Below are positions 1-64,000 of a DNA stretch of 64,000 bases, in pieces. This stretch comes from Keratinibaculum paraultunense. GTDB taxonomy: Bacteria > Bacillota > Clostridia > Tissierellales > Tepidimicrobiaceae. The number at the start of each line of letters is the position of its first letter. Position 1 is the first letter of the stretch. Both the position numbers and the translations under genes were made by a program. The stretch lies in the NCBI RefSeq assembly GCF_016767175.1, contig NZ_CP068564.1, positions 62,001 through 126,000 of the forward strand, given 5' to 3'. The notes beneath the pieces were generated by a model. That model was not told the origin of the DNA and ran no database searches. It worked only from the letters and a program-made list of their open reading frames with translations.

Positions 1-46
1 AAGGAACTCAAGACTGCTTTTATAATCGCCTTTCGCCCCAATGTAT

Positions 47-191
47 ACTAAGTGCTCCATTAGAAAATTGGGCAATTTTCTAATGACAGTATTATGCTTG
101 TTCAGTATAATACCAATATAGATATACTATATTTCGGCGACTGTTCCTTTCCTATATTTATAGTACTTTTAACAAGCCGCAGCCCCTTAGT
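47..191 (-). ncRNA. lysine riboswitch aptamer (gene off left edge)
   Basis: On the minus strand the transcript shows the L-box signature: GGGGCTGCGG after a short P1 (pairing 186-191 with 47-52), AAAAGTAC, AGGAAAGG, CAGTCGCCGAA, GGTATTATACTG, and a closing GGAGCACTTAG. These blocks follow the order of the Bacillus subtilis lysC leader. Beyond the aptamer the sequence AAAGCAGTCTTGAG resembles the 5' arm of the terminator of the other lysine riboswitch in this window (27737-27779), so the expression platform is cut by the window edge. The controlled gene lies left of base 1 and is probably a lysine biosynthesis or transport gene. Confidence 0.9.
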
Positions 192-219
192 TACATTATC
201 ATTTATTTAGTTGAACAAC

Positions 220-248
220 ATACTAACATATAATATTAGTATTGTCAA
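220..248 (-). promoter_or_regulatory. sigma-A promoter of the first lysine riboswitch
   Basis: On the minus strand TTGACA (248-243), a 17-nt spacer and TAGTAT (225-220). It is placed to start transcription around 213, just upstream of the lysine aptamer. Confidence 0.8.
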
Positions 249-257
249 CAAAAAGTA

Positions 258-1733
258 TTAGATGTTGTTTTTTTGTATTTTCCCATGTTCTTTCAATAAT
301 TGATCTTTAATATCCCATAAAGGCTTGGATAAATCTACAAAATACTCATGGGGATTTTCAAATCTTTTAACTTCATCCCAAAGAGTGTCTATTTGTTGTT
401 CACAATAATCTCTTATTTCATGTATTGAAGGATTTTCATATATACACTTACCCTTATCAAATAATTGAACTAACAATTTCTTTGCATAGAAATTAGTTAA
501 GGTTTTTCTTTTCCAAGTATATAGAGGATGAAATATTTCGTAAGGTTTAGTATCATCTATTTCTTCTTCGTGTAATGTAATAACATCAGCAATAGCTTTA
601 TTTGTAGCTTTATCATATAATCTATATACTTGCTTAAAACCAGGGGTTGTAATTTTACCAACATTTTCACTAACTTTAATTTTAGGGATTATTTTTCCAT
701 TTTTTTCGACAGCTGCAAGTTTATACACTCCACCAAAAACTGGTTCTGATCTAGCAGTAATTAATCTTTCTCCCACGCCAAAAGAATCAATTTGAGCACC
801 TTGCCTTAATAATTCCCTTATTACATATTCATCTAAACTACTAGAAGCAACGATAGAGCAGTCAGGGAATCCTGCATTGTCTAACATCTTTCTTGCTTCT
901 TTGGAAAGATATGCTATATCGCCACTATCTATTCTAATACCCTTTGGTCTAAATCCTCTTGGAACTACTTCTTCATTAAAAGCTTTAATAGCATTAGGTA
1001 CGCCAGATTTTAAAACATTATAGGTATCTACCAATAATACGCAATTATCTGGATATAATCTTGCATAAGCTTTAAATGCTTCTAGCTCTGTAGGGAATAG
1101 CTGTACCCAGCTGTGAGCCATAGTTCCTAATGCTGGGATATTAAAATCCCTTTCAACTATGGTACAAGCAGTTCCTACAGCTCCTCCAATATATGCTGCC
1201 CTAGCTCCTAAAATTGCACCTTCATATCCTTGTGCACGTCTAGAGCCAAATTCCATTACAGGTCTACCTTCTGCAGCTCTTACTATTCGATTTGATTTTG
1301 TTGCTATAAGACTTTGGTGATTAATAGTTAGTAATACCATAGTTTCAATAATTTGAGCTTGTATTATTGGTCCTCTTACTACAACTATAGGTTCTCCTGG
1401 GAAAATAGGGGTACCTTCAGGGATAGCCCATACATCACATTTAAACTCAAAATTTTTAAGGTATTCTAAAAATTCTTCACTAAACATATCTTTGGAACGA
1501 AAATATTCTATATCTTCATCATAAAATTTTAAATTTTTAAGATAACCAATTAGCTGTTCTACTCCAGCCATTATAGCAAATCCACCACCATCAGGAATGG
1601 ACCTGAAAAACATATCAAAATAAGCAATTGTATCTTCCATACCATTTTCAAGATATCCATTAGCCATGGTGAACTCATAAAAATCTGCTAACATAGTTAG
1701 ATTTTTCTTTTCTTTCCAATCAATATTAGTCAT
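258..1733 (-). CDS. pncB: nicotinate phosphoribosyltransferase
   Basis: This 491-aa cytoplasmic enzyme converts nicotinate and PRPP to nicotinate mononucleotide in the Preiss-Handler salvage route to NAD. The family is recognisable from end to end: the N-terminal LADFYEFTMANGY, the FGSRRAQG segment near residue 162, GTMAHSWVQ near 203 carrying the family's catalytic histidine, and the phosphate-binding RIDSGDI segment. Length is normal for the family. The frame is open up to 1811, but ATG 1733 has AAAGGAG seven bases upstream and begins where homologues begin, so I chose it. It is monocistronic behind a good promoter (TTGAAC-17-TATAAT), and it lies between the first lysine riboswitch and the Feo operons. 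Confidence 0.93.
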   Translation of the reverse strand: MTNIDWKEKKNLTMLADFYEFTMANGYLENGMEDTIAYFDMFFRSIPDGGGFAIMAGVEQLIGYLKNLKFYDEDIEYFRSKDMFSEEFLEYLKNFEFKCDVWAIPEGTPIFPGEPIVVVRGPIIQAQIIETMVLLTINHQSLIATKSNRIVRAAEGRPVMEFGSRRAQGYEGAILGARAAYIGGAVGTACTIVERDFNIPALGTMAHSWVQLFPTELEAFKAYARLYPDNCVLLVDTYNVLKSGVPNAIKAFNEEVVPRGFRPKGIRIDSGDIAYLSKEARKMLDNAGFPDCSIVASSSLDEYVIRELLRQGAQIDSFGVGERLITARSEPVFGGVYKLAAVEKNGKIIPKIKVSENVGKITTPGFKQVYRLYDKATNKAIADVITLHEEEIDDTKPYEIFHPLYTWKRKTLTNFYAKKLLVQLFDKGKCIYENPSIHEIRDYCEQQIDTLWDEVKRFENPHEYFVDLSKPLWDIKDQLLKEHGKIQKNNI

Positions 1734-1779
1734 TTTTAAATCTCCTTTTCCTATTCTAATCATTATACACCTTATATTA

Positions 1780-1808
1780 ATTATATTCTTTAAATTAACA
1801 AAGTTCAA
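1780..1808 (-). promoter_or_regulatory. sigma-A promoter of pncB
   Basis: On the minus strand TTGAAC (1808-1803), a 17-nt spacer and TATAAT (1785-1780), 47 nt upstream of the pncB ATG. Confidence 0.75.
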
Positions 1809-1841
1809 CATTATGAAAAAAATAAGCTATTTAACCAATTT

Positions 1842-1887
1842 AAAAAAAATAATAGACGGAGGATAAAGTTTATATTATCTCTCCGTC
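1842..1887 (-). terminator. terminator of the first feo operon
   Basis: On the minus strand GACGGAG (1887-1881) and CTCCGTC (1861-1855) form a stem extended by ATAA/TTAT pairs, followed by TATTATTTTTTTT. The stem begins inside the last codons of the feoC-like gene. Confidence 0.8.
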
Positions 1888-2148
1888 ATTTAATTTTAGT
1901 AATTTTTTTCCTTTTTCAGTAATTGTAATAGTTTTTAAAGGAACTTTATTACAATGATTAGCATAAGGACATTTATTACAGCTAATATTACAATTATTTA
2001 TGTTATCATTTTTTTTAATATAACCCATGCGATCTAGCTGAATTAGAGCTTCTTCGACTAATTCTTCAGATATATTTAATTTGTGGGCTATATTGCGTTT
2101 AGAGATGTACTTAGAATTATAAATTTCTTTTAACACTTTTTTTAGCAA
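1870..2148 (-). CDS. FeoC-like winged-helix regulator
   Basis: This 92-aa protein has an N-terminal winged-helix domain (about residues 1-50, SKRNIAHKLNISEELVEEAL) followed by a cysteine cluster CNISCNKCPYANHC near residues 53-66. That is the layout of FeoC-like proteins encoded with feoB, in which the cysteines can hold an iron-sulfur cluster or another metal. It starts 19 nt after feoB and is the last gene of the feoA-feoB-feoC operon. The start codon is TTG with GAGGAG ten bases upstream; the nearby ATG is out of frame. The likely role is control of FeoB stability or of feo transcription. That is inferred from context; the second feo operon lacks a counterpart. Confidence 0.75.
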   Translation of the reverse strand: MLKKVLKEIYNSKYISKRNIAHKLNISEELVEEALIQLDRMGYIKKNDNINNCNISCNKCPYANHCNKVPLKTITITEKGKKLLKLNDGEII

Positions 2149-2167
2149 ACAATCATCTCCTCAAAAA

Positions 2168-4189
2168 TTAGCTAAAACCAAGTATTCTACCAATTTGATA
2201 TATCAATACAGAACATATCCAGCCTATTATAAAAGTATATACAGCAGTGAATAGAGCCCATTTACTGGAACCAGTTTCTTTTTTAATAGTAGCTAAAGTA
2301 GCAGTGCAAGGGGTATATAATAATATCATTACCATAAAAGATATAGAGGTTAGTGGAGTAAATACATTTTGTATAGTTTTTATCAATTCTACTCCTTCTC
2401 CAACTCCTGCATAAACCATACCGAGAGTGGCAACTACGGCTTCTTTAGCTGCTAATCCAGCGAGAAGACCTACAGCAACTTGCCAAGTTCCAAATCCAGC
2501 AGGTTTAAATATTGGTGCAATAAATGAGCCTATTTTACCCAATAAACTATTTTTACCAAAGGGTTCAACTCCGACAGGTAGCATAGCTAAAATCCATAAT
2601 ATAGTAACTACTGTAAATATAGTAGTACCAGCTCTTTTTAAAAAGCCAGAAACATTATCCCACATATTCCTTAAAACATTTCTTAAAGTAGGTAATCTAT
2701 AAGGAGGAAGTTCCATAATAAAGTAAGAAGATTCCCCTTTAAACAAAGTATTACTAAAAATTTTTGCCATTATAAGAGCCATCAATATTCCTAAGAAGTA
2801 CAATAAGAATAATATTAATCCACCTTTGCCTGAAAAGAAAGCTGCAATGAATACCAAATAAACAGGCAATTTTGCACCACATGACATAAAGGGATTAATA
2901 AGAATAGCAATCATCTTATCTTTTTTATTATCTAAGGTTCTAGTAGACATTATACCTGGTACATTACATCCAAAGCCTACAATCATGGATATAAAAGTTT
3001 TCCCTTGAAGTCCTAAAGCTCTCATTATACTATCCATTATATAGGCAGCTCTTGCCATGTAACCAGTATCTTCTAATATACCCATTAGCATATATAATAC
3101 TACTATTAATGGAATAAATTCTAAAACTGCCCCTACACCACCTATAACCCCTTTTGTTATAAAGGATGTTAGCCAAGTAGGTGAATTTATATTTAGGAGG
3201 AAATTTTCTAGAAGTATTCTAAGGGAATCCATGCCTTTTTCAACCAATCCTCCCAATAGATCTTCACCAATTGAAAAAGTTAGTTGAAAAATTATTAACA
3301 TTATTAGTGCAAAAATTGGTAATCCTAAATATTTATGAGTTAAGATTTTATCTATTTTGTCTGTTATAGTTTCTGCAGGAATGTCAGGTCTTTTTACTGT
3401 TTTATCTGTAATATTTTTTATAAACTCATATCTTTTGTTGATGATTTCTAATTCATAATCTTCATTGTTTTCTTTTAATTGTTGTAATATTTTACTCAAT
3501 TCTTTAGTTGTACTTGAGTCTTTATTTATACATATATATGAGTCAATATACTCACGTATATATTCATCTCCCTCCAATAATTTAATTGCAATCCATTTTG
3601 GAGGATATTTTAAATTTTCATTTTGTAATAGTTTCTCTATTTTTTCTATCTTATTATCAATTTTTTCTCCATAAGATATGTGGGGTCTTTTATATATATC
3701 TTTTTCCATAACTTTTATGGTTTCTTTAACTAATTTATCTATTCCCTTTCTTTTAGAAGCTATAATTGGTACCACAGGAGCACCTAGTTTTTTAGAAAGG
3801 GTATCTATATCAAATTTAATATTTTTTTCTTTTGCTTCATCTATCATATTTAAAGCAACTACTATTTTAGTGCCCATTTCTAATAGTTGGGTAGTTAAAT
3901 ATAAGTTTCTTTCTATATTAGTAGCGTCTACCACATTTATAACTACGTCAGGATTATTTTGAAGAATAAAATCTCTTGCAACAATTTCATCTTCGGAAAA
4001 AGCACCTAAACTATATATGCCAGGCAAATCTACCACATTATAAATTTTCCCATTAAATTTAAATTTCCCTTCTCTTTTTTCTACAGTAACGCCAGGCCAA
4101 TTGCCTACACGCTGATTAGAGCCAGTTAATGCATTAAACAATGTAGTTTTACCGCTATTGGGATTTCCCACTAAAGCTATTGTATTCAA
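2168..4189 (-). CDS. feoB: ferrous iron transporter FeoB (copy 1)
   Basis: FeoB is the membrane protein that takes up Fe2+. This 673-aa copy has the N-terminal GTPase domain with G1 GNPNSGKTT (residues 8-16), G3 DLPG (near 54) and G4 NMID, a helical GDI-like region, and a C-terminal membrane part with the two Gate-type segments (GFGCNVPGI and its later partner with LLYTPCTATLATI). Length is typical of the clostridial short FeoB. It starts with TTG, preceded by AAGGAG. It lies between feoA (57 nt upstream) and the feoC-like gene (19 nt downstream). A second, closely similar FeoB is at 4685-6694. Expected to be repressed by iron through the box at 4541-4555. Confidence 0.95.
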   Translation of the reverse strand: MNTIALVGNPNSGKTTLFNALTGSNQRVGNWPGVTVEKREGKFKFNGKIYNVVDLPGIYSLGAFSEDEIVARDFILQNNPDVVINVVDATNIERNLYLTTQLLEMGTKIVVALNMIDEAKEKNIKFDIDTLSKKLGAPVVPIIASKRKGIDKLVKETIKVMEKDIYKRPHISYGEKIDNKIEKIEKLLQNENLKYPPKWIAIKLLEGDEYIREYIDSYICINKDSSTTKELSKILQQLKENNEDYELEIINKRYEFIKNITDKTVKRPDIPAETITDKIDKILTHKYLGLPIFALIMLIIFQLTFSIGEDLLGGLVEKGMDSLRILLENFLLNINSPTWLTSFITKGVIGGVGAVLEFIPLIVVLYMLMGILEDTGYMARAAYIMDSIMRALGLQGKTFISMIVGFGCNVPGIMSTRTLDNKKDKMIAILINPFMSCGAKLPVYLVFIAAFFSGKGGLILFLLYFLGILMALIMAKIFSNTLFKGESSYFIMELPPYRLPTLRNVLRNMWDNVSGFLKRAGTTIFTVVTILWILAMLPVGVEPFGKNSLLGKIGSFIAPIFKPAGFGTWQVAVGLLAGLAAKEAVVATLGMVYAGVGEGVELIKTIQNVFTPLTSISFMVMILLYTPCTATLATIKKETGSSKWALFTAVYTFIIGWICSVLIYQIGRILGFS

Positions 4190-4246
4190 CTTTAATCTCC
4201 TTCCTATTATTGGATAACAAATGATAATAAATAGTGTAATAAAAAA

Positions 4247-4477
4247 TTAATTTTTATATTCTACTATTATTTTTTGAGCTAAACCACGACCTATTGCAAT
4301 TTTATTCCCTGATAAGGAGACAATTAAAGGACCTCTATCATTTTTTAGAACTTTAACATTGGAACCAATATAAAATCCCATTTCACAAAGTCTTTTAGTA
4401 GCACGACAGCCAGCATTTATTTCTCGGATAGTTGCTTCCTCTCCAGGACTTAGTTGGGTTAAAGGCATTTTTGCCAT
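4247..4477 (-). CDS. feoA: FeoA domain protein (copy 1)
   Basis: This 76-aa single SH3-like FeoA domain protein is the usual small cytoplasmic partner of FeoB in Fe2+ uptake. Recognisable features are the MPLTQLSPGEEATIREI opening, the MGFYIGSNVKVLKN segment and the closing GRGLAQKIIVEY. Start ATG 4477 follows a GGAG-containing ribosome site. It is the first gene of the feoA-feoB-feoC operon and is preceded by a promoter with a Fur-like box. It is only moderately similar to the second FeoA at 6718-6939, whereas the two FeoB proteins are much closer to each other. Confidence 0.92.
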   Translation of the reverse strand: MAKMPLTQLSPGEEATIREINAGCRATKRLCEMGFYIGSNVKVLKNDRGPLIVSLSGNKIAIGRGLAQKIIVEYKN

Positions 4478-4540
4478 TATAATTCTCCTTTCTATATTAA
4501 ACGAAGTGCTTAAATATCAAATAAATTTTATAAAAGAAAA

Positions 4541-4596
4541 TGATAATTACTATCAATGTACAATATAATACTAATATATTTTTATAACAAATGCAA
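4541..4596 (-). promoter_or_regulatory. promoter of feo operon 1 with Fur-like box
   Basis: On the minus strand TTGCAT (4596-4591), a 17-nt spacer and TAGTAT (4573-4568). Just downstream, 4541-4555 reads TGATAATTACTATCA on the plus strand, a 7-1-7 Fur-box dyad with one mismatch to TGATAATNATTATCA. A repressor bound there would cover the start region. Confidence 0.75.
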
Positions 4597-4620
4597 TAGC
4601 TTAGAGGGAATTAAAAATTA

Positions 4621-4650
4621 ATCAAGTGTAAGAAATTTCTTACACTTGAT
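4621..4650 (-). terminator. terminator of feo operon 2
   Basis: Perfect 30-bp palindrome (ATCAAGTGTAAGAAA and its complement) after the stop of feoB copy 2, followed on the minus strand by TTAATTTTTAATT. It separates the two feo operons. Confidence 0.7.
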
Positions 4651-4684
4651 ACTTGATATTTTATATTTAATATTTAATTATGTT

Positions 4685-6694
4685 TTAACTAAAACCTAAA
4701 AGTTTACCAATTTGAAATACTAAAACTGCTCCTATCCATCCAATTACAAAAGTATATACAGTAGTAAATATAGCCCATTTATGAGAATTTGTTTCTTTTC
4801 TAACTGTACCTATAACTGCTGCACATGGAGTATACAAAAGGGTCATAACCATAAAAGACATTGCAGTTAAAGGAGTAAAAGCATTTTGGATTGCAGATAT
4901 TAATTTGGCACCTTCTTCTACTCCAGCATATACCATGCCTAATGTAGCTACTACAGCTTCTTTAGCAACTATTCCAGCAAAAAGTCCTACAGAAGCTTGC
5001 CAAGTTCCAAATCCAGCAGGTTTAAATATTGGTGCAATGAAAGAACCAATTTTACCTAATAGACTAGCTTGGCTGTAAGGTTCTACTCCAAAAGGTAATA
5101 CAGCCAATATCCAAAGAGCAGTTACTACTGCGAATATAACAGTTCCTGCTCGCTTTAGAAAGCTCCACACTTTATCCCACATATTCCTAAGAATATTTTT
5201 TAAAGTGGGCATTCTATAAGGAGGTAGTTCCATTACAAAATGAGAAGTTTCTCCTTTAAATAAGGTTTTACTAAATATTTTACCCATCAATAAGGCTACA
5301 ATAATACCTAGAAAATATAGGAAGAATAAAATTGTACCGCCTTTATTTGGGAAAAAAGCAGCAATGAATACTGAATATATTGGCAACCTTGCGCCACATG
5401 AGATAAATGGATTAATAAGGATAGCAATCATCCTGTCTTTTTTACTATCTAAGGTTCTGGTAGCCATTATTCCTGGTACGTTACATCCAAAAGAAACTAG
5501 CATAGAAACAAAAGTTTTACCATGTAGTCCTATTGTCCTCATTATTCTATCCATCACATAAGCAGCTCTTGCCATATAGCCACTATCTTCTAAAATTCCC
5601 ATAAACATATACATAACTATTATTAATGGAACGAATTCAAGAACAGCGCCAATACCTCCTATAATTCCATCTGCAATAAAAGCAGTAAGCAGTTCAGGAG
5701 CATTAATGTTAGTAAGAAATATTCCTAAATTTTCACCTATCTGTTCAATACCACTAGCTACTAGTTCACCTAATATATCTTCTCCAATTAGGAAAGTTAG
5801 TTGAAACATTATAAACATCACAAGGGCAAATATGGGCAAACCTAACCATTTATGTGTGAGTATTTTATCTATTTTATCTGTTGTTGTTTCTGCTACTTCA
5901 ATAGGTTTTATGATATTTTTATTTAGTGCATTGTTAATAAAATCATATCTCCTGTTAACTATTTCCAACTCATACTCTTCTGTTAAATCCATTAAATTAT
6001 GGATGAAATTTTTAAATTCATCGGATTTATTTAAGTTTTTGTCATTTTTCACTATTTCATATACATATTTATCTCCTTCTAATAGTTTAATAGCAATCCA
6101 ATGAGGAGGGTAATTTAAATTTGCATTTTCAAGTATATTTTTTAAAAAATCTATTTTTTTATCTAAGTCTTTTCCGTAACTTATATGAATATTAGGTTTT
6201 CCTGTTTTATTAATTATTTCTATAGTTTCTTTTATTAGATTATCAATTCCTTCTTTTTTAGATGCTATAATAGGAACGATTGGCACACCTAATTTTTTCG
6301 ATATCTCATCTTTATTAAATTTTATATTCCTGTTTTTTGCTTCATCCATCATATTTAGAGCAATAACTACATTAACTCCCATTTCTATTAATTGAGTAGT
6401 TAAGTATAAATTTCTTTCAATATTAGTAGCATCTACCACATTTATAACCACATCAGGTCTTCCTTTTAGAATATAATCTCTTGCAATTATTTCATCTTCT
6501 GAATACGCACCAAGACTATATATACCAGGCAAGTCTATGACTTTATATGTATTCTTGTCAAATTTAAATTCACCTTCTTTTTTTTCTACAGTAACCCCTG
6601 GCCAATTTCCTACATGTTGGTTAGAACCAGTTAATGCATTGAATAATGTAGTTTTACCACTGTTAGGGTTACCTACTAATGCTATAGTACTCAA
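4685..6694 (-). CDS. feoB: ferrous iron transporter FeoB (copy 2)
   Basis: This second FeoB has 669 aa and the same architecture as copy 1: GNPNSGKTT at residues 8-16, DLPGIYSLGAYSEDE, NMMDEAK, and the membrane region with SFGCNVPGI and LLYTPCAAVIGTV. The two copies align without large gaps by eye, so they look like a tandem duplication followed by divergence. It begins with TTG preceded by GAGAGG and lies 23 nt after feoA copy 2. There is no feoC-like gene after it; the transcript ends at the palindrome at 4621-4650. Expected to be iron-repressed through the dyad at 6993-7019. Whether the copies differ in affinity or metal choice cannot be read from sequence. Confidence 0.95.
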   Translation of the reverse strand: MSTIALVGNPNSGKTTLFNALTGSNQHVGNWPGVTVEKKEGEFKFDKNTYKVIDLPGIYSLGAYSEDEIIARDYILKGRPDVVINVVDATNIERNLYLTTQLIEMGVNVVIALNMMDEAKNRNIKFNKDEISKKLGVPIVPIIASKKEGIDNLIKETIEIINKTGKPNIHISYGKDLDKKIDFLKNILENANLNYPPHWIAIKLLEGDKYVYEIVKNDKNLNKSDEFKNFIHNLMDLTEEYELEIVNRRYDFINNALNKNIIKPIEVAETTTDKIDKILTHKWLGLPIFALVMFIMFQLTFLIGEDILGELVASGIEQIGENLGIFLTNINAPELLTAFIADGIIGGIGAVLEFVPLIIVMYMFMGILEDSGYMARAAYVMDRIMRTIGLHGKTFVSMLVSFGCNVPGIMATRTLDSKKDRMIAILINPFISCGARLPIYSVFIAAFFPNKGGTILFFLYFLGIIVALLMGKIFSKTLFKGETSHFVMELPPYRMPTLKNILRNMWDKVWSFLKRAGTVIFAVVTALWILAVLPFGVEPYSQASLLGKIGSFIAPIFKPAGFGTWQASVGLFAGIVAKEAVVATLGMVYAGVEEGAKLISAIQNAFTPLTAMSFMVMTLLYTPCAAVIGTVRKETNSHKWAIFTTVYTFVIGWIGAVLVFQIGKLLGFS

Positions 6695-6717
6695 TTTATT
6701 CCTCTCCTTTCATTTGA

Positions 6718-6939
6718 TTATTCAACAAATATGTTAGCAGCTTCATCTTTTCTTAAAGTTAATTTGTATCCGCGTAAAAATATTTCAATAGGATCTCCTA
6801 AAGGAGCTTTTCCAACTACTTCAATTGTAACTCCAGGTATTACTCCCATATCTAATAATCTTCTTTTAATGTGAGTGTCTTTTGATATTTTTTTAACTTT
6901 AACGGTTGAACCAATTGGTATAGTATCTAAACTTTTCAC
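6718..6939 (-). CDS. feoA: FeoA domain protein (copy 2)
   Basis: A 73-aa FeoA domain protein (GSTVKVKKI, RRLLDMGVIPGVTIEVV, DPIEIFLRGYKLTLRKDEA). The motif LLDMGVIPG is the FeoA hallmark. It starts with GTG at 6939 after AAGGAGG and leads the second feoA-feoB operon, 23 nt before feoB. It resembles the common type of FeoA more than copy 1 does, so the two operons may have distinct origins for their feoA genes. Confidence 0.92.
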   Translation of the reverse strand: MKSLDTIPIGSTVKVKKISKDTHIKRRLLDMGVIPGVTIEVVGKAPLGDPIEIFLRGYKLTLRKDEAANIFVE

Positions 6940-6992
6940 TTTCTAAACCTCCTTTTTAAATATAATAGAGATGATCGATATAGGCAGTTAAT

Positions 6993-7044
6993 TGATATTG
7001 ATAATCACTATCAATATCATAATACATTTTTAGAATTAATGCAA
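6993..7044 (-). promoter_or_regulatory. promoter of feo operon 2 with 27-bp Fur-like dyad
   Basis: On the minus strand TTGCAT (7044-7039), a 17-nt spacer and TATGAT (7021-7016). The plus-strand arms TGATATTGATA (6993-7003) and TATCAATATCA (7009-7019) are perfect inverted repeats and contain the Fur-like 15-mer TGATAATCACTATCA at 6999-7013. The dyad overlaps the -10 element. The same promoter-box arrangement occurs before feo operon 1. Confidence 0.8.
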
Positions 7045-7191
7045 TAGTTTTGAGGAAAATAATTTAAATAATTGTTTAAGTATAGAAATAATAAAAATTG
7101 CATAATAAATTATAAGTTATATATTGATATTAAAAATATAGAAATGATAAGTTAAATACAGCTAAAGAATATTTATTAATTCTAAACTATG

Positions 7192-7244
7192 TTTACAATA
7201 ATTTAAAATTAAGGTACAATATACACACCCCCCTAGGGGAGAGG
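7192..7244 (+). promoter_or_regulatory. copA promoter with CsoR-type operator
   Basis: TTTACA (7192-7197), 17 nt, TACAAT (7215-7220), then a GC-rich dyad CACCCCCCTAGGGGAG around 7226-7241 in otherwise AT-rich DNA. Such a C-run/G-run palindrome after the -10 is what CsoR repressors bind. csoR is the third gene of this operon, so copper-released autoregulation is likely. Confidence 0.8.
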
Positions 7245-7268
7245 CAAGATAGGATAAGGAGGTATATT

Positions 7269-9641
7269 ATGGCTAATAGAACTATTACTATAGATATATT
7301 AGGTATGAGTTGTGCAGCTTGTTCTGCTAGAGTAGAAAAAGCATTAAACAAAAAAGATGGAGTGTTGAATGCAACAGTCAATTTACTTCAACAAAAAGCT
7401 ACTATAGAATATGATGAACAAAAAGTAGATATATCTGATATAGTTGATACCATAGAAAAAGTAGGATATCAAGTACCATTGGTTAGGAAAACTTTATTGA
7501 TAGAAGGTATGAGTTGTGCAGCTTGTTCTGCTAGAGTAGAAAAAGCATTAAATAAAGTTGAAGGGGTAATTAAAGCTAATGTAAATTTAGCTACTAATAA
7601 AGCGATAGTTGAATTCCCATCAGGAGTAGTGGAAGATAGGGATTTGATAGAAGCAGTGAAAAAGGCTGGTTATAAAGCAAAGGTAGAAATAGAAAAGGAT
7701 ATGCATAGAGGTAAAAAACTAAGAGAACAAGAGATAAAATCCTTAAAGACTTCTTTTATAATATCTGCTATATTGAGTGTTCCGTTATTTTCTGCTATGT
7801 TTTTCCATATGGCTGGGATTGACAATATACTTACTAATGGATATTTTCAGCTGTTGTTAGCCACTCCTGTCCAATTTATTATAGGTTATAGATTTTATAA
7901 AGGTGCTTTTAATTCTTTAAAAGGCGGGGGTGCCAACATGGATGTGTTGGTATCCATGGGAACATCAGCAGCTTATTTTTATAGTGTTTACAACTTATTT
8001 AATGGAATCCATGAGTATTATTTTGAAGCATCAGCAGTTGTTATTACATTAGTTTTATTAGGAAAGACTTTTGAAGCAATAGCTAAAGGAAAAACTTCGG
8101 AAGCTATAGAAAAATTAATGAAGCTTCAACCTGAAACAGCAAGAGTAATAAAAGATGGAGTAGAAGTAGATATTCCTATAGAAAAAGTAGAGGTAGGGGA
8201 TGTGATAATTGTTAGACCAGGAGAAAAAATACCTGTAGATGGCATAATATTAGAAGGAGATTCTTCAATAGATGAATCTATGATAACAGGAGAAAGTATT
8301 CCTGTAGATAAAACTGAAGGAGATCAAGTAATAGGAGGTACTATAAATAAATTTGGTTCCTTTAAATTTAGAGCAACTAAAGTTGGAAAAGATACTGCTC
8401 TTTCACAAATAATAAAATTAGTAGAAGAGGCCCAAGGATCTAAAGCACCAATTCAAAGATTAGCTGATAAGATATCTGGTATATTTGTACCCATAGTAAT
8501 GGGAATTGCATTAATTACATTTTTGATTTTTTATTTAGTAAAAGGAAGTTTTGATACAGGATTAATGAATGCAGTAGCAGTTTTAGTAATAGCTTGCCCT
8601 TGTGCTTTAGGATTAGCTACTCCTACAGCTATTATGGTTGGGACAGGAAAGGGAGCAGAAAATGGCATACTCATTAAATCTGGAGAGTATTTAGAAAAGA
8701 TTCATAAAATGGACACAATTGTTTTGGATAAAACTGGAACTATTACTAAAGGAGAACCAGAAGTAACAGATATAATAAGCCTTAATTCATTAGATGAGTA
8801 TGAGTTATTGAAGATAGCAGCTACAGTAGAGAAAGCTTCAGAACATCCTTTAGGGAAAGCCATTGTAAGAAAGGGAGAAGAAGAATTACTTCTGTTAGCT
8901 GAAGTAGATGATTTTATAGCACTACCTGGGAAAGGACTTAAAGCAACATTTGAAGGGAAAACTGTTTGTATTGGCAATAGAAAACTAATGGATGAATTTA
9001 ATATCTCTATTAAAACAGGAGAAGAAGAATTATATAGGCTAGAATCCCAAGGGAAAACAGCTATGTTAATTGCTATAGATGATAAATTAGTTGGTATAAT
9101 AGCAGTAGCAGATAAAATAAAGGAAAATTCTAAGAAAGCCACTAAAGACTTAAAAGATATGGGACTTGAAGTATATATGATAACAGGCGATAATAAACGG
9201 ACAGCAAATGCTATAGCAAAAGAAGTTGGTATAGATAATGTATTAGCTGAGGTTCTTCCAGAAGATAAGGCAAATATGATAGAAAAAATAAAAAGCGAAG
9301 GGAAAATTGTAGGAATGGTAGGAGATGGGATTAATGATGCACCAGCTTTAGTTACAGCTGATATAGGTTTTGCAATAGGTACAGGTACAGATATAGCCAT
9401 GGAAGCTGCAGACGTAATCCTTATGAGAGGGGATTTAAATAGCATAGTTACAGCAATTAAACTTAGTCACAGTACAATGAAAATTATTAAGCAAAATTTG
9501 TTTTGGGCTTTTTTCTATAATTCTATTGGTATACCATTTGCCGCTTTAGGGTATTTAAATCCTATGATAGCAGGAGCTGCAATGGCTTTTAGTTCTGTTT
9601 CAGTGGTAAGTAATTCTTTAAGATTAAAAAAATTTAAATGA
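7269..9641 (+). CDS. copA: copper-exporting P1B-type ATPase
   Basis: This 790-aa membrane pump exports Cu+ using ATP. Two N-terminal heavy-metal-associated domains each carry [12 protein letters not shown] (first at residues 13-24, second about 70 residues later). Membrane helices include the CPC metal site (ACPCALG, near 442). Cytoplasmic catalytic motifs are [13 protein letters not shown] (phosphorylated Asp, near 487), the HP motif SEHPLG and GDGINDAP. Length fits a two-HMA CopA. ATG 7269 follows AAGGAGG. It leads copA-copZ-csoR, with gaps of 21 and 15 nt, behind a CsoR-type operator. Ag+ is a likely alternative substrate from family knowledge. Confidence 0.95.
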
Positions 9642-9662
9642 TAGGTATAGGGAGGAATTGAG

Positions 9663-9869
9663 ATGAAAAAATTAATATTTATTGAAGGTATGTCTTGTAA
9701 TCATTGTGTAACGGCAGTAAAAAATGCTTTATCTGAAATAGAAGGGATTTCTCATGTAGATGTGGAATTAAATAACAATAGAGCAATAGTAGAAGGCGAA
9801 TCAATTTCAGATGAAATTATAAAGGAAAAAATAGAAGAAGCAGGATATAATGTAATAGAAATAAAGTAG
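9663..9869 (+). CDS. copZ: copper chaperone CopZ
   Basis: A 68-aa single heavy-metal-associated domain protein with the Cu+-binding motif GMSCNHC at residues 9-15. CopZ carries Cu+ in the cytoplasm and hands it to the HMA domains of CopA. Length is exactly that of the family. It lies 21 nt after copA with a GGGAGG ribosome site and 15 nt before csoR, so it is translated from the same copper-induced message. Confidence 0.92.
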   Translation: MKKLIFIEGMSCNHCVTAVKNALSEIEGISHVDVELNNNRAIVEGESISDEIIKEKIEEAGYNVIEIK

Positions 9870-9884
9870 AAAATTGGTGATATT

Positions 9885-10154
9885 ATGAATGAAGGAAAGC
9901 AAAAAGCTTACCAAAAGTTAAAAACTGTAAGAGGACAGATAGATGGTATAATCAAAATGATAGAAGAAGATAGATATTGTGTAGATATATCTACACAAAT
10001 ACTGTCAGCCATAGGATTACTTAAAAAAGCCAATATAGATGTATTAAATTCTCATATTAGATCCTGTGTAAAAGATGCAATATTAGAAGGAGAGGAAGAA
10101 GGAGAAGAAAAAATAGAAGAGATAATAAAAATAATAGATAAATATATAAAATAA
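9885..10154 (+). CDS. csoR: copper-sensing repressor CsoR
   Basis: An 89-aa all-helical repressor of the CsoR/RcnR (DUF156) family. The copper ligands are visible as Cys32, His57 and Cys61, with the same 25- and 4-residue spacing as the X-C-H-C site of known CsoR proteins. The LKTVRGQIDGIIKMIEEDRYC segment is the family signature. It would repress copA-copZ-csoR by binding the GC-rich dyad near 7226-7241 and be released by Cu+. It is the last gene of the operon; a strong hairpin follows at 10161-10198. The C-terminus is acidic. Confidence 0.92.
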   Translation: MNEGKQKAYQKLKTVRGQIDGIIKMIEEDRYCVDISTQILSAIGLLKKANIDVLNSHIRSCVKDAILEGEEEGEEKIEEIIKIIDKYIK

Positions 10155-10160
10155 CATTTA

Positions 10161-10198
10161 ATAACTACTTTTTAATTGTACAATTAAAAAGTAGTTAT
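10161..10198. terminator. bidirectional terminator csoR / XRE gene
   Basis: Perfect 38-bp palindrome (arm ATAACTACTTTTTAATTG) lying between the convergent csoR and XRE genes, with A/T tracts on both sides. Confidence 0.8.
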
Positions 10199-10593
10199 TA
10201 TTTTATGTAAGGTAGAATAAGTTTAACAAGATCTGTTATTAAACTTATTTCCTCCTTAGAGCAACGCTTTAATATGGAAAATAATTCTTTTAGTTCATCA
10301 TCATTTTCATTAAGTTTATATTGATCAAAAGATTCCGAAACAACATATTTATTATCTATTTCACAAGAATTATCTAATAAATAATCAATAGATACATGAA
10401 GTATTTTAGAAATATTTACTAGTGTTTCTACACTCATTTTTCTTTCTCCTCTTTCAATTTGACCTATATAATAAGGTGAAAGATCAAGAAGCTCTGCAAG
10501 TTTTTCTCTTGTTAAATTTAAATTTTCACGTTCTAACCGGATTTTTGCACCTATATTTTTAAAATCTAAATTAGATAAGTTTTCATTTATCAT
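10198..10593 (-). CDS. XRE-family DNA-binding regulator
   Basis: A 131-aa protein with an N-terminal Cro/C1-type helix-turn-helix (about residues 12-67; LTREKLAELLDLSPYYIGQIERGERKMS is the two-helix and recognition region) and a short helical C-terminal tail, a layout shared by small SinR/SlrR- or Xre-type repressors. The start is ATG with GGAGAGTG upstream. It is divergent from a Spo0E-like gene. The intergenic region has three GCCAAT half-sites that may be its operators (10632-10676). The target genes are unknown; a role in sporulation or stationary-phase control is only suggested by the neighbour. Confidence 0.8.
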   Translation of the reverse strand: MINENLSNLDFKNIGAKIRLERENLNLTREKLAELLDLSPYYIGQIERGERKMSVETLVNISKILHVSIDYLLDNSCEIDNKYVVSESFDQYKLNENDDELKELFSILKRCSKEEISLITDLVKLILPYIK

Positions 10594-10631
10594 TATGTCA
10601 CTCTCCTTATACTAACTGTATTATTAAAATG

Positions 10632-10676
10632 CCAATGATTGAATTGGCTATAAGCATAAAAAAATAGTTGCCAATT
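10632..10676. promoter_or_regulatory. candidate operator between XRE and Spo0E-like genes
   Basis: GCCAAT (10632-10637) and ATTGGC (10644-10649) form an inverted repeat with a 6-nt gap, and a third half-site GCCAAT lies at 10671-10676 overlapping the -35 of the Spo0E-like gene promoter. Sited between divergent genes, one of which encodes an XRE repressor. Confidence 0.4.
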
Positions 10677-10697
10677 CATACAAAATATATTATCCTA
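10669..10697 (+). promoter_or_regulatory. candidate promoter of the Spo0E-like gene
   Basis: TTGCCA (10669-10674), 17 nt, TATCCT (10692-10697), about 54 nt before the GTG start at 10751. Confidence 0.5.
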
Positions 10698-10750
10698 TTA
10701 ATATGATTAACTAGCAGAATAAATTATTTATTAAACAGGGAGGAAGATAA

Positions 10751-10927
10751 GTGAGAGACGAAATAGATAATTTAAGGATAATTTTAGAAAAAGAAATAAG
10801 TTCCAGTAATGTAAATTACAATAAAGTTTTGGAAATAAGTAAAGCATTGGATGAAATTATAGTGAAATATTATGATGAAAAAGAGAAGAGTAATATAAAG
10901 ATTAAAAATTCTATAAATAAAGGCTAG
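10751..10927 (+). CDS. Spo0E-family aspartyl-phosphate phosphatase
   Basis: A 58-aa two-helix protein starting with GTG seven bases after GGGAGG. The sequence has the Spo0E layout: an N-terminal helix with LRIILEKEI and a second helix with VLEISKALDEIIVKYY, matching the family's VL..SQ.LD.LI..Y pattern. The canonical SQELD is here SKALD, so the glutamine is replaced by lysine. Spo0E proteins remove phosphate from Spo0A~P and so delay sporulation. It is monocistronic, with a promoter upstream and a hairpin terminator at 10923. The family call rests on this short motif and on size. Confidence 0.8.
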   Translation: MRDEIDNLRIILEKEISSSNVNYNKVLEISKALDEIIVKYYDEKEKSNIKIKNSINKG

Positions 10928-10952
10928 TAAAATTTACTAGCTTTTATTTTTT
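10923..10952 (+). terminator. terminator of the Spo0E-like gene
   Basis: Stem GCTAGTAAA / TTTACTAGC overlapping the stop codon, followed by TTTTATTTTTT. Confidence 0.8.
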
Positions 10953-10984
10953 AATTAAATTATTAATAAATATTATCTTTAATG

Positions 10985-11039
10985 TTGATTTTTACTAGGA
11001 AAATGGGTATAATAATAATGAAGGTCAAAGATAGTCAAA
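10985..11039 (+). promoter_or_regulatory. dnaJ-like/clpB promoter with CtsR operator
   Basis: TTGATT (10985-10990), 17 nt, TATAAT (11008-11013), then GGTCAAAGATAGTCAAA at 11023-11039. This is a full match to the CtsR direct heptad repeat (RGTCAAA-N3-RGTCAAA) located over the start of transcription. Heat-shock control by CtsR is therefore expected; ctsR itself is not in the window. Confidence 0.85.
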
Positions 11040-11079
11040 CATTTTTGATTTTCTTTTATCGTAAGGGGTGATGAAACCT

Positions 11080-12012
11080 ATGGAGTATAAAGATTATTAT
11101 AAAATATTGGGAGTAGATAAAAATGCCAGTACTGATGAAATAAAAAAAGCTTATAGAAAGTTGGCTAAAAAATACCATCCCGATTTAAATCCAGGTGATA
11201 AAGAAGCAGAGCAAAAATTTAAAGATATAAACGAAGCATATGAAGTTTTAGGTGATGAAGAAAAACGAAGAAAATATGATGCATTTGGTAGTGGATATAA
11301 TTTCACAGATGGTCAGCATTTTGATCCATCCCAATTTGGATTTGAAGACTTTGGAAATGGATATAGATATACTTATACAACTACTGGTGGAGAAGGTTTT
11401 AGTGATTTCTTTAATATGTTTTTTGGAGACGATTTATTTTCTGATAGGGACTTTGGAATAGGTGATTTATTTGGTAGAAGATCTTATTATGAACCTAAGC
11501 CTAAATATGAATCAGAAATAGATATAAGTTTAGAAGAAGCATATAGAGGAACTACAAAGACTATATCCTTTAGGGTTGGAAACGAAACTAAATCTTTGTC
11601 GGTAAAAATACCTAAAGGAATATTGCCCGGGAAAAAAATAAGGATTAATGGTGAAAAAGTTGGAATTGATGGTGATATTTATCTAAAAGTTAACATTAAA
11701 CCTGATAAAAGATATAAACTTGAAGGATTGGATGTGTACCAAAAAGTGGATTTGCTTCCTTGGGAAGCTGCTTTAGGAAGCAAGATAACTATAAATACTT
11801 TATCAGGGGATAAAATTAGAGTAAATATACCTCCTAATATGAGTGGAGGTAAAAAAATCAGAATACCTGGTAGAGGATATAGAGATATGAAGGGTAATAC
11901 TGGAGACTTATATATTGAAATAAATATAGTAAATCCTCCTAATTTAACTGAAGAACAGAAGAAACTTTATGAAAAGTTACAGGATATTACTAAATATAAT
12001 CCTAGAAGATAA
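11080..12012 (+). CDS. DnaJ/CbpA-type J-domain co-chaperone
   Basis: A 310-aa Hsp40 protein that would stimulate DnaK and hand over substrates. The J domain is at the N-terminus ([20 protein letters not shown], with HPD near residue 34), followed by a Gly/Phe-rich linker and the two beta-sandwich C-terminal domains ([18 protein letters not shown], then [17 protein letters not shown]). The cysteine-rich zinc-finger repeats of true DnaJ are absent, so it is CbpA-like. I start it at the ATG at 11080, where AAGGGGTGAT gives good spacing; the upstream ATG is too close. It is followed by clpB with the same leader and both lie behind a CtsR site. Confidence 0.9.
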
Positions 12013-12024
12013 GGGGTGATGTTT

Positions 12025-14622
12025 ATGGATTTGAGCAAATTCACGCAAAAAAGTGTAGAAGCAATACAAAAATCACAAGAAATAGCAATAAAGCATGATA
12101 ATCCTCAATTAGAGGAAATACATCTTCATTATGCATTAATTGATCAAGAAAATGGTTTAATTCCAAGGGTATTATCCTACATGGGTGAAGATGTAGAATT
12201 AATCAAAAATGATATCCAACGAGAACTAGAACGTTTGCCTAAACAATCTGGCGGCGGCGGAGCTCTATATCCTAGTAGGATTTACACGAAAATATTATTA
12301 AAAGCAGAAGATGAAGCCAAAAAATTTGGGGATCAGTTTGTAGGCGTTGAACATCTATATATTGCTCTTCTAAAGGAAAGAGGCACTGTATCAGAAACTA
12401 TATTTAATAGATATAATATAAATTTACAGAGATTTATGGAAGCTCTTAGAAAAATTAGAGGTAGTCAAACTATAACATCTGATAATCCTGAGGATACCTA
12501 TAATGTCCTAGAAAGATTTGGTAGAGACTTAACAGAAGAAGCAAGAAAAGGGAAATTAGATCCAGTTATAGGCAGAGATGAGGAAATAAGAAATACTATT
12601 CGAATTTTATCTAGAAGGACTAAAAACAATCCTGTACTAATTGGAGAACCTGGAGTAGGTAAAACTGCTATAGTAGAAGGATTGGCTCAGAGGATAGTAA
12701 ATGGAGATGTACCAGAAGGATTAAAAGATAAAACTATATTTGCACTAGATATGGGAGCATTAATTGCAGGAGCGAAATATAGAGGAGAATTTGAAGAAAG
12801 ATTAAAAGCTGTATTGAAGGAATTAGAGAAATCTGAAGGAAGAATTATACTATTCATAGATGAAATTCACAATATAGTAGGAGCAGGAAAGGCAGAAGGC
12901 TCTATGGATGCTTCTAATCTATTAAAACCTATGCTAGCTCGTGGTGAAATTCAATGTATAGGTGCTACTACATTGGATGAATATAGACAATATATAGAAA
13001 AAGATGCTGCTTTAGAAAGAAGATTCCAAAGAGTGCTTGTAGATGAACCAAGTGTAGAAGATACTATATCTATACTTCGAGGGCTTAAAGAAAGGTATGA
13101 AATTCATCATGGTATTAGGATATCTGACAATGCTATAATAGCAGCAGCGACTTTAGCTGATAGATATATAAGTGATAGATATCTTCCAGATAAAGCTATA
13201 GATTTGATGGATGAAGCTTGTGCTATGGTTAGAACTGAAATAGACAGTATGCCTGCTGAATTAGATGAAATTAGAAGGAAGATACTACAATTAGAAATTG
13301 AAAGAGAAGCTTTAAAGAAAGAAACTGATGAAGCATCAAAGATACGTCTTGAAAATTTAGAAAAAGAGCTATCGGATTTGAAAGAAGAATACGATGTTAT
13401 GAAAGCAAAATGGCAGGAAGAAAAGAAACATATAGAAAGGATCAAGGCTATAAAAGAGGAAATAGATAAAGTAAAAATAGAAATAGAAGATGCTGAGAGG
13501 AGATACGATCTAGAAAAGTTATCTGAACTTAAATATGGAAGATTACCTCAGTTAGAGAAAGAATTAGAAGAGGCAAATGCAAAATATAAAGAAGACGAAG
13601 ATAGAATGTTAAAAGAAGAAGTAACAGAAGAAGAAATTGCAGAAGTAGTATCTAAATGGACTGGAATTCCTGTTACTAAATTAGTTGAATCAGAAAGAGA
13701 GAAATTATTAAAACTAGATGAAATCCTTCGTAGAAGAGTTATAGGCCAAGATGAAGCAGTGGAAGCTGTTGCAGATGCTGTTATTAGGGCAAGGGCTGGT
13801 ATAAAACCACCAAACAGGCCAATAGGTTCCTTCATATTTTTAGGTCCTACAGGAGTAGGAAAAACAGAATTAGCTAAAGCTTTAACAGAAGCACTATTTG
13901 ATGATGAAAGAAATATGATAAGAATTGATATGAGTGAATACATGGAAAAACATGCTGTATCAAGACTTATAGGAGCACCACCAGGATATGTAGGATATGA
14001 AGAAGGAGGTCAATTAACGGAAGCTGTTAGAAGAAAACCTTATTCTGTAATACTATTTGATGAAATAGAAAAAGCCCATCCAGATGTATTCAATATATTG
14101 TTACAAGTATTAGATGATGGAAGATTGACAGACAATCAAGGGAGAACAGTAGACTTTAAAAATACCGTAATTATAATGACCTCTAACATAGGTTCATCCT
14201 ATATATTGGAAGGCTTAAAAGCTGATGGAAGAATAGATGAGCATACCAAAGAGAGAGTAATGGATGAAATGAGAAGGGTATTTAGACCGGAGTTTTTAAA
14301 TAGAATAGATGAGATAGTAATGTTTAGACCTCTACAAAAAGAAGACATATTCAAGATAATTGATTTACAAGTAGCAGAAATAGAAGGTAGATTAAGAGAT
14401 AGACATATAACTATAGAATTTACTGATGAAGCTAAAGAATTTGTAGTAAATAGAGCTTATTCAGTTCAATATGGAGCAAGACCAATAAAGAGATTCTTAC
14501 AGAAGAACCTAGAAACTCAAATGGCTAGGATGATTATAAAAGGAGACTTAAAGGATAAAGATAAAGTAGTTGTTGGAGTAGATAAACAAAGAGATAGATT
14601 AAGCATAAAAGTAAAAAATTAA
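12025..14622 (+). CDS. clpB: ATP-dependent disaggregase ClpB
   Basis: This 865-aa hexameric AAA+ protein unfolds and rescues aggregated proteins together with DnaK. Domains in order: N-terminal Clp repeat domain (1-150), AAA-1 with Walker A GEPGVGKT (near 206), a long coiled-coil M domain (about 410-525, rich in Glu and Lys) that marks ClpB rather than ClpC/ClpA, and AAA-2 with GPTGVGKTE (near 607) and the C-terminal D2-small domain. No IGF/L-type ClpP-docking loop is evident. ATG 12025 is chosen because AAGGGGTGAT then lies at normal distance. It forms an operon with the J-domain gene under the CtsR site. Confidence 0.95.
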
Positions 14623-14635
14623 AGATTTAAAACTA

Positions 14636-14675
14636 AAAATTGCTTTCGCTTAAAATTTTAAGCGAAAGCAATTTT
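14636..14675. terminator. bidirectional terminator clpB / ABC1 kinase gene
   Basis: Perfect 40-bp palindrome centred at 14655/14656 with arm AAAATTGCTTTCGCTTAAAA, between two convergent genes. Confidence 0.85.
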
Positions 14676-14685
14676 ATCAATATAT

Positions 14686-16266
14686 TCAAAGTTTTCCCGA
14701 ACGGAATATAGATATTAACAATAAAATTCCAGCTATGCCAGCACCTAGATAACCTATTATACCTATAGCTGAAATGCCATATATTTTTAATCCTACATTT
14801 GCATTGATTACCAATGAAGAACTTACCAACAGACCTGCTACTACTATAGCAAATATAAGTCGGTTAATCATTTTATTTATTTCATTTAAGCCATCCTCTA
14901 TATTTTGATGTTTTAGATTTAACTTTAATCTTCCTGCTAATGCAGTATTTACAAGTTCTAATACTTTTGTAGATAAATCTAAGCTAGATTTAACTGAAGT
15001 ATATACATACATAGTTATTTCTTTTAAATCTATATTTCTAAGTTTATTTTTTAATATTTGTTCTTTAAAATAAGGAATAGCGATATCCATTATAGTCAAA
15101 GTTTTATCTATTTTTGCTAATAGTCCTTGTAAAGTCATCATTCCTTTGATTAATAAGGTTATATCTTTAGGCATACTTATATTGTTTTCTTTACATATAA
15201 TCATTATTTGCTCTAATATCTGGGGTAAATCATAATCATGAATAGATTTATCTATATAGTTAGTGTACATAATTTCTATATCATCATAAAGTTTATTTGT
15301 ATCTATAGGAGCTTTTATTATACCAATTTTTAAAACAGATTTAGTTATTAAATTTATATTTCCTGTGGCAGCTCCTTCTAGTATTTGATTTAATTTTTTC
15401 TTTAAATTAAAATCCAAATTACCCATGAGGCCAAAGTCTATGTATCCTATAGTGTTTTCATGAATTAGTATATTACCTGGATGAGGATCTGCATGAAAAA
15501 ATCCGTCTTCAAATACTTGTTTAAAATAATGGTATGTAAGTTTAATTGCTATATCATGAATGTCATACCCTTGTTCTAACAGTTCATCTACATCATCAAT
15601 TTTAATACCTGAAATATAATCCATAACTAAAATCTTATCAGTACAATATTCTTTATAAACCTTAGGACATGTGATAAATTTTACATCCTTATTGTTTTCA
15701 GCAAATTTTATTATATTGTTCATTTCTTCTATAAAGTTTAATTCTTTTTGGGCAGCAACACTTAATTCTTCAACCACTTCCTTAGCGTCTACTATTTCTC
15801 CTGTAGCAGTAAAATTTATAAAAGGTGCAAGTTTTTTTAAAATTTGAATATCTGCTAACATTCTTTCTTTGACTAATGGTCTTTGTACTTTTATTACTAC
15901 ATCTTCTCCAGTATTTAATTTAGCTAAATATACTTCTGCAAGGGAAGCAGAAGCTATAGGGGTTTTATTAAATTCCATAAAAATAGCATTAATAGAGCCT
16001 TTTAATTCTTCTTCTATTACCTTTTGTGTTATAGTAAAATCTAATGGTTTTACATTATCCTGTAATTTTTGAAATTCCTCCACATATTCTATTGGGAGAA
16101 TATCTGGACGAGTAGATAGTATTTGTCCAATTTTAACAAAAGTTGGTCCTAGCTCTTCTAATACCAATCTTAGCTCCTTTGGGTCTCCTATTCCACTTTT
16201 AAAGCCATGTCTTATAGACACAGATATAATTTCTCTAAGTCTTTTTTTTGTATAATCATTATCCAT
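14686..16266 (-). CDS. ABC1 (UbiB/AarF) atypical kinase
   Basis: A 526-aa member of the ABC1/ADCK protein-kinase-like family. Motifs seen: the KxGQ motif VKIGQILSTRPDILP, the Ala-rich loop ASLAEVYLAK, the invariant Lys in VIKVQRP, catalytic loop HADPHPGNI and metal-binding IDFGLMG. Two hydrophobic helices close the protein, as in membrane-linked family members. Family proteins act in isoprenoid-lipid or membrane homeostasis; the substrate in clostridia is unknown. The frame also opens at TTG 16293. I prefer ATG 16266, although its ribosome site AAGGTG lies in the 3' arm of a strong hairpin (16274-16301). It follows a phasin-like gene and yaaR in one operon. Confidence 0.85.
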   Translation of the reverse strand: MDNDYTKKRLREIISVSIRHGFKSGIGDPKELRLVLEELGPTFVKIGQILSTRPDILPIEYVEEFQKLQDNVKPLDFTITQKVIEEELKGSINAIFMEFNKTPIASASLAEVYLAKLNTGEDVVIKVQRPLVKERMLADIQILKKLAPFINFTATGEIVDAKEVVEELSVAAQKELNFIEEMNNIIKFAENNKDVKFITCPKVYKEYCTDKILVMDYISGIKIDDVDELLEQGYDIHDIAIKLTYHYFKQVFEDGFFHADPHPGNILIHENTIGYIDFGLMGNLDFNLKKKLNQILEGAATGNINLITKSVLKIGIIKAPIDTNKLYDDIEIMYTNYIDKSIHDYDLPQILEQIMIICKENNISMPKDITLLIKGMMTLQGLLAKIDKTLTIMDIAIPYFKEQILKNKLRNIDLKEITMYVYTSVKSSLDLSTKVLELVNTALAGRLKLNLKHQNIEDGLNEINKMINRLIFAIVVAGLLVSSSLVINANVGLKIYGISAIGIIGYLGAGIAGILLLISIFRSGKL

Positions 16267-16273
16267 ATTAAGC

Positions 16274-16301
16274 AAAACACCTTGAAGAATCAAGGTGTTT
16301 T
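16274..16301 (-). terminator. intercistronic hairpin overlapping the ABC1 start region
   Basis: A 12-bp perfect stem with a 4-nt loop (AAAACACCTTGA and its complement) begins at the stop codon of the phasin-like gene and ends just before the ABC1-kinase ATG. The 3' arm holds the AAGGTG ribosome site and ends in TTTTGCTT, so it may attenuate transcription or hide the ribosome site. Confidence 0.6.
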
Positions 16302-16608
16302 ATCCCTCCATATTAATTATTTTTTCTAGTTCATCTATTCTATTACTTAAAGTTTTTAAATCTTCTTTTGTTGCAAGATTCAAACTATCAATATAGTTTT
16401 TTATTTTATTTTCTATATCAGTATTATTTTGTACATCAGTTTTATTGTCCTCTACAACTCTTTTTAATTCTTCATTTAATTTTTTCCCTTGTTCTACAGT
16501 TATCTTTCCTTTTTCTACCATATCTTGAATTAAATTATTTGCCTTCTCATAAGTTATAGCAAGGCTTCCTATACCTGCAAGAAAAATCTTTTTTAATAGT
16601 TCCTCCAT
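16300..16608 (-). CDS. phasin-like coiled-coil protein
   Basis: A 102-aa protein with a short hydrophobic N-terminal stretch (KKIFLAGIGSLAITYEKANNLIQDMVEKG) followed by highly charged helices likely to form a coiled coil (KEDLKTLSNRIDELEKII). This pattern is found in small phasin-family/YhaN-like proteins placed next to ABC1 kinases in Firmicutes and cyanobacteria. ATG 16608 has GGGGGG at good distance, so the earlier in-frame ATG at 16635 is not used. It lies 26 nt after yaaR and before the ABC1 kinase. A direct role with the kinase is inferred from linkage. I cannot say that it binds storage granules. Confidence 0.65.
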   Translation of the reverse strand: MEELLKKIFLAGIGSLAITYEKANNLIQDMVEKGKITVEQGKKLNEELKRVVEDNKTDVQNNTDIENKIKNYIDSLNLATKEDLKTLSNRIDELEKIINMEG

Positions 16609-16634
16609 AATAATCCCCCCTAAATTTTTTAACA

Positions 16635-17081
16635 TTATGTGAAAATGTCCAAAAGCATACCTTTAATATCATCCAATCTTTTGAGTATTCGTATTCTGTT
16701 GCTTTCTAAGTTTAAAAAGTCTTTAGTTAATTCATCTAATTCATTATTTACTTTCTTTACTAATGAATATACCCTATGTCTACCTCTTCTATCCAAAGAA
16801 TTTTCTTTATAAAATATATGGGAATTATTTACAGTAATATCTAAAAATTCTTTTACTAATTTTTTGTATTCAATCAAATCTTCAATAAAAAGTTTATCTT
16901 GAAGTTTACTCGATTGTGCCTCTATTTTATTATATAATATTTTAAGTTGCTCTCTTATATGTTCTTGTTCTATTTCATTTAATTTATTTTTAAAAGTTTC
17001 TTGTACTTTTTTACTTGAAGGTTTTTTTACATTATCAATTTTAACTATATTGTTAGTAGTTATTCTTTCAACTCTGGACAT
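16635..17081 (-). CDS. yaaR: YaaR family (DUF327) protein
   Basis: A 148-residue helical cytoplasmic protein of the YaaR/DUF327 family, recognised by the RRGRHRVYSLVKKVNNELD segment and the C-terminal ILKRLDDIKGMLLDI. In Bacillus subtilis yaaR lies between darA and holB; here those neighbours are at 44-46 kb and yaaR has moved. Function is unknown. ATG 17081 follows GAAGGTGG, whereas the frame's earlier start at 17123 has no ribosome site. It is the first gene of the yaaR-phasin-ABC1 kinase operon, and its promoter region contains GCCGATAG, a sigma-28-like -10, facing away from the flagellar block. Confidence 0.85.
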   Translation of the reverse strand: MSRVERITTNNIVKIDNVKKPSSKKVQETFKNKLNEIEQEHIREQLKILYNKIEAQSSKLQDKLFIEDLIEYKKLVKEFLDITVNNSHIFYKENSLDRRGRHRVYSLVKKVNNELDELTKDFLNLESNRIRILKRLDDIKGMLLDIFT

Positions 17082-17113
17082 AATTCCACCTTCCCTTACT
17101 ATTCTATTATATA

Positions 17114-17140
17114 CTATCGGCAATATAAATAAAAAATATA
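17114..17140 (-). promoter_or_regulatory. candidate sigma-28 promoter of yaaR operon
   Basis: On the minus strand TATA (17140-17137), 15 nt, GCCGATAG (17121-17114), against the SigD/FliA consensus TAAA-N15-GCCGATAA. The -10 matches at seven of eight positions. Confidence 0.55.
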
Positions 17141-17149
17141 ATAAAAACT

Positions 17150-17175
17150 TAAAAAAAACAATAAATTGTCGATAT
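17150..17175 (+). promoter_or_regulatory. candidate sigma-28 promoter of the flagellar block
   Basis: TAAA (17150-17153), 14 nt, GTCGATAT (17168-17175), close to TAAA-N15-GCCGATAA. It lies 48 nt before the ATG of the FliK-like gene and faces away from the yaaR promoter. Confidence 0.6.
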
Positions 17176-17222
17176 AATTATTGAGGGCAATATATTAATA
17201 TAATTCTAGTGAGGGTGACGGT

Positions 17223-19574
17223 ATGGAAGCTGTAAGCTTAAATAAAAAAGAAAATATAATAGAAGCTTATTCTCTAAAGCCCACTTTACCTTATGATGTA
17301 GAAGGAATATTAGTAGAAAAGGAAGGTAAAAATGTAAAGATTGAAAAAACTTTTGAGGATAAAAACATTCAATATAATTTAAGATTAAAAGAGGAAATAG
17401 TTTCTCAAATAGGAGAAAGAGTCAATATTGATAAAGAAAATATATTATCTATGAAGATTGAGGAGAAGAAAGAAGAAAATATTGATGAATTTGTAGATTT
17501 AGATAAAGTGATAAAAAAATTAGGTTTTGAAGATATAGAAGAAACCAAAAAAGCTATAGAATATTTAATAAATTATAATATTCCAATAAATAGGGATAAT
17601 TTAGAAACATTTTTTATGTCCAAGAAATATTTAGAAGAAATAGTTGAAAATATAGACTTTAATTCTTGTATTGAATTATTTTATAAAGATATAGATATAG
17701 GGGAGGATTCCCTTCAAAAAATAGCAGAAGAGTTAAAGAAAATAAATACGGAAGAAAAAGATTTATCCATAATAGAAATTTTAAAATCAAATAAAAGTTT
17801 AAGTTATAAGGAAGCGGAAGTTATTGCAAAAGATATATATGGAACAAAGATGGGAAAGGATGTTTATGATAGCATTATAGCATTACATAAGCAGGGAATT
17901 CCTATAAATAAAGAAAATATTGAAAATGTTATGGAAGTAATACATAAACTTCAGGACTTAAAAGAATATGATGATGAAATATTAGTAAAAGCATTAAAAG
18001 AGGATTTAACCATAAACATTGAAAATTTATATAAACTGAAATATTCATATACTATTGGAGAAATAGATACAAATATTACTTCTCCCATATATGATAGCTT
18101 CACTATAAAAGAAGAAATATCTTTAGAGGATATTTTGCATATATTGAGAAAATTAAATCTAGATGAAATAGATGAAAATATAAACTTAATAAGGGAATTT
18201 ATGATAAATAAATTGGATATTACAATAGATAATATAGAAAAAATAATAAATATGAAAAATAACTTAGAAGAGTTGATAATTCTTTTAGATGAAGTTAATG
18301 TAGTTAGATTAATGGAAGAAGGAATAGATCCTCTAAAAGAGGATATATCTCAATTAGTAAAAGAAATTAAAAACTTGCCTCCTTCAGGTAATATAGAAGA
18401 TTCGTATAATACAGAAGAGATATTAAAAGAAATTGAAGAGTTAAAAACCGTTACCCATAAAGATTTAATAAATTTAATAAAATCAGGTAAAGAATTTAAA
18501 ATAGAAGATATAAAGGAATTGAAAACTATAGATGCTAATTTAAATAAAAAGGTTGTTGAGAAGGCTATAACTATTTCTAATATATTTAATACTCTAGAAG
18601 AATTAGATTCTAACACTATAGCTTTTGCAGTAAAAAGATATGATACTATAAGTTTAAATAATTTATATGAATCTCAAATGGAATTGGATAACAATGAAGA
18701 AATGACCATAGAACCTATAAATATGACAGAAGAAAATTTTATAAGGCAGGAATATTTGAATGCTAAAAATAATACCACATTAAATTTAATAAAAATGAGT
18801 GTAAAAGATGGATTAGAAATAGAATATATGGCTATAGATGAATTGAATGAATATATAGATAAAAATATAAACAAGATGGAAAAATTAAAGAAATTATCTC
18901 AGGATATAGTTCATATGAAAGGGAAAGAAGAAGTTTTAATATCTATGGCTATGAAAAATTATTTAAATATATCTATAAACCAGTTAAATTGTTTAAATAA
19001 TCTTTTATATAGTAGCAACGGTTTAGGTTATGTATTAAATTCTATATTAAAATCAAAATTTATGATGGATGGAAATTTGAAAGAAGGAATTGAAATATTG
19101 GAAAATAAAATTAAGGAATTTTCCACTTCCTTAAAAGAAGGTAACCCTAAAATCAATGAGAAATATAAAGATATAATAGAAGAATTTGATAATTTAAGCC
19201 AATCTCTAGATTTTCAAGAAGATAAAGAAGGATCTAAAAAACAATTAAAAGAATACTTAGAATTGCAAAATATAGTATCTAAAGAGGATTTAGTTTTACA
19301 ACTACCTATTGCATCAGAAGAAGGATATAAAAATATAAATTTAATAATTCCAAATGTAAAAAAAGGTATAGATAAAAATGACATGTTCTTTTATTTTAAT
19401 ATGGACATAGAGCCATTAGGAGAATTGACCTTATATTTGAAAGTATTAGGAAAAGATATATATGTGGATTTTGAAGGGAACAAAGGAGAACTCATATTAA
19501 AATATAAATATAAATTTGAAGAAAGATTAAATAAAATAGGTTATAATTTAAAAGAACTAAATATTGTATATTAG
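17223..19574 (+). CDS. large FliK-like flagellar protein
   Basis: A 783-aa, very charged, mostly helical protein that I do not recognise over most of its length. The last 90 residues (PLGELTLYLKVLGKDIYVDF, then ERLNKIGYNLKELNI) resemble the C-terminal domain of FliK hook-length control proteins and of B. subtilis YlqG. Upstream, a short pattern recurs (NIPINRDNLE near 119, GIPINKENIE near 225, DLTINIENL near 261, KLDITIDNIE further on), suggesting an array of helical repeats. ATG 17223 is preceded by GAGGGTG. It is followed after 8 nt by a small FlhX-like gene, then flagellin and FliS, which supports an export-switch or hook-length role. It may match the clostridial DUF6240 family. Confidence 0.55.
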   Translation: MEAVSLNKKENIIEAYSLKPTLPYDVEGILVEKEGKNVKIEKTFEDKNIQYNLRLKEEIVSQIGERVNIDKENILSMKIEEKKEENIDEFVDLDKVIKKLGFEDIEETKKAIEYLINYNIPINRDNLETFFMSKKYLEEIVENIDFNSCIELFYKDIDIGEDSLQKIAEELKKINTEEKDLSIIEILKSNKSLSYKEAEVIAKDIYGTKMGKDVYDSIIALHKQGIPINKENIENVMEVIHKLQDLKEYDDEILVKALKEDLTINIENLYKLKYSYTIGEIDTNITSPIYDSFTIKEEISLEDILHILRKLNLDEIDENINLIREFMINKLDITIDNIEKIINMKNNLEELIILLDEVNVVRLMEEGIDPLKEDISQLVKEIKNLPPSGNIEDSYNTEEILKEIEELKTVTHKDLINLIKSGKEFKIEDIKELKTIDANLNKKVVEKAITISNIFNTLEELDSNTIAFAVKRYDTISLNNLYESQMELDNNEEMTIEPINMTEENFIRQEYLNAKNNTTLNLIKMSVKDGLEIEYMAIDELNEYIDKNINKMEKLKKLSQDIVHMKGKEEVLISMAMKNYLNISINQLNCLNNLLYSSNGLGYVLNSILKSKFMMDGNLKEGIEILENKIKEFSTSLKEGNPKINEKYKDIIEEFDNLSQSLDFQEDKEGSKKQLKEYLELQNIVSKEDLVLQLPIASEEGYKNINLIIPNVKKGIDKNDMFFYFNMDIEPLGELTLYLKVLGKDIYVDFEGNKGELILKYKYKFEERLNKIGYNLKELNIVY

Positions 19575-19582
19575 GTGAGAAT

Positions 19583-19786
19583 ATGAAAATACGTTTAGTC
19601 CCCAGAAAATACATAAAAAAAGCTTATGAAAAAAAGAATCAAGAAGGTAATGTTGAATTAAAAAAAGATTTGGGAATAAAAAATATAGATAAGATTCCAA
19701 AGGAGTTGTTTCAAGTTTTAGGAGAAACTTTATCCTTTGTGGAAGATATAAATAATATGGAGGTAGATAAAGATGAGGATAAATAA
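19583..19786 (+). CDS. small FlhX-like protein (FlhB C-terminal relative)
   Basis: A 67-aa basic protein. Residues 35-55 (GIKNIDKIPKELFQVLGETL) resemble the end of FlhX/YlqH, the free-standing copy of the FlhB C-terminal domain, where the pattern is IPEELYEAVAEVLAF. The start of a normal FlhX (ALKYD and the NPTH-type cleavage region) is missing, so it would be a shortened version. In B. subtilis ylqG-ylqH form the same FliK-like plus FlhX pair. It starts 8 nt after the FliK-like gene, and its 3' end overlaps the flagellin start by 14 nt. Homology is weak, so the call is tentative. Confidence 0.45.
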   Translation: MKIRLVPRKYIKKAYEKKNQEGNVELKKDLGIKNIDKIPKELFQVLGETLSFVEDINNMEVDKDEDK

Positions 19787-20669
19787 TAATATACCAGCAT
19801 TAAATACTCATAGGATGATGACTATAAATATTACTAACTTAGAAAAGACATTGGAAAAGTTATCATCAGGAAAGAGAATCAATAAAGCTGCTGATGACGC
19901 AGCAGGGTTAGCTATATCTCAAAAGATGGAGGCTCAGATAAGAGGGTTAAGACAAGCTTCAAGAAATGCTTTAGATGGCATATCCTTAATTCAAACAGCA
20001 GAGGGAGCATTAAATGAAGTTCATGCTATGTTACAGAGAATGAGAGAATTAGCAGTACAAGGAGCCAATGGAGTATATGCAGAAGATGATTTAGAAGCTA
20101 TAGCCAATGAACTAAAAGAATTAACAGAGCAGATAGATAAAATTGCAAATGATACGGAATTTAATGGAATACCTTTATTGAAAGGCAATTTAAATATTGA
20201 AAATACAACTATTGATAAACTTAGACTTCATATAGGAGCAAATGAAGGGCAGTATATAGAAATAGATATGTCAGAGATAAATATTACAGTTAGTGATAAA
20301 GAAAGTGAAGGGCTAAAACTTATTGGCGGTATAATAATAAAAGATAATGGGAGTGGATTTAAAGTTACTGAAGACAAATTAGAACCAGAAATGTTCAAAA
20401 ATACTATAAAAATGTATGATGATGCAGTAGCCAAAGTATCTTCTCATCGTTCTAAATTAGGAGCTTATCAAAACAGGTTAGAGTATACTATAAAGAATTT
20501 GGATAATACAACAGAAAATTTAACATCGGCTAAGTCTAGAATAGAAGATGCAGATATGGCTTTGGAGATGAGTGAATTTGTAAAACTAAGTATATTGCAA
20601 CAAGCAGGAACAGCTATGCTTTCTCAAGCTAATCAACTACCTCAATCAGTGCTTCAATTACTACAATAG
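19773..20669 (+). CDS. hag: flagellin
   Basis: A 298-aa flagellin, the subunit of the flagellar filament, secreted by the flagellar export system without a signal peptide. The conserved D0/D1 ends are clear: N-terminal RINNNIPALNTHRMM, SGKRINKAADDAAGLAIS and RMRELAVQGANG, and C-terminal SRIEDADMALEMSEFVK and LSQANQLPQSVLQLLQ. The surface-exposed middle (about 140-205) is short, making this a small filament protein. The start overlaps the preceding gene by 14 nt, with GGAGG nine bases upstream. FliS, its chaperone, follows immediately. Confidence 0.96.
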   Translation: MRINNNIPALNTHRMMTINITNLEKTLEKLSSGKRINKAADDAAGLAISQKMEAQIRGLRQASRNALDGISLIQTAEGALNEVHAMLQRMRELAVQGANGVYAEDDLEAIANELKELTEQIDKIANDTEFNGIPLLKGNLNIENTTIDKLRLHIGANEGQYIEIDMSEINITVSDKESEGLKLIGGIIIKDNGSGFKVTEDKLEPEMFKNTIKMYDDAVAKVSSHRSKLGAYQNRLEYTIKNLDNTTENLTSAKSRIEDADMALEMSEFVKLSILQQAGTAMLSQANQLPQSVLQLLQ

Positions 20670-20684
20670 GAGATGGTGGATATT

Positions 20685-21113
20685 ATGGAATTAAATAAAA
20701 GAATTTCAACTACCAATGAAGCAGGATTGATAGCTATACTGTATGAAGCTTTGATAGATAATTTTAATAATAGCATAAAAGCTATTGATGAAGGAGATTA
20801 TGAAAAATTAAATAAAATAATTAATCATTCTAGAGACATATTAACAGAGTTATTAATCCAATTTAGTGGGGATGATGAAATTTCTTTAAATTTACGTGAA
20901 ATTAATCTTTATGTAAATAGATTAATTACAGAAGGAGAATATAGTAAAGATCCATCTTTGTTTAAAACTTGTATAAAGATATTCACTCCAATATGTGAAG
21001 GTTTTCAACAGTTAGAAGTAATAGAGGATCCAAAAACTATTACAGGGCTTACATATGGTAAAGATTATTTAAATGAACATACAGTTAAAGGAAGCAAAAG
21101 CTTTAAAGGATGA
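20685..21113 (+). CDS. fliS: FliS-like flagellin chaperone
   Basis: A 142-aa four-helix protein directly after flagellin. The opening resembles FliS (AGLIAILYEALIDNFNNSIKAI, compare LTLMLYNGAIKFI), followed by helical segments and a conserved-size C-terminus. FliS caps the flagellin C-terminus in the cytoplasm and stops early polymerisation. The N-terminal Tyr-rich motif of classical FliS is not evident, so it is a divergent member. I prefer ATG 20685, with GGTGG close upstream; an ATG at 20673 in the same frame overlaps the ribosome site. A strong hairpin follows at 21115. Confidence 0.75.
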   Translation: MELNKRISTTNEAGLIAILYEALIDNFNNSIKAIDEGDYEKLNKIINHSRDILTELLIQFSGDDEISLNLREINLYVNRLITEGEYSKDPSLFKTCIKIFTPICEGFQQLEVIEDPKTITGLTYGKDYLNEHTVKGSKSFKG

Positions 21114-21114
21114 T

Positions 21115-21146
21115 AAAAAGTCTGTGGATTATCCACAGACTTTTTT
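21115..21146. terminator. bidirectional terminator fliS / SRP RNA
   Basis: Stem AGTCTGTGGAT / ATCCACAGACT flanked by AAAAA on the left and TTTTTT on the right, serving fliS on the plus strand and the SRP RNA on the minus strand. Confidence 0.85.
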
Positions 21147-21151
21147 ATGTA

Positions 21152-21419
21152 CCCGTGCACCCAGCTTTGGCGTTATATCCCAAGCGTTACCTAAACAGTT
21201 AGCTCGGAACAGGCACCCCTGCGGCACACGAGAGTGTCTACTTACCGCTGCTTCCTCCCGGATCTGACGGGGTTCATAGATTCCCGTTGCGCAGGACCCA
21301 TTCGTCAACACCACTTATTTAGGGCAGACCTTGAAATATAAGCGCCGAGACTGGGAATTCAACCCTGCTATAGCGGATTGCAGGTTATAGGGCACCGCTA
21401 CCTCCCCATCTAGCACGGG
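21152..21419 (-). ncRNA. ffs: large-type SRP RNA (4.5S/6S-like)
   Basis: A 268-nt signal recognition particle RNA with Alu domain, as in Bacillus and Clostridium. The ends CCCGTGC (21419-21413) and GCACGGG (21158-21152) pair. The Alu domain starts TAGATGGGGAGGTAGCGG. The S-domain apical loop contains CAGATCCGGGAGGAAGCAGC, the Ffh-binding hairpin with its GGAA-type tetraloop and asymmetric bulge. It lies 12 nt downstream of tRNA-Ser on the same strand, so the two are likely one transcript. The short open frames here are not genes. Confidence 0.96.
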
Positions 21420-21431
21420 AAAGGTTAAAGA

Positions 21432-21523
21432 TGGCGGAGAGAGAGGGATTCGAACCCTCGAAACGCTTATCACGTTTACACGATTTCCAGTCGTGCGCCT
21501 TCGTCCAACTCGGCCATCTCTCC
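21432..21523 (-). tRNA. tRNA-Ser (anticodon GGA)
   Basis: A 92-nt class II tRNA with acceptor GGAGAGA/TCTCTCC, a long variable arm, T-loop GGTTCGAATCC and an encoded CCA end. The anticodon loop CTGGAAA (plus-strand 21484-21490) gives anticodon GGA for UCC/UCU. A perfect-consensus promoter lies upstream, and the SRP RNA follows after 12 nt. Confidence 0.97.
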
Positions 21524-21567
21524 AATAATATTATTTATTAAATTAAATAAATTCTTTACAGGATTAT

Positions 21568-21596
21568 ATTATACTTAAATTATCTTAATATGTCAA
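21568..21596 (-). promoter_or_regulatory. consensus promoter of tRNA-Ser and SRP RNA
   Basis: On the minus strand TTGACA (21596-21591), 17 nt, TATAAT (21573-21568): a full sigma-A consensus, as expected for stable RNA. Confidence 0.9.
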
Positions 21597-21667
21597 CCAT
21601 AAATAATTTTTTTCAGAAGAAGTGTTCTAGAATATAGTACAATTGTTAGTGTAATTATTCCTTCCAT

Positions 21668-21695
21668 CTGGTATAATATATCTGGTATGATATAT
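21668..21695 (+). promoter_or_regulatory. extended -10 promoter region of dnaX in a tandem repeat
   Basis: CTGGTATAATATAT (21668-21681) is directly repeated as CTGGTATGATATAT (21682-21695). The first copy holds TGG-TATAAT, an extended -10; the second carries TATGAT. Either could start the dnaX-ybaB-recR message. No clear -35 was found. Confidence 0.5.
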
Positions 21696-21722
21696 ATATT
21701 AAATAATATAAGGGTGGATAAT

Positions 21723-23357
21723 ATGTATCAAGCATTATATAGGAAATATAGACCTAAGACTTTTGATGAGGTATTAGGGCAAAAGCATATAACTATAACT
21801 TTGAAAAATCAAATAGCAAATGGTAATATTGGTCATGCTTACCTATTTTCAGGCACAAAAGGTACAGGCAAGACTTCTACTGCTAAAATTTTTTCAAGGG
21901 CAGTAAATTGTTTACATCCTAAAGATGGCAATCCTTGCAATGAGTGTGAAATATGCAAAGGAATATTAAATGAGTCCATAATGGATGTTATAGAGATGGA
22001 TGCAGCTAGCAATAGAAAAATAGAAGATATAAGAGAGTTGAGGGAAAAGGTAGTATATCCTCCTTCAAAGACAAGATATAAGGTGTATATAATAGATGAG
22101 GTGCATATGCTTACAAATGAGGCATTCAATGCATTACTTAAAACATTAGAAGAGCCACCAGAGCATTTAATATTCATATTAGCTACTACAGAATCAGAAA
22201 AGTTACCACAAACTATATTATCTAGATGTCAAAGATTTGATTTTAAAAGGATTACTACAAAAGATATTATTAATAATATGAAAAAAATATGCGAACAGTT
22301 GAATGTAGAAGTAGAAGACAAGGCATTGAGTTTAATAGCTCGAAATTCTGATGGAGCTATGAGGGATGCTTTAAGTCTTTTAGATCAGTGTATATCATAT
22401 AAAGAAGAAAAATTAACTTATGAAGATGCAATGGACATATTGGGAATTGCCAATATGGAGTTTTTATTTGAAATGGTGGAAAATGTAAGAAAAAAAGAAT
22501 TAGAAAAGGCATTATGGAAGATAGATGATATAGTTCAAAAAGGTAAAGATATTCATCAATTTTTAAAGGATCTAATATATCATTTTAGAAATTTATTAGT
22601 TTCAAAAACTGCTAATAATGCTGTAGAGATAATGGATATGGATGAAGAAAGTTTCAGCATGTATTTAGAACAAAGTAAAAACATGTCAATGGATTATATT
22701 TTAAATAGTTTGGATATATTAACAGAATGTGAAAAACAAGCTAAATGGTTAACTCAACCTAGAATAATACTTGAAATAGCCATTATAAAACTGATAAATT
22801 TAGAAGAACAGGTAACTTTAGAAGATAGAGTAAAGAAACTTGAGATGATAATATCTAGTGGAGACATAGTTTTAAATAAGCATGAAAAAGTAAAAGAACA
22901 TAAAGAGCAATTAGAATCTTCAGAACCTGAAATCAAAAGGGAAAAAATAGAAGAGTCTAATAATAAAATTGAAGTGGACGAATCTCCAAAAGTATTTGAT
23001 GATAGTAAAGGACTATCATATCAGACAATCCAAGATGAGTGGTCACAAATATTAAAAATAGTAAAAGATGCTAGAGCTAGCACTCATGCACTATTAATGG
23101 AGGGAGAACTTGTTTCTTTTGAAAATAATATTTTAAAGATTGGATATAAAGATGGATATGGTATTCATAGAGAGCTTATAAGTAGTGATGAAAACAAAAA
23201 GTTAGTAAAAAAAATACTCTCTTCATATTTTAACAAAAATATAGATGTGGATTTTATAATGATAAAGGGAGAAGATGAAGAAGAAAAAAAAAGTGAAAGA
23301 GATTATATCAAGGAAGTTAAAGACTTCTTTGGTGAAGATATTGTAGAAATAAAATGA
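21723..23357 (+). CDS. dnaX: DNA polymerase III subunit gamma/tau
   Basis: A 544-aa clamp-loader ATPase. Features are the opening MYQALYRKYRPKTFDEVLGQ, Walker A GTKGTGKTS (near 44), a four-cysteine zinc module with NPCNECEIC, Walker B IIDEVHML and the SRC motif LSRCQRF. The C-terminal region (about 370 onward) is charged and binds the polymerase alpha subunit. ATG 21723 follows AAGGGTGG; the frame is open 12 codons further up without a ribosome site. Operon dnaX-ybaB-recR, as in Bacillus. No A-rich frameshift signal like that of E. coli is needed or seen. Confidence 0.96.
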   Translation: MYQALYRKYRPKTFDEVLGQKHITITLKNQIANGNIGHAYLFSGTKGTGKTSTAKIFSRAVNCLHPKDGNPCNECEICKGILNESIMDVIEMDAASNRKIEDIRELREKVVYPPSKTRYKVYIIDEVHMLTNEAFNALLKTLEEPPEHLIFILATTESEKLPQTILSRCQRFDFKRITTKDIINNMKKICEQLNVEVEDKALSLIARNSDGAMRDALSLLDQCISYKEEKLTYEDAMDILGIANMEFLFEMVENVRKKELEKALWKIDDIVQKGKDIHQFLKDLIYHFRNLLVSKTANNAVEIMDMDEESFSMYLEQSKNMSMDYILNSLDILTECEKQAKWLTQPRIILEIAIIKLINLEEQVTLEDRVKKLEMIISSGDIVLNKHEKVKEHKEQLESSEPEIKREKIEESNNKIEVDESPKVFDDSKGLSYQTIQDEWSQILKIVKDARASTHALLMEGELVSFENNILKIGYKDGYGIHRELISSDENKKLVKKILSSYFNKNIDVDFIMIKGEDEEEKKSERDYIKEVKDFFGEDIVEIK

Positions 23358-23378
23358 TTTATAGGAAGGAGATTTAAT

Positions 23379-23714
23379 ATGGCAAGAGGTGGATTCCCAG
23401 GAATGGGTAATATGGGTAATATGATGAAACAAATGAAAAAAGTACAAAAACAAATGGAGGAATTACAAAAACAATTAGAGCAATCTGAAGTAGAAGCTAG
23501 TGTTGGAGGAGGAGCAGTTACAGCTAAAGCTAATGGGAAAAAAGAAATAATATCCATTACTATAGACGAATCAGTAGTAGATCCAGAAGATGTGGAAATG
23601 TTGCAGGATTTAGTATTAGCAGCAGTAAATGAAGCTTTAAGGAAAGCAGAGGAATTAGCAGCAAAGGAAATGAATAAGTTGACAGGAGGTATGAACATAC
23701 CAGGATTGTTCTAG
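23379..23714 (+). CDS. YbaB/EbfC nucleoid-associated protein
   Basis: A 111-aa dimeric DNA-binding protein of the YbaB/EbfC family. The N-terminus is Gly/Met-rich ([18 protein letters not shown]), followed by the coiled-coil helix and the conserved core [15 protein letters not shown] and [13 protein letters not shown]. It is always found between dnaX and recR in Firmicutes, and here lies 21 nt after dnaX and 17 nt before recR. It probably shapes the nucleoid or aids recombinational repair. Confidence 0.93.
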
Positions 23715-23731
23715 TGGAAAGGTTGATGTAG

Positions 23732-24331
23732 ATGGATTATTATGCACTACCTATTGCAAACTTAATTGAGCAACTTTCAAAACTACCTGGCATTGGGAGA
23801 AAAACAGCTCAACGTTTAGCCTTTTATATACTTGAAATGGATACAATAGAGGTAGAAAAGCTGGCAAATGCTATTACAAATGCAAAGAAAAAGATTCATT
23901 ATTGTAGTATATGCTGTAATTTAACTGATACAGATCCTTGTCATATATGTAAAGATGACAGAAGAGACAAATCTATAATATGTGTAGTAGAAGGAGCAAA
24001 GGATGTAATTGCAATGGAAAAGACTAGGGAATATAAGGGACTATATCATGTACTTCAGGGTACCATATCTCCCATGGATAATAGAGGACCAAATGAGATA
24101 AAGGTAAAGGAATTGTTAAATAGAGTATATGAAGGGGAAGTAGAGGAAGTAATATTGGCTACAAATCCCACAGTAGAAGGGGAAGCTACTGCACTATATA
24201 TAGCAAAGCTTTTGAAACCTTTAGGTGTTAAAACTACCAGAATAGCTCATGGAATTCCAGTAGGAGGAGATTTAGAATATTTTGATGAAGTCACCCTTTC
24301 TAAAGCTATGGAAAATAGAAGGGAACTATAG
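23732..24331 (+). CDS. recR: recombination mediator RecR
   Basis: A 199-aa protein that acts with RecO and RecF to load RecA on gapped DNA. Visible parts: helix-hairpin-helix [17 protein letters not shown] (residues 18-34), C4 zinc finger [16 protein letters not shown] (57-72), Toprim domain with VVEGAKDV and [16 protein letters not shown], and the C-terminal [15 protein letters not shown]. Full length. It ends the dnaX operon. In Bacillus yaaL and bofA would follow here, but in this genome they lie about 13.6 kb downstream. Confidence 0.96.
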
Positions 24332-24909
24332 GTGTAAAAAATATAGTTGTCTACATCAAATAAACTCCTTTCATTTTTCAAATGTTTGAGAAGGAGTAAA
24401 TAAAGTACTTTTAGAAAACATGGTTTATTAGGGATAAGGAAATACCCTGTAGGCCATGTTTTTTGTTTAGAAGTTTTAAGGGATAAGGAACAAGGAATAA
24501 GGCTAAAAGCCAGAAAAATCAATGGATTAGAAGATTGAATGGAAAAGAAAATGGAATGAAAAATGGGTAAAATCTCTCCTTAACCCTTCCCCCTTAACCC
24601 TCAATCCTAAAAGCACTTTATTTTCATTTTTTGACCTAAAAATTGAGGAATGAAAGGACTTTAAGGAGTAAAGATTAAGGGAATAGGAATTAAATGGGAA
24701 ATTGGCAAGGAATAACAAGCCAGTGTTTTCAAGGGTTTGAGGGGGATTTGTGAAAGGAGTTTATTTGAAAAGGGAAAGAAGTTTGTTTGGGTTACATAAT
24801 AGTGTTTATATTAAATAAAGTTATTTTAAAAAGTATGGTTTATCATAATATCTAAGAACTCTCAATGTTTTAGCAATGGGAGTTCTTAGATATTAGTTAT
24901 AGTTTAATT
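24332..24909. repeat. non-coding fold-back element after recR
   Basis: About 580 nt without a convincing gene. Outer inverted repeats of 18 bp match perfectly (TCAAATAAACTCCTTTCA at 24356-24373 and its complement at 24751-24768). Inside are a second pair (24399-24414 with 24607-24622, one mismatch), a hairpin AAAACATGG/CCATGTTTT (24415-24423 with 24454-24462), and polypurine or polypyrimidine stretches that can also pair (CTCCTTAA with TTAAGGAG). Base composition differs from the neighbours (repeated GGATAAGGAA-like words). The element looks like a MITE-type or structured RNA region; no transposase or reverse transcriptase is present. Confidence 0.5.
24846..24895. terminator. long hairpin after the ATP-grasp pseudogene
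   Basis: A perfect 16-bp stem (TAATATCTAAGAACTC and its complement) with an 18-nt loop lies just downstream of the minus-strand ligase gene. There is no strong T tract, so it may instead be part of the neighbouring fold-back region. Confidence 0.5.
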
Positions 24910-25904
24910 TTACAAAAGCTTACCTAGTTTATTGTATCTTTTTATAGCAATATCTACAATTTCTAATATTAGGTCTTCATATCCTAGTTCTGTAGCTTCT
25001 GCCATTCTACACAATGAAGATTTACCTTTCATAAGACCTGGCAAGGAGTTTATTTCTAGAATATAAGGTACATTATCTTTTAATATTATATCAACTCTCG
25101 CATAATCTTTTAATGATAAAGTTTTATACGCTTTTATAGTTGTTGATTCTATTAGATTTTTTTCTTCTTGTGTTAAAGATGCAGGAATATGATATAATAC
25201 TTTGTCTTTATAGTAAGCTTTTACTTCGAAACTATAAAATTTAGATAGATTTTCAGGAAGTTGTGATAAGTCAACTTCTTGTATGGGAAGTGCCATTGTA
25301 TTATTATCATTACCTATAATCCCTACTGAAAATTCTCTTCCTTCTATAAATTTGTTTAGTATAATAGGAGGATTATATGTTTTTAATTCTTCTTCTACTT
25401 TTTGTATTAATGTATTCATATCAAATACAAGGCTATCTTGGTGGATACCTCGACTAGACCCTTCATCATTTGGTTTTATTATTATAGGAAAATCAAGATT
25501 AAACTTTTTTAAATCATCTAGATTGTAAACAGAAAAAAATCTGGCGTTGGTATGTTACAAGCTTTAAAAATTTTTGAAGAATAGCTTTTATTTATAGCGA
25601 GAGTATGACCTAATACAGAAGAACCAGTATAAGGAATATTTGCAAATTCTAAAATAGCAGGAAATTGAGCTAGCTTACTATCACCTTTTATTCCGTTACA
25701 TAAATTAAATACTAAATCTACTTTTTCTTCTCTCAATTGACTTATAATATTGTCATTTGTTACTAAAGAGATACAGTCATACTTTTTTGATAATACCTTT
25801 TTTACTTCTTCTGTGGTTTTCTTTTTTTGTTCATCTTCTTTAAAGGCTTCTTCTGATGGAATAAAATTCATTCTTGACTTATCAGTAACAATAGCTATTT
25901 TCAA
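24910..25904 (-). pseudogene. D-Ala-D-Ala ligase-like ATP-grasp gene, frameshifted
   Basis: Two adjoining minus-strand frames (25904-25518 and the frame continuing to 24910) together make one ATP-grasp protein of about 330 aa. The first part starts at TTG 25904 after AGGAGGG and carries VFNLCNGIKGDS and the PYTGSS segment (G-S-x-L-...-NK); the second carries IIIKPNDEGSSRGI, EGREFSVGI and LEINSLPGL. The frame breaks in a run of seven T (25539-25533 on the minus strand): one more T would restore DFFSVYNLDD. The zero-frame heptamer T TTT TTT would also permit a -1 slip. Without the frameshift it would be a D-Ala-D-Ala ligase-like enzyme of unknown substrate. Confidence 0.75.
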
Positions 25905-26026
25905 TTGATACCCTCCTTCTTTATATTTAAGTTTTGTCTAAGTTATAAAGTTCTACATAAAATAGTAGTAAATAAATTTTTATTTATTATATCATAAATT
26001 ATATTTTATTAAGTCTTATTTAAGTG

Positions 26027-26055
26027 TTTATTGTAAAAAAATTAAATGCTATAAT
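26027..26055 (+). promoter_or_regulatory. candidate promoter of the IscU-like gene
   Basis: TTTATT (26027-26032), 17 nt, TATAAT (26050-26055), 47 nt before the ATG at 26102. The -35 is weak. Confidence 0.45.
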
Positions 26056-26101
26056 ATAAAGCATATGAAGTATATTAATTTAAAAATAGGAAGTGAGACA
26101 T

Positions 26102-26476
26102 ATGTATTCCCAATATTCAATAAAAGTAATAGAACATTTTATGAGCCCTCAAAATGTGGGGAGCATGGTAGATTATGATGGCAAGGGTACTTATGGTGAT
26201 CCTAGATGTGGAGATTTTTTGACCATATATATAAAAGTAAAGGATAATATCATAGAAGATATATCCTTCTTGGTATTTGGATGTACTGCTTCAGTGGCAA
26301 CTTCTAGTATGACCACAGTACTTGCAAAGGGGAAGACTATAGAAGAAGCACTAGAAATAAAAGAGAAAGATATAGTCGAAGCCCTTGATGGGTTACCAAA
26401 GAACAAGCTTCATTGTTCTAATCTTGCTGTAAAGGCTTTAAGAGATGCTATAAAAGATTATTTAAATAAAAAATAA
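26102..26476 (+). CDS. IscU/NifU-type iron-sulfur scaffold
   Basis: A 124-aa scaffold of the IscU/NifU N-terminal family on which Fe-S clusters are assembled. The three cluster cysteines are seen in GDPRCGD (residue 37 region), FGCTASVAT and HCSNLA, and the Asp next to the first Cys that aids cluster release is present. ATG 26102 follows AGGAAGTGA. No cysteine desulfurase gene is adjacent, unlike the usual iscS-iscU pair; it is a single-gene unit followed by a hairpin. Supply of sulfur would have to come from a desulfurase elsewhere. Confidence 0.88.
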   Translation: MYSQYSIKVIEHFMSPQNVGSMVDYDGKGTYGDPRCGDFLTIYIKVKDNIIEDISFLVFGCTASVATSSMTTVLAKGKTIEEALEIKEKDIVEALDGLPKNKLHCSNLAVKALRDAIKDYLNKK

Positions 26477-26509
26477 AAGCTGGGTTAAAGTAAACCCAGT
26501 TTTTATTTT
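26476..26509. terminator. bidirectional terminator IscU-like / lysC
   Basis: Stem CTGGGTT / AACCCAG (26480-26499) with A-rich and T-rich flanks, between convergent genes. Confidence 0.75.
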
Positions 26510-27715
26510 TTATATATTGAATTCTTCTGCTATTTTAAATACAGCTTTTTCTTTATCTTTTGTATTTATAGTATAGGATATTCTAATTTCAGATGTAGTT
26601 ACTTGCTTAAATTGAATATTATTATCAGAAAATATCTTAAATAATTTTGCAGCAACTCCTGATTGTGTTCTCATACCTAATCCTACTACTGATATTTTAG
26701 TTATATTTTCTTGAATATCTATTTCTATATCTTTCATTTTTGCTTTTAATTCATCAACTAATTTTAATATAAGATTTTTGCTATCTTTTGGAGCCGTAAA
26801 TGATATATTTACATAACCATAAATTGGAGCAGTTTGACTTATCATATCGATATTTATATCCATTTCTGCCAGTCTATTAAAAATATAACAAATATTTTTG
26901 ATATCATATAAAACATTATTAATGGTTACCATTAAATCATCATCACTAGTTGTTAAACCTGTAATTACTTTTTCTTCCATAGATTCATCCAACTCCTTTA
27001 TATAAGTTCCTGAAACGGAGCCAGTATTTAAAGCTATGTATATAGGTACTTTATATTTACTAGCTAACTCCACAGCTCTTGTTTCTATTACTTTCGCTCC
27101 TAAACTAGCCATCTCTAGCATTTCATCATAACTAATATAATCAAGCTTTTTTGCATTAGGATAAATTTTGGGGTCTACCCCATATATTCCTTCAACATCT
27201 GTATATATTTCACATGGGCAGTTTAATTTAGCTGCTAAGGCTACCGCTGTAGTATCGGATCCTCCTCTTCCTAGAGTAGTGATATTACCATTTTTATCTA
27301 TACCTTGAAAACCAGCTACTATTACAATTTTATCTTCTTTTAGATGATTTTTAACTTTATTAATTTCAATATCTAAAATTGATGCTCTAGTATGTTTATC
27401 TTCTGTTTTAATACCTGCCTGGAAACCTGTTAAAGCAATTGCATCATATCCTATATCTTTTAGAGTCATAGCCAAAAGTGCAGATGTTATTTGTTCCCCT
27501 GTAGATAGGAGCATATCTAATTCTCTTTTACTTGGATTAGTAGAGACATTATTAGCTAATTCAATAAGTTTATCAGTAGTGTTGCCCATGGCAGAAACTA
27601 CAACAACTAAATTATCTCCTGCTTTTTTCCTTTTAGCTAAAAGCTTTGCAATGAATTTAATTTTGTCAATGGTGCTAACAGAAGTGCCACCGTATTTTTG
27701 TACTACTGTAGACAA
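26510..27715 (-). CDS. lysC: aspartate kinase (lysine-regulated)
   Basis: A 401-aa monofunctional aspartokinase, the first step from aspartate to lysine, threonine, methionine and diaminopimelate. The N-terminal kinase domain opens with QKYGGTSV (residues 6-13) and has GRGGSDTTAVALAA and the LDYISYDEMLEMASLGAKV segment. Two ACT domains at the C-terminus (about 265 onward, with VVGLGMRTQSGVAAKLF) bind amino-acid effectors. It starts with TTG after AGGAGGTGA. A lysine riboswitch with a terminator lies directly upstream, so transcription falls when lysine is high. It is a single gene. Confidence 0.95.
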   Translation of the reverse strand: MSTVVQKYGGTSVSTIDKIKFIAKLLAKRKKAGDNLVVVVSAMGNTTDKLIELANNVSTNPSKRELDMLLSTGEQITSALLAMTLKDIGYDAIALTGFQAGIKTEDKHTRASILDIEINKVKNHLKEDKIVIVAGFQGIDKNGNITTLGRGGSDTTAVALAAKLNCPCEIYTDVEGIYGVDPKIYPNAKKLDYISYDEMLEMASLGAKVIETRAVELASKYKVPIYIALNTGSVSGTYIKELDESMEEKVITGLTTSDDDLMVTINNVLYDIKNICYIFNRLAEMDINIDMISQTAPIYGYVNISFTAPKDSKNLILKLVDELKAKMKDIEIDIQENITKISVVGLGMRTQSGVAAKLFKIFSDNNIQFKQVTTSEIRISYTINTKDKEKAVFKIAEEFNI

Positions 27716-27736
27716 TTAAATCACCTCCTAATATTA

Positions 27737-27779
27737 ATAAAAAAACAGCCACGAGTAAAAGAAACTCATGACTGTTTTT
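27737..27779 (-). terminator. riboswitch-controlled terminator upstream of lysC
   Basis: On the minus strand ACAGTCATGAGT and ACTCGTGGCTGT form a stem with two G-U pairs, followed by TTTTTTT. It is the expression platform of the lysC lysine riboswitch and lies 20 nt before the TTG start. Confidence 0.88.
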
Positions 27780-27803
27780 ATGTAGTCATATACTTTTACC
27801 CTG

Positions 27804-27992
27804 TGTAATATAGCGCTCTATTAGAGGGCTGGGTATTCACAACTAATCGCAGTGATGGACCTATTAGGTACATCCCCAACATGAAATCTTAGGGAGGATA
27901 TCATGTTTCGGCAGTTACACCTTTCCCATAGAATTTCTAACCCCTAAATTATATTCTATGGTACTTATTGTAACTGCAGCCTCTATATTACA
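27804..27992 (-). ncRNA. lysine riboswitch of lysC
   Basis: On the minus strand P1 is TGTAATATAG (27992-27983) pairing with CTATATTACA (27813-27804). The L-box core blocks are AGAGGCTGCA, AATAAGTACC, GGGAAAGGTG, CTGCCGAAAC, GTTGGGGAT, CCATCACTG and AGAGCGCTA. Lysine binding should favour the terminator at 27737-27779 and switch lysC off. Confidence 0.95.
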
Positions 27993-28018
27993 GCTTACTA
28001 TTAAATTGTTTTCATAGA

Positions 28019-28047
28019 AGTATATCATGGAGATAGGGAATTGTCAA
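28019..28047 (-). promoter_or_regulatory. promoter of the lysC leader
   Basis: On the minus strand TTGACA (28047-28042), 17 nt, TATACT (28024-28019). Confidence 0.88.
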
Positions 28048-28129
28048 GAAAACTTCCTTTGTGTTATTATATATAAAAAAGGGTAATAAATAATATATAG
28101 GAGAGTGTATACGTACAGGAGGTGTTTAT

Positions 28130-28540
28130 ATGCTTTACTTTGCTTATGCTAGTAATTTGAGCAAAGAATATATGCTGTCTAGATGTCCAGAAGCTATACC
28201 TATTAAAAAGGTAATTCTAAAAGGCTATAGATTGGTATTTAATCAGTTGGCAGATATAATTCAAGAAGAAAATGAGAGTGTATTAGGGGCACTATATGTA
28301 ATTTCTAAACAGGAGTTGATAAAATTAGATAGGCTAGAAGGATATCCTGACTTATATGATAGAATTATAGTAGAAGTAGAAGACGAAAAAGGGAACAAAT
28401 ATGATGCTGTTGCTTATTCTATGGTAGAGAAAAAAATAGAAGCTCCACCTAGTCAGTATTACGATATATTAGTGAAAGGCTATGAAGACTGGGGTTTGCC
28501 ATTAGATGCACTAGAAAAAGCTAAAAATTATAAAAAATAA
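28130..28540 (+). CDS. gamma-glutamylcyclotransferase-like protein
   Basis: A 136-aa single-domain protein of the gamma-glutamylcyclotransferase/AIG2-like fold. It opens with LYFAYASNLSKEYM, the substrate-binding YGSN-type motif with Ala in place of Gly, and has GALYVISKQELIKLDRLEG, in which the Glu before the last Gly is the position of the catalytic acid. Family members release 5-oxoproline from gamma-glutamyl peptides or amines, but the substrate here is not known. ATG 28130 follows AGGAGG. The next gene (gamma-carbonic anhydrase) starts 19 nt later. Confidence 0.85.
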   Translation: MLYFAYASNLSKEYMLSRCPEAIPIKKVILKGYRLVFNQLADIIQEENESVLGALYVISKQELIKLDRLEGYPDLYDRIIVEVEDEKGNKYDAVAYSMVEKKIEAPPSQYYDILVKGYEDWGLPLDALEKAKNYKK

Positions 28541-28559
28541 TAAAAAAAGGAGAAATAAT

Positions 28560-29063
28560 ATGTTAAGAAATCTAAAAGATAAAATAACTAAAATTCATCC
28601 AGATACTTTTATAGCAGAGTCGGCAAATGTAATAGGAGATGTAACCATTGATAAGGGAAGTAGTATTTGGTATAATGCTGTAGCCCGAGGAGATATGAAT
28701 TATATAAAAATAGGAAAACATACCAATATTCAAGACAATGTAACTTTACATGTAGATACTGATGCACCTTTAGAAATTGGTGATTATACCACAATAGGGC
28801 ATAATGCAGTAGTTCATGGATGTACAGTAGGCAATAATTGTTTAATAGGAATGGGAGCTGCTATATTAAATGGAGCTGTAATAGGAGATAATTGTATAAT
28901 TGGGGCAGGAGCTTTAATTACAGAAGATACAGTGATACCATCTAATTCATTGGTAATAGGTATACCAGGGAAGGTGAAAAGGCAAGTAACAGAAAGGGAA
29001 ATAAAAACAATTAAACATAATGCAGAAAGATATGAAAAACTGTGGAGAGATGAATATATATAA
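28560..29063 (+). CDS. gamma-carbonic anhydrase family protein
   Basis: A 167-aa left-handed beta-helix protein of hexapeptide repeats. Motifs: GSSIWYNAVARGD (Arg and Asp at the active site), and the three zinc-ligand histidines in TLHVD, TIGHNAVVHGC. This arrangement identifies the YrdA/PaaY/gamma-CA group, whose members form trimers and bind Zn or Fe at subunit interfaces. True carbonic anhydrase activity is not certain for all members. It lies 19 nt after the cyclotransferase gene, with AAAGGAG upstream, and a good terminator follows. Confidence 0.9.
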   Translation: MLRNLKDKITKIHPDTFIAESANVIGDVTIDKGSSIWYNAVARGDMNYIKIGKHTNIQDNVTLHVDTDAPLEIGDYTTIGHNAVVHGCTVGNNCLIGMGAAILNGAVIGDNCIIGAGALITEDTVIPSNSLVIGIPGKVKRQVTEREIKTIKHNAERYEKLWRDEYI

Positions 29064-29074
29064 TAAATTTATAT

Positions 29075-29108
29075 AAAAAATTCCTTGCCGTTGGGCAGGG
29101 AATTTTTT
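29075..29108 (+). terminator. terminator after gamma-CA gene
   Basis: Stem AAATTCCTTGCC / GGCAGGGAATTT followed by TTTTAT. Confidence 0.88.
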
Positions 29109-29112
29109 ATAT

Positions 29113-29162
29113 TTGACAAAAACAAATTATAGTTATAAAATCAAATTAGCATATGCCAATAA
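29113..29162 (+). promoter_or_regulatory. promoter and palindromic operator of NifX-MinD operon
   Basis: TTGACA (29113-29118), 17 nt, TAAAAT (29136-29141), then ATTAGCATATGCCAATAA at 29145-29162. The core ATTAGCATATGCCAAT is a 16-bp palindrome with one mismatched pair and covers the expected start site. The same 18 bases occur at the same distance from the -10 before the Mrp gene (36619-36636). Confidence 0.7.
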
Positions 29163-29183
29163 CTTAAATTGGAGGAGATAAAC

Positions 29184-29546
29184 ATGAAAATAGCACTATC
29201 ATCAAGTGGAAAGGATTTAAATAGTTATTTAGATTTAAGATTTGGAAGATGTGAATATTTTATAATCTATGATTTAGAAAAAGAAAAATTTAAAGTTTTA
29301 GAAAACAAAGGAAAATATTCTAGCGGTGGAGCAGGAATTACATCAGCTCAACAGTTAATAGACGAATCTGTAGATGGAGTTATTTCCAACAATATTGGAC
29401 CTAATGCATATGAACTGTTAAATAGTTCTGGTATAAAAATGTACAAAGGTAAAAACATTTCTTGTAAATTATTAATAGAATCATTTAAAGCTAATGAATT
29501 GGAGGAAATAAAGGAAGCGGGACCATCTCAAAAGGGAGGACATTAA
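29184..29546 (+). CDS. NifX/NifB-type cofactor-binding protein (1)
   Basis: A 120-aa protein of the dinitrogenase iron-molybdenum cofactor (NifX/NifY/NafY, NifB C-terminal) fold. It opens with MKIALSSSGKDLNSYLDLRFGRCEYF; the RFGRC..F segment and GVISNNIGPNAYELL are family hallmarks. Family members carry iron-sulfur cofactors, but no nitrogenase genes are seen here, and in non-fixing clostridia such proteins accompany MinD-like ATPases with unknown role. ATG 29184 follows GGAGGAG. It ends just before the first ferredoxin-ATPase gene (no gap), so the genes are co-translated. Confidence 0.85.
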   Translation: MKIALSSSGKDLNSYLDLRFGRCEYFIIYDLEKEKFKVLENKGKYSSGGAGITSAQQLIDESVDGVISNNIGPNAYELLNSSGIKMYKGKNISCKLLIESFKANELEEIKEAGPSQKGGH

Positions 29547-30374
29547 ATGAATATAGCAGTATTAAGTGGCAAAGGAGGAACAGGAAAGACTACTATTTCT
29601 ACCAATTTAGCATTATTATTAAAAGCTAATTACATAGATTGCGATGTAGAAGAGCCTAATGGTTTTATATTTCTTAAACCAGAATATATTACAAAACAAT
29701 ATGTAGAAGTAGAGATACCAGAAATAGATGAAGAAAATTGTACATTATGTGGAAGATGTGTTGAAATTTGTAAATTTAACGCATTGGCAAAAGCGAAGGA
29801 TAAAATTATATTATTCGATAAATTATGTCATAGTTGTGGTGCTTGTATTTTAGCTTGTCCTATAGATGCAATAAAATTTACTAAAAGAACTATAGGAGTA
29901 ATAGAACAAGGTAAAAAAGGAGAAATTTTATTAAAAAGAGGATTATTAAATATAGGAGAGCCAATATCAGTACCTATATTGAAAGAATTATTAAAGGATT
30001 TACCCGAAGAAGAAATCAACTTATTAGATAGCCCTCCAGGGACTTCATGCAATGTAGTTAATGTTCTTAATTATGCTGATATAGCTATATTAGTGACAGA
30101 ACCGACCGCCTTTGGACTTCATGATTTAAAGATGGCAGTAGAATTAGTTAAGAGGCTAAATATCCCCTTTGGATTAATAATCAATAAATATGATGAAAAC
30201 AATTTGTATTTAAAAGAATATATTGAAGAAGAAGGTATAAAGATTGTAGGCTATCTTCCCTATAAGAAAGAAATAGCTGAAGCTTATTCTAAAGGGAAAA
30301 TCCTAATTGAAGAAAAAGAATATAAAGATGCTTTTAAAAACATTGCAAATAATATAAAGGAGGTACTACTATGA
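29547..30374 (+). CDS. MinD-type ATPase with inserted ferredoxin domain (1)
   Basis: A 275-aa soluble P-loop ATPase of the Mrp/MinD group with deviant Walker A GKGGTGKTT (residues 8-16). Two 4Fe-4S ferredoxin motifs are inserted, CTLCGRCVEIC near residue 64 and CHSCGACILACP near 94. The ATPase continues with LDSPPGTSC and TEPTAFGLHDL. Such proteins are paired in anaerobes next to NifX-like genes and are thought to handle Fe-S clusters or electron transfer; the reaction is not known. It overlaps the next, related gene by 4 nt (ATGA). Confidence 0.9.
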   Translation: MNIAVLSGKGGTGKTTISTNLALLLKANYIDCDVEEPNGFIFLKPEYITKQYVEVEIPEIDEENCTLCGRCVEICKFNALAKAKDKIILFDKLCHSCGACILACPIDAIKFTKRTIGVIEQGKKGEILLKRGLLNIGEPISVPILKELLKDLPEEEINLLDSPPGTSCNVVNVLNYADIAILVTEPTAFGLHDLKMAVELVKRLNIPFGLIINKYDENNLYLKEYIEEEGIKIVGYLPYKKEIAEAYSKGKILIEEKEYKDAFKNIANNIKEVLL

Positions 30375-31222
30375 GACTAGCAGTTATAAGTGGTAAAGGA
30401 GGAACAGGAAAAACCACTATTGCAACCTCTATTGCTGAATTGGAAAACGGTTCAGTAAGAATCGATGCTGACGTAGAAGCTTCTAATATGTATCTATATT
30501 ATACAGGGAAGGACATGGATAAAGAATATTTTTCTGCTAGCCAAGTAGCTTATGTAGATTTAAGCTTATGTAATCAATGTGGTATTTGCAATGAAATATG
30601 TAAATTTGATGCCATAGATTTAGGCAAAGTAAATGAATTAAAATGTGAAGGTTGTGGAGCATGTATCATATCATGCCCAGAAAAAGCAATAACCTTAGTA
30701 GAAGAAAAAACAGCTGACATATATAGAACAGAAATACCTAATGGGAACATATTTAGAGCTAAAATGGAAATTGGCGCAGATGGTTCAGGATTACTGATAT
30801 CTCACTTAAGGGAAAAGGCAGAGGAATATGGGAAAAATACATTAACTATACTAGATGGTTCACCTGGAATAGGTTGTCCTGTTATAGCATCTATTACAGG
30901 TAATCACTGGGTGCTTATTGTTACAGAGCCAACAAAATCTGGATTTGAGGATTTTTTAAGAGTATATGAATTAACTAAACATTTTAATATACCAGCTATG
31001 GTATGCATAAACAAATATGATATAAATGAAGAAGTAACAGCTGAAATAGAAGATTACTGTAAAAAAAACAATATTCCCTTAGTAGGGAAGATACCCTTTG
31101 ATGAGACAATAGTGCAATCTATAAATGAATTAAAGCCCATAATATATTATGAAAATAGTAAAGCTAATCAAGCCATAAGAAATATGTGGAAAAAAATGAA
31201 AGAAGATTATTTAAAAATTTAA
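30371..31222 (+). CDS. MinD-type ATPase with inserted ferredoxin domain (2)
   Basis: A 283-aa paralogue of the preceding gene with the same layout: GKGGTGKTT (8-16), ferredoxin motifs CNQCGICNEIC near 67 and CEGCGACIISCP near 93, then LDGSPGIGCP and TEPTKSGFEDFL. The two differ in the position-specific loops, which suggests a heterodimer like other paired MinD-Fd ATPases. Start and stop overlap by 4 nt with the upstream gene, and a NifX-like gene starts 14 nt downstream. A role in Fe-S or metallo-cofactor handling is inferred from family and context. Confidence 0.9.
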   Translation: MRLAVISGKGGTGKTTIATSIAELENGSVRIDADVEASNMYLYYTGKDMDKEYFSASQVAYVDLSLCNQCGICNEICKFDAIDLGKVNELKCEGCGACIISCPEKAITLVEEKTADIYRTEIPNGNIFRAKMEIGADGSGLLISHLREKAEEYGKNTLTILDGSPGIGCPVIASITGNHWVLIVTEPTKSGFEDFLRVYELTKHFNIPAMVCINKYDINEEVTAEIEDYCKKNNIPLVGKIPFDETIVQSINELKPIIYYENSKANQAIRNMWKKMKEDYLKI

Positions 31223-31236
31223 GGAGGGTTGTATAT

Positions 31237-31593
31237 ATGAAAATTGCAGTTGCAACAGATAAGGGTAAAGTGAGTAGTCACTTTGGTCATTGTGAGGGAT
31301 TTACTGTATATGAAGTTGATAAAGATAAGGTGACAAATCGTGAATTTGTACCAAACCCCGGTCATAAACCAGGTTTTCTTCCAGTTTTTTTGAAAGAAAA
31401 AGGCATAAATGTAATAATATCAGGAGGCATGGGAGTTAAAGCACAACAACTATTTTCTGATAATGACATTCAAGTAATAGTAGGTGCTACTGGTGATTGT
31501 GATCAAGTTATAAAGGAGTATATAAATGGAAATCTAGAATCTACAGGAGAAGTATGTGAAGAACATGCACACGAAGGGCATTGTGAGGACTAG
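31237..31593 (+). CDS. NifX/NifB-type cofactor-binding protein (2)
   Basis: A 118-aa protein of the same NifX-like fold as the first gene of the operon: MKIAVATDKGKVSSHFGHCEGF at the start (SHFGHC is the cofactor-site motif), then VIISGGMGVKAQQLF and a His/Cys-rich end (CEEHAHEGHCED) that could bind metal. ATG 31237 lies nine bases after AAGGAGGG; the frame upstream belongs to the overlap with the ATPase gene. It is the last gene of the operon before the hairpin at 31599. Confidence 0.85.
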   Translation: MKIAVATDKGKVSSHFGHCEGFTVYEVDKDKVTNREFVPNPGHKPGFLPVFLKEKGINVIISGGMGVKAQQLFSDNDIQVIVGATGDCDQVIKEYINGNLESTGEVCEEHAHEGHCED

Positions 31594-31598
31594 GTATA

Positions 31599-31630
31599 AA
31601 AGGCTAATCTAATGGGTTAGCCTTTCTTCA
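31599..31630 (+). terminator. terminator of NifX-MinD operon
   Basis: Stem AAAGGCTAA / TTAGCCTTT followed by CTTCAATTT. Confidence 0.75.
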
Positions 31631-31639
31631 ATTTAATTA

Positions 31640-31695
31640 TTGACATATGCCCAAAACTTTGCTACCATATAGTTAATGAACATATACCCAAAAAC
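31640..31695 (+). promoter_or_regulatory. promoter of DUF5320 gene with repeated ACATATRCCCAAAA
   Basis: TTGACA (31640-31645), 17 nt, TACCAT (31663-31668). ACATATGCCCAAAAC starts at 31643 within the spacer and ACATATACCCAAAAAC at 31680 near the start site. These words resemble half of the palindrome seen at 29145 and 36619 and may be binding sites for the same regulator. Confidence 0.45.
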
Positions 31696-31716
31696 AATAA
31701 AAAAAGGAGTGATATA

Positions 31717-31980
31717 ATGCCAGGATTTGATGGAACAGGACCTAGAGGTATGGGACCTATGACAGGAAGAGGAATGGGATATTGCAGACCAAGAAGGTTT
31801 TATGGTAGAGGGATGAGATATGGTTTTAGATATGGAAGAAGCAGGGGATTTGCTTATGGACCAGGAGTTTACGCTCTTAGTCCAGAAGAAGAAAAAGCCA
31901 TGTTAGAAGAAGAAAAAACCTATTTAAAAGCTAGACTTGATGAAGTAAATAAAATACTAGAGGATTTTAAGAAAGAATAA
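31717..31980 (+). CDS. DUF5320 protein
   Basis: An 87-aa protein of unknown function. The start [21 protein letters not shown] is the DUF5320 signature; the middle is Gly-, Arg- and Tyr-rich and the last 30 residues form a charged helix ([20 protein letters not shown]). Family members are found next to NifX-like and MinD-Fd genes in anaerobes, as here. ATG 31717 follows AAAGGAGTGA. It has its own promoter and terminator, so it is a single-gene unit. Confidence 0.85.
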
Positions 31981-31981
31981 T

Positions 31982-32010
31982 AAAAGGGTGGATATATCCA
32001 TCCTTTTATT
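31982..32010 (+). terminator. terminator of DUF5320 gene
   Basis: Stem AAAAGGGTGGAT / ATCCATCCTTTT followed by ATTATTC. Confidence 0.75.
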
Positions 32011-32050
32011 ATTCGATTATGATAAAATATTCCTAGAAAGGGGTGGAAGC

Positions 32051-32410
32051 ATGGCTAGACCTAGAAAGCGAAGAATAGTATGTAAGCTACCAAATATAAA
32101 AGTATATGGACCATTAGATGGCAACATTCATGATGAACCTATTATATTATCTGTAGAAGAATATGAGGTAATACGTCTTATAGACTTGGAAGGTTTAGAA
32201 CAGGAGCAATGTGCTGAAAGGATGGGAGTAGCTCGTTCAACAGTACAAAGAATGTATACTGAGGCGAAACAAAAGGTTGCGGATAGTTTGGTAAATGGGA
32301 AGATTCTAAGGATAGAAGGAGGAGATTATATATTGTGTGAGGAAGATAATAACCGATGTATTTCATGTAATAGAGGACGACATAGACATAGGAGAGGGAA
32401 AATGGGGTAA
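32051..32410 (+). CDS. DUF134 family DNA-binding protein (1)
   Basis: A 119-aa protein of the DUF134 family. The start [21 protein letters not shown] and the sigma-70 region 4-like helix-turn-helix [19 protein letters not shown] (about 60-78) are diagnostic; the C-terminus has [20 protein letters not shown], a Cys/His-rich possible metal site. ATG 32051 follows AAAGGGGTGG. Members occur beside NifX-like and Mrp ATPase genes and are presumed regulators; it is a candidate reader of the palindromes at 29145 and 36619. A paralogue is at 37476. Confidence 0.85.
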
Positions 32411-32594
32411 AAAAACATATATATTCAATACGAAATTGTGTTTGTATAGAGGATAAGCAAAGTTGTGAGATATTTAATATGGAGATTATGTTTTATGAGT
32501 TGTACAAAGATTGTATAAAAGAGGAAAGTCAAAAGAATATAATTAAAAGCAAATTTAAGGATAATGCTATACATATTTCTTTAATAAAGTATTA
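32411..32594. other. intergenic stretch with a possible short reading frame
   Basis: The only in-frame ATG of note is at 32479, giving a 39-aa frame (MEIMFYELYKDCIKEES at its start) to 32598 that runs into the promoter of the cobalamin riboswitch. The frame is open upstream for more than 20 codons with several Cys (NCVCIEDKQSC) but has no start or ribosome site. It may be a decayed gene; I do not call it as coding. Confidence 0.25.
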
Positions 32595-32623
32595 TTGACT
32601 ATATAAATATAATAATATATACT
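32595..32623 (+). promoter_or_regulatory. promoter of the cobalamin riboswitch
   Basis: TTGACT (32595-32600), 17 nt, TATACT (32618-32623). Confidence 0.8.
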
Positions 32624-32626
32624 TAT

Positions 32627-32813
32627 GGTGTTGTTTTAGTAATCGGTAAAGGTACGAAGAATATACCTTCGTTTAAAAGGGAAACAGGTGAAAATCCTGT
32701 ACGGTCCCGCCGCTGTAATGGAGAGAGATTTAAACAAAGGCCACTGGGAAACTGGGAAGGCATAAATCTCTATGAACCTAAGTCAGAAGACCTGCCTTTA
32801 TTTATACACCGAT
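32627..32813 (+). ncRNA. cobalamin (B12) riboswitch
   Basis: Core blocks in order: GGGAAACAGGTGAAAATCCTG, CGGTCCCGCCGCTGTAA (B12 box region, 32702-32717), GCCACTGGG, GGGAAGGC, AAGTCAGAAGACCTGCC. P1 is closed by pairing of 32627-32647 with 32806-32813. The downstream stretch 32830-32908 has a G5 run, a C5 run and the G5 ribosome site of the next gene, which could form mutually exclusive pairs. It controls the YitT-type gene at 32916, an unusual target. Confidence 0.93.
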
Positions 32814-32915
32814 AACTCTACGGTCGATAGGGGGTGTTTAGACGAATAAAATATCCCCCAGTATCAGCTTAGGAGATTTTTTGTTGTCAAAATTATATAG
32901 AAAGGGGGAACAATA

Positions 32916-33767
32916 TTGAATAAAAAGGTTAAAGAATATTTATTGATAACCTTAGGGATGTTTATGGTTGCTGCTGGCTTATACTTCTTTTTGATGCCGG
33001 ATAATTTAGCCATTGGTGGAGCTAATGGGCTAGCTATTGTTCTCAACCATTGGATACCTTCTATATCTGTGGGTGCTTTTATGATAATAATAAATATAAT
33101 ATTATTTATTATTGGCTTCTTAGCCATAGGTACCAGCTTTGGCATAAAAACCATATACGCTAGTATAGGTACTTCTGTTATAGTTTCTTTATTTGAAAAG
33201 TTTTTACCTTATTATAATAGTCCAACTGAAGATATTATACTTCAGCTAATTTTTGGAGTACTTGTATCAGCCATTGGCATGGGAATAGTTTTTAATCAAA
33301 ATGCATCAACGGGAGGAACTGATATAATAGCCAAAATACTAAATAAGTTTTTAGGAATAGGATTGGGAAAAGGAGTATTGATTGCAGATTTGGCCATAGT
33401 CTTAGGCGCAGGATTCTCCTTTGGATTTGAACTAGGCATGTATTCCCTATTAGGAGTGATAGTAAACGGCTTTGTAATAGATTCTACCATAGAGGGGATG
33501 AATCTAAGTAAATCAGTAAGTATAATAAGTGAACATAGTGATGAGATAAAAAAATATATAGTAGAAGAACTGGGAAGGGGAGCTACCATATATTATGCAG
33601 AAGGAGCCTATACAAGAAGAAAAAAAGATGTCATAGTTACTATAGTAGATAGAAAAGATTTTATAAAGCTGAGAAGTTTTATAAAGGATATAGATAAAAA
33701 TGCCTTTGTTACGGTAAATAATATATACGAAGTACTTGGAGATGGATTTATGGATATTGAAAGCTAG
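32916..33767 (+). CDS. YitT family membrane protein (DUF2179 C-terminal domain)
   Basis: A 283-aa membrane protein with about five hydrophobic helices (first: YLLITLGMFMVAAGLYFFL) and a conserved GGANGLAIVLNHW, followed by NASTGGTDIIAKIL, and a soluble C-terminal DUF2179 domain (about 200-280, RKKDVIVTIVDRKDF). YitT proteins are widespread in Firmicutes and uncharacterised. The start is TTG with AAAGGGGG upstream. It is the only gene between a cobalamin riboswitch and a terminator, so its expression should respond to cobalamin; import or handling of a corrinoid, cobalt or a related solute is an inference from this position. Confidence 0.88.
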   Translation: MNKKVKEYLLITLGMFMVAAGLYFFLMPDNLAIGGANGLAIVLNHWIPSISVGAFMIIINIILFIIGFLAIGTSFGIKTIYASIGTSVIVSLFEKFLPYYNSPTEDIILQLIFGVLVSAIGMGIVFNQNASTGGTDIIAKILNKFLGIGLGKGVLIADLAIVLGAGFSFGFELGMYSLLGVIVNGFVIDSTIEGMNLSKSVSIISEHSDEIKKYIVEELGRGATIYYAEGAYTRRKKDVIVTIVDRKDFIKLRSFIKDIDKNAFVTVNNIYEVLGDGFMDIES

Positions 33768-33786
33768 TCAATAATATAAATTTATT

Positions 33787-33826
33787 AAGGACCAATTGAA
33801 TTCTGTTCAATAGGTCCTTTTATTTT
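33787..33826 (+). terminator. terminator of YitT-type gene
   Basis: Stem AAGGACC / GGTCCTT extended by ATTGAA / TTCAAT, followed by TTTATTTTAG. Confidence 0.85.
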
Positions 33827-33831
33827 AGTAG

Positions 33832-33892
33832 TTGACAAAATCAAAGTATAAAGATAATATACTTATATACCCATATGAGCATATGAGTATAT
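33832..33892 (+). promoter_or_regulatory. promoter and ArsR-type operator of metal operon
   Basis: TTGACA (33832-33837), 17 nt, TAATAT (33855-33860), then a 13-2-13 dyad at 33865-33892 with one mismatch (core ATACCCATATG / CATATGAGTAT). This type of dyad downstream of the -10 fits an ArsR/SmtB repressor; an ArsR-family gene is second in this operon. Confidence 0.75.
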
Positions 33893-33929
33893 TATCTACT
33901 AAATTAATTTTTAAGGAGGCACATATTAT

Positions 33930-34862
33930 ATGGTAAATAAAAGCAAATTATATTTACTTACAGGCTTTTTAGGTGCAGGAAAGACCACCTTCTTAACCAA
34001 TGTTTTGGAGAAGTTAAAGGGGAAAAGAGTAGCAGTAATAATGAATGAATTTGGTAAAGTAGGGATAGATGGAACTATAATTGAAAGAGAAGGCATGGAG
34101 CTAGTAGAGATAAATAGAGGTTCCATATTTTGTTCTTGCCTACAACTTTCTTTTGTATCAGCATTAGTGGAGATGGCAGATAAGGATATGGAATATGTAT
34201 TTGTAGAAAGCTCAGGACTAGCTGATCCCTCTAATATAGGGGAGTTTTTAGAAGCAGTAAAGGCAGCTAAAGGAGATGTATACGATTATAGTGGAGCTAT
34301 TTGTATAGTAGATGGAGTAAATTTTTTAGAACAAGTAGAAGATATAGAGACGGTAGAAAGACAGCTTAAGTTTTGCCATCTAGTGATTTTAAGCAAAGTA
34401 GATTTAATAGACGAATATAAGCTAAACAGTGTTAAGGCTAAGATCAAGGAAATAAATCCTAAGGTGGATATTGTAGAATCTGTAAATGGGCAAATAGACT
34501 ATAATTTCTTAGAAGAGGATCTTGTAAAAGAAGGGTGGATGGGAGTAGAGGATACCACCAATACGCCAGAAAATAGACCTAAAACTTTAATACTAACCTA
34601 TGAAGGAAATACTACAAAGGAAAAACTTACCCAATTTATAGATGCCATTAAAAAGGATTGCTATAGGGTTAAGGGATTCTGCCAATTGGAAAATGGTTGG
34701 AATCAAGTAGATGTAGTAGGTAATAGAGTAGATTATAAACCAACGGATAAAAGGGAAGAAAAATCTCAACTGGTAATTATATCTAAAATAGGTCCTCAAA
34801 TAATAAGACCTATATTTAATACTTGGGAAGATATAGTAGGAGAAAAGATGATATTAAGATAA
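33930..34862 (+). CDS. COG0523 (CobW/G3E) GTPase
   Basis: A 310-aa G3E-family P-loop GTPase. Walker A GFLGAGKTT (residues 11-19), MNEFGKVGIDG, the metal-site GSIFCSCL (CxC instead of the usual CxCC), SSGLADP, SKVDLID and the C-terminal CobW_C domain. COG0523 proteins insert or deliver Zn, Co or other metals. Here it heads an operon with an ArsR repressor, a COG0701 permease and a small thioredoxin, which suggests a metal or metalloid-stress role. ATG 33930 follows AAGGAGG. The cobalamin riboswitch lies one transcription unit upstream, so a link to cobalt is possible but unproved. Confidence 0.85.
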   Translation: MVNKSKLYLLTGFLGAGKTTFLTNVLEKLKGKRVAVIMNEFGKVGIDGTIIEREGMELVEINRGSIFCSCLQLSFVSALVEMADKDMEYVFVESSGLADPSNIGEFLEAVKAAKGDVYDYSGAICIVDGVNFLEQVEDIETVERQLKFCHLVILSKVDLIDEYKLNSVKAKIKEINPKVDIVESVNGQIDYNFLEEDLVKEGWMGVEDTTNTPENRPKTLILTYEGNTTKEKLTQFIDAIKKDCYRVKGFCQLENGWNQVDVVGNRVDYKPTDKREEKSQLVIISKIGPQIIRPIFNTWEDIVGEKMILR

Positions 34863-34874
34863 GGAGAGAGTTAA

Positions 34875-35222
34875 GTGGATAAATTATTAAACTATTTCAA
34901 ACTACTTTCAGATGAAACTCGCCTTAGGATAATGGTGCTTTTGTACCATGGGAAGTTTTGCGTATGTCAAATTACAGGAATTACTGGTATATCTCAACCT
35001 AATGTATCTAAACATTTAGCTAGGCTTAGAGATATGGGATTAGTAAAGGATGAAAAAAAGGAGCAATATACCTTCTATTCATTAAACTTGGAGGATAAGA
35101 TTTTTGAAGATATATTACAAAAAATAGTTGAAAATGTAGAAGAATATCCAGTACTTAAATTGGATTTGGAGAAGAGTAAAGCAGCAGCTAAATATATTGA
35201 ACTAGCAAATATGAAAAAATAG
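34875..35222 (+). CDS. ArsR/SmtB-family metalloregulator
   Basis: A 115-aa winged-helix repressor. It has LSDETRLRIMVLLYHGKFCVCQI, where the CVC pair in helix alpha-3 forms the As/Sb/Cd-type sensory site, and the recognition helix ISQPNVSKHLARLRDMGLV. It starts with GTG. It lies 12 nt after the COG0523 gene and before the permease. The 13-2-13 dyad at 33865-33892 is the expected operator. The CxC site makes arsenite-like or thiophilic metal sensing likely. Confidence 0.92.
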   Translation: MDKLLNYFKLLSDETRLRIMVLLYHGKFCVCQITGITGISQPNVSKHLARLRDMGLVKDEKKEQYTFYSLNLEDKIFEDILQKIVENVEEYPVLKLDLEKSKAAAKYIELANMKK

Positions 35223-35232
35223 GGGGAATATT

Positions 35233-36240
35233 ATGAATATATTTACCTGGCTCAATGATCAGCTATTAAAAATGAAATGGCTTTGGGATCTAGTGGAATT
35301 ACTAGTTGAAAAGGTATTTGGTCTATCCATGGGGACAAGGGTAGGAGATAGCATTCACTTTTTCATATATGATACTATAAAGATATTTGTGTTATTAATA
35401 GTAATGATATTTATTATATCCTTCATACAGAGTTATTTTCCTCCAGAGAAAACCAAAAAAATCATTGGCAGATTTAAGGGATTGAAGGGGAATATATTTG
35501 GTGCCCTATTGGGAACTGTAACTCCCTTTTGTTCCTGCTCTAGCATACCTATATTCATAGGATTTATATCAGCAGGACTACCTTTAGGGGCTACCTTCTC
35601 CTTTTTAATATCATCTCCTATGATAGATTTGGCTTCTCTAATGCTACTTATGTCCTTTTTTGGTGCAAGAATAGCCATAGCCTATGTAACTGTAGGTTTA
35701 ATAGTGGCAATTATAGGTGGAATATTTATCAATAAATTAAAAATGGAGGAATATGTAGAATCCTATGTATGGGATGTGGAAAATGTAGATATTGAAATAG
35801 AAAAGATGAGCCGTAAAGACAGGGTAAAATTTGCCAAGGAACAGGTAAAGGATATAGTAGGTAGAGTATGGCCCTATATATTAGTAGGTGTCGGTATAGG
35901 AGCTGGTATTCATAACTGGGTACCTCAGTCTATTATAGAGAGGATTTTAGGGGAAGGTAATTCCTTTTCAGTACTGATAGCTACATTCATTGGCATACCA
36001 ATATATGCAGATATATTTGGTACCATCCCCATAGCAGAAGCATTAATAACCAAAGGAGTAGGGATTGGCACAGTAGTATCCTTTATGATGGGAGTTACTA
36101 CTCTATCCATTCCATCTTTGGTCATGCTAAGCAAAGTAGTAAAACCAAGGCTACTAGCTACTTTTGTAGCTATTGTAACTTTAGGAATAATAATCGTAGG
36201 ATATGGACTTAATGGTTTTTCCTTTTTATTAATACAATGA
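35233..36240 (+). CDS. COG0701 (DUF318/ArsP-type) permease
   Basis: A 335-aa membrane protein with about eight helices. The first half has the family motif TPFCSCSSIPIFIGF near 96-110 and FSFLISSPMID; the second half repeats the fold with YADIFGTIPIAEAL. The cysteine cluster CSC in the first motif matters for ArsP-type export of trivalent (organo)arsenicals in characterised members; other members move Zn or Cu. A short cytoplasmic linker with many charged residues lies in the middle. It follows arsR by 10 nt and precedes the small thioredoxin by 14 nt. Confidence 0.88.
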   Translation: MNIFTWLNDQLLKMKWLWDLVELLVEKVFGLSMGTRVGDSIHFFIYDTIKIFVLLIVMIFIISFIQSYFPPEKTKKIIGRFKGLKGNIFGALLGTVTPFCSCSSIPIFIGFISAGLPLGATFSFLISSPMIDLASLMLLMSFFGARIAIAYVTVGLIVAIIGGIFINKLKMEEYVESYVWDVENVDIEIEKMSRKDRVKFAKEQVKDIVGRVWPYILVGVGIGAGIHNWVPQSIIERILGEGNSFSVLIATFIGIPIYADIFGTIPIAEALITKGVGIGTVVSFMMGVTTLSIPSLVMLSKVVKPRLLATFVAIVTLGIIIVGYGLNGFSFLLIQ

Positions 36241-36254
36241 AAGGGTGAATAGAT

Positions 36255-36488
36255 ATGGAAATTATGATATTAGGTACTGGCTGTTCCAAATGTGAAAAGT
36301 TGGAGAAGAATTTGGAAGTTGCATTAAAAGAATTAAGTATAGATGCAAATATAGAAAAGGTAGACAATTTAGCAGTAATAGTAAGCTACGGAGTCATGAG
36401 TACCCCTGGTCTAGTAATAGACGGGGAAGTTAAATCCATTGGGAAAGTTCCCAATGTGAAAGAACTAAAGAAGATGTTGGGTAAATAA
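36255..36488 (+). CDS. small thioredoxin-fold protein
   Basis: A 77-aa redox protein with the active site GTGCSKCEKLEKN (CxxC at residues 9-12) and VMSTPGLVIDGE, which matches the MTH895/TM0996-type archaeal-bacterial small thioredoxin group often encoded after COG0701 permeases. It may reduce the metalloid substrate or keep the permease cysteines reduced; this is inferred from context. It ends the operon. Confidence 0.9.
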   Translation: MEIMILGTGCSKCEKLEKNLEVALKELSIDANIEKVDNLAVIVSYGVMSTPGLVIDGEVKSIGKVPNVKELKKMLGK

Positions 36489-36586
36489 TAGAATAGAAAT
36501 GAAACACAATGAAACACAAAATAATATTATCTAAAGTTTATGATGATAATAGGGTATAGTAAGATTTTTAATTAAATATGGACTTA

Positions 36587-36636
36587 TTGACAAGGAATTT
36601 AAATAAAGGTACAATCATATTAGCATATGCCAATAA
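36587..36636 (+). promoter_or_regulatory. promoter and palindromic operator of Mrp operon
   Basis: TTGACA (36587-36592), 17 nt, TACAAT (36610-36615), then ATTAGCATATGCCAATAA at 36619-36636. The palindrome starts four bases after the -10, exactly as at 29145, so both promoters look co-regulated. Confidence 0.7.
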
Positions 36637-36714
36637 GTTCACTAGAGATAGTTCTAATTGGAATAAAATGGACTGCAAAAAGAACTGTCCCCGGTGCAGA
36701 AAGGAAGGATGTAA

Positions 36715-37458
36715 ATGATAGATTGCATAATAGGGGTAATGAGTGGAAAAGGAGGAGTTGGAAAATCTACTGTATCCGCAATGATTGCAGAGGAATTGAA
36801 TAAGAAAGGTTTTAAGGTAGGAATAATGGATGCAGATATTACTGGACCAAGTATTCCCAGGCTTTTAAATATAAGCCATAAAAAGGCTACAGCTAATGAA
36901 TTAGGGATTATACCTGTAACTACTTCTAATGGAATAAAGGTGATGAGCCTTAACTTACTTATGGAACATGAAGATCAACCAGTAATTTGGAGGGGACCAT
37001 TGATTGCTGGAGTAGTGGAGCAATTTTGGGCAGATGTACAATGGGGAGATTTGGATTATCTCATTATAGATATGCCACCAGGAACAGGAGATGTGGCTCT
37101 AACTGTGATGCAGTCTATTCCTATATCAGGATTGGTCATGGTATCTGTGCCTCAAGATTTGGTTTCCATGATAGTTTCGAAGTCCATAAATATGGCTAAA
37201 AAGCTCAATATACCTATACTAGGTGTAGTGGAAAATATGAGTTATGTAAAATGTCCTGACTGTGGTAATAAGATTAGAATATTTGAAAGCGAAAGTACTA
37301 TCGAATTTTTAAAGGATAATAATTTAAAATTACTAGGAGAACTACCTATGTCTAAGGATATTGCCAATATATCTATTGAAGGAAATGATATGATAGAAGA
37401 AGAAATAAAAAGTATTTTTGAACAAATAGCTACAAACATAATAGAAGTTTTAAGCTAA
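36715..37458 (+). CDS. Mrp/NBP35-type Fe-S carrier ATPase
   Basis: A 247-aa MinD-like P-loop ATPase of the Mrp (ApbC/NBP35) family. Walker A GKGGVGKST at residues 10-18; DADITGPSIPRL; IDMPPGTGDVALT; and near 180 the cluster-binding CxxC in KCPDCGNKIRIF. Mrp proteins bind and transfer Fe-S clusters. ATG 36715 follows AAGGAAGG. It is followed by a second DUF134 gene 17 nt later, forming a two-gene operon behind the palindromic site. An Mrp paired with a DUF134 regulator is a known clostridial theme; substrate proteins are not known. Confidence 0.9.
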   Translation: MIDCIIGVMSGKGGVGKSTVSAMIAEELNKKGFKVGIMDADITGPSIPRLLNISHKKATANELGIIPVTTSNGIKVMSLNLLMEHEDQPVIWRGPLIAGVVEQFWADVQWGDLDYLIIDMPPGTGDVALTVMQSIPISGLVMVSVPQDLVSMIVSKSINMAKKLNIPILGVVENMSYVKCPDCGNKIRIFESESTIEFLKDNNLKLLGELPMSKDIANISIEGNDMIEEEIKSIFEQIATNIIEVLS

Positions 37459-37475
37459 AATTCGGGGGGTTATAT

Positions 37476-37910
37476 ATGGCTAGACCAATTAAATGTAGAA
37501 GAGTGGAGTTTTTACCCAAAACCACTTCTTTCATACCATTGGGAAAGGAAGGTTCTAAATCAAAAGCCATAAATTTAAAAGTGGAAGAATTAGAAGCTAT
37601 GAGATTAAAGGATATTGAAGGTCTTACTCAGCAGGAATGTGCTGATGAGATGGGTATTTCTCGTCAAACTTTTCAAAACATAATAGATAGTGGTAGAAAG
37701 AAAGTTGCCCAAGCCTTGGTAGAAGGAAGAGGCATAAATATTAAGGGAGGTAACTATGTATTTACTCACTGTAGATTAAAATGTAAAAGTTGCAATGAGA
37801 TTTATGAAGCAAATTTCATAAGGGATAAGAATACTTGCCCTAATTGTCATTCTCATAAAATAGTATGTAAGAATAAAGGTGCAAAATGTAAAAAACTGTG
37901 TATCAAATAG
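37476..37910 (+). CDS. DUF134 family DNA-binding protein (2)
   Basis: A 144-aa DUF134 protein with MARPIKCRRVEFLPKTTSF, helix-turn-helix QQECADEMGISRQTFQNII (about 65-83) and a C-terminal zinc-ribbon-like module with eight cysteines (CRLKCKSCNEIYE and CPNCHSHKIVC, then CKKLC). It is longer than the paralogue at 32051 by this module. Placed directly after mrp under the palindromic site, it is a good candidate for the regulator that reads it. Confidence 0.85.
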   Translation: MARPIKCRRVEFLPKTTSFIPLGKEGSKSKAINLKVEELEAMRLKDIEGLTQQECADEMGISRQTFQNIIDSGRKKVAQALVEGRGINIKGGNYVFTHCRLKCKSCNEIYEANFIRDKNTCPNCHSHKIVCKNKGAKCKKLCIK

Positions 37911-37972
37911 ATGGTATAAACCTCCAAAATTTTGGGAAAAATAAGGATAATAAGATTTTGGGGGTAATGCAA

Positions 37973-38239
37973 ATGAAAAATTATTATAAGAGAAAAGCCA
38001 AGAAAATATTAGAATGTGCTAATTTATTATCCAACTCAATAAAGACAAATGAGAAAACTGAAGAAGAAAAGGTATTAGAAAGTTTAAAAGAAGCTCATAG
38101 CGAATGGAAGAATAAGGAAAAGTATTTTCAATCAGTAAACGAGCCTGAATTAATAGACTATGCGATATATGAAATGGAAGCATCTAAAATAAAATATATG
38201 TATTTATTAAAAAAAATAAAAGAAATGAATCTAGAGTAA
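37973..38239 (+). CDS. yaaL: YaaL family (DUF2508) protein
   Basis: An 88-aa protein of unknown function, recognised by AHSEWKNKEKYFQSVNEPELID and YMYLLKKIKE, the DUF2508/YaaL core. ATG 37973 follows GGGGG at eight bases; the upstream part of the frame overlaps the DUF134 gene and is unlikely to be used. In B. subtilis the order is recR-yaaL-bofA. Here bofA still follows (57 nt downstream), while recR is 13.6 kb away. Confidence 0.85.
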   Translation: MKNYYKRKAKKILECANLLSNSIKTNEKTEEEKVLESLKEAHSEWKNKEKYFQSVNEPELIDYAIYEMEASKIKYMYLLKKIKEMNLE

Positions 38240-38296
38240 TATTTATAAAACCTGTCCCCTATTATATAATAGAGAGTGAATATAGGAGGGGATATT

Positions 38297-38557
38297 ATGG
38301 GGATTAGTACTTTTTTAGCATTTATATTTGGTCTATTTTTACTATATGTAATAGGAATGATATTGGTAATTCCTATTAAGATAATATGGAAACTAATAAT
38401 CAATGGAGTTATAGGTGGTATATTGTTGCTTTTATTTAATTTGATAGGGAAAGGTTTAGGATTATTTATAGCAATAAATCCAATTACAGCGTTAATAGCT
38501 GGTTTTTTAGGAATACCAGGAGTTATATTATTACTTATATTGCAGAAGTTTTTATGA
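38297..38557 (+). CDS. bofA: BofA-type inhibitor of pro-sigma-K processing
   Basis: An 86-aa protein made mostly of two or three membrane helices (FLAFIFGLFLLYVIGMILVI and LLLLFNLIGKGLGLFIAINP), with the family's NPITALIAGFLGIPGVILLL end. BofA holds the SpoIVFB protease inactive in the outer forespore membrane until the engulfment checkpoint is passed. ATG 38297 follows GGAGGGG. It follows yaaL as in Bacillus and supports a spore-forming host. Confidence 0.88.
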   Translation: MGISTFLAFIFGLFLLYVIGMILVIPIKIIWKLIINGVIGGILLLLFNLIGKGLGLFIAINPITALIAGFLGIPGVILLLILQKFL

Positions 38558-38574
38558 TATGATAGGATATATGG

Positions 38575-38580
38575 TATAAT
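38575..38580 (+). promoter_or_regulatory. extended -10 of the L25 gene
   Basis: TGG-TATAAT (38572-38580), 59 nt before the GTG; no good -35 was seen. Confidence 0.5.
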
Positions 38581-38638
38581 AAAAAAGTATCTAAATACTG
38601 TAAATAAAAAATAAATTTAGTAAGGGGGGCAATAAGCT

Positions 38639-39313
38639 GTGGCAGCAGTAAAAATACAAGTAGAAGAAAGAACTGGATTGGGGAAGAATAAAGTAGATAA
38701 ATTAAGAGAAAAAAATTTTGTTCCAGGAGTATTATATGGAAAAGGTGAGGAAACTAAACATATTCAAGTAGATAGAAGAATTTTTGAAAAAGTATATAAA
38801 TCTGCAGGTATGAGTACTTTAATAGATTTAGAATTTGAAGGGGAGGTTGTACCTGTACTTATTAAAGAAGTTCAAATACATCCATTTAAGAATGAATATT
38901 TACATGTAGATTTTCAAAAATTAAATATGGACGAAAAAGTTAAATTAACTTTACCTATTACTTTAGTAGGTAGAGAAAACATTAAACAACAACCTTCTGT
39001 ATTAATACAGCAATTAGACGAAATTGAAATAGAATGTTTACCAGGTGATATTCCCGAGGATATTGTAGTAGATGTATCAGATATTGACTTTAATACCCCA
39101 ATCCTCGTATCTGATTTAGACATATTTAATAATGAAAATATAACAATACTAAGAGAAGCTGATGATGTAATTGCTAGTTTAATTGAACCAACTGAAGAAA
39201 TAATAGATGAGGAAGAAGAAGTATTAGAAGCAGATGAAGTTCCAGTAATAGGTGAAGATGATGTTGAAAGCGAAGATGAAGAAGATGTGGAAGAAGAAAA
39301 TGAAGAAGAATAG
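38639..39313 (+). CDS. rplY: 50S ribosomal protein L25 (TL5/Ctc type)
   Basis: A 224-aa 5S-rRNA-binding protein of the long L25/TL5/Ctc form. N-terminal L25 domain has RTGLGKNKVDKLREKNFVPG and VLYGKG; the second TL5 beta domain follows (KEVQIHPFKNEYLHVDF). The last 35 residues are an acidic Glu/Asp tail. In Bacillus, Ctc is a stress protein. It starts with GTG after AAGGGGGG and ends at a terminator. Confidence 0.9.
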   Translation: MAAVKIQVEERTGLGKNKVDKLREKNFVPGVLYGKGEETKHIQVDRRIFEKVYKSAGMSTLIDLEFEGEVVPVLIKEVQIHPFKNEYLHVDFQKLNMDEKVKLTLPITLVGRENIKQQPSVLIQQLDEIEIECLPGDIPEDIVVDVSDIDFNTPILVSDLDIFNNENITILREADDVIASLIEPTEEIIDEEEEVLEADEVPVIGEDDVESEDEEDVEEENEEE

Positions 39314-39317
39314 TATT

Positions 39318-39349
39318 AAAAAACAGGTAATGTGGTTACCTGTTTTTTG
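39318..39349 (+). terminator. terminator of the L25 gene
   Basis: Stem AAACAGGTAA / TTACCTGTTT followed by TTTG. Confidence 0.85.
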
Positions 39350-39400
39350 TTTGCCTTTTTTTATATATTAAATTAGAATAATATTAGAGGGGGTAGATTT

Positions 39401-39892
39401 ATGGAGCAAATTGTCGAAAGGAAAGAAAAACCGGTGATGAGGATTTTCCTAGTAGTTTTAGCTGCTGCTTTATCTATAGATTTTATAATATTTTTTTTAA
39501 ATAAAATTAATAAGACTTTACCGTATATCAGTACTTTGATTACAATAGCATTAGTAGTATTAAGTTGTAGCTATATTCTTATAAAATACTTTTCAAAATA
39601 TTCCTATACACTAGAAGAAGAGTATTTAGTTTTTCATAGAATTATAGGGAGTAAAAGGTTTGAGATGCTAAGGGTACACTATTCAGATTTAATTGGAATA
39701 CTTCCAAAGGGAAAAGTTAATAATTTAAAGAAACCTTCATATAAATTCATATTTGATAAAAATTCTGAGTTAATTTATGTAGGTAAATTTAAAGAGAATG
39801 AGAAGAGTATGACTTTTTTATTCAGTCCCAGCGAAGAAATATTAGTACATTTAAAAGAAAAAATGAAGAAAAGGAGTGAGAAACATGGGTAA
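39401..39892 (+). CDS. small membrane protein of unknown function
   Basis: A 163-aa protein with two N-terminal membrane helices (IFLVVLAAALSIDFIIFFL and ISTLITIALVVLSCSYILI) and a soluble C-terminal part of about 95 residues rich in beta strands (YSYTLEEEYLVFHRIIG, KFIFDKNSELIYVGKF), resembling bacterial PH-like domain proteins. I do not recognise a family. ATG 39401 follows GGGGG. Its last codons overlap the ribosome site of the next gene, with a downstream start 8 nt before its stop, so it is co-translated with the LigB-AMMECR1 gene. Confidence 0.7.
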   Translation: MEQIVERKEKPVMRIFLVVLAAALSIDFIIFFLNKINKTLPYISTLITIALVVLSCSYILIKYFSKYSYTLEEEYLVFHRIIGSKRFEMLRVHYSDLIGILPKGKVNNLKKPSYKFIFDKNSELIYVGKFKENEKSMTFLFSPSEEILVHLKEKMKKRSEKHG

Positions 39893-41294
39893 GGTATTAT
39901 CTGGTTATTTAATGCCACATCCTCCTATCATAATAGATGAGATTGGTGGAATAGAAGGAAGAAAGGCTATTAGGACTATTGAAGGGTGTGAAACCATAGC
40001 TAAGGATATAAGGGATAAACAACCTACCACCATTATAGTAGTAACTCCTCATGGACCACTGTTTTCAGATGCAATTTCCATATCTGTATCGGAAGAGTTA
40101 TTCGGAGATTTTAGTAGATTTGGAAATAGAAATTTAAAATTTAATTTTAAAAATAATTTAGAATTAGTAAATGAAATAATTGAAGAATCTCATAAACAAG
40201 GTATTATGATAGCTAAAATTGATAAAAATTTTGCAATAAATTATAATATAGATGTAAATTTGGATCATGGGGCTTTAGTTCCTCTATATTTTGTAAGCAG
40301 AGAATATCAAGACTTTAAACTTATCCATATTACTTATAGCTTATTATCACCAATAGAGCTTTATAAATTTGGAAATATTGTAAAAGAAAAATCATTAGAA
40401 TCAGAGGAAAATGTAGTATTAATAGCTAGTGGAGATTTATCCCATAAATTATCCTATTCTGGTCCCTATAGTTATTCTCCTTATGGGGTGCAATTTGATA
40501 AGAAAATAGTAGAAATTCTTAAAAAAGGAGATTTTAAATCCATAGTAACTTTTGATTTAGGATTAAGTGAAAGAGCTGGCGAATGTGGACTTCGCTCCCT
40601 TATGATATTAGCAGGTTTTTTAGATGGTTTTAAAATTAAACCAGAAGTACTATCCTATGAAGGACCTTTTGGGGTTGGATACTGTAATGCTATATTTCAC
40701 GTTATGGGAGAAAATGAAAAAGATAATACATTTAAAGAGATATGTGCTTTAAAAGAAAATAAGATTCAAGAGATAAGAAATAAAGAAGATGAATTTGTTA
40801 GATTAGCACGAAATAGTTTAGAATATTACATTAAAACGGGTAGAATAATGGAAGTTCCTAAAGATTTAAGCCCAGAATTATTAAATCAAAGAAGAGGTGC
40901 TTTTGTTACTATAAAAAAAGATGGTGTTCTTAGGGGTTGTATAGGTACTATAGAGCCAACAAGAGCTAATTTAGCAGAGGAGATAATTCATAATGCGGTT
41001 AGTGCTGGGGTTAGAGATCCTCGTTTTGAACCTGTAAGGGAGGAAGAACTTCCTTATCTTATATATTCTGTAGATGTAATATATCCTCCAGAATCTGTTT
41101 CATCCATAGATGAATTGGATGCAGAAAAATATGGAGTAATTGTTTCTAAGGGATTTAGAAAAGGTGTATTATTACCTAATATAGAAGGAGTAGATACTCC
41201 TTCTGAACAAATAAAAATTGCCCTTAGAAAAGCAGGTATAGAAGAATATGAAAATTATAAACTAGAGCGATTTAGAGTAGAAAGGCATTTTTAA
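39885..41294 (+). CDS. LigB-AMMECR1 fusion (AmmeMemoRadiSam system)
   Basis: A 469-aa fusion. Residues about 1-270 are a class III extradiol dioxygenase-like (LigB/Memo-type) domain (MPHPPIIIDEIGG, VTPHGPLFSDAISI, ASGDLSHKL), where His residues would bind a metal. Residues about 300-469 are an AMMECR1 domain (FVTIKKDGVLRGCIG, DPRFEPVREEELP). ATG 39885 follows AAAAGGAGTGAG. The radical-SAM partner follows after 13 nt. The three protein types form the conserved AmmeMemoRadiSam system; its reaction is not known, though modification of an unknown substrate is likely. Confidence 0.88.
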   Translation: MGKVLSGYLMPHPPIIIDEIGGIEGRKAIRTIEGCETIAKDIRDKQPTTIIVVTPHGPLFSDAISISVSEELFGDFSRFGNRNLKFNFKNNLELVNEIIEESHKQGIMIAKIDKNFAINYNIDVNLDHGALVPLYFVSREYQDFKLIHITYSLLSPIELYKFGNIVKEKSLESEENVVLIASGDLSHKLSYSGPYSYSPYGVQFDKKIVEILKKGDFKSIVTFDLGLSERAGECGLRSLMILAGFLDGFKIKPEVLSYEGPFGVGYCNAIFHVMGENEKDNTFKEICALKENKIQEIRNKEDEFVRLARNSLEYYIKTGRIMEVPKDLSPELLNQRRGAFVTIKKDGVLRGCIGTIEPTRANLAEEIIHNAVSAGVRDPRFEPVREEELPYLIYSVDVIYPPESVSSIDELDAEKYGVIVSKGFRKGVLLPNIEGVDTPSEQIKIALRKAGIEEYENYKLERFRVERHF

Positions 41295-41307
41295 GGGGGA
41301 AATATTT

Positions 41308-42282
41308 ATGAAATGTATGTACTATGAAAAGTTAGAGGACAATAAAATAAAATGTAATTTATGCCCTCATAATTGTATTATAAACGAAGGGAAAACGGGA
41401 ATATGCAGAGTGAGGAAAAATGAAAAAGGAGAACTTATAAGTTTAAATTATGGAAAACACACCTCCTATGCCTATGATCCTATAGAGAAAAAGCCCCTTT
41501 ATCACTTTTATCCAGGTAAAGACATATTTTCTATAGGAAGCTTTGGCTGCAATTTAAAATGTGATTTTTGCCAAAATTGGGAGATAGCTCATGGGGACTC
41601 TTTAACTATGGCAATAGAAGATGAGGACATACTATTATTAGCTCAATCCAAGGGTTCCATAGGCATAGCTTATACTTATAATGAGCCTACCATATCCTAC
41701 GAATATATACTTCATATGTCAAAATTGGTAAAAGAATACGGATTAAAAAACGTACTAGTAACCAATGGATATATAAATGAAGAACCATTAAAAGAACTAC
41801 TTCCATATATAGATGCTATGAATATAGACTTAAAATCTTTCAATGAGGAATTTTATAGAAAGTTTTGTAAGGGAAGTTTGGAACCAGTACTAAATACCAT
41901 AAAAATAGCTGCTCAATATACCCATATAGAAATAACCAATTTAGTTATAGAAGGGCTGAATAGCTCAAAAGAAGAAATAAGGGAATTGAGCAAATGGATT
42001 GGAAGCATAGATAGAGAAATACCTTTACATTTGTCTAAATATTATCCATCGTATAAGATGAGACTTCCTGAAACCAGTTATGAGGTTTTATTAAGGTCTA
42101 AGGAGATTGCTAATGAGTATTTAGATTATGTATATGTAGGGAATGTATGGGGAATTGATAATAACACCTATTGCCCTAATTGCAATAATTGTCTTATCCA
42201 TAGATATATGGGAGGGGAGATAATAGGTATAAATAATAATAAATGTTCTAAATGTGGCAGGCCTATAAATGTAATATATTAA
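41308..42282 (+). CDS. amrS: AmmeMemoRadiSam system radical SAM enzyme
   Basis: A 324-aa radical-SAM enzyme related to pyruvate-formate-lyase-activating enzymes. The radical cluster motif is CNLKCDFCQNWEI (CxxxCxxC near residue 78). It opens with CNLCPHNCIINEGKTGICRVR, a family-specific cysteine region, and ends with a Cys-rich stretch (CPNCNNC and CSKCGRP). Together with the AMMECR1/Memo protein upstream it forms the AmmeMemoRadiSam set. Expected to use SAM and a 4Fe-4S cluster; target unknown. ATG 41308 follows AAGGGGG. A strong terminator follows. Confidence 0.92.
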   Translation: MKCMYYEKLEDNKIKCNLCPHNCIINEGKTGICRVRKNEKGELISLNYGKHTSYAYDPIEKKPLYHFYPGKDIFSIGSFGCNLKCDFCQNWEIAHGDSLTMAIEDEDILLLAQSKGSIGIAYTYNEPTISYEYILHMSKLVKEYGLKNVLVTNGYINEEPLKELLPYIDAMNIDLKSFNEEFYRKFCKGSLEPVLNTIKIAAQYTHIEITNLVIEGLNSSKEEIRELSKWIGSIDREIPLHLSKYYPSYKMRLPETSYEVLLRSKEIANEYLDYVYVGNVWGIDNNTYCPNCNNCLIHRYMGGEIIGINNNKCSKCGRPINVIY

Positions 42283-42287
42283 TTTTT

Positions 42288-42326
42288 AAGTTTAAACCCT
42301 GTAAAATGATTACAGGGTTTAAACTT
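42288..42326 (+). terminator. terminator after amrS
   Basis: A perfect 17-bp stem (AAGTTTAAACCCTGTAA and its complement) with a 5-nt loop; a TGG-TATAAT extended -10 (42327-42335) for the next gene starts immediately after it. Confidence 0.85.
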
Positions 42327-42372
42327 TGGTATAATTATATCATGACTTAATAATGTAGGAAGGAGAAAAATT

Positions 42373-43782
42373 ATGAATACTCCTATTTTAGATGCATTAA
42401 AAAAACTTAAAAAACAAAATAGCATTTCATTTCATACTCCAGGGCACAAAGGGAAAAATACATTAATAAATTGGGAAGACTATATTCCTTTTATAGATAC
42501 TACAGAAATATGGGGAATGGACAATCTTCAGGACCCTAAAGGAATTATAAAGGAAAGTCAAGAATTAGCTGCTAAAGCTTTCGGTGCCAAATATACATTA
42601 TATTCAATAAATGGAACTACAGGAGGCATATATATAGCCTTATCCACTATAACTAATCCAGGAGATAAAATTTTGATTCAAAGGAATTCTCATAAATCAG
42701 TATATAATGCTGCTTTATTAAATAGATTAGATATTGAATATATATATCCTAAATATAACGAAGCAAATCATATATTTACAGGAATAAATCCTGAAGATGT
42801 GGAAGCTAATTTAAAGAAATGTGAGGACATTAAAGTAGTAGTGATTACATATCCTAACTATTATGGTATTTGTTCTAATATTGAAAGAATAGCTGAAATA
42901 GTCCATAAGTATGATAAACTATTATTAGTAGATGAAGCTCATGGAAGCCATTTTGTATTTTCAAAAAAGCTTCCAATATCAGCATTAGAAGCAGGAGCAG
43001 ATATAGTGGTGCAAAGTACTCACAAAACTCTAGTTAGTTTTACTCAAAGTTCTATGGTTCATGTAGGAACTGATCGGGTAGATATAGATAAACTAATGAA
43101 TATGTCTTCCATTTATCAATCCACAAGTCCTTCTTATATATTGATGTTATCCTTAGAAATAGCTAGAGCATACATGGAAAGAGAAGGAATATATAAATTA
43201 GAAGAAGCTATATATTTAGCTCAAGATACTAGCAATAAACTTAAAGCTATAGAAGGAGTTAATGTATTTACAGAAGATGAGGAAGACACTACAATATATG
43301 ATAAAGATCCAATGAAAATATTATTTAAATTAAATGGAATTACAGGTGCTGATTTAAGTAAAAGGTTAATGGAAATATATCATATATACCTAGAAATGTC
43401 TGACTATTACTATGCATTAGCTTTAACTACCCTTATGAATTCTAAGGATGATTTTAAGAGGTTAATAAAAGCTATGGAAGAACTAGCAGAAGAGAAGTAT
43501 ACTGAAATTCAACCTATAAATATAAATATGCCAAAGCCTAATATATTAGTGCCTATATATGAAGCTTTTTATAGTGATAAAAAAGCAGTAAACTTAAAAG
43601 AAAGTATAGGTAAAATATCTGCTTCTTACATTATTCCATATCCTCCAGGAATTCCGTTAATATGTCCAGGAGAGCAGATTACAGAAGAAATATATTATTA
43701 TATTTTACAATTAATGGACATTGGTATAGAAATAGTTGGATTTATAGGCTATAATAAAGAAAAGATATTAGTAATAGACTAG
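42373..43782 (+). CDS. Orn/Lys/Arg decarboxylase-like PLP enzyme
   Basis: A 469-aa fold-type I PLP enzyme of the group I Orn/Lys/Arg decarboxylase family (YaaO/SpeA-like). FHTPGHKGKN is the N-terminal motif; SINGTTGGIY, LVDEAHGSHF (cofactor-binding Asp and His) and STHKTLVSFTQSSMVH with the PLP-binding Lys (about residue 216). The C-terminal domain has PYPPGIPLICPGE. In Firmicutes this gene lies directly upstream of tmk, as here. The substrate (arginine, lysine or another amino acid) cannot be told from sequence. ATG 42373 follows GGAAGGAG. Confidence 0.88.
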   Translation: MNTPILDALKKLKKQNSISFHTPGHKGKNTLINWEDYIPFIDTTEIWGMDNLQDPKGIIKESQELAAKAFGAKYTLYSINGTTGGIYIALSTITNPGDKILIQRNSHKSVYNAALLNRLDIEYIYPKYNEANHIFTGINPEDVEANLKKCEDIKVVVITYPNYYGICSNIERIAEIVHKYDKLLLVDEAHGSHFVFSKKLPISALEAGADIVVQSTHKTLVSFTQSSMVHVGTDRVDIDKLMNMSSIYQSTSPSYILMLSLEIARAYMEREGIYKLEEAIYLAQDTSNKLKAIEGVNVFTEDEEDTTIYDKDPMKILFKLNGITGADLSKRLMEIYHIYLEMSDYYYALALTTLMNSKDDFKRLIKAMEELAEEKYTEIQPININMPKPNILVPIYEAFYSDKKAVNLKESIGKISASYIIPYPPGIPLICPGEQITEEIYYYILQLMDIGIEIVGFIGYNKEKILVID

Positions 43783-43800
43783 GAAAGGAATGACTTTGGA

Positions 43801-44439
43801 TTGAAAGGAATATTTATAGCACTAGAAGGTCCTGATGGTTCTGGGAAAAGTACTATTATGAAATTGTTAAATGATTATTTTACTGAAAGAAATATAGATG
43901 TAATTGTAACCAGAGAACCAGGAGGAACAGAAATAGGAGAAGAAATTCGTCGTATAATATTGGACAATAGATATGATAATATGCTGCCTGAAACAGAAGC
44001 TTTACTATATGCAGCTTCTAGAGGACAACATGTTCATGAAAAAATCCTTCCAGCTTTAAATGAAGGCAAAATAGTTATTTGTGAAAGATTTATTCTTTCT
44101 TCTTTAGCTTATCAAGGAGTTGGAAGAAATTTAGGAATTAAAGAAGTTAAAATGATAAATGATTTTGCTATAAAAGGTATAAGACCTGACTTAACATTAT
44201 TTTTCTCTGTAGATCCAGAAATTACTTTAAAAAGAAAAATTTATATAAAGGGAGGAGATAGATTAGAGAGAGAAGGCTATGAATTTCATAATAAAGTATA
44301 TGAAGGATATATGAAATTATTAAAAATGAATCCTGCAAATGTTAAGATAATAGATGCAACAAAATCTATAGAAGAGGTATTTAAGCAGAGTATTTATTAT
44401 ATAGAGAATATTCTTAAAACAAAGGAGGCGGAGATATGA
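43801..44439 (+). CDS. tmk: thymidylate kinase
   Basis: A 212-aa enzyme that makes dTDP from dTMP. P-loop EGPDGSGKST (residues 9-18), TREPGGTEIGEEIRRII, CERFILSSLAYQG and the LID region KIYIKGGDRLE. The start is TTG at 43801; AGGAAAGGAATG upstream serves as ribosome site. It overlaps the next gene, darA, by 4 nt. Order tmk-darA-holB-ricT is that of Bacillus. Confidence 0.93.
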   Translation: MKGIFIALEGPDGSGKSTIMKLLNDYFTERNIDVIVTREPGGTEIGEEIRRIILDNRYDNMLPETEALLYAASRGQHVHEKILPALNEGKIVICERFILSSLAYQGVGRNLGIKEVKMINDFAIKGIRPDLTLFFSVDPEITLKRKIYIKGGDRLEREGYEFHNKVYEGYMKLLKMNPANVKIIDATKSIEEVFKQSIYYIENILKTKEAEI

Positions 44440-44762
44440 AGCTTATTATTGCTATAGTTCAAGATCAAGATGTTCCTAGTTTGGTAGATGATTTAACTGA
44501 AAATGATTTTAGAGTTACCAAACTAGCATCAACAGGAGGATTTTTAAAATCAGGTAATACAACTTTATTATTGGGAGTTGAAGAAGATCAAGTCGATGAG
44601 GTAATAAAAATTATAGAAACTAATTGTAAAACTAGAGAGATTACAACCTCTTTACTTACAGTATCCATGCCAGGAGACACTTATGTACCTTATCCTTTAG
44701 AGGTAAGGGTAGGAGGAGCTACTATATTTATATTAGATGTAGAACGGTTTGTAAAAATATAA
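44436..44762 (+). CDS. darA: PII-like cyclic-di-AMP receptor DarA
   Basis: A 108-aa PII-like protein. MKLIIAIVQDQDVPSLVDDL, STGGFLKSGNTTLLLGV and the end VRVGGATIFILDVERF fit the DarA/PstA family, which forms trimers and binds c-di-AMP. The stretch between (KTREITTSLLTVSMPG, about 66-81) is the long T-loop/B-loop region. It overlaps tmk by 4 nt and precedes a shorter paralogue. Confidence 0.92.
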   Translation: MKLIIAIVQDQDVPSLVDDLTENDFRVTKLASTGGFLKSGNTTLLLGVEEDQVDEVIKIIETNCKTREITTSLLTVSMPGDTYVPYPLEVRVGGATIFILDVERFVKI

Positions 44763-44777
44763 TTAGGGGGAATAAAT

Positions 44778-45062
44778 ATGAAACTTATTATCGCTGTGAT
44801 TCAAGATGAATTTTCAAACAAAGTGGTTAAAGCATTGATGGATAACAAATATAGAGCTACTAAATTATCTTCAACAGGAGGATTTTTGAAATCAGGCAAT
44901 ACCACTCTTTTAATAGGCGTAAAAGATGATGAAGTAGACGAAATTATAGATATTATAGAAAAAGAATGTAAAAATAAAAAGGTGATGAAAGGTCATAAAG
45001 AAATAAATGTAGGTGGTGCCAATATATTTGTATTGAATATGGAAGATTTTAAGAAGTTATAA
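44778..45062 (+). CDS. DarA-like paralogue with a shortened loop
   Basis: A 94-aa paralogue of the preceding DarA (MKLIIAVIQDEFSNKVVKAL, STGGFLKSGNTTLLIGV, VGGANIFVLNMEDF). The core strands are kept, but the loop region is about 14 residues shorter (KKVMKGHKEI), so c-di-AMP binding or partner contacts may differ. It starts 15 nt after darA with AGGGGG and ends near holB. A tandem duplication is the simple explanation. Confidence 0.85.
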   Translation: MKLIIAVIQDEFSNKVVKALMDNKYRATKLSSTGGFLKSGNTTLLIGVKDDEVDEIIDIIEKECKNKKVMKGHKEINVGGANIFVLNMEDFKKL

Positions 45063-45079
45063 TTGTGGAGGATATTTTG

Positions 45080-46057
45080 ATGGATTTTAATGATATAATA
45101 GGTCATGAAGATACAATAGACAATTTAAAAAAAGCTATAGAAAAAGGACAAATATTTCATAGTTATTTATTTGAAGGGGAAGAGTCTATAGGCAAAAAAA
45201 AGGTTGCTCTGTCCTTTGCTAAGACTCTTCTCTGTAAATCAAGGGGAATTGAGCCTTGTAATATGTGTAATTCTTGCTTAAAATTTGATAATTTTAATCA
45301 TCCAGATTTTATATTGATAGAGCCAGAAAATGGTATAATAGAAAAGAAAAAAATTGATAGATTATTGAGTAAAATAAATATTGCTCCTCTAGAAAGTAAT
45401 AGAAAAATAATTATAATAGATGATAGTGATACTATGAGGATGGACACTCAAAATTCTCTGTTAAAGACTTTAGAAGAGCCCCCTCATTATATAAACATAA
45501 TATTGATTACTTCCAATAGTAATAATATTATTCCTACTATACTATCTCGATGCCAGATAATAAATTTTTATCCTATAAATAAAAATAAAATAGAAAAATT
45601 ATTAATATCTAAATATAAAAAAACTAAAGAAGAAGCTAATTTTATTGCACATTTTACTAATGGTTCTTTAGGAAAAGCTATAACCTATTCCGAATCTTTA
45701 GATTTTTTTAAATTGCGAGATGAAACTTTAGATATTGTTGACCATATTGTTAGAGGGGATAAATTTAATATATTCACTTCTATAGATTTTTTTAACATTC
45801 ATAAGGATGATTATGAAGACATATTGGATATTTTATTATATTGGTTTAGGGACTTGATACTATATAAAAAAGTGGGTTCCTCAGAGCTTCTAATTAATCA
45901 GGATAAAATTAGTCTTTTATCCAAGCAATCCTTCTTAAAGGAAGAGAAAATTAATGATATAATATATACAGTCATAGAAACAAAAGAAAACATCAATAGA
46001 CATGTAAATTATCAATTAGCCATAGAAACCATGCTTTTAAATATGCAGGAGGTATAA
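45080..46057 (+). CDS. holB: DNA polymerase III subunit delta'
   Basis: A 325-aa clamp-loader subunit. FNDIIGHEDTIDNLKKAIE, GEESIGKKKVALSF (P-loop-like, but with Lys and Val where an active ATPase has Thr/Ser), zinc-binding cysteines CNMCNSCLKF, IIDDSDTMRMDTQNSLLKTLEEPP and LSRCQIINF. This matches delta', which does not hydrolyse ATP. ATG 45080 is chosen because GGAGG lies eight bases upstream. It lies between darA-like and ricT, in the Bacillus order (yaaR is missing from here and found at 16.6 kb). Confidence 0.9.
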   Translation: MDFNDIIGHEDTIDNLKKAIEKGQIFHSYLFEGEESIGKKKVALSFAKTLLCKSRGIEPCNMCNSCLKFDNFNHPDFILIEPENGIIEKKKIDRLLSKINIAPLESNRKIIIIDDSDTMRMDTQNSLLKTLEEPPHYINIILITSNSNNIIPTILSRCQIINFYPINKNKIEKLLISKYKKTKEEANFIAHFTNGSLGKAITYSESLDFFKLRDETLDIVDHIVRGDKFNIFTSIDFFNIHKDDYEDILDILLYWFRDLILYKKVGSSELLINQDKISLLSKQSFLKEEKINDIIYTVIETKENINRHVNYQLAIETMLLNMQEV

Positions 46058-46061
46058 TTTT

Positions 46062-46955
46062 ATGACAACAGTAGTAGGTGTAAGATTTAAAAAAGCAGGT
46101 AAAATATATTATTTTGATCCTGATGGAATGGATATAGCGGAAGGGAACTCAGTAATAGTGGAAACAGCCAGAGGAGTAGAATTTGGGTATGTAGTAGTAG
46201 GTCCTAAGGAGGTATCAGAGGAGGAGATAGTCCCTCCTCTAAAAAAGGTTATTAGGGTGGCATCAAAAGAAGATCATGAAATTCATGAACGGAATAAGCA
46301 AAAAGCAGTAGACGCTTTTCATATATGTGAGAAAAAGATAGCAGAACACGGTTTAGATATGAGACTTATAGATGTGGAATATACTTTTGATAACAATAAG
46401 GTAATATTCTATTTTACGGCTGATGGAAGAGTGGATTTTAGAGAGTTAGTAAAGGATTTAGCAGCAATATTTAAAACTAGAATAGAATTAAGACAAATAG
46501 GTGTAAGAGATGAAGCAAAAATGATAGGAGGATTAGGACCTTGTGGAAGATTAACTTGCTGTTCCACTTTTTTAGGGGAATTTGATCCAGTTTCTATAAA
46601 GATGGCAAAAGATCAAAGTTTATCACTAAACCCTTCAAAAATATCTGGTCTTTGTGGTAGACTTATGTGTTGCTTAAAATATGAAAATGAAATGTACGAA
46701 AAATTATTAGAGAAGCTTCCCCCTATAGGGGCTATAGCCATAACTCCTAAAGGGAAAGGTATAATAGTAGAAACTCATACTTTATTGGAGATGGTAAAAG
46801 TAAAGGTAAAGCTAGAAGATGATACAGAAGATATATTTTGTTATAAATTATCTGATATTGAAATAACTGATGAAATAGATCCAGAGTATCAAAATAATCC
46901 AGAAGTATTAAATGAAGTAGATGTATTAGAAGGTGATGAAAAAGATTGTGAATAA
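46062..46955 (+). CDS. ricT: RicT (YaaT), PSP1-domain Fe-S protein
   Basis: A 297-aa PSP1-domain protein. Cys-rich motif GGLGPCGRLTCCSTFLGEF with ISGLCGRLMCCLKYE binds the Fe-S clusters of the RicAFT complex, which in B. subtilis promotes sporulation, biofilm formation and RNA processing with RNase Y. ATG 46062 follows GGAGG. A long helical C-terminus with acidic end is usual. It follows holB by 4 nt; a ferredoxin gene follows. Confidence 0.93.
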   Translation: MTTVVGVRFKKAGKIYYFDPDGMDIAEGNSVIVETARGVEFGYVVVGPKEVSEEEIVPPLKKVIRVASKEDHEIHERNKQKAVDAFHICEKKIAEHGLDMRLIDVEYTFDNNKVIFYFTADGRVDFRELVKDLAAIFKTRIELRQIGVRDEAKMIGGLGPCGRLTCCSTFLGEFDPVSIKMAKDQSLSLNPSKISGLCGRLMCCLKYENEMYEKLLEKLPPIGAIAITPKGKGIIVETHTLLEMVKVKVKLEDDTEDIFCYKLSDIEITDEIDPEYQNNPEVLNEVDVLEGDEKDCE

Positions 46956-47037
46956 ATAATCTTTTTATAAAATTACCCTTTTATTATTTAGTACTTTTTG
47001 ATAAAATAATAAGGTGTAAAGGACAAGCTATTCCTAG

Positions 47038-47220
<183 letters not shown>

Positions 47221-47237
47221 TTCAGTTAAGTATTTAT

Positions 47238-47265
47238 AGAAGACCCTTAATTAGGGTCTTTTTTA
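47238..47265 (+). terminator. terminator of the ferredoxin gene
   Basis: Stem AAGACCCT / AGGGTCTT followed by TTTT. Confidence 0.85.
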
Positions 47266-47304
47266 TAAATTTGTAAATATATCAAATGGCAAAGGAGAAT
47301 CAAA

Positions 47305-48135
47305 ATGAGTAAAGGAATTCTTTATATTTGCCCAACTCCCATCGGTAATTTAGAAGATATAACTCTTAGAACTTTAAGAGTATTAAAAGAAGTGGACTTA
47401 ATAGCAGCAGAAGATACTAGACATACTCTTAAGCTATTAAATTATTATAATATAAAAAAGCCCTTAACCTCTTATCATGAACACAATAAAATAGAAAAAG
47501 GTAAAATACTTATAGAAAAATTAAAAAAAGGAGTAAATATTGCATTAGTAACTGATGCAGGTATGCCGGGAATTTCTGATCCAGGAGAGGATATAATTCG
47601 TTTAGCAATAAAAAATCAAGTGAATATAGTAGCACTTCCTGGTGCTAGTGCACTTATAACTGGATTGGTGTTATCAGGGTTCTCCACAGATAAATTTGTA
47701 TTTGAAGGTTTTCTCTCTTCAAAGAAAAAAGAGAGAAGAAAAGAATTAAAAAAATTAAAAGAAGAAGAAAGGACTATAATTTTATACGAAGCTCCTCATA
47801 GAATACTAGCTCTTTTAAAGGATATTAAAGATATTTTAGGTAATAGGAATTTAGCAATAGGGAGAGAGTTGACTAAAATACATGAAGAAGTATTTAGGGG
47901 GAATGTATTACAAGCTATACAAAAATTTGAAGAAGAAAAGCCTAGAGGAGAGTTTGTATTAATAATAGAAGGAGCACAAATACAGGAGGAAGATCTTTAT
48001 AAAGACATAAGTATAAAGGAACACATAAAATTGTATATGGAAGAAGGGTCTTCCAAAAGGGATGCAGTAAAAAAAGTAGCAGATATTAGGGGGATATCTA
48101 AAAACTTAGTATACAAAGAGAGTATAGATATGTAA
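47305..48135 (+). CDS. rsmI: 16S rRNA 2'-O-methyltransferase RsmI
   Basis: A 276-aa SAM-dependent enzyme that 2'-O-methylates C1402 of 16S rRNA. It has YICPTPIGNLEDITLRTL at the start, LIAAEDTRHTLKLL, SYHEHN, ALVTDAGMPGISDPG and LPGASALITGL, all of the family; the C-terminal domain with IQEEDLYKDISIKEH is normal. ATG 47305 follows AAAGGAG. It lies between ricT/ferredoxin and abrB, as in Bacillus. Confidence 0.94.
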   Translation: MSKGILYICPTPIGNLEDITLRTLRVLKEVDLIAAEDTRHTLKLLNYYNIKKPLTSYHEHNKIEKGKILIEKLKKGVNIALVTDAGMPGISDPGEDIIRLAIKNQVNIVALPGASALITGLVLSGFSTDKFVFEGFLSSKKKERRKELKKLKEEERTIILYEAPHRILALLKDIKDILGNRNLAIGRELTKIHEEVFRGNVLQAIQKFEEEKPRGEFVLIIEGAQIQEEDLYKDISIKEHIKLYMEEGSSKRDAVKKVADIRGISKNLVYKESIDM

Positions 48136-48137
48136 TA

Positions 48138-48166
48138 AAAATACCCGCCAAAAGACGGGCATTAAA
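48138..48166 (-). terminator. terminator of abrB
   Basis: On the minus strand GCCCGTC / GGCGGGT form a stem with a G-U pair around a TTTT loop, followed by ATTTTTATTAC. It also separates rsmI from abrB. Confidence 0.75.
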
Positions 48167-48407
48167 GTTGTTCCTTTAATTCTTCCAGACAAGCTGGGCA
48201 GATATTTTTACCTTTAAAGCTGACTACATCTTTAGCTTGACCACAGAAAATACATGCAGGAGCATATTTCTTAAGTATAATATGTTCTCCATCTACAAAT
48301 ATTTCCAATGCATCTTTAACATCAATATTTAAATTTCTTCTAAGCTCTATAGGTATAACAACTCTACCTAATTCATCTACTTTTCTTACTATTCCAGTTG
48401 ATTTCAT
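48162..48407 (-). CDS. abrB: transition-state regulator AbrB
   Basis: An 81-aa DNA-binding protein. The N-terminal 45 residues (MKSTGIVRKVDELGRVVIPI, then LRRNLNI and DALEIFVDGEHIILKKY) are nearly the same as B. subtilis AbrB, which represses stationary-phase and sporulation genes. The C-terminal part differs: CIFCGQAKDVVSFKGKNIC with a second CPAC, a pattern of two CxxC pairs that could bind zinc or another metal in place of the usual multimerisation domain. Promoter TTGACT-17-TATTCT is upstream. It is divergent from the NurA gene. Confidence 0.93.
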   Translation of the reverse strand: MKSTGIVRKVDELGRVVIPIELRRNLNIDVKDALEIFVDGEHIILKKYAPACIFCGQAKDVVSFKGKNICPACLEELKEQL

Positions 48408-48463
48408 AAAAAATTCCCCCCTTAAAACTAATGTAAAAAAATCGACTTTATTCTACAATTAAA

Positions 48464-48492
48464 AGAATACCATAAATACCAAATAAAGTCAA
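48464..48492 (-). promoter_or_regulatory. promoter of abrB
   Basis: On the minus strand TTGACT (48492-48487), 17 nt, TATTCT (48469-48464). TCGACTTTATT (48442-48452) and AATAAAGTCAA (48482-48492) are inverted repeats flanking it and could be an operator. Confidence 0.75.
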
Positions 48493-48525
48493 TAGAAAAG
48501 CAGTAAATTTTTGGAGGTGGAAAAA

Positions 48526-49518
48526 TTGTATTCTATTAATAATAATTTAAAGGAGAAGATATTAGAACTAAATAGCATATTATCAGAAAAATATGGGAAA
48601 GTATTGTCCTTAGATGAGACATTTATCAGAGATTTTATAGAGGAAAATGTAGGATATATACAAAAGGTAGATAAACTTAGCAGAGAGGAATTAATGTATT
48701 ATTATCAAAAAGGAGGCATATTAGGGGTTGATGGTTCTAGAAATAGAATAGGAGGAGCTTATCCTCATTTTGTGGAGATATATCAAGGTTTGGCAAAATC
48801 TACTTTGTACAAAGATAGACCTATATATAAAGCAGATTTCTATACCCCTTTGTATGATGAGAGAATAGAAAATCTAATGGAAGATTCTAGAGAGCAAGAA
48901 GAATCCATAAGAAATAGAAAATTATCTACCATAGAAATAGAAGCAGCTTTAGAAGGTATTAGACAATTAAATCCTTATGCAGTTATGATGGATGGTTCCC
49001 TTATTAGATATGATATAGAATCCTTCAGTCATTGGATTGAATTGAGAAAGGAATGTGAAAGAAGGGGAATAATATTAGTAGGAGTGATAAAAGACATTAA
49101 AACTTCCATTATAGGAGATCTACTTAAAGAAGATGAGGATTTAAATATAGATGAATGTTTTTATGACAGGGAACTTTTATATGGCATATTAGAATATGGA
49201 GAGATGATAACTATTCATGGAGAGGTTACAAAAAAAACTAAAGAAGGTTTTTCTTCATTATTTATGCGAAGTTCCAAGGCTCCAACTGTTATAGGTATGG
49301 ATATATTAGATAGTCAAAAGAAACATTTAGAGGAAATGGCAAGATTGGTATTAACTTTAACTCCAGAGGATAGTAGAGGAGTTCCACTATGGATTGATAT
49401 AGTGGATAGTGAGGTGAAAATAACCGATGATATGGTAAGAGGACTTATGGAGTCTTATTTAGATAGACAAATATTGGAGATGCTTTTTATATCTGAAAGA
49501 GATAAGAGAACACTATAG
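48526..49518 (+). CDS. nurA: NurA-type nuclease
   Basis: A 330-aa protein of the NurA family, a 5'-3' exonuclease/endonuclease that works with the HerA helicase. ILGVDGSRNRIGGAYPHF carries the first active-site Asp, and MMDGSLIRYDIESF another; the rest is mostly unrecognised. The start is TTG at 48526, five bases after GGAGGTGG. It lies 11 nt before the HerA gene in one operon. NurA-HerA pairs are known mostly from archaea and thermophilic bacteria; whether this one serves DNA repair, sporulation or phage defence is open. Confidence 0.8.
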   Translation: MYSINNNLKEKILELNSILSEKYGKVLSLDETFIRDFIEENVGYIQKVDKLSREELMYYYQKGGILGVDGSRNRIGGAYPHFVEIYQGLAKSTLYKDRPIYKADFYTPLYDERIENLMEDSREQEESIRNRKLSTIEIEAALEGIRQLNPYAVMMDGSLIRYDIESFSHWIELRKECERRGIILVGVIKDIKTSIIGDLLKEDEDLNIDECFYDRELLYGILEYGEMITIHGEVTKKTKEGFSSLFMRSSKAPTVIGMDILDSQKKHLEEMARLVLTLTPEDSRGVPLWIDIVDSEVKITDDMVRGLMESYLDRQILEMLFISERDKRTL

Positions 49519-49529
49519 GAGGGATTTTA

Positions 49530-51368
49530 ATGAAAGTTGTAGGAATTACTACACAACAAGAAGTTTACGTAGGATCTAAAGATAGAAACTTTAGAATAAA
49601 TGAATTTTTGATAATATCTGATCCTTATCAAGGAGATTTAATAGGGGAAATAGTAGAGGCAAAAACTTACAATAAATATATTCCATTAAGTCTTCATGGA
49701 GAATTAGCAGATGGCTCTGTCATAGAATCTTTAAAAGCTTTAGGTTACAATATTGAAGAAGATACCATATACATAGGGAAGATTCGTTTACTAAACGAAG
49801 CATTATATCCAGTAGAAACAGGCTGCGATGTAAGAATACCAACTTTTGATGAAGTTAAAAACATAATGATAAATTCTTCTGCTGATGAGGGATTAGTGCT
49901 AGGAGTTATAAAAAATACAGATCAAATGGCTAAGGATATGGATGAAAAATTTAAAGATTTATTATACACTTTTGAAGATGGGAAATTAAAAGAACAAGAG
50001 GATATACCTTATATATACAACATAAGGTCTATGCATCAATACCCTCATATTGGAGTATTTGGAGGCTCAGGTTCAGGGAAATCCTTTGGACTTAGGGTAA
50101 TATTAGAAGAACTGATGAAATTAAATATTCCTACAATAGTATTAGACCCTCATTTTGAGATGGATTTTAGCCAAAAAGGATCATATATTCCTGAAAATAA
50201 AAAAGTAGACTATACAGATAAATTTAAATGTTTACAAGTAGGATTTCATGTAGGGGTGCGTTTTGAAGATTTAACAGCTCAAGATTTAAAAAACTTATTA
50301 GATGCCTCTAGCCCTCTAACAGACGCTATGAATAATGTAGTAGATATATTATTTAAGAAAAATGATTCTTACAATAGCTTTTATAATAGACTAAAGATGT
50401 TAGTAGAAGCTCAAGAAGAAGGCTCATTAGATAGAATCAAATTAAGAATAGAAGAGGCTGAAAGCAATCTAGAGAGAGAAGGTTGGCAGAAGAGAAAAGA
50501 ACTATTTTTAACTTATGATAAAACTTGCCCATATAACTCAGTAAGAGGAATAATATGGAGGCTTAGTAGATTAAATAATGAGGGAATATTTAGTAAGGAT
50601 ATTAGAGAAATTGAAGAAGGTTTACATATGGGTAAACTCATAGTAATTCAAGGGAATACTCGAATTTTACAGGTATTTAGCACATATCTTTTAAATAATT
50701 TATATCATAAACGGAGAGATTACAAAGATGCATTGTATAAAAAAACAACTGCTGAATACTTTCCTCCATTTATTGTAGTAACAGATGAAGCCCACAACTT
50801 TGCTCCAAAAGGATATGATTCTCCATCTAAATCTATATTAAAGGAAATATCACAAGAAGGAAGAAAGTATGGTACATTTTTAATACTTGCAACTCAAAGA
50901 CCTACTTTATTAGATGAAACCATAACGGCTCAATTGAATACTAAATTTATATTTAGAACTGTAAGAGCATCAGATATCCAAACCATACAAGAAGAGACAG
51001 ATATAACAATAGAAGAAGCTAGGAGATTACCTTATTTGAGGACAGGAGATGTATTTATATCAGAAGCCTTAATGGGAAGAACTATTTTTGCAAGGATTAG
51101 AGCAGCATATACTACTAGTCCTCATACAGAAAATCCTTTTGATGAATTAAAAAATAAATTTAAAGAAAAAGATGACAAATTTATAAAAATAATAAAAGAT
51201 AAACTACCCATTAGTGGAGATGACTTCATAAATGTAATAAAAGAGATAGAAAACGACACAGGAATTACCTACAACATAGATGTTTTTGAAGAAAAATTAG
51301 AAGATATGGTGGATAAAGGAATACTTAAGAAAGAAAAGACACCTTTTTTCAACATATATAAAGAATAA
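49530..51368 (+). CDS. herA: HerA-type DNA-translocating ATPase
   Basis: A 612-aa FtsK/HerA-type ATPase. N-terminal beta-barrel (HAS-like) domain about 1-100, then Walker A GGSGSGKSFGLRVILEEL near 178, Walker B VVTDEAHNFAP and the sensor ATQRPTLLDETI. A helical insertion follows Walker A, and the C-terminal 70 residues form a winged-helix-like tail. HerA forms hexamers and drives DNA end processing with NurA. Start ATG follows AGGAGG, 11 nt after nurA. A 19-bp perfect hairpin follows. Confidence 0.85.
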   Translation: MKVVGITTQQEVYVGSKDRNFRINEFLIISDPYQGDLIGEIVEAKTYNKYIPLSLHGELADGSVIESLKALGYNIEEDTIYIGKIRLLNEALYPVETGCDVRIPTFDEVKNIMINSSADEGLVLGVIKNTDQMAKDMDEKFKDLLYTFEDGKLKEQEDIPYIYNIRSMHQYPHIGVFGGSGSGKSFGLRVILEELMKLNIPTIVLDPHFEMDFSQKGSYIPENKKVDYTDKFKCLQVGFHVGVRFEDLTAQDLKNLLDASSPLTDAMNNVVDILFKKNDSYNSFYNRLKMLVEAQEEGSLDRIKLRIEEAESNLEREGWQKRKELFLTYDKTCPYNSVRGIIWRLSRLNNEGIFSKDIREIEEGLHMGKLIVIQGNTRILQVFSTYLLNNLYHKRRDYKDALYKKTTAEYFPPFIVVTDEAHNFAPKGYDSPSKSILKEISQEGRKYGTFLILATQRPTLLDETITAQLNTKFIFRTVRASDIQTIQEETDITIEEARRLPYLRTGDVFISEALMGRTIFARIRAAYTTSPHTENPFDELKNKFKEKDDKFIKIIKDKLPISGDDFINVIKEIENDTGITYNIDVFEEKLEDMVDKGILKKEKTPFFNIYKE

Positions 51369-51405
51369 CTATCTTTTTTGGTGCCTGGCACCAAAAAAGA
51401 TAGTT
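51367..51405 (+). terminator. terminator of nurA-herA
   Basis: Two 19-nt perfect arms (AACTATCTTTTTTGGTGCC and complement) around one T, starting in the herA stop codon. Confidence 0.85.
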
Positions 51406-51484
51406 ATATTAAAAAATTTATCTATAAAATAATACAAATATTATTAAATCCCTTTTCATATATTTTTAAGAGAGGGGTTTTTTT

Positions 51485-52060
51485 ATGCTAAATACTATAT
51501 GGTTTTTTATGATATTTATTGGGATGATATATGGAGCTTTAACAGGAAATTTAGAGGAAATAAATAATATAATATTTAAGGAAGCTCAAGAAGGGGTTAC
51601 ATTTGCTATAAGCCTTATTGGGATCATGTCTTTTTGGTTAGGTATTATGAATATTGCTCAGCGTTCTGGGCTAATAAAGAGTATGTGTAATATTTTTAGA
51701 CCCATAATGAGAATAATATTTCCTGATATACCAAAGAGTCATCCAGCAGAAAATTGGATACTTATGAATTTTATAGCCAATATGTTTGGCATAGGAAATG
51801 GTGCTACTGCTTTTGGATTAAAAGCCATGAAAGAATTAAACAATTTAAACTATAATAAGAAAAAAGCTACCAGTGCTATGGCTATGTTTTTAATAATTAA
51901 CATGTCTTCTTTGCAATTAGTGCCCTTAACTATCATAAAGATTAGACAGGATTATGGTTCTTCAAATCCTTCATTCATAATAGGACCTACTATATTAGCC
52001 ACAAGTTTATCTACTTTAATAGCTATAATAATAGGTAAAATGTTTGAAAGGAGAAATTAA
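51485..52060 (+). CDS. spmA: spore maturation protein A
   Basis: A 191-aa membrane protein of the nucleoside-recognition (Gate) family. Motifs: ALTGNLEEINNIIFKEAQEG, SLIGIMSFWLGIMNIAQRSG, and FGIGNGATAFGLKAM. In B. subtilis spmA and spmB are needed for spore core dehydration and heat resistance. ATG 51485 follows AGAGGGG. It abuts spmB (ATG starts right after the stop). Confidence 0.93.
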   Translation: MLNTIWFFMIFIGMIYGALTGNLEEINNIIFKEAQEGVTFAISLIGIMSFWLGIMNIAQRSGLIKSMCNIFRPIMRIIFPDIPKSHPAENWILMNFIANMFGIGNGATAFGLKAMKELNNLNYNKKKATSAMAMFLIINMSSLQLVPLTIIKIRQDYGSSNPSFIIGPTILATSLSTLIAIIIGKMFERRN

Positions 52061-52588
52061 ATGTTAAACATTATTTCTATATCTATAGTTCCAGCTATAA
52101 TTATTATAATAATAGTTCATGGATATATAAAAGGAGTAGATATATACTCTGCCTTCATAGAAGGGGCAAAGGAAGGTTTAAAAACCTCCATAAGTATAAT
52201 GCCATATCTAATAGCTATTTTTGTAGCAGTGGGCATATTTAGAGGTTCTACAGTCCTAGATATATTTACACATTTATTAAGCCCTATAACTAATCTATTA
52301 GGGCTACCAAAAGAAATATTACCTTTAACATTAATTCGTCCTATATCTGGTAGTGGTGCGTTAGGAGTAGTAAAGGATATTATAGCTAATTATGGTCCTG
52401 ATTCCTTTATAGGTAATTTAGCTTCTATAATGATGGGTTCATCTGAGACTATATTTTACACAATAACGCTTTATTTTGGCTCTGTAGGAATAGAAGATTA
52501 TAGTTACACTCTAAAAGCTGCACTAATATCTTATATAATATCTATATTTTTAACCACATTTATATGTTCCGCAATTTATATAATATAA
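52061..52588 (+). CDS. spmB: spore maturation protein B
   Basis: A 175-aa membrane protein, partner of SpmA. It has VDIYSAFIEGAKEGLKTSIS, YLIAIFVAVGIFRGSTVLD, IRPISGSGALGVVKDI and MGSSETIFYTITLYFG. It starts right after the spmA stop and ends before a strong hairpin. Confidence 0.93.
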   Translation: MLNIISISIVPAIIIIIIVHGYIKGVDIYSAFIEGAKEGLKTSISIMPYLIAIFVAVGIFRGSTVLDIFTHLLSPITNLLGLPKEILPLTLIRPISGSGALGVVKDIIANYGPDSFIGNLASIMMGSSETIFYTITLYFGSVGIEDYSYTLKAALISYIISIFLTTFICSAIYII

Positions 52589-52597
52589 CATATGTAC

Positions 52598-52630
52598 TTA
52601 GGGCGACATATGTCGCCCTAATTTTGTTAA
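52598..52630. terminator. bidirectional terminator spmB / YabE-like
   Basis: A perfect 24-bp palindrome with TTAGGGCGACAT as one arm (52598-52621), followed by ATTTTGTT. Confidence 0.8.
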
Positions 52631-52644
52631 TAAATGTAATTACC

Positions 52645-53685
52645 TTAATCTAATATATAGACTTTTACTTTTTTTCTACCAAATTTTTTAGCTTCTTTTA
52701 AATTATTAAAGAACAAGTCAATTCTGTTGCCTTTAATAGTTCCACCAGTGTCCTCTGCAATACAGAAACCATAATCTTTACTACCATCAAGGCTTTCCAC
52801 ATATAACCTAGTACCTAAGGGTATTACTCTTGGGTCAACTGCTATAGTTCCTACTCTAGCTTTGGTACCAGAAGCTGTGATGCCATAATACTTATCTCCT
52901 GGATTTTTACCAGTACTTTCATAGGAATTACTATAAGCAGTAGCTACCATGGTGAGTACTTTTTTATATCTCATATTTCCCCTATTTACTTGTGAAGATT
53001 TTGCTACTTTTTTTGTACCTTTTTTAATAATTTTAGGTATAGGTTTTTTTACTATTTTTTCATCTATTACTTCTTCTGAAATAAGTTTATTGTTTTCTAA
53101 TACTTTTTTAATAATAATCTTTTTTAAACCATCTTGACCTTTTTGAGTTACTTTTGTAGTGCCAGCATCTAATTCATTGGATTTTTCAGTAATACTTTCA
53201 TGAGGAATTACCTCATCAATTTCTTCAATAATTTCTCTTACTCTATATATTTTGATTTCTTCACCTATATTTACTTCTTCATCTAAACCAGGTTCTGTAT
53301 AATCTAGTTTCCCTAATTCTATGCCCAAATCATCTAATATATCTTTTACCTTTGTGTGAATTGATACTACCTCAAAACGGTTTTCATTGTCACCCATGGT
53401 TAATAAATAAGGTTTTGGTGTTTTTATAATAATATGCATATTATTTTCTAATTTTGTATCTAAAGGAACATTTATATATGCAGCTTTGTCAAGGGTGATT
53501 TCCTCCGATTTAAGGAAATCTTCCACCGTATTAGCATAGGTGGTTATTTCTCTCTTCTCATCATCAATAGAAAGAGTAATATCTTTGGCACTACTAACAT
53601 ATGCTCCTAAAGATAAAGTTGTTGCTACAGCGAGGACAGTCAAAAGTTTAAAGTGGTTAGCCTTTTTGTTTGAAAATTCTTCCAT
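52645..53685 (-). CDS. YabE-like cell-wall protein with G5 and 3D domains
   Basis: A 346-aa exported protein. One N-terminal membrane segment (LLTVLAVATTLSLGAYVSSA) is followed by two DUF348 repeats (about 35-145, ITTYANTVEDFLKSEEI and FEVVSIHTKVKDILDDLGI), a G5 domain (IKIYRVREIIEEIDEVIPHE onward), and a C-terminal 3D domain (MVATAYSNSYESTG, IAVDPRVIPLGTRLYV, AEDTGGTIKGNRIDLFF) whose three Asp residues form the catalytic site. It is close to B. subtilis YabE and Rpf/Sps cell-wall hydrolases, probably a muralytic enzyme. ATG 53685 follows AGGAGGG. In Bacillus yabE lies between tatD and rnmV. Confidence 0.9.
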   Translation of the reverse strand: MEEFSNKKANHFKLLTVLAVATTLSLGAYVSSAKDITLSIDDEKREITTYANTVEDFLKSEEITLDKAAYINVPLDTKLENNMHIIIKTPKPYLLTMGDNENRFEVVSIHTKVKDILDDLGIELGKLDYTEPGLDEEVNIGEEIKIYRVREIIEEIDEVIPHESITEKSNELDAGTTKVTQKGQDGLKKIIIKKVLENNKLISEEVIDEKIVKKPIPKIIKKGTKKVAKSSQVNRGNMRYKKVLTMVATAYSNSYESTGKNPGDKYYGITASGTKARVGTIAVDPRVIPLGTRLYVESLDGSKDYGFCIAEDTGGTIKGNRIDLFFNNLKEAKKFGRKKVKVYILD

Positions 53686-53717
53686 TATTTTCCCTCCTAC
53701 TTTTTTGACTGTATAGT

Positions 53718-53746
53718 ATTCTAATGAAAAAATTTTTTTCTGTCAA
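53718..53746 (-). promoter_or_regulatory. promoter of the YabE-like gene
   Basis: On the minus strand TTGACA (53746-53741), 17 nt, TAGAAT (53723-53718). Confidence 0.75.
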
Positions 53747-54616
53747 ATTTTTTGTAAAATTATGGAACCAAAATGTAATAAATAGGATAAATTTTTATTT
53801 AAATTTTATTATTACCTATACTTTTTAATATATTCATAACAATTTAAAATGTTTGCTAAGATAAAGGAAATTCAATATCACAGTCAATGGTATATAATGG
53901 GAAATACCATGCAAAGCTATAAAGACAATTAAAATATTAAATTTTTGTAATACTTTAGTATTTTGGTTATTGTAAAACTATTTTTTAATAATTACGATTG
54001 AATTTAAAAATTTTATAGAAAAATTGAATATAGAAATAATATTTTAAAATATTCTACGTTATAATGTAATATAAATTAAATACTAGGTAAAACAAAAATT
54101 ATAAAAAAAGTTACTCTTTAAAGCTAAAATTTCAACTTATATCTTGACTTGGACAATCATATATAGTAATATTGTATATAGTAATATTGTATTAACTCGG
54201 ACGAAGCATATGAATTTCTATATTTTGTATAAGTATAATGTGTAGATTATACCGTATTTGGAATAATAGTTAATATTTTTGTTAAAAAAATTGTCAGAAT
54301 ATAAAGATTAGGACTATCATTCAAAAGATTAATAATTAATCATGTAGTTTTGAAGTTATAGCAAGATAAATAAAATTTTTATCTTTGCTTTAACAATAAA
54401 ATGAATGATTATTGTTGTGCTTTAGACTTTATATATATTTAAAAAATTTTACATAAAATAAAAGCGTTATAAAATGTATTCATTTTTATTCTAATATTTC
54501 TAAATATAATAAAATTAATCAATAAATATGCTAATATACTAGTGTTTTTTCAAAAAAGTCTTAAGCCTTCAATATCATTTAAAAAAAGATATTAATAAAA
54601 TTAGGAGGTATTAATA
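53747..54616. other. long AT-rich intergenic region before oppA
   Basis: About 870 nt very rich in A/T with stops in all frames and no coding signal. It contains a promoter candidate with a tandem 15-bp repeat (54144-54190), and a leader of about 440 nt to the oppA start. I see no known riboswitch core in the leader. Confidence 0.6.
54144..54190 (+). promoter_or_regulatory. candidate distal opp promoter with tandem 15-bp repeat
   Basis: TTGACT (54144-54149), 17 nt, TAATAT (54167-54172). The -10 lies in the first of two direct copies of ATATAGTAATATTGT (54161-54175 and 54176-54190), so a second TAATAT follows 15 nt later. Confidence 0.5.
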
Positions 54617-56401
54617 GTGAAAAAGAAAAGGTTTTTATTGCTATTGTTAGTTTTAGTGCTAACATGTTCTTTTGTAGTCAGTTGTGGAAAGAAAGATAAT
54701 GAAACTGATGGCAAACAGGACGTAGATGTAGACGATAGTAAGAAGGATGATGAAGAGGTAGCAGAAGATCAAGGGCCAGTGGTATTTAGAAGAACTGGTG
54801 GCAAGACAGCAACATTAAATCCTCACATTTACAAAACAAGTGCGGAAGCTGATACTATGTCATACATTTTTGGTAACTTATTAGACATGATCTATGACAA
54901 GGATATTGATAATTACAAATTAATTCCTAATCATGCTGTTGATTTACCTACAAAAAATGAAGAAGGGACAGTATGGACTTTTAAATTAAAAGAAGATCTT
55001 AAATGGGAAGATGGTTCACCCCTTAATGCAAGAGACTATGAATATTCATACAAAATGCTCCTGGATCCCAAACTTAAAAATTCAAGAGGTCCTCAAGTAT
55101 TCGATTCAGATATAGTTGTAGTAAATGCAAAGAAATACTGGGATGGGGAATGTGAGTGGGAAGATGTAGGTATAAAAGCATTAGATGATTATACTCTTGA
55201 AATTACTCTTGAATTTCCAGTACCAGAAATGGATTTATATTTAGCATTTACAGGTGGAGGTGCTAGTTCACCAGTACAGGAAAAAATATACGAAGCAGGG
55301 ATGAATGAAGAAAGGACAGAAACAGATTATGGGACATCTAAAGAAACTACTCCATCTTGTGGAGTATATAAACTTGAAGAATGGGTTAGAGACCAGATTA
55401 AAGTTTATGTAAAAAATGAGTATTCACCAATAAAAGATGTATATACAGTAGACAGAATAGAATCAAGAGTTGTAGAAGACGAAAATACAAATGTTCAATT
55501 ATTTGAAAATGGAGATATAGATGTAACTAGGCTATCTGGTCCAAACTATGATAAATATGCAGAAGATCCAAGATTAGTATTTGCAAAATCAACCACTGTT
55601 TGGTCTATGTTTATAAATATGACTTCTGAAGAAAAGCCATTTTTACAAGATGTAAACTTTAGAAAAGCATTATTTTATGCAATGGACAGAAAGACCATAG
55701 CAGAAGATATTTTCAAAACCGCAATACCTGCTCCATATGTAGTTTCTAGTGCTAAGGTAGCTGTTCCATCAAAAGGACTAACTTATCGTGAAACAGATGT
55801 TGCAAAGAGTGTATTACCAGAAAATGATGGTTATGATTTAGACTTAGCTAAAGAGTATTTTGATAAGGCATATGAAGCTTATGGAAAGAAAATGGAAGTT
55901 GAAGTTCAGTATTTTGATAATAGTGAACAAATGAAGAGAGTAGCTGAATTGTTAGAACAGGATTATGAAAATGCATTTGGTCCTGATAGAATTGATATAC
56001 AATTAAGAGCAGTACCATGGAACAATGCATATGACAATATGGAAAGTGGAAAGTATGATCTTGGTTTTGGAGGATGGGCAGGAGGAATATTTAATCCTTG
56101 GTCCAGTATGGAAGTTTATACTAGTGGATTTACTAGCAAGATAGATCAATTTAAAAGTGAAGAGTTTGATAAGTTGTATGAAAGAACAGTCAAAGGTGAC
56201 TTAATATTTAAAGAACAAGAAAGATTGGAAGCACTAGCAGAAATGGAAAAAATGTTACTTGATGTTGTACCTTTTGTACCAATGTATGAGCCAGTATCTG
56301 CTGTTATGTATGCAGATAGAGTTCATTTAATTACCGAAGGAAAATGGATACCAGGAGTAGGGTTTGGTGTATTACAATCTCATTTTGATCCATTAGAATA
56401 A
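54617..56401 (+). CDS. oppA: oligopeptide ABC transporter substrate-binding lipoprotein
   Basis: A 594-aa extracellular solute-binding protein of family 5 (OppA/DppA). It has a lipoprotein signal with VVSC (Cys at residue 23), a Ser/Asp/Glu-rich linker, and the SBP_bac_5 core (LKEDLKWEDGSPLNARDYEYSY, RKALFYAMDRKTIAEDIF). It captures peptides outside the membrane and passes them to the OppB/OppC channel. It starts with GTG after AGGAGG. A stable hairpin separates it from oppB, so it may be made in excess over the channel. Confidence 0.93.
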   Translation: MKKKRFLLLLLVLVLTCSFVVSCGKKDNETDGKQDVDVDDSKKDDEEVAEDQGPVVFRRTGGKTATLNPHIYKTSAEADTMSYIFGNLLDMIYDKDIDNYKLIPNHAVDLPTKNEEGTVWTFKLKEDLKWEDGSPLNARDYEYSYKMLLDPKLKNSRGPQVFDSDIVVVNAKKYWDGECEWEDVGIKALDDYTLEITLEFPVPEMDLYLAFTGGGASSPVQEKIYEAGMNEERTETDYGTSKETTPSCGVYKLEEWVRDQIKVYVKNEYSPIKDVYTVDRIESRVVEDENTNVQLFENGDIDVTRLSGPNYDKYAEDPRLVFAKSTTVWSMFINMTSEEKPFLQDVNFRKALFYAMDRKTIAEDIFKTAIPAPYVVSSAKVAVPSKGLTYRETDVAKSVLPENDGYDLDLAKEYFDKAYEAYGKKMEVEVQYFDNSEQMKRVAELLEQDYENAFGPDRIDIQLRAVPWNNAYDNMESGKYDLGFGGWAGGIFNPWSSMEVYTSGFTSKIDQFKSEEFDKLYERTVKGDLIFKEQERLEALAEMEKMLLDVVPFVPMYEPVSAVMYADRVHLITEGKWIPGVGFGVLQSHFDPLE

Positions 56402-56427
56402 ATAATAATAATTGATAAAATAAATTT

Positions 56428-56457
56428 ACAACTCAGCAAGATTTCTTGCTGAGTTGT
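56428..56457 (+). terminator. intercistronic hairpin between oppA and oppB
   Basis: A 14-bp perfect stem (ACAACTCAGCAAGA and complement) with a 2-nt loop and a weak T tract. It could be a partial terminator or an mRNA-stabilising element for oppA. Confidence 0.6.
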
Positions 56458-56498
56458 ATTAAAACATTATCATTAATATAGAAAGGAGCAAAAACAAT

Positions 56499-57449
56499 AT
56501 GCTTAGATATACCATACAAAGACTTATTTTGATGGCTATAACGCTCTTTTTAATTGTTTCTGTTTCATTTTTTGTGCTTCATGCAATGCCAGGAAGTTTT
56601 ATTGACGATCCACTTATGCCAAAAGATGTCAAAGAAGCTATTGAAGATAAATATCATTTAAATGATCCTATGATAGTTCAATATAAATATTTTTTAAAGG
56701 ATTTTTTAAAACTTGATTTTGGAGTATCTATAGCGTTGCAGCCAAAAGTAAACGTAAATAAGATATTAGCAACTAAAATACCATTTTCTGTGCAAGTAAA
56801 TATTTTTTCATTAATATTAAGTATACCTGTTGGGCTTATATTGGGTATTGCTGCTGCTTTAAATAAAAACAAAATACCCGACCATGTTATATCTATACTA
56901 ATAATATTATTTATATCTGTACCATCTTTTGTATTTGCCTCTTTATTACAGTACTTTTTAGCATTCAAACTTGGATGGTTCCCAATAGTTTCAAGTGTAG
57001 AGAAGGCTTTAACATGGAATAAATTTGTATCAATATTTTTACCTATATTAGCTTTATCCTTTGGTTCTATTGCTGGTATAGCAAGATATACTCGTTCTGA
57101 GCTTGGAGAAGCATTAAATTCTGATTATATGATTTTAGCTAAAGCTAAGGGATTAACTCAAACTCAAGCTACAATACGCCATTCTATGAGAAATTCTTTT
57201 ATTCCATTGGCTAATATTATAATTCCCATGTTTACAGGTATTTTAGGAGGTTCACTGGTAATCGAAAAAATATTTAGTATACCAGGAATGGGGAGTGTTA
57301 TGATAGAAGCAATTAATGCTAAGGATTATCCTGTAGCTCAAGGGGTATTATTTTGGTATTCTTTATTAGGATTATTAACAATTTTAATTGTGGACTTATC
57401 TTATGGAATAATAGATCCTCGTATTCGTGTAGGAGGTAGAAAAGAATGA
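56499..57449 (+). CDS. oppB: oligopeptide ABC permease OppB-type
   Basis: A 316-aa membrane permease with about six helices. It opens with YTIQRLILMAITLFLIVS and VSFFVLHAMPGSF, and has the EAA loop LNSDYMILAKAKGLTQTQAT and GSLVIEKIFSIPGMGSVMIEA near the end. Pairs with OppC to form the channel. ATG 56499 follows AAAGGAG. Its end overlaps the next gene by 4 nt. Confidence 0.93.
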   Translation: MLRYTIQRLILMAITLFLIVSVSFFVLHAMPGSFIDDPLMPKDVKEAIEDKYHLNDPMIVQYKYFLKDFLKLDFGVSIALQPKVNVNKILATKIPFSVQVNIFSLILSIPVGLILGIAAALNKNKIPDHVISILIILFISVPSFVFASLLQYFLAFKLGWFPIVSSVEKALTWNKFVSIFLPILALSFGSIAGIARYTRSELGEALNSDYMILAKAKGLTQTQATIRHSMRNSFIPLANIIIPMFTGILGGSLVIEKIFSIPGMGSVMIEAINAKDYPVAQGVLFWYSLLGLLTILIVDLSYGIIDPRIRVGGRKE

Positions 57450-58564
57450 AAACCGAAAATGGAGTAAAAAGTGAAAATAAATTTGAATTTATACAAATAG
57501 AAGAAACTATAATAGATGAAGAATTTGAAGGTGAAGCTATTGGTTTCTTCCAAGATGCAATGATTAGATTTAGGAAGAATAAAGCATCTGTAGTATCATT
57601 CATCATTATATCAATTATCATAGTAATGTCTATTATAGGTCCTATGATGAATGAGTATGATTTTAAGCAACAAAACTTAAAACTTGCTTTAATGCCTGCT
57701 AGAATTCCAGGGCTTGAAAAATTAGGTATATTTGATGGCACTAAAAAAATAAATGTGAGAAAAACTAGTATTGAAGAAAAATATAAAGATTCTTTAATAG
57801 AAATTGAAAAAGAATACAGAGTTGGAAATACAGATATGGCAACTATAAAAGTTGATATGTATAAGCATAGAGGAGTTAAAGATAAATATTTTTGGTTTGG
57901 AACTGATTCTTTAGGAAGAGATCAGTGGACAAGATTATGGAGAGGTACTAGAATATCTTTAATTATAGCTGTTTTATCAATGTCAATAAATATAATTATA
58001 GGTGTTATATATGGAGCTGTATCAGGTTATTATGGAGGAGTTGTGGATTTAGTATTGCAGAGAATATCAGAAATATTAGGCGGTATTCCTTTAATGGTTA
58101 TTGTAATATTATTTGTAATATATTATGGACCTGGTATAGTACCTATTGCCCTTGCATTATGTCTCACTGGTTGGATAGGCATGAGTAGAATGATAAGAGC
58201 TCAATTTTTTAAATATAGAGAAATGGAATATGTGTTAGCCGCTAGAACTTTAGGAGCTTCAGACAGAACACTTATTTTTAGACATATATTGCCAAATGCT
58301 ATTGGGATTATCATTACTATGAGTGCTCTTGCAATACCAGGAGCTATATTTTCAGAATCTTTCTTAGCATATGTAGGTTTAGGAATTCAAGCACCAGAAC
58401 CATCTATAGGAGTATTGTTAGCTGAGGGGCAGCAAGTATTGTTGGAATATCCTCACTTGACCTTATTTCCTGCACTTACTATTTCTATACTTATGATTTC
58501 ATTTAACTTACTGGGAAACGGTTTAAGAGATGCATTTGATCCAACCTTAAGAGGACAAGAATAG
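57446..58564 (+). CDS. oppC: oligopeptide ABC permease OppC-type
   Basis: A 372-aa permease with a long cytoplasmic N-terminus (about 50 residues, acidic), one helix, an extracellular domain of about 100 residues (KQQNLKLALMPARIPGLEKL, HRGVKDKYFWFGTDSLGRD) and a C-terminal bundle with the EAA loop YREMEYVLAARTLGASDRT. This long form of OppC occurs in Firmicutes. It overlaps oppB by 4 nt; the ATPase starts 12 nt downstream. Confidence 0.93.
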   Translation: MKTENGVKSENKFEFIQIEETIIDEEFEGEAIGFFQDAMIRFRKNKASVVSFIIISIIIVMSIIGPMMNEYDFKQQNLKLALMPARIPGLEKLGIFDGTKKINVRKTSIEEKYKDSLIEIEKEYRVGNTDMATIKVDMYKHRGVKDKYFWFGTDSLGRDQWTRLWRGTRISLIIAVLSMSINIIIGVIYGAVSGYYGGVVDLVLQRISEILGGIPLMVIVILFVIYYGPGIVPIALALCLTGWIGMSRMIRAQFFKYREMEYVLAARTLGASDRTLIFRHILPNAIGIIITMSALAIPGAIFSESFLAYVGLGIQAPEPSIGVLLAEGQQVLLEYPHLTLFPALTISILMISFNLLGNGLRDAFDPTLRGQE

Positions 58565-58576
58565 GAGGGCTGTACC

Positions 58577-60577
58577 ATGAAAAAAGAAGATACAGTATTA
58601 GAAGTTGATGATTTATATGTAACCTTTAATACTTATGAAGGGAAATTACATGCTGTCAGAGGTATTAGTTTTGATTTAAAAAGAGGAGAAACTTTAGCTA
58701 TAGTTGGAGAATCTGGTTCCGGTAAATCTGTTACAGCAAAAACCATAATGGGATTATTAGAAAAAAATGCAACAATTGAGAGAGGAAAAGTTTTATATAA
58801 TGAAATGGATTTATTAGAATTAACTGACCATGAAATGTCAGACATTAGAGGTTCACAAATTTCAATGATATTTCAAGATCCATTATCATTTTTAAATCCA
58901 GTAATGAAAATAGGAAAGCAAATTACAGAAACCTTAGTTTTAAAACAAAATGTTCCTAAAAAAGAAGCTAAAGAGAGAGCCTTGAAACTTATGGAAGCAG
59001 TAGGAATTGATCAAGTTGAAAGAAGATATAATCAATATCCTTTTCAGTTTTCAGGAGGGATGAGGCAAAGGATTATAATTGCAATTGCTCTTGCCTGTAA
59101 TCCTGAAATACTTATATGTGATGAGCCTACTACTGCTCTTGATGTAACAGTACAAGCAAAAATTCTTGAATTAATAAAACAGATTCAAAAAGATCGAAAT
59201 TTATCTGTAATATTTATCACTCATGATTTAGGAGTAGTAGCAAATGTGGCAGATCGAGTTGCGGTGATGTATGCTGGGAAAATTGTAGAGTATGGGACTG
59301 TAGATGAAATTTTTAAGGATCCAAGACATCCATATACAATGTCATTACTTTGTGCAATTCCAGATTTAGAAACAGATCCGAATGCTAGATTATATGCGAT
59401 ACCTGGTGCTCCACCAAATTTACTTTATCCACCAAAAGGAGATGCATTTGCACCAAGGAATAAATTTGCTATGAGAATAGATTTAGAAGAAGAGCCACCT
59501 ATGTTTAAAGTGTCAGACACACATTATGCAGCTACATGGTTACTGCATGAAGAAGCACCAACCATTGATTTTGAATATTTTAGAAGTAAAATATTAGATA
59601 AAGAAGGAGAAACAGCAAGACAAAGAAGAAATTATACAGAAGATGAAAGACCAATATTAGAAGTGAAAAATTTGAAGCAATATTTTACTTCAGGCTTTGG
59701 AAAGAAAAAGCTAGTAGTAAAAGCAGTCGATGATATTAGTTTTGATATATATAAAGGTGAAACGTTTGGATTAGTTGGAGAGTCTGGATGTGGGAAAACT
59801 ACAACAGGAAGATCTATTATTAGAATATATGAACCTACTGATGGTGAAGTATATTTTAAAGGTAAATTAATTTCAGGTAACTTAACTAAAGAGGATAGAA
59901 AAGAAATAACTAGAAGTATTCAAATGATATTCCAAGATCCTATTGCATCATTAAATCCTAGAATGACAGTAAAAGAAATAATAGGTGAAGGTTTGAGAAT
60001 AAATAAATTATGTAGTACTGAAGAAGAATTGATGCAAAGAGTTTACGATATGCTAGAAATTGTTGGTCTAAGAAAAGAACATGCTAATCGATACCCTCAT
60101 GAATTTTCAGGAGGGCAAAGACAACGTATAGGAGTTGCTAGAGCATTAATAGTAAATCCAGAACTAATAATAGCAGATGAGCCAGTATCAGCATTAGATG
60201 TTTCCATTCAAGCTCAAGTACTTAATTTGTTAAATGATTTAAAGAATGAATTAGATCTTACTTTATTATTTATAGCTCATGACCTCTCGGTTGTAAAATA
60301 TTTTTCAGATAGAATAGGGGTTATGTACTATGGTAAATTAGTAGAAATAGCTGATTCAGATGAATTATATAATAATCCATTACATCCTTATACTAAATCA
60401 TTATTATCGGCTATTCCTGTACCAGATCCAGATTATGAGAGAACTAGACAACATATTCATTATGATCCGTCGATGCATGACTATAGCAAAGAAAAGCCAG
60501 AAATGGTTGAAATAAAAGAAGGTCATTTTATATATGCTTCACCATCTGAAGTTGAAGAATATAAAAAGAACTTATAA
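58577..60577 (+). CDS. fused OppD-OppF ABC ATPase
   Basis: A 666-aa protein with two complete ABC ATPase domains, which are usually separate as OppD and OppF. First domain: Walker A GESGSGKSVT (near 44), signature FSGGMRQR, Walker B LICDEPTTALD. Second domain: Walker A GESGCGKTTT (near 400), signature FSGGQRQRIG, Walker B IIADEPVSALD. Between them is an OppD C-terminal region (HPYTMSLLCAIPDLE). It energises the peptide channel. Ends the opp operon. No frameshift or repeat suggests assembly error. Confidence 0.93.
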   Translation: MKKEDTVLEVDDLYVTFNTYEGKLHAVRGISFDLKRGETLAIVGESGSGKSVTAKTIMGLLEKNATIERGKVLYNEMDLLELTDHEMSDIRGSQISMIFQDPLSFLNPVMKIGKQITETLVLKQNVPKKEAKERALKLMEAVGIDQVERRYNQYPFQFSGGMRQRIIIAIALACNPEILICDEPTTALDVTVQAKILELIKQIQKDRNLSVIFITHDLGVVANVADRVAVMYAGKIVEYGTVDEIFKDPRHPYTMSLLCAIPDLETDPNARLYAIPGAPPNLLYPPKGDAFAPRNKFAMRIDLEEEPPMFKVSDTHYAATWLLHEEAPTIDFEYFRSKILDKEGETARQRRNYTEDERPILEVKNLKQYFTSGFGKKKLVVKAVDDISFDIYKGETFGLVGESGCGKTTTGRSIIRIYEPTDGEVYFKGKLISGNLTKEDRKEITRSIQMIFQDPIASLNPRMTVKEIIGEGLRINKLCSTEEELMQRVYDMLEIVGLRKEHANRYPHEFSGGQRQRIGVARALIVNPELIIADEPVSALDVSIQAQVLNLLNDLKNELDLTLLFIAHDLSVVKYFSDRIGVMYYGKLVEIADSDELYNNPLHPYTKSLLSAIPVPDPDYERTRQHIHYDPSMHDYSKEKPEMVEIKEGHFIYASPSEVEEYKKNL

Positions 60578-60645
60578 AATTTAAACATGAAATAGATATA
60601 AACTCTACATAAATAAAACAATAAAGCTTATTATGTTAAATTTTC

Positions 60646-60674
60646 TTGACAAAAGTAAGAAATTATTGTATATT
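60646..60674 (+). promoter_or_regulatory. promoter of the metG T-box leader
   Basis: TTGACA (60646-60651), 17 nt, TATATT (60669-60674). Confidence 0.85.
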
Positions 60675-60704
60675 ATGTAGATAAATAAGATAATATAAAA
60701 TAAA

Positions 60705-60961
60705 GGTAATGAAGGGAAGAGTAAAATTGGTCTTAGACCATAGAGAGCTGGGGTAGCTGAAAACCAGTGTCGAAGGCTAATTTGAATATGGTCCCTAAAC
60801 TCTGTAGCTGAATATAAGTAGGCTTTAGCGGTAGCATCCGTTATCATATGCAAGGTTATGTTAGTAACCTATAGAGGTTTAAACTGTGAAGTTTAAACAA
60901 ATTAGAGTGGTAACACGAGAATATGCCTTCGTCTCTAGAGTATAGAGATGAAGGCTTTTTT
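60705..60961 (+). ncRNA. Met T-box leader of metG
   Basis: A long leader with stem I (AGAGAGCTGGGGTAGCTGAAA and GAATATGGTCC with ATG as the likely specifier codon in the interior loop), the T-box AGAGTGGTAACACGAG (60904-60919, TGGT pairing with the uncharged tRNA end), and a terminator GCCTTCGTCTCT / AGAGATGAAGGC followed by TTTTTT (60925-60961). Uncharged tRNA-Met should stabilise the antiterminator and allow metG expression. Confidence 0.92.
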
Positions 60962-60990
60962 GATAAACAAAATATATTAGGAGGGAGAAC

Positions 60991-62910
60991 ATGAAAAAAT
61001 TTTATATAACTACACCTATATACTATCCAAGTGATAATCTTCATATAGGGCATACCTATACTACAGTAGCTGCAGATACATTGAAGAAATTTAAAAAAGC
61101 ACAAGGTTATGATGTATATTTAGTTACAGGTTCTGATGAACATGGACAAAAAATTCAACAAAAGGCAAAAGAAAATAATATGGAGCCTAAAGAGTATGTA
61201 GATGGAATAGTAGAGGATATAAAAAAGCTTTGGGCAATGCTAGAAGTAGATTATGATAAATTCATAAGAACTACTGATAAAGAACATGAAAAAGCAGTAC
61301 AAAAGATATTTGAAAAACTATATAAACAAGGAGATATATATAAATCAACTTATGAAGGATTGTACTGTACTCCTTGCGAATCTTTTTGGTCTGAGTCTCA
61401 ATTAATAGATGGGAAATGCCCAGATTGTGGTAGAGAAGTTTATTTGACCAAAGAAGAAGCTTATTTCTTTAAACTTTCCAAATATAGAGATAAAATAATA
61501 CAGTTATATGAAGAAAATCCTGAATTTTTGCAGCCTGAATCTAGAAAAAATGAGATGTTAAATAATTTTTTAAAGGAAGAATTAGAGGATCTTTGTGTAT
61601 CAAGAACTAGTTTTGATTGGGGTATAAAAGTACCTTTTGATCCTAAGCATGTAGTATATGTATGGATAGATGCTCTTCTTTGCTATATTACAGCGTTAGG
61701 TTATGGAACAGAAAAAGATGAAAAATTTAAAAAATATTGGTCAGCAGATGTCCATCTAGTAGGGAAGGAAATAGTTAGATTTCATGCAATAATATGGCCT
61801 GCAGTATTAATGGCACTGGACATGGAACTTCCAAAAAAGGTATTTGGGCATGGTTGGATACTGTTTGAAGATGATAAGATGTCTAAATCTAAAGGAAATG
61901 TAATATACCCTGAACCATTAATAGAATTATATGGAATAGATGCATTTAGGTATTTTCTTTTAAGAGAATTTTCCTTTGGGCAAGATGGTTCTTTTTCTAA
62001 AGAGAAATTTTTACAGAGAATTAACTCTGATTTAGCCAATGATTTAGGCAATTTAGTGAGCCGTACTACTACAATGGTAGAAAAATATACTGAAGGTATT
62101 CTTCCAGAGCCAACAAAAGAGGAGAAGGTAGATAAATCTTTAATAGATTTAGCTACTAGTGTAAAATCAAAAGTTGAAAATAATATGGATAAGTTGAATT
62201 ATAGTCAAGCTCTAGAGGAAATTTGGAAATTAATTAGAAGAACCAATAAATATATAGATGAAACTACTCCTTGGATACTAGCAAAAGAAGAGGAAAAAGA
62301 AAGACTTAACACTGTATTATATAATTTAACTGAAAGCATTAGAATTATAGCTACACTTATAAATCCTTTTATGGAGAGAACTTCAAGGGAAATATTAAAG
62401 CAAATTGGACAAAAAGAAGATATTTGTTGGGAAGAGTCAGCAATTTGGGGTAAAATAGAACCAGGTACTAAAGTAAAAAGAGGTAAAGTGTTATTCCCAA
62501 GGCTGGAGATAGATAAAGAATTAAAAAGACTTGAAAAAGCAAATCAAAAATTAATTGAGGAAAGGAGTAAAAAGAAAATGGCAGAAGAGTATATTACTAT
62601 AGATGATTTTGACAAGATTAAATTAAAAGTAGCAGAGATTATAGAAGTGAAAGACCATCCTGAAGCAGACAAACTTCTTATATTAAAACTAAAAATAGGA
62701 GATGAAACTAGGCAAGTAGTATCAGGCATAAAAGAGTACTATACTCCAGAAGAATTAGTAGGTAAAAAAGTAGTTGTAGTTACTAATCTAAAACCAATTA
62801 AATTAAGAGGAGAGGAATCTAATGGAATGATACTAGCAGCAGAAAAGGATGGAAAACTTACTTTAGTATCCACATTGGAAGATATAGAATCAGGAGCTAT
62901 AATATCTTAA
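60991..62910 (+). CDS. metG: methionyl-tRNA synthetase
   Basis: A 639-aa class I synthetase with the C-terminal tRNA-binding (EMAP/Trbp) domain. TTPIYYPSDNLHIGHTYTT contains the HIGH motif (residues 17-20), CTPCESFWSESQ and CPDCGREVY the zinc knuckle, KMSKSKGN near 296 the KMSKS motif, and DFDKIKLKVAEIIEVKDHPE begins the C-terminal OB domain. It charges tRNA-Met. ATG 60991 follows AGGAGG. Under a Met-specific T-box; tatD and rnmV follow. Confidence 0.96.
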   Translation: MKKFYITTPIYYPSDNLHIGHTYTTVAADTLKKFKKAQGYDVYLVTGSDEHGQKIQQKAKENNMEPKEYVDGIVEDIKKLWAMLEVDYDKFIRTTDKEHEKAVQKIFEKLYKQGDIYKSTYEGLYCTPCESFWSESQLIDGKCPDCGREVYLTKEEAYFFKLSKYRDKIIQLYEENPEFLQPESRKNEMLNNFLKEELEDLCVSRTSFDWGIKVPFDPKHVVYVWIDALLCYITALGYGTEKDEKFKKYWSADVHLVGKEIVRFHAIIWPAVLMALDMELPKKVFGHGWILFEDDKMSKSKGNVIYPEPLIELYGIDAFRYFLLREFSFGQDGSFSKEKFLQRINSDLANDLGNLVSRTTTMVEKYTEGILPEPTKEEKVDKSLIDLATSVKSKVENNMDKLNYSQALEEIWKLIRRTNKYIDETTPWILAKEEEKERLNTVLYNLTESIRIIATLINPFMERTSREILKQIGQKEDICWEESAIWGKIEPGTKVKRGKVLFPRLEIDKELKRLEKANQKLIEERSKKKMAEEYITIDDFDKIKLKVAEIIEVKDHPEADKLLILKLKIGDETRQVVSGIKEYYTPEELVGKKVVVVTNLKPIKLRGEESNGMILAAEKDGKLTLVSTLEDIESGAIIS

Positions 62911-62921
62911 GGAGTGAGAAA

Positions 62922-63689
62922 ATGTTAATAGATAGTCATGCACATTTAGATGATCCAAGGTTTGATAAAGATAGAGAAGAGGTTATTAAAACATTAAAAG
63001 ACGGGGATATAGATTTAGTAATAAATCCTGGAGCAGATTTACAATCTAGTATAAAATCTGTATCCCTATCAGAACAATATGATAATATATACGCTGCAGT
63101 GGGGATTCATCCTCACTCAGCTAAGGAAATGGATGAATCTACCATAGATATTTTAAAATCCTTTACAGATAGGGAAAAAGTAGTAGCCATAGGGGAAATT
63201 GGTCTAGATTATTATTATGACAACTCCCCTAGAGATATTCAAAAGCAAAAATTTATAGAACAGCTAAATTTAGCAAAAGAGGTAAATTTACCAGTTATCA
63301 TCCATTCAAGAGATGCTGCAGGAGATACCTTTGATATACTTAAATCAGCCCAAGATGGTAGTATTGAAGGAGTACTTCATTGTTATTCCGGTAGTGTGGA
63401 GATGGCTATGGAGTATATAAAATTAGGATTTTATATATCAATAGCTGGACCAGTAACCTTTAAAAATGCTAGAATAGTAAAAGAAGTAGCTAAAACTGTT
63501 CCTATGGATAGACTTCTTATAGAAACAGATTCTCCTTATTTAACCCCAGAACCCCATAGGGGAAAGAGAAATGAACCTCTATATGTAAGGTATGTAGCTG
63601 GTACAATAGCAGAACTAAGGGGAATTTCCTTTGAGGAAGTGGCTACAAAAACAGCAGAAAATACAAAGAAATTATTTAAAATAGGCTAG
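62922..63689 (+). CDS. tatD: TatD-family hydrolase (DNase)
   Basis: A 255-aa TIM-barrel metal-dependent hydrolase. LIDSHAHLDDPRF at the start holds two metal-binding His; GIHPHSAKEMDE, GEIGLDYYYDNSP, LPVIIHSRDA, GVLHCYSGS and IETDSPYLTPEPHRG follow in order. It is a 3'-5' DNase in tested members. ATG 62922 follows AAGGAG, 11 nt after metG; rnmV starts 11 nt downstream. Confidence 0.93.
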   Translation: MLIDSHAHLDDPRFDKDREEVIKTLKDGDIDLVINPGADLQSSIKSVSLSEQYDNIYAAVGIHPHSAKEMDESTIDILKSFTDREKVVAIGEIGLDYYYDNSPRDIQKQKFIEQLNLAKEVNLPVIIHSRDAAGDTFDILKSAQDGSIEGVLHCYSGSVEMAMEYIKLGFYISIAGPVTFKNARIVKEVAKTVPMDRLLIETDSPYLTPEPHRGKRNEPLYVRYVAGTIAELRGISFEEVATKTAENTKKLFKIG

Positions 63690-63700
63690 GTGGTGGTCCA

Positions 63701-64000
63701 TTGATAAAGGAAATAATAGTGGTAGAGGGAAAGGACGATATACAAGCTGTAAAAAGTGCAGTTGAAGCTGAGGTAGTTGCAACAGGGGGATTTGGCTTTA
63801 GTAAAAATTTCATAGATAAATTAAAATTAGCAGCAGAAAATAGAGGAGTAATTATATTTACAGATCCAGATTATGCTGGTGAAAAGATTAGAAGAAGCAT
63901 AAGCAAAGAACTAAAAAATTGTAAACATGCTTTCTTACCTAGAGGTAAAGCTTTTAAAAAAGGGGATGTGGGAGTAGAAAATGCCACTAAAGAAGACATA
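63701..64000 (+). CDS. rnmV: ribonuclease M5 (partial, cut by window end)
   Basis: The first 100 residues of RNase M5, which matures 5S rRNA. IKEIIVVEGKDDIQAVKSAV begins the Toprim domain, VVATGGFGFSKN and IFTDPDYAGEKIRRSISKEL follow with the catalytic DxD. The start is TTG at 63701, seven bases after AGGTGG; the frame is open to the edge. Order tatD-rnmV is that of Bacillus, where yabE lies between them. Confidence 0.9.
   Translation, partial: MIKEIIVVEGKDDIQAVKSAVEAEVVATGGFGFSKNFIDKLKLAAENRGVIIFTDPDYAGEKIRRSISKELKNCKHAFLPRGKAFKKGDVGVENATKEDI

Follow-up and report, generated by a model that had tools for sequence, protein, structure and literature searches.

The window analysed here is a stretch of 64,000 nucleotides from Keratinibaculum paraultunense (contig NZ_CP068564.1, positions 62,001 to 126,000, forward strand). 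At the locus under study, a cobalamin riboswitch is followed by a lone gene for a membrane protein of the YitT family, with the following features:

32595..32623, plus strand: promoter-like pair TTGACT-17-TATACT (consensus scan, 10/12 matches; a consensus match only)
32633..32813, plus strand: cobalamin riboswitch aptamer, RF00174 (119.9 bits and E 1.6e-29 in an Rfam cmscan of the entire window; full-length model)
32816..32832, plus strand: hairpin CTCTA-CGGTCGA-TAGGG 3' of the aptamer (near-invariant block in 8/8 aligned YitT leaders; stem checked)
32830..32859, plus strand: antiterminator-like pairing between two runs, one from GGGGG at 32830 and the other ending in CCCCC at 32859 (putative role; seen in the minimum-energy leader fold)
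32853..32882, plus strand: weak terminator-like hairpin ATCCCCC...GGAGAT, then T's (fold, -3.4 kcal/mol in the window)
32901..32908, plus strand: ribosome binding site AAAGGGGG (read from sequence)
32916..33767, plus strand: yitT, encoding YitT_membrane (PF02588) and DUF2179 (PF10035), 283 aa, TTG start (ORF list, Pfam, predicted structure)
33564..33764, plus strand: region of yitT encoding DUF2179 (residues 217-283, approximately), PII-like by prediction (Pfam 221-275; structure model)
33787..33819, plus strand: terminator hairpin 3' of yitT, then T's (fold and sequence)

The first-pass annotation had described a complete B12 riboswitch directly before a single yitT gene at 32627-32916. This description was borne out, with coordinates right to within a few bases: the aptamer match spans positions 1-189 of the 189-position model, far exceeds the gathering score of 31.5 bits and ends 103 nt upstream of yitT. 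It is the one cobalamin riboswitch of the window, and a permissive scan of 32400-33000 revealed no family besides RF00174. The promoter-like pair ends 9 nt 5' of the aptamer; ten such sites occur in the region versus 9.3 in shuffled sequences, which makes this pair weak evidence taken alone. The terminator hairpin directly 3' of yitT makes a one-gene unit likely, and in combination with the promoter-like pair the unit probably runs promoter, riboswitch, yitT, terminator. The neighbours downstream are cobW and ArsR-type, ArsP-type and thioredoxin-like genes; in the window, cobW was rejected as a member of the unit because of the terminator, and 163 nt lie between it and yitT. Elsewhere, the window carries two lysine riboswitches on the minus strand (42-196, 83.7 bits; 27803-27993, 111.7 bits), the latter preceding a gene that reads as an aspartokinase, as well as a T-box leader (60700-60939, plus strand), a large SRP RNA (21153-21418, minus strand) and a tRNA (21435-21523, minus strand).

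We take the hairpin immediately 3' of the aptamer to be P13-like. When it was enforced in the fold, the pairing between G-run and C-run was lost. Judged by analogy, the riboswitch is likely an OFF switch through which cobalamin represses yitT. With cobalamin plentiful, the aptamer would fold and the post-aptamer hairpin would hold the G-run, leaving yitT off through termination (or a block of translation). Under B12 scarcity, the G-run would pair with the terminator's 5' arm instead, allowing yitT to be made. The leader terminator of the sister genome reached -7.4 kcal/mol versus the weaker value in the window, where the score was 0 under our stricter hairpin/T-run rule. Across leaders, a hairpin of -7 kcal/mol or lower 5' of a T-run was present in 30 of 35 (a lax rule without control), and the stricter rule detected a terminator-type hairpin in 14 of 22 of these leaders versus 2 of 88 shuffles. 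The element resembles known cobalamin riboswitches of RF00174 in its full aptamer, the conserved hairpin that follows and, in many relatives, the terminator. It differs from them in governing yitT rather than a known gene of B12 synthesis, B12 transport or a B12-independent isozyme, and in the weakness of its terminator in the window.

The window genome (2,307,997 bases, one contig) contains four RF00174 matches of 126.6, 119.9, 114.8 and 106.7 bits, the yitT riboswitch being the second-scoring and inside the range of the other three. These three precede, by reading, what we take to be a cbiMNQO/B12-synthesis cluster, btuFCD and a DUF4430-plus-ECF set. Such units look like acquisition genes and favour the proposal of the first-pass annotation that YitT moves or handles a corrinoid or cobalt; in the form of uptake, this would make it an import route for B12 scarcity beside BtuFCD, ECF and CbiMNQO.

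A search for riboswitch-YitT pairs in relatives, proposed in the same annotation as a check, returned many. In a first survey, at least one YitT match was obtained in 94 of 100 relatives, so that the family is widespread, and when 20 of the resulting loci were analysed with Rfam, seven proved to have the switch 5' of yitT in the same orientation. The search was extended to a 391-genome sample of the class, a 249-genome sample of the order, named genomes (the best 80 of 291 relatives) and genome stretches, using a covariance model for which eight YitT leaders and the three other switches of the window genome were taken as input. Among 193 distinct YitT genes (duplicates removed, controls included), 30 were headed by a cobalamin riboswitch, 108 were not and 55 were undecided as the stretch ended. 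All 30 leaders passed the Rfam gathering score (Petroclostridium through locus L088). In 18 of the 30 units the switch precedes yitT directly, and in 12 there are genes in between. Control YitT loci with 38-44% identity had a riboswitch in 0 of 13 cases, one of them (L250) offering only 124 bases upstream. Recurrence in 30 units shows that the pair is no relic and indicates that YitT is a genuine member of the B12 regulon, and that it belongs to a B12-controlled regulon we regard as practically certain. In G078 (L050 10613-10765, also L017 2408-2560, both minus strand) the strand opposite to yitT carries a cobalamin riboswitch immediately beyond the 3' end of the gene, aimed into yitT. Because of this opposite, downstream position the L017 switch was not counted; it is possibly an antisense control or a relic.

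On a tree of 102 proteins, made up of the 30 positives and every other one of the remaining 143 (excluding 20 that were short or weak), the riboswitch label required 11 changes versus 26.2 when shuffled. In the clade of the window's YitT (12 genes, support 95/67), which an earlier tree with other sampling also kept together, 11 of 12 genes are riboswitch-headed. While the window YitT has both domains of its family over the cut-offs, it stands apart in belonging to the subset under B12 control. The switch lies directly before yitT in 10 clade members, the window included; in the eleventh, G033 (L047), scpC lies between. G033 is one of the two deepest members, and the two trees disagree on which is outermost. 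As an outcome that would speak against its proposal, the first-pass annotation had named a switch that in relatives precedes another gene since lost here. This is borne out in part: G033 presents such an arrangement and the other 10 riboswitch-bearing members do not. It is thus possible that the lineage of the window once had a gene between switch and yitT and lost it. Control of yitT by the riboswitch could have ceased in the window, the upstream gene having been lost and the terminator having decayed, but we regard this as highly improbable: the weak terminator and G033 fit the idea, but the score of the aptamer falls between the highest and lowest of the other three in the genome, the block 3' of it is conserved, and the direct arrangement recurs in the sister genome and eight more clade members.

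The sole clade member without a riboswitch, G011, carries yitT after znuACB-fur, which bears on a possible role of YitT in transition-metal balance (zinc or cobalt). In G084 and G519, too, yitT follows znuACB-like genes (L206, L205 and L040 are the loci of this type, including that of G011) and no B12 switch was found; in a Tissierella praeacuta record the second gene after yitT encodes ZnuA, and the cobW, ArsR-type and ArsP-type genes after yitT in the window would fit as well. We nevertheless consider a metal-related function very improbable, given that it concerns four genomes only and leaves sucCD and scpC unexplained, and that in the window yitT is cut off from cobW.

In the direction of transcription behind the switch, the 12 multi-gene units read:

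scpC-yitT: G033
AspT-like-scpC-yitT: G065, G025, G379
sucC-sucD-yitT: G043 (an 81-aa frame first), G616, G076
AspT-like-sucC-sucD-yitT: G048, G044, G029
AspT-like-yitT, then cobQ and cbiB: G029, second copy
metE-yitT: Eubacterium MAG (L078)

Hence sucCD or scpC stands directly before yitT in 10 of the 12. SucCD and ScpC convert succinyl-CoA to succinate. All proteins scanned (four ScpC, four SucC, two SucD) passed the NCBIfam cut-offs, the remainder being assigned by BLAST cluster. The sucD frame runs up to or into that of yitT (spacing -40 to +28 nt, taking the start of the longest ORF). An AspT-like exchanger is encoded in seven of the 12 units (PF06826 in 6/6 scanned; L259 by cluster). A published study places the succinate exporter SucE1 in the AspT family (PMC9527358). 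These exchangers belong to a Pfam family other than that of YitT, which is without PF06826 domains.

The link to sucC extends beyond shared operons. In all six in-order genomes where yitT stands directly behind a switch and sucC is encoded at another site (G066, G057, G618, G040, G045, G077), that sucC has a cobalamin riboswitch of its own, and sucD follows in all five of these that were read. No riboswitch lay within 1.5 kb of the Petroclostridium sucC or of three scpC genes (G060, G057, G615). Overall, sucC was present in 12 of 21 in-order riboswitch-YitT genomes (six by genome search, six in the operon; G025, G033 and G065, where sucC was not searched genome-wide, are entered as lacking). 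The corresponding figure was 0 of 34 for genomes that have the mutase but gave no YitT match at E 1e-80 (34 of 47 such genomes examined; Fisher p 6.7e-7, and p 0.001 upon shuffling within families); as this comparison set consists of YitT-negative, mutase-positive genomes only, the association may be with YitT and not with the switch.

YitT itself matched PF02588 YitT_membrane with 197.1 bits and PF10035 DUF2179 with 70 bits, both over cut-offs (COG1284 family). These were the only Pfam matches and NCBIfam yielded none; neither collection gave a match to a corrinoid or cobalt carrier (BtuCD, ECF, CbiMNQO). An AlphaFold2 model built from 57 sequences had a mean pLDDT of 87.7. In this prediction, residues 192-281 superimpose on PstA (4wk1) with Z 11.7 and 2.2 A over 84 residues, and the part from about residue 192 on SbtB with Z 11.3, so that DUF2179 is predicted to adopt a PII-like fold. 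By sequence, the solved structure matched was 3HLU, a DUF2179; a match to Rab1a was at chance level (E 0.98) and was rejected. YitT would hence resemble SbtA-SbtB in pairing a membrane protein with a PII-like domain, though in YitT this domain is fused and the membrane domain is without a significant match. Modelled alone (mean pLDDT 91.4), the membrane domain gave nothing under E 0.1 against the PDB in Foldseek, the best hit (E 0.14) being to a fold other than an ECF S-component. The best VIA matches were weak and include the vitamin S-components BioY at Z 5.0 (121 aligned, 4.0 A; one chain at Z 5) and ThiT at Z 3.9; these matches would fit a corrinoid carrier but are below a meaningful level alone. 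An internal repeat is weak (hhalign probability 14.9, E 0.0018). The invariant polar residues include S131, T135, D136, D158 and D189, and the membrane domain contains no invariant or nearly invariant His or Cys. Viral contigs yielded no relative.

A B12 switch that governs a YitT gene accompanied in relatives by enzymes converting succinyl-CoA to succinate suggests that the protein helps cells through a lack of B12, with transport of an organic acid as one possible means. Based on the gene content of the riboswitch-yitT operons, succinate or a like acid is the favoured cargo. YitT would be a small membrane protein whose cytosolic, PII-like domain may gate it. Under B12 scarcity it would act together with other proteins to relieve a stall of the B12-dependent methylmalonyl-CoA mutase: SucCD or ScpC would convert succinyl-CoA to succinate, and YitT and/or the AspT-like exchanger would let it out, with succinate or a similar dicarboxylate the most likely substrate of YitT. 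In favour of this reading, a study on Xylanibacter ruminicola reports succinate accumulation without B12, supplying the physiology from another group of bacteria; for strain KHP1 the same study places none of four cobalamin riboswitches beside propionate genes, which counts against the succinate reading (PMC11575231).

The mutase does not accompany YitT universally. The window genome has it together with an MmdA-like protein (925 bits, under the 998.8 cut-off), and it occurs in 21 of 21 in-order riboswitch-YitT genomes (in G057 only as fragments at contig ends); its presence within the order says little, since most in-order genomes outside family f4 have a mutase anyway. Outside the order it is absent from seven of eight riboswitch-YitT genomes (some of them drafts or MAGs; Petroclostridium is G272), with a fragment in G379. 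We therefore rejected the mutase as a universal YitT partner, and its bypass is not the whole story. Further points against export of succinate by YitT are that the window genome had no match for sucC, scpC or PF06826 Asp-Al_Ex at the thresholds used and that a second succinate carrier next to an AspT-like exchanger would be redundant. The lack of a significant match of the membrane domain to a solved transporter and the weak terminator in the window likewise weigh against the reading. Owing to the missing sucC, scpC and AspT-like genes of the window genome, the mutase-less genomes and the uptake genes behind the other switches, we hold the entire chain, from B12 OFF switch to a bypass that needs no B12 and has YitT carry succinate or a similar acid, with somewhat less than even confidence.

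Handling of a corrinoid or cobalt by YitT would account for riboswitch-YitT in mutase-less genomes and is compatible with the lack of sucC, scpC and AspT-like matches in the window genome. Candidatus Izimaplasma HR2 has three cobalamin riboswitches, and the two not at yitT precede acquisition-type genes by reading, namely an ECF/DUF4430-type set (NCBIfam named neither of two proteins scanned) and BtuFCD-CobQ-CbiB; this, too, argues against succinate. Clostridium tagluense yitT (L315) lies in an island with cbiQOMN (by reading) and several riboswitches, the second G029 unit continues with cobQ and cbiB and has cobD at the edge (by reading), and in G396 a CobD-like gene (281.2 bits, just under the 290.55 cut-off) directly precedes yitT. 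On the other hand, succinyl-CoA enzymes precede yitT in most multi-gene units and B12-synthesis genes occur in a single one, 3' of yitT; the protein itself gave no Pfam or NCBIfam match to a corrinoid or cobalt carrier and no Foldseek hit under E 0.1, and its membrane domain has no invariant or nearly invariant His or Cys. Of the first-pass proposal, B12 control thus stands, supported by the 30 units and by the uptake and synthesis genes at the genome's other switches, whereas a corrinoid or cobalt cargo ranks next after succinate and seems rather unlikely.

MetE and NrdDG are B12-independent isozymes whose genes are under cobalamin riboswitches. Like yitT they are presumed to be on at B12 scarcity, and four genomes (L078, L088, L256, L215) have them in the same unit as yitT or near it. 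YitT might therefore import a product normally obtained from B12-dependent enzymes, such as methionine or nucleosides, with an effect like that of MetE or NrdD. Riboswitch-metE-yitT in the Eubacterium MAG, riboswitch-yitT-nrdD in Petroclostridium (L088) and sucCD-yitT-nrdD in G043 (L256), the last two with nrdG next (by reading), and nrdD-nrdG-riboswitch-yitT in G060 (by reading) speak for this. But metE separates switch and yitT in one unit of 30, and product import appears distinctly improbable. Unlike MetE and NrdDG, YitT is a membrane protein whose usual partners are SucCD or ScpC. A link to SAM or methionine through a SAM riboswitch in L018 was not counted, as that element lies downstream of yitT on the opposite strand.

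The portions of the literature and the listings searched name no function for YitT; YitT proteins are merely listed there among changed genes or proteins (PMC10434189, PMC10533825). We found no literature on YitT with a cobalamin or any other riboswitch, and nothing related, judged by title, on B12 riboswitches with succinyl-CoA synthetase, sucC or succinate. A regulon defined by its ligand ties this orphan family to B12 scarcity as a condition and to SucCD and ScpC as partner enzymes, so that its role becomes testable. If the succinate reading is true, cobalamin riboswitches steer fermentation end products in addition to B12 supply and isozymes. One further reading is conceivable but rather doubtful: the YitT proteins behind B12 riboswitches would be founding members of a family of dicarboxylate (succinate) carriers gated by PII. 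Together with sucCD or scpC under riboswitch control, they would let cells of the window's order and its relatives change from propionate to succinate fermentation when starved of B12.

Additional arrangements were noted around these genes. Tandem cobalamin riboswitches precede sucC in G066 (L308 886-1080, 1202-1379) and the AspT-like-scpC-yitT unit in G379 (L262 177-359, 549-747). A gene for a FUSC/ArAE-like protein, another type of organic-acid exporter, follows riboswitch-controlled sucCD-yitT or sucCD at L265 7164-7658 (Pfam), L311 3755-4155 and L312 58-558 (both by reading). In three Clostridium species and Tissierella simiarum (L060, L063, L064, L055) a sigma-54 activator gene comes directly after riboswitch-yitT, and in Petroclostridium (L231 8936-9116, plus strand) a cobalamin riboswitch precedes a MATE-family transporter gene.
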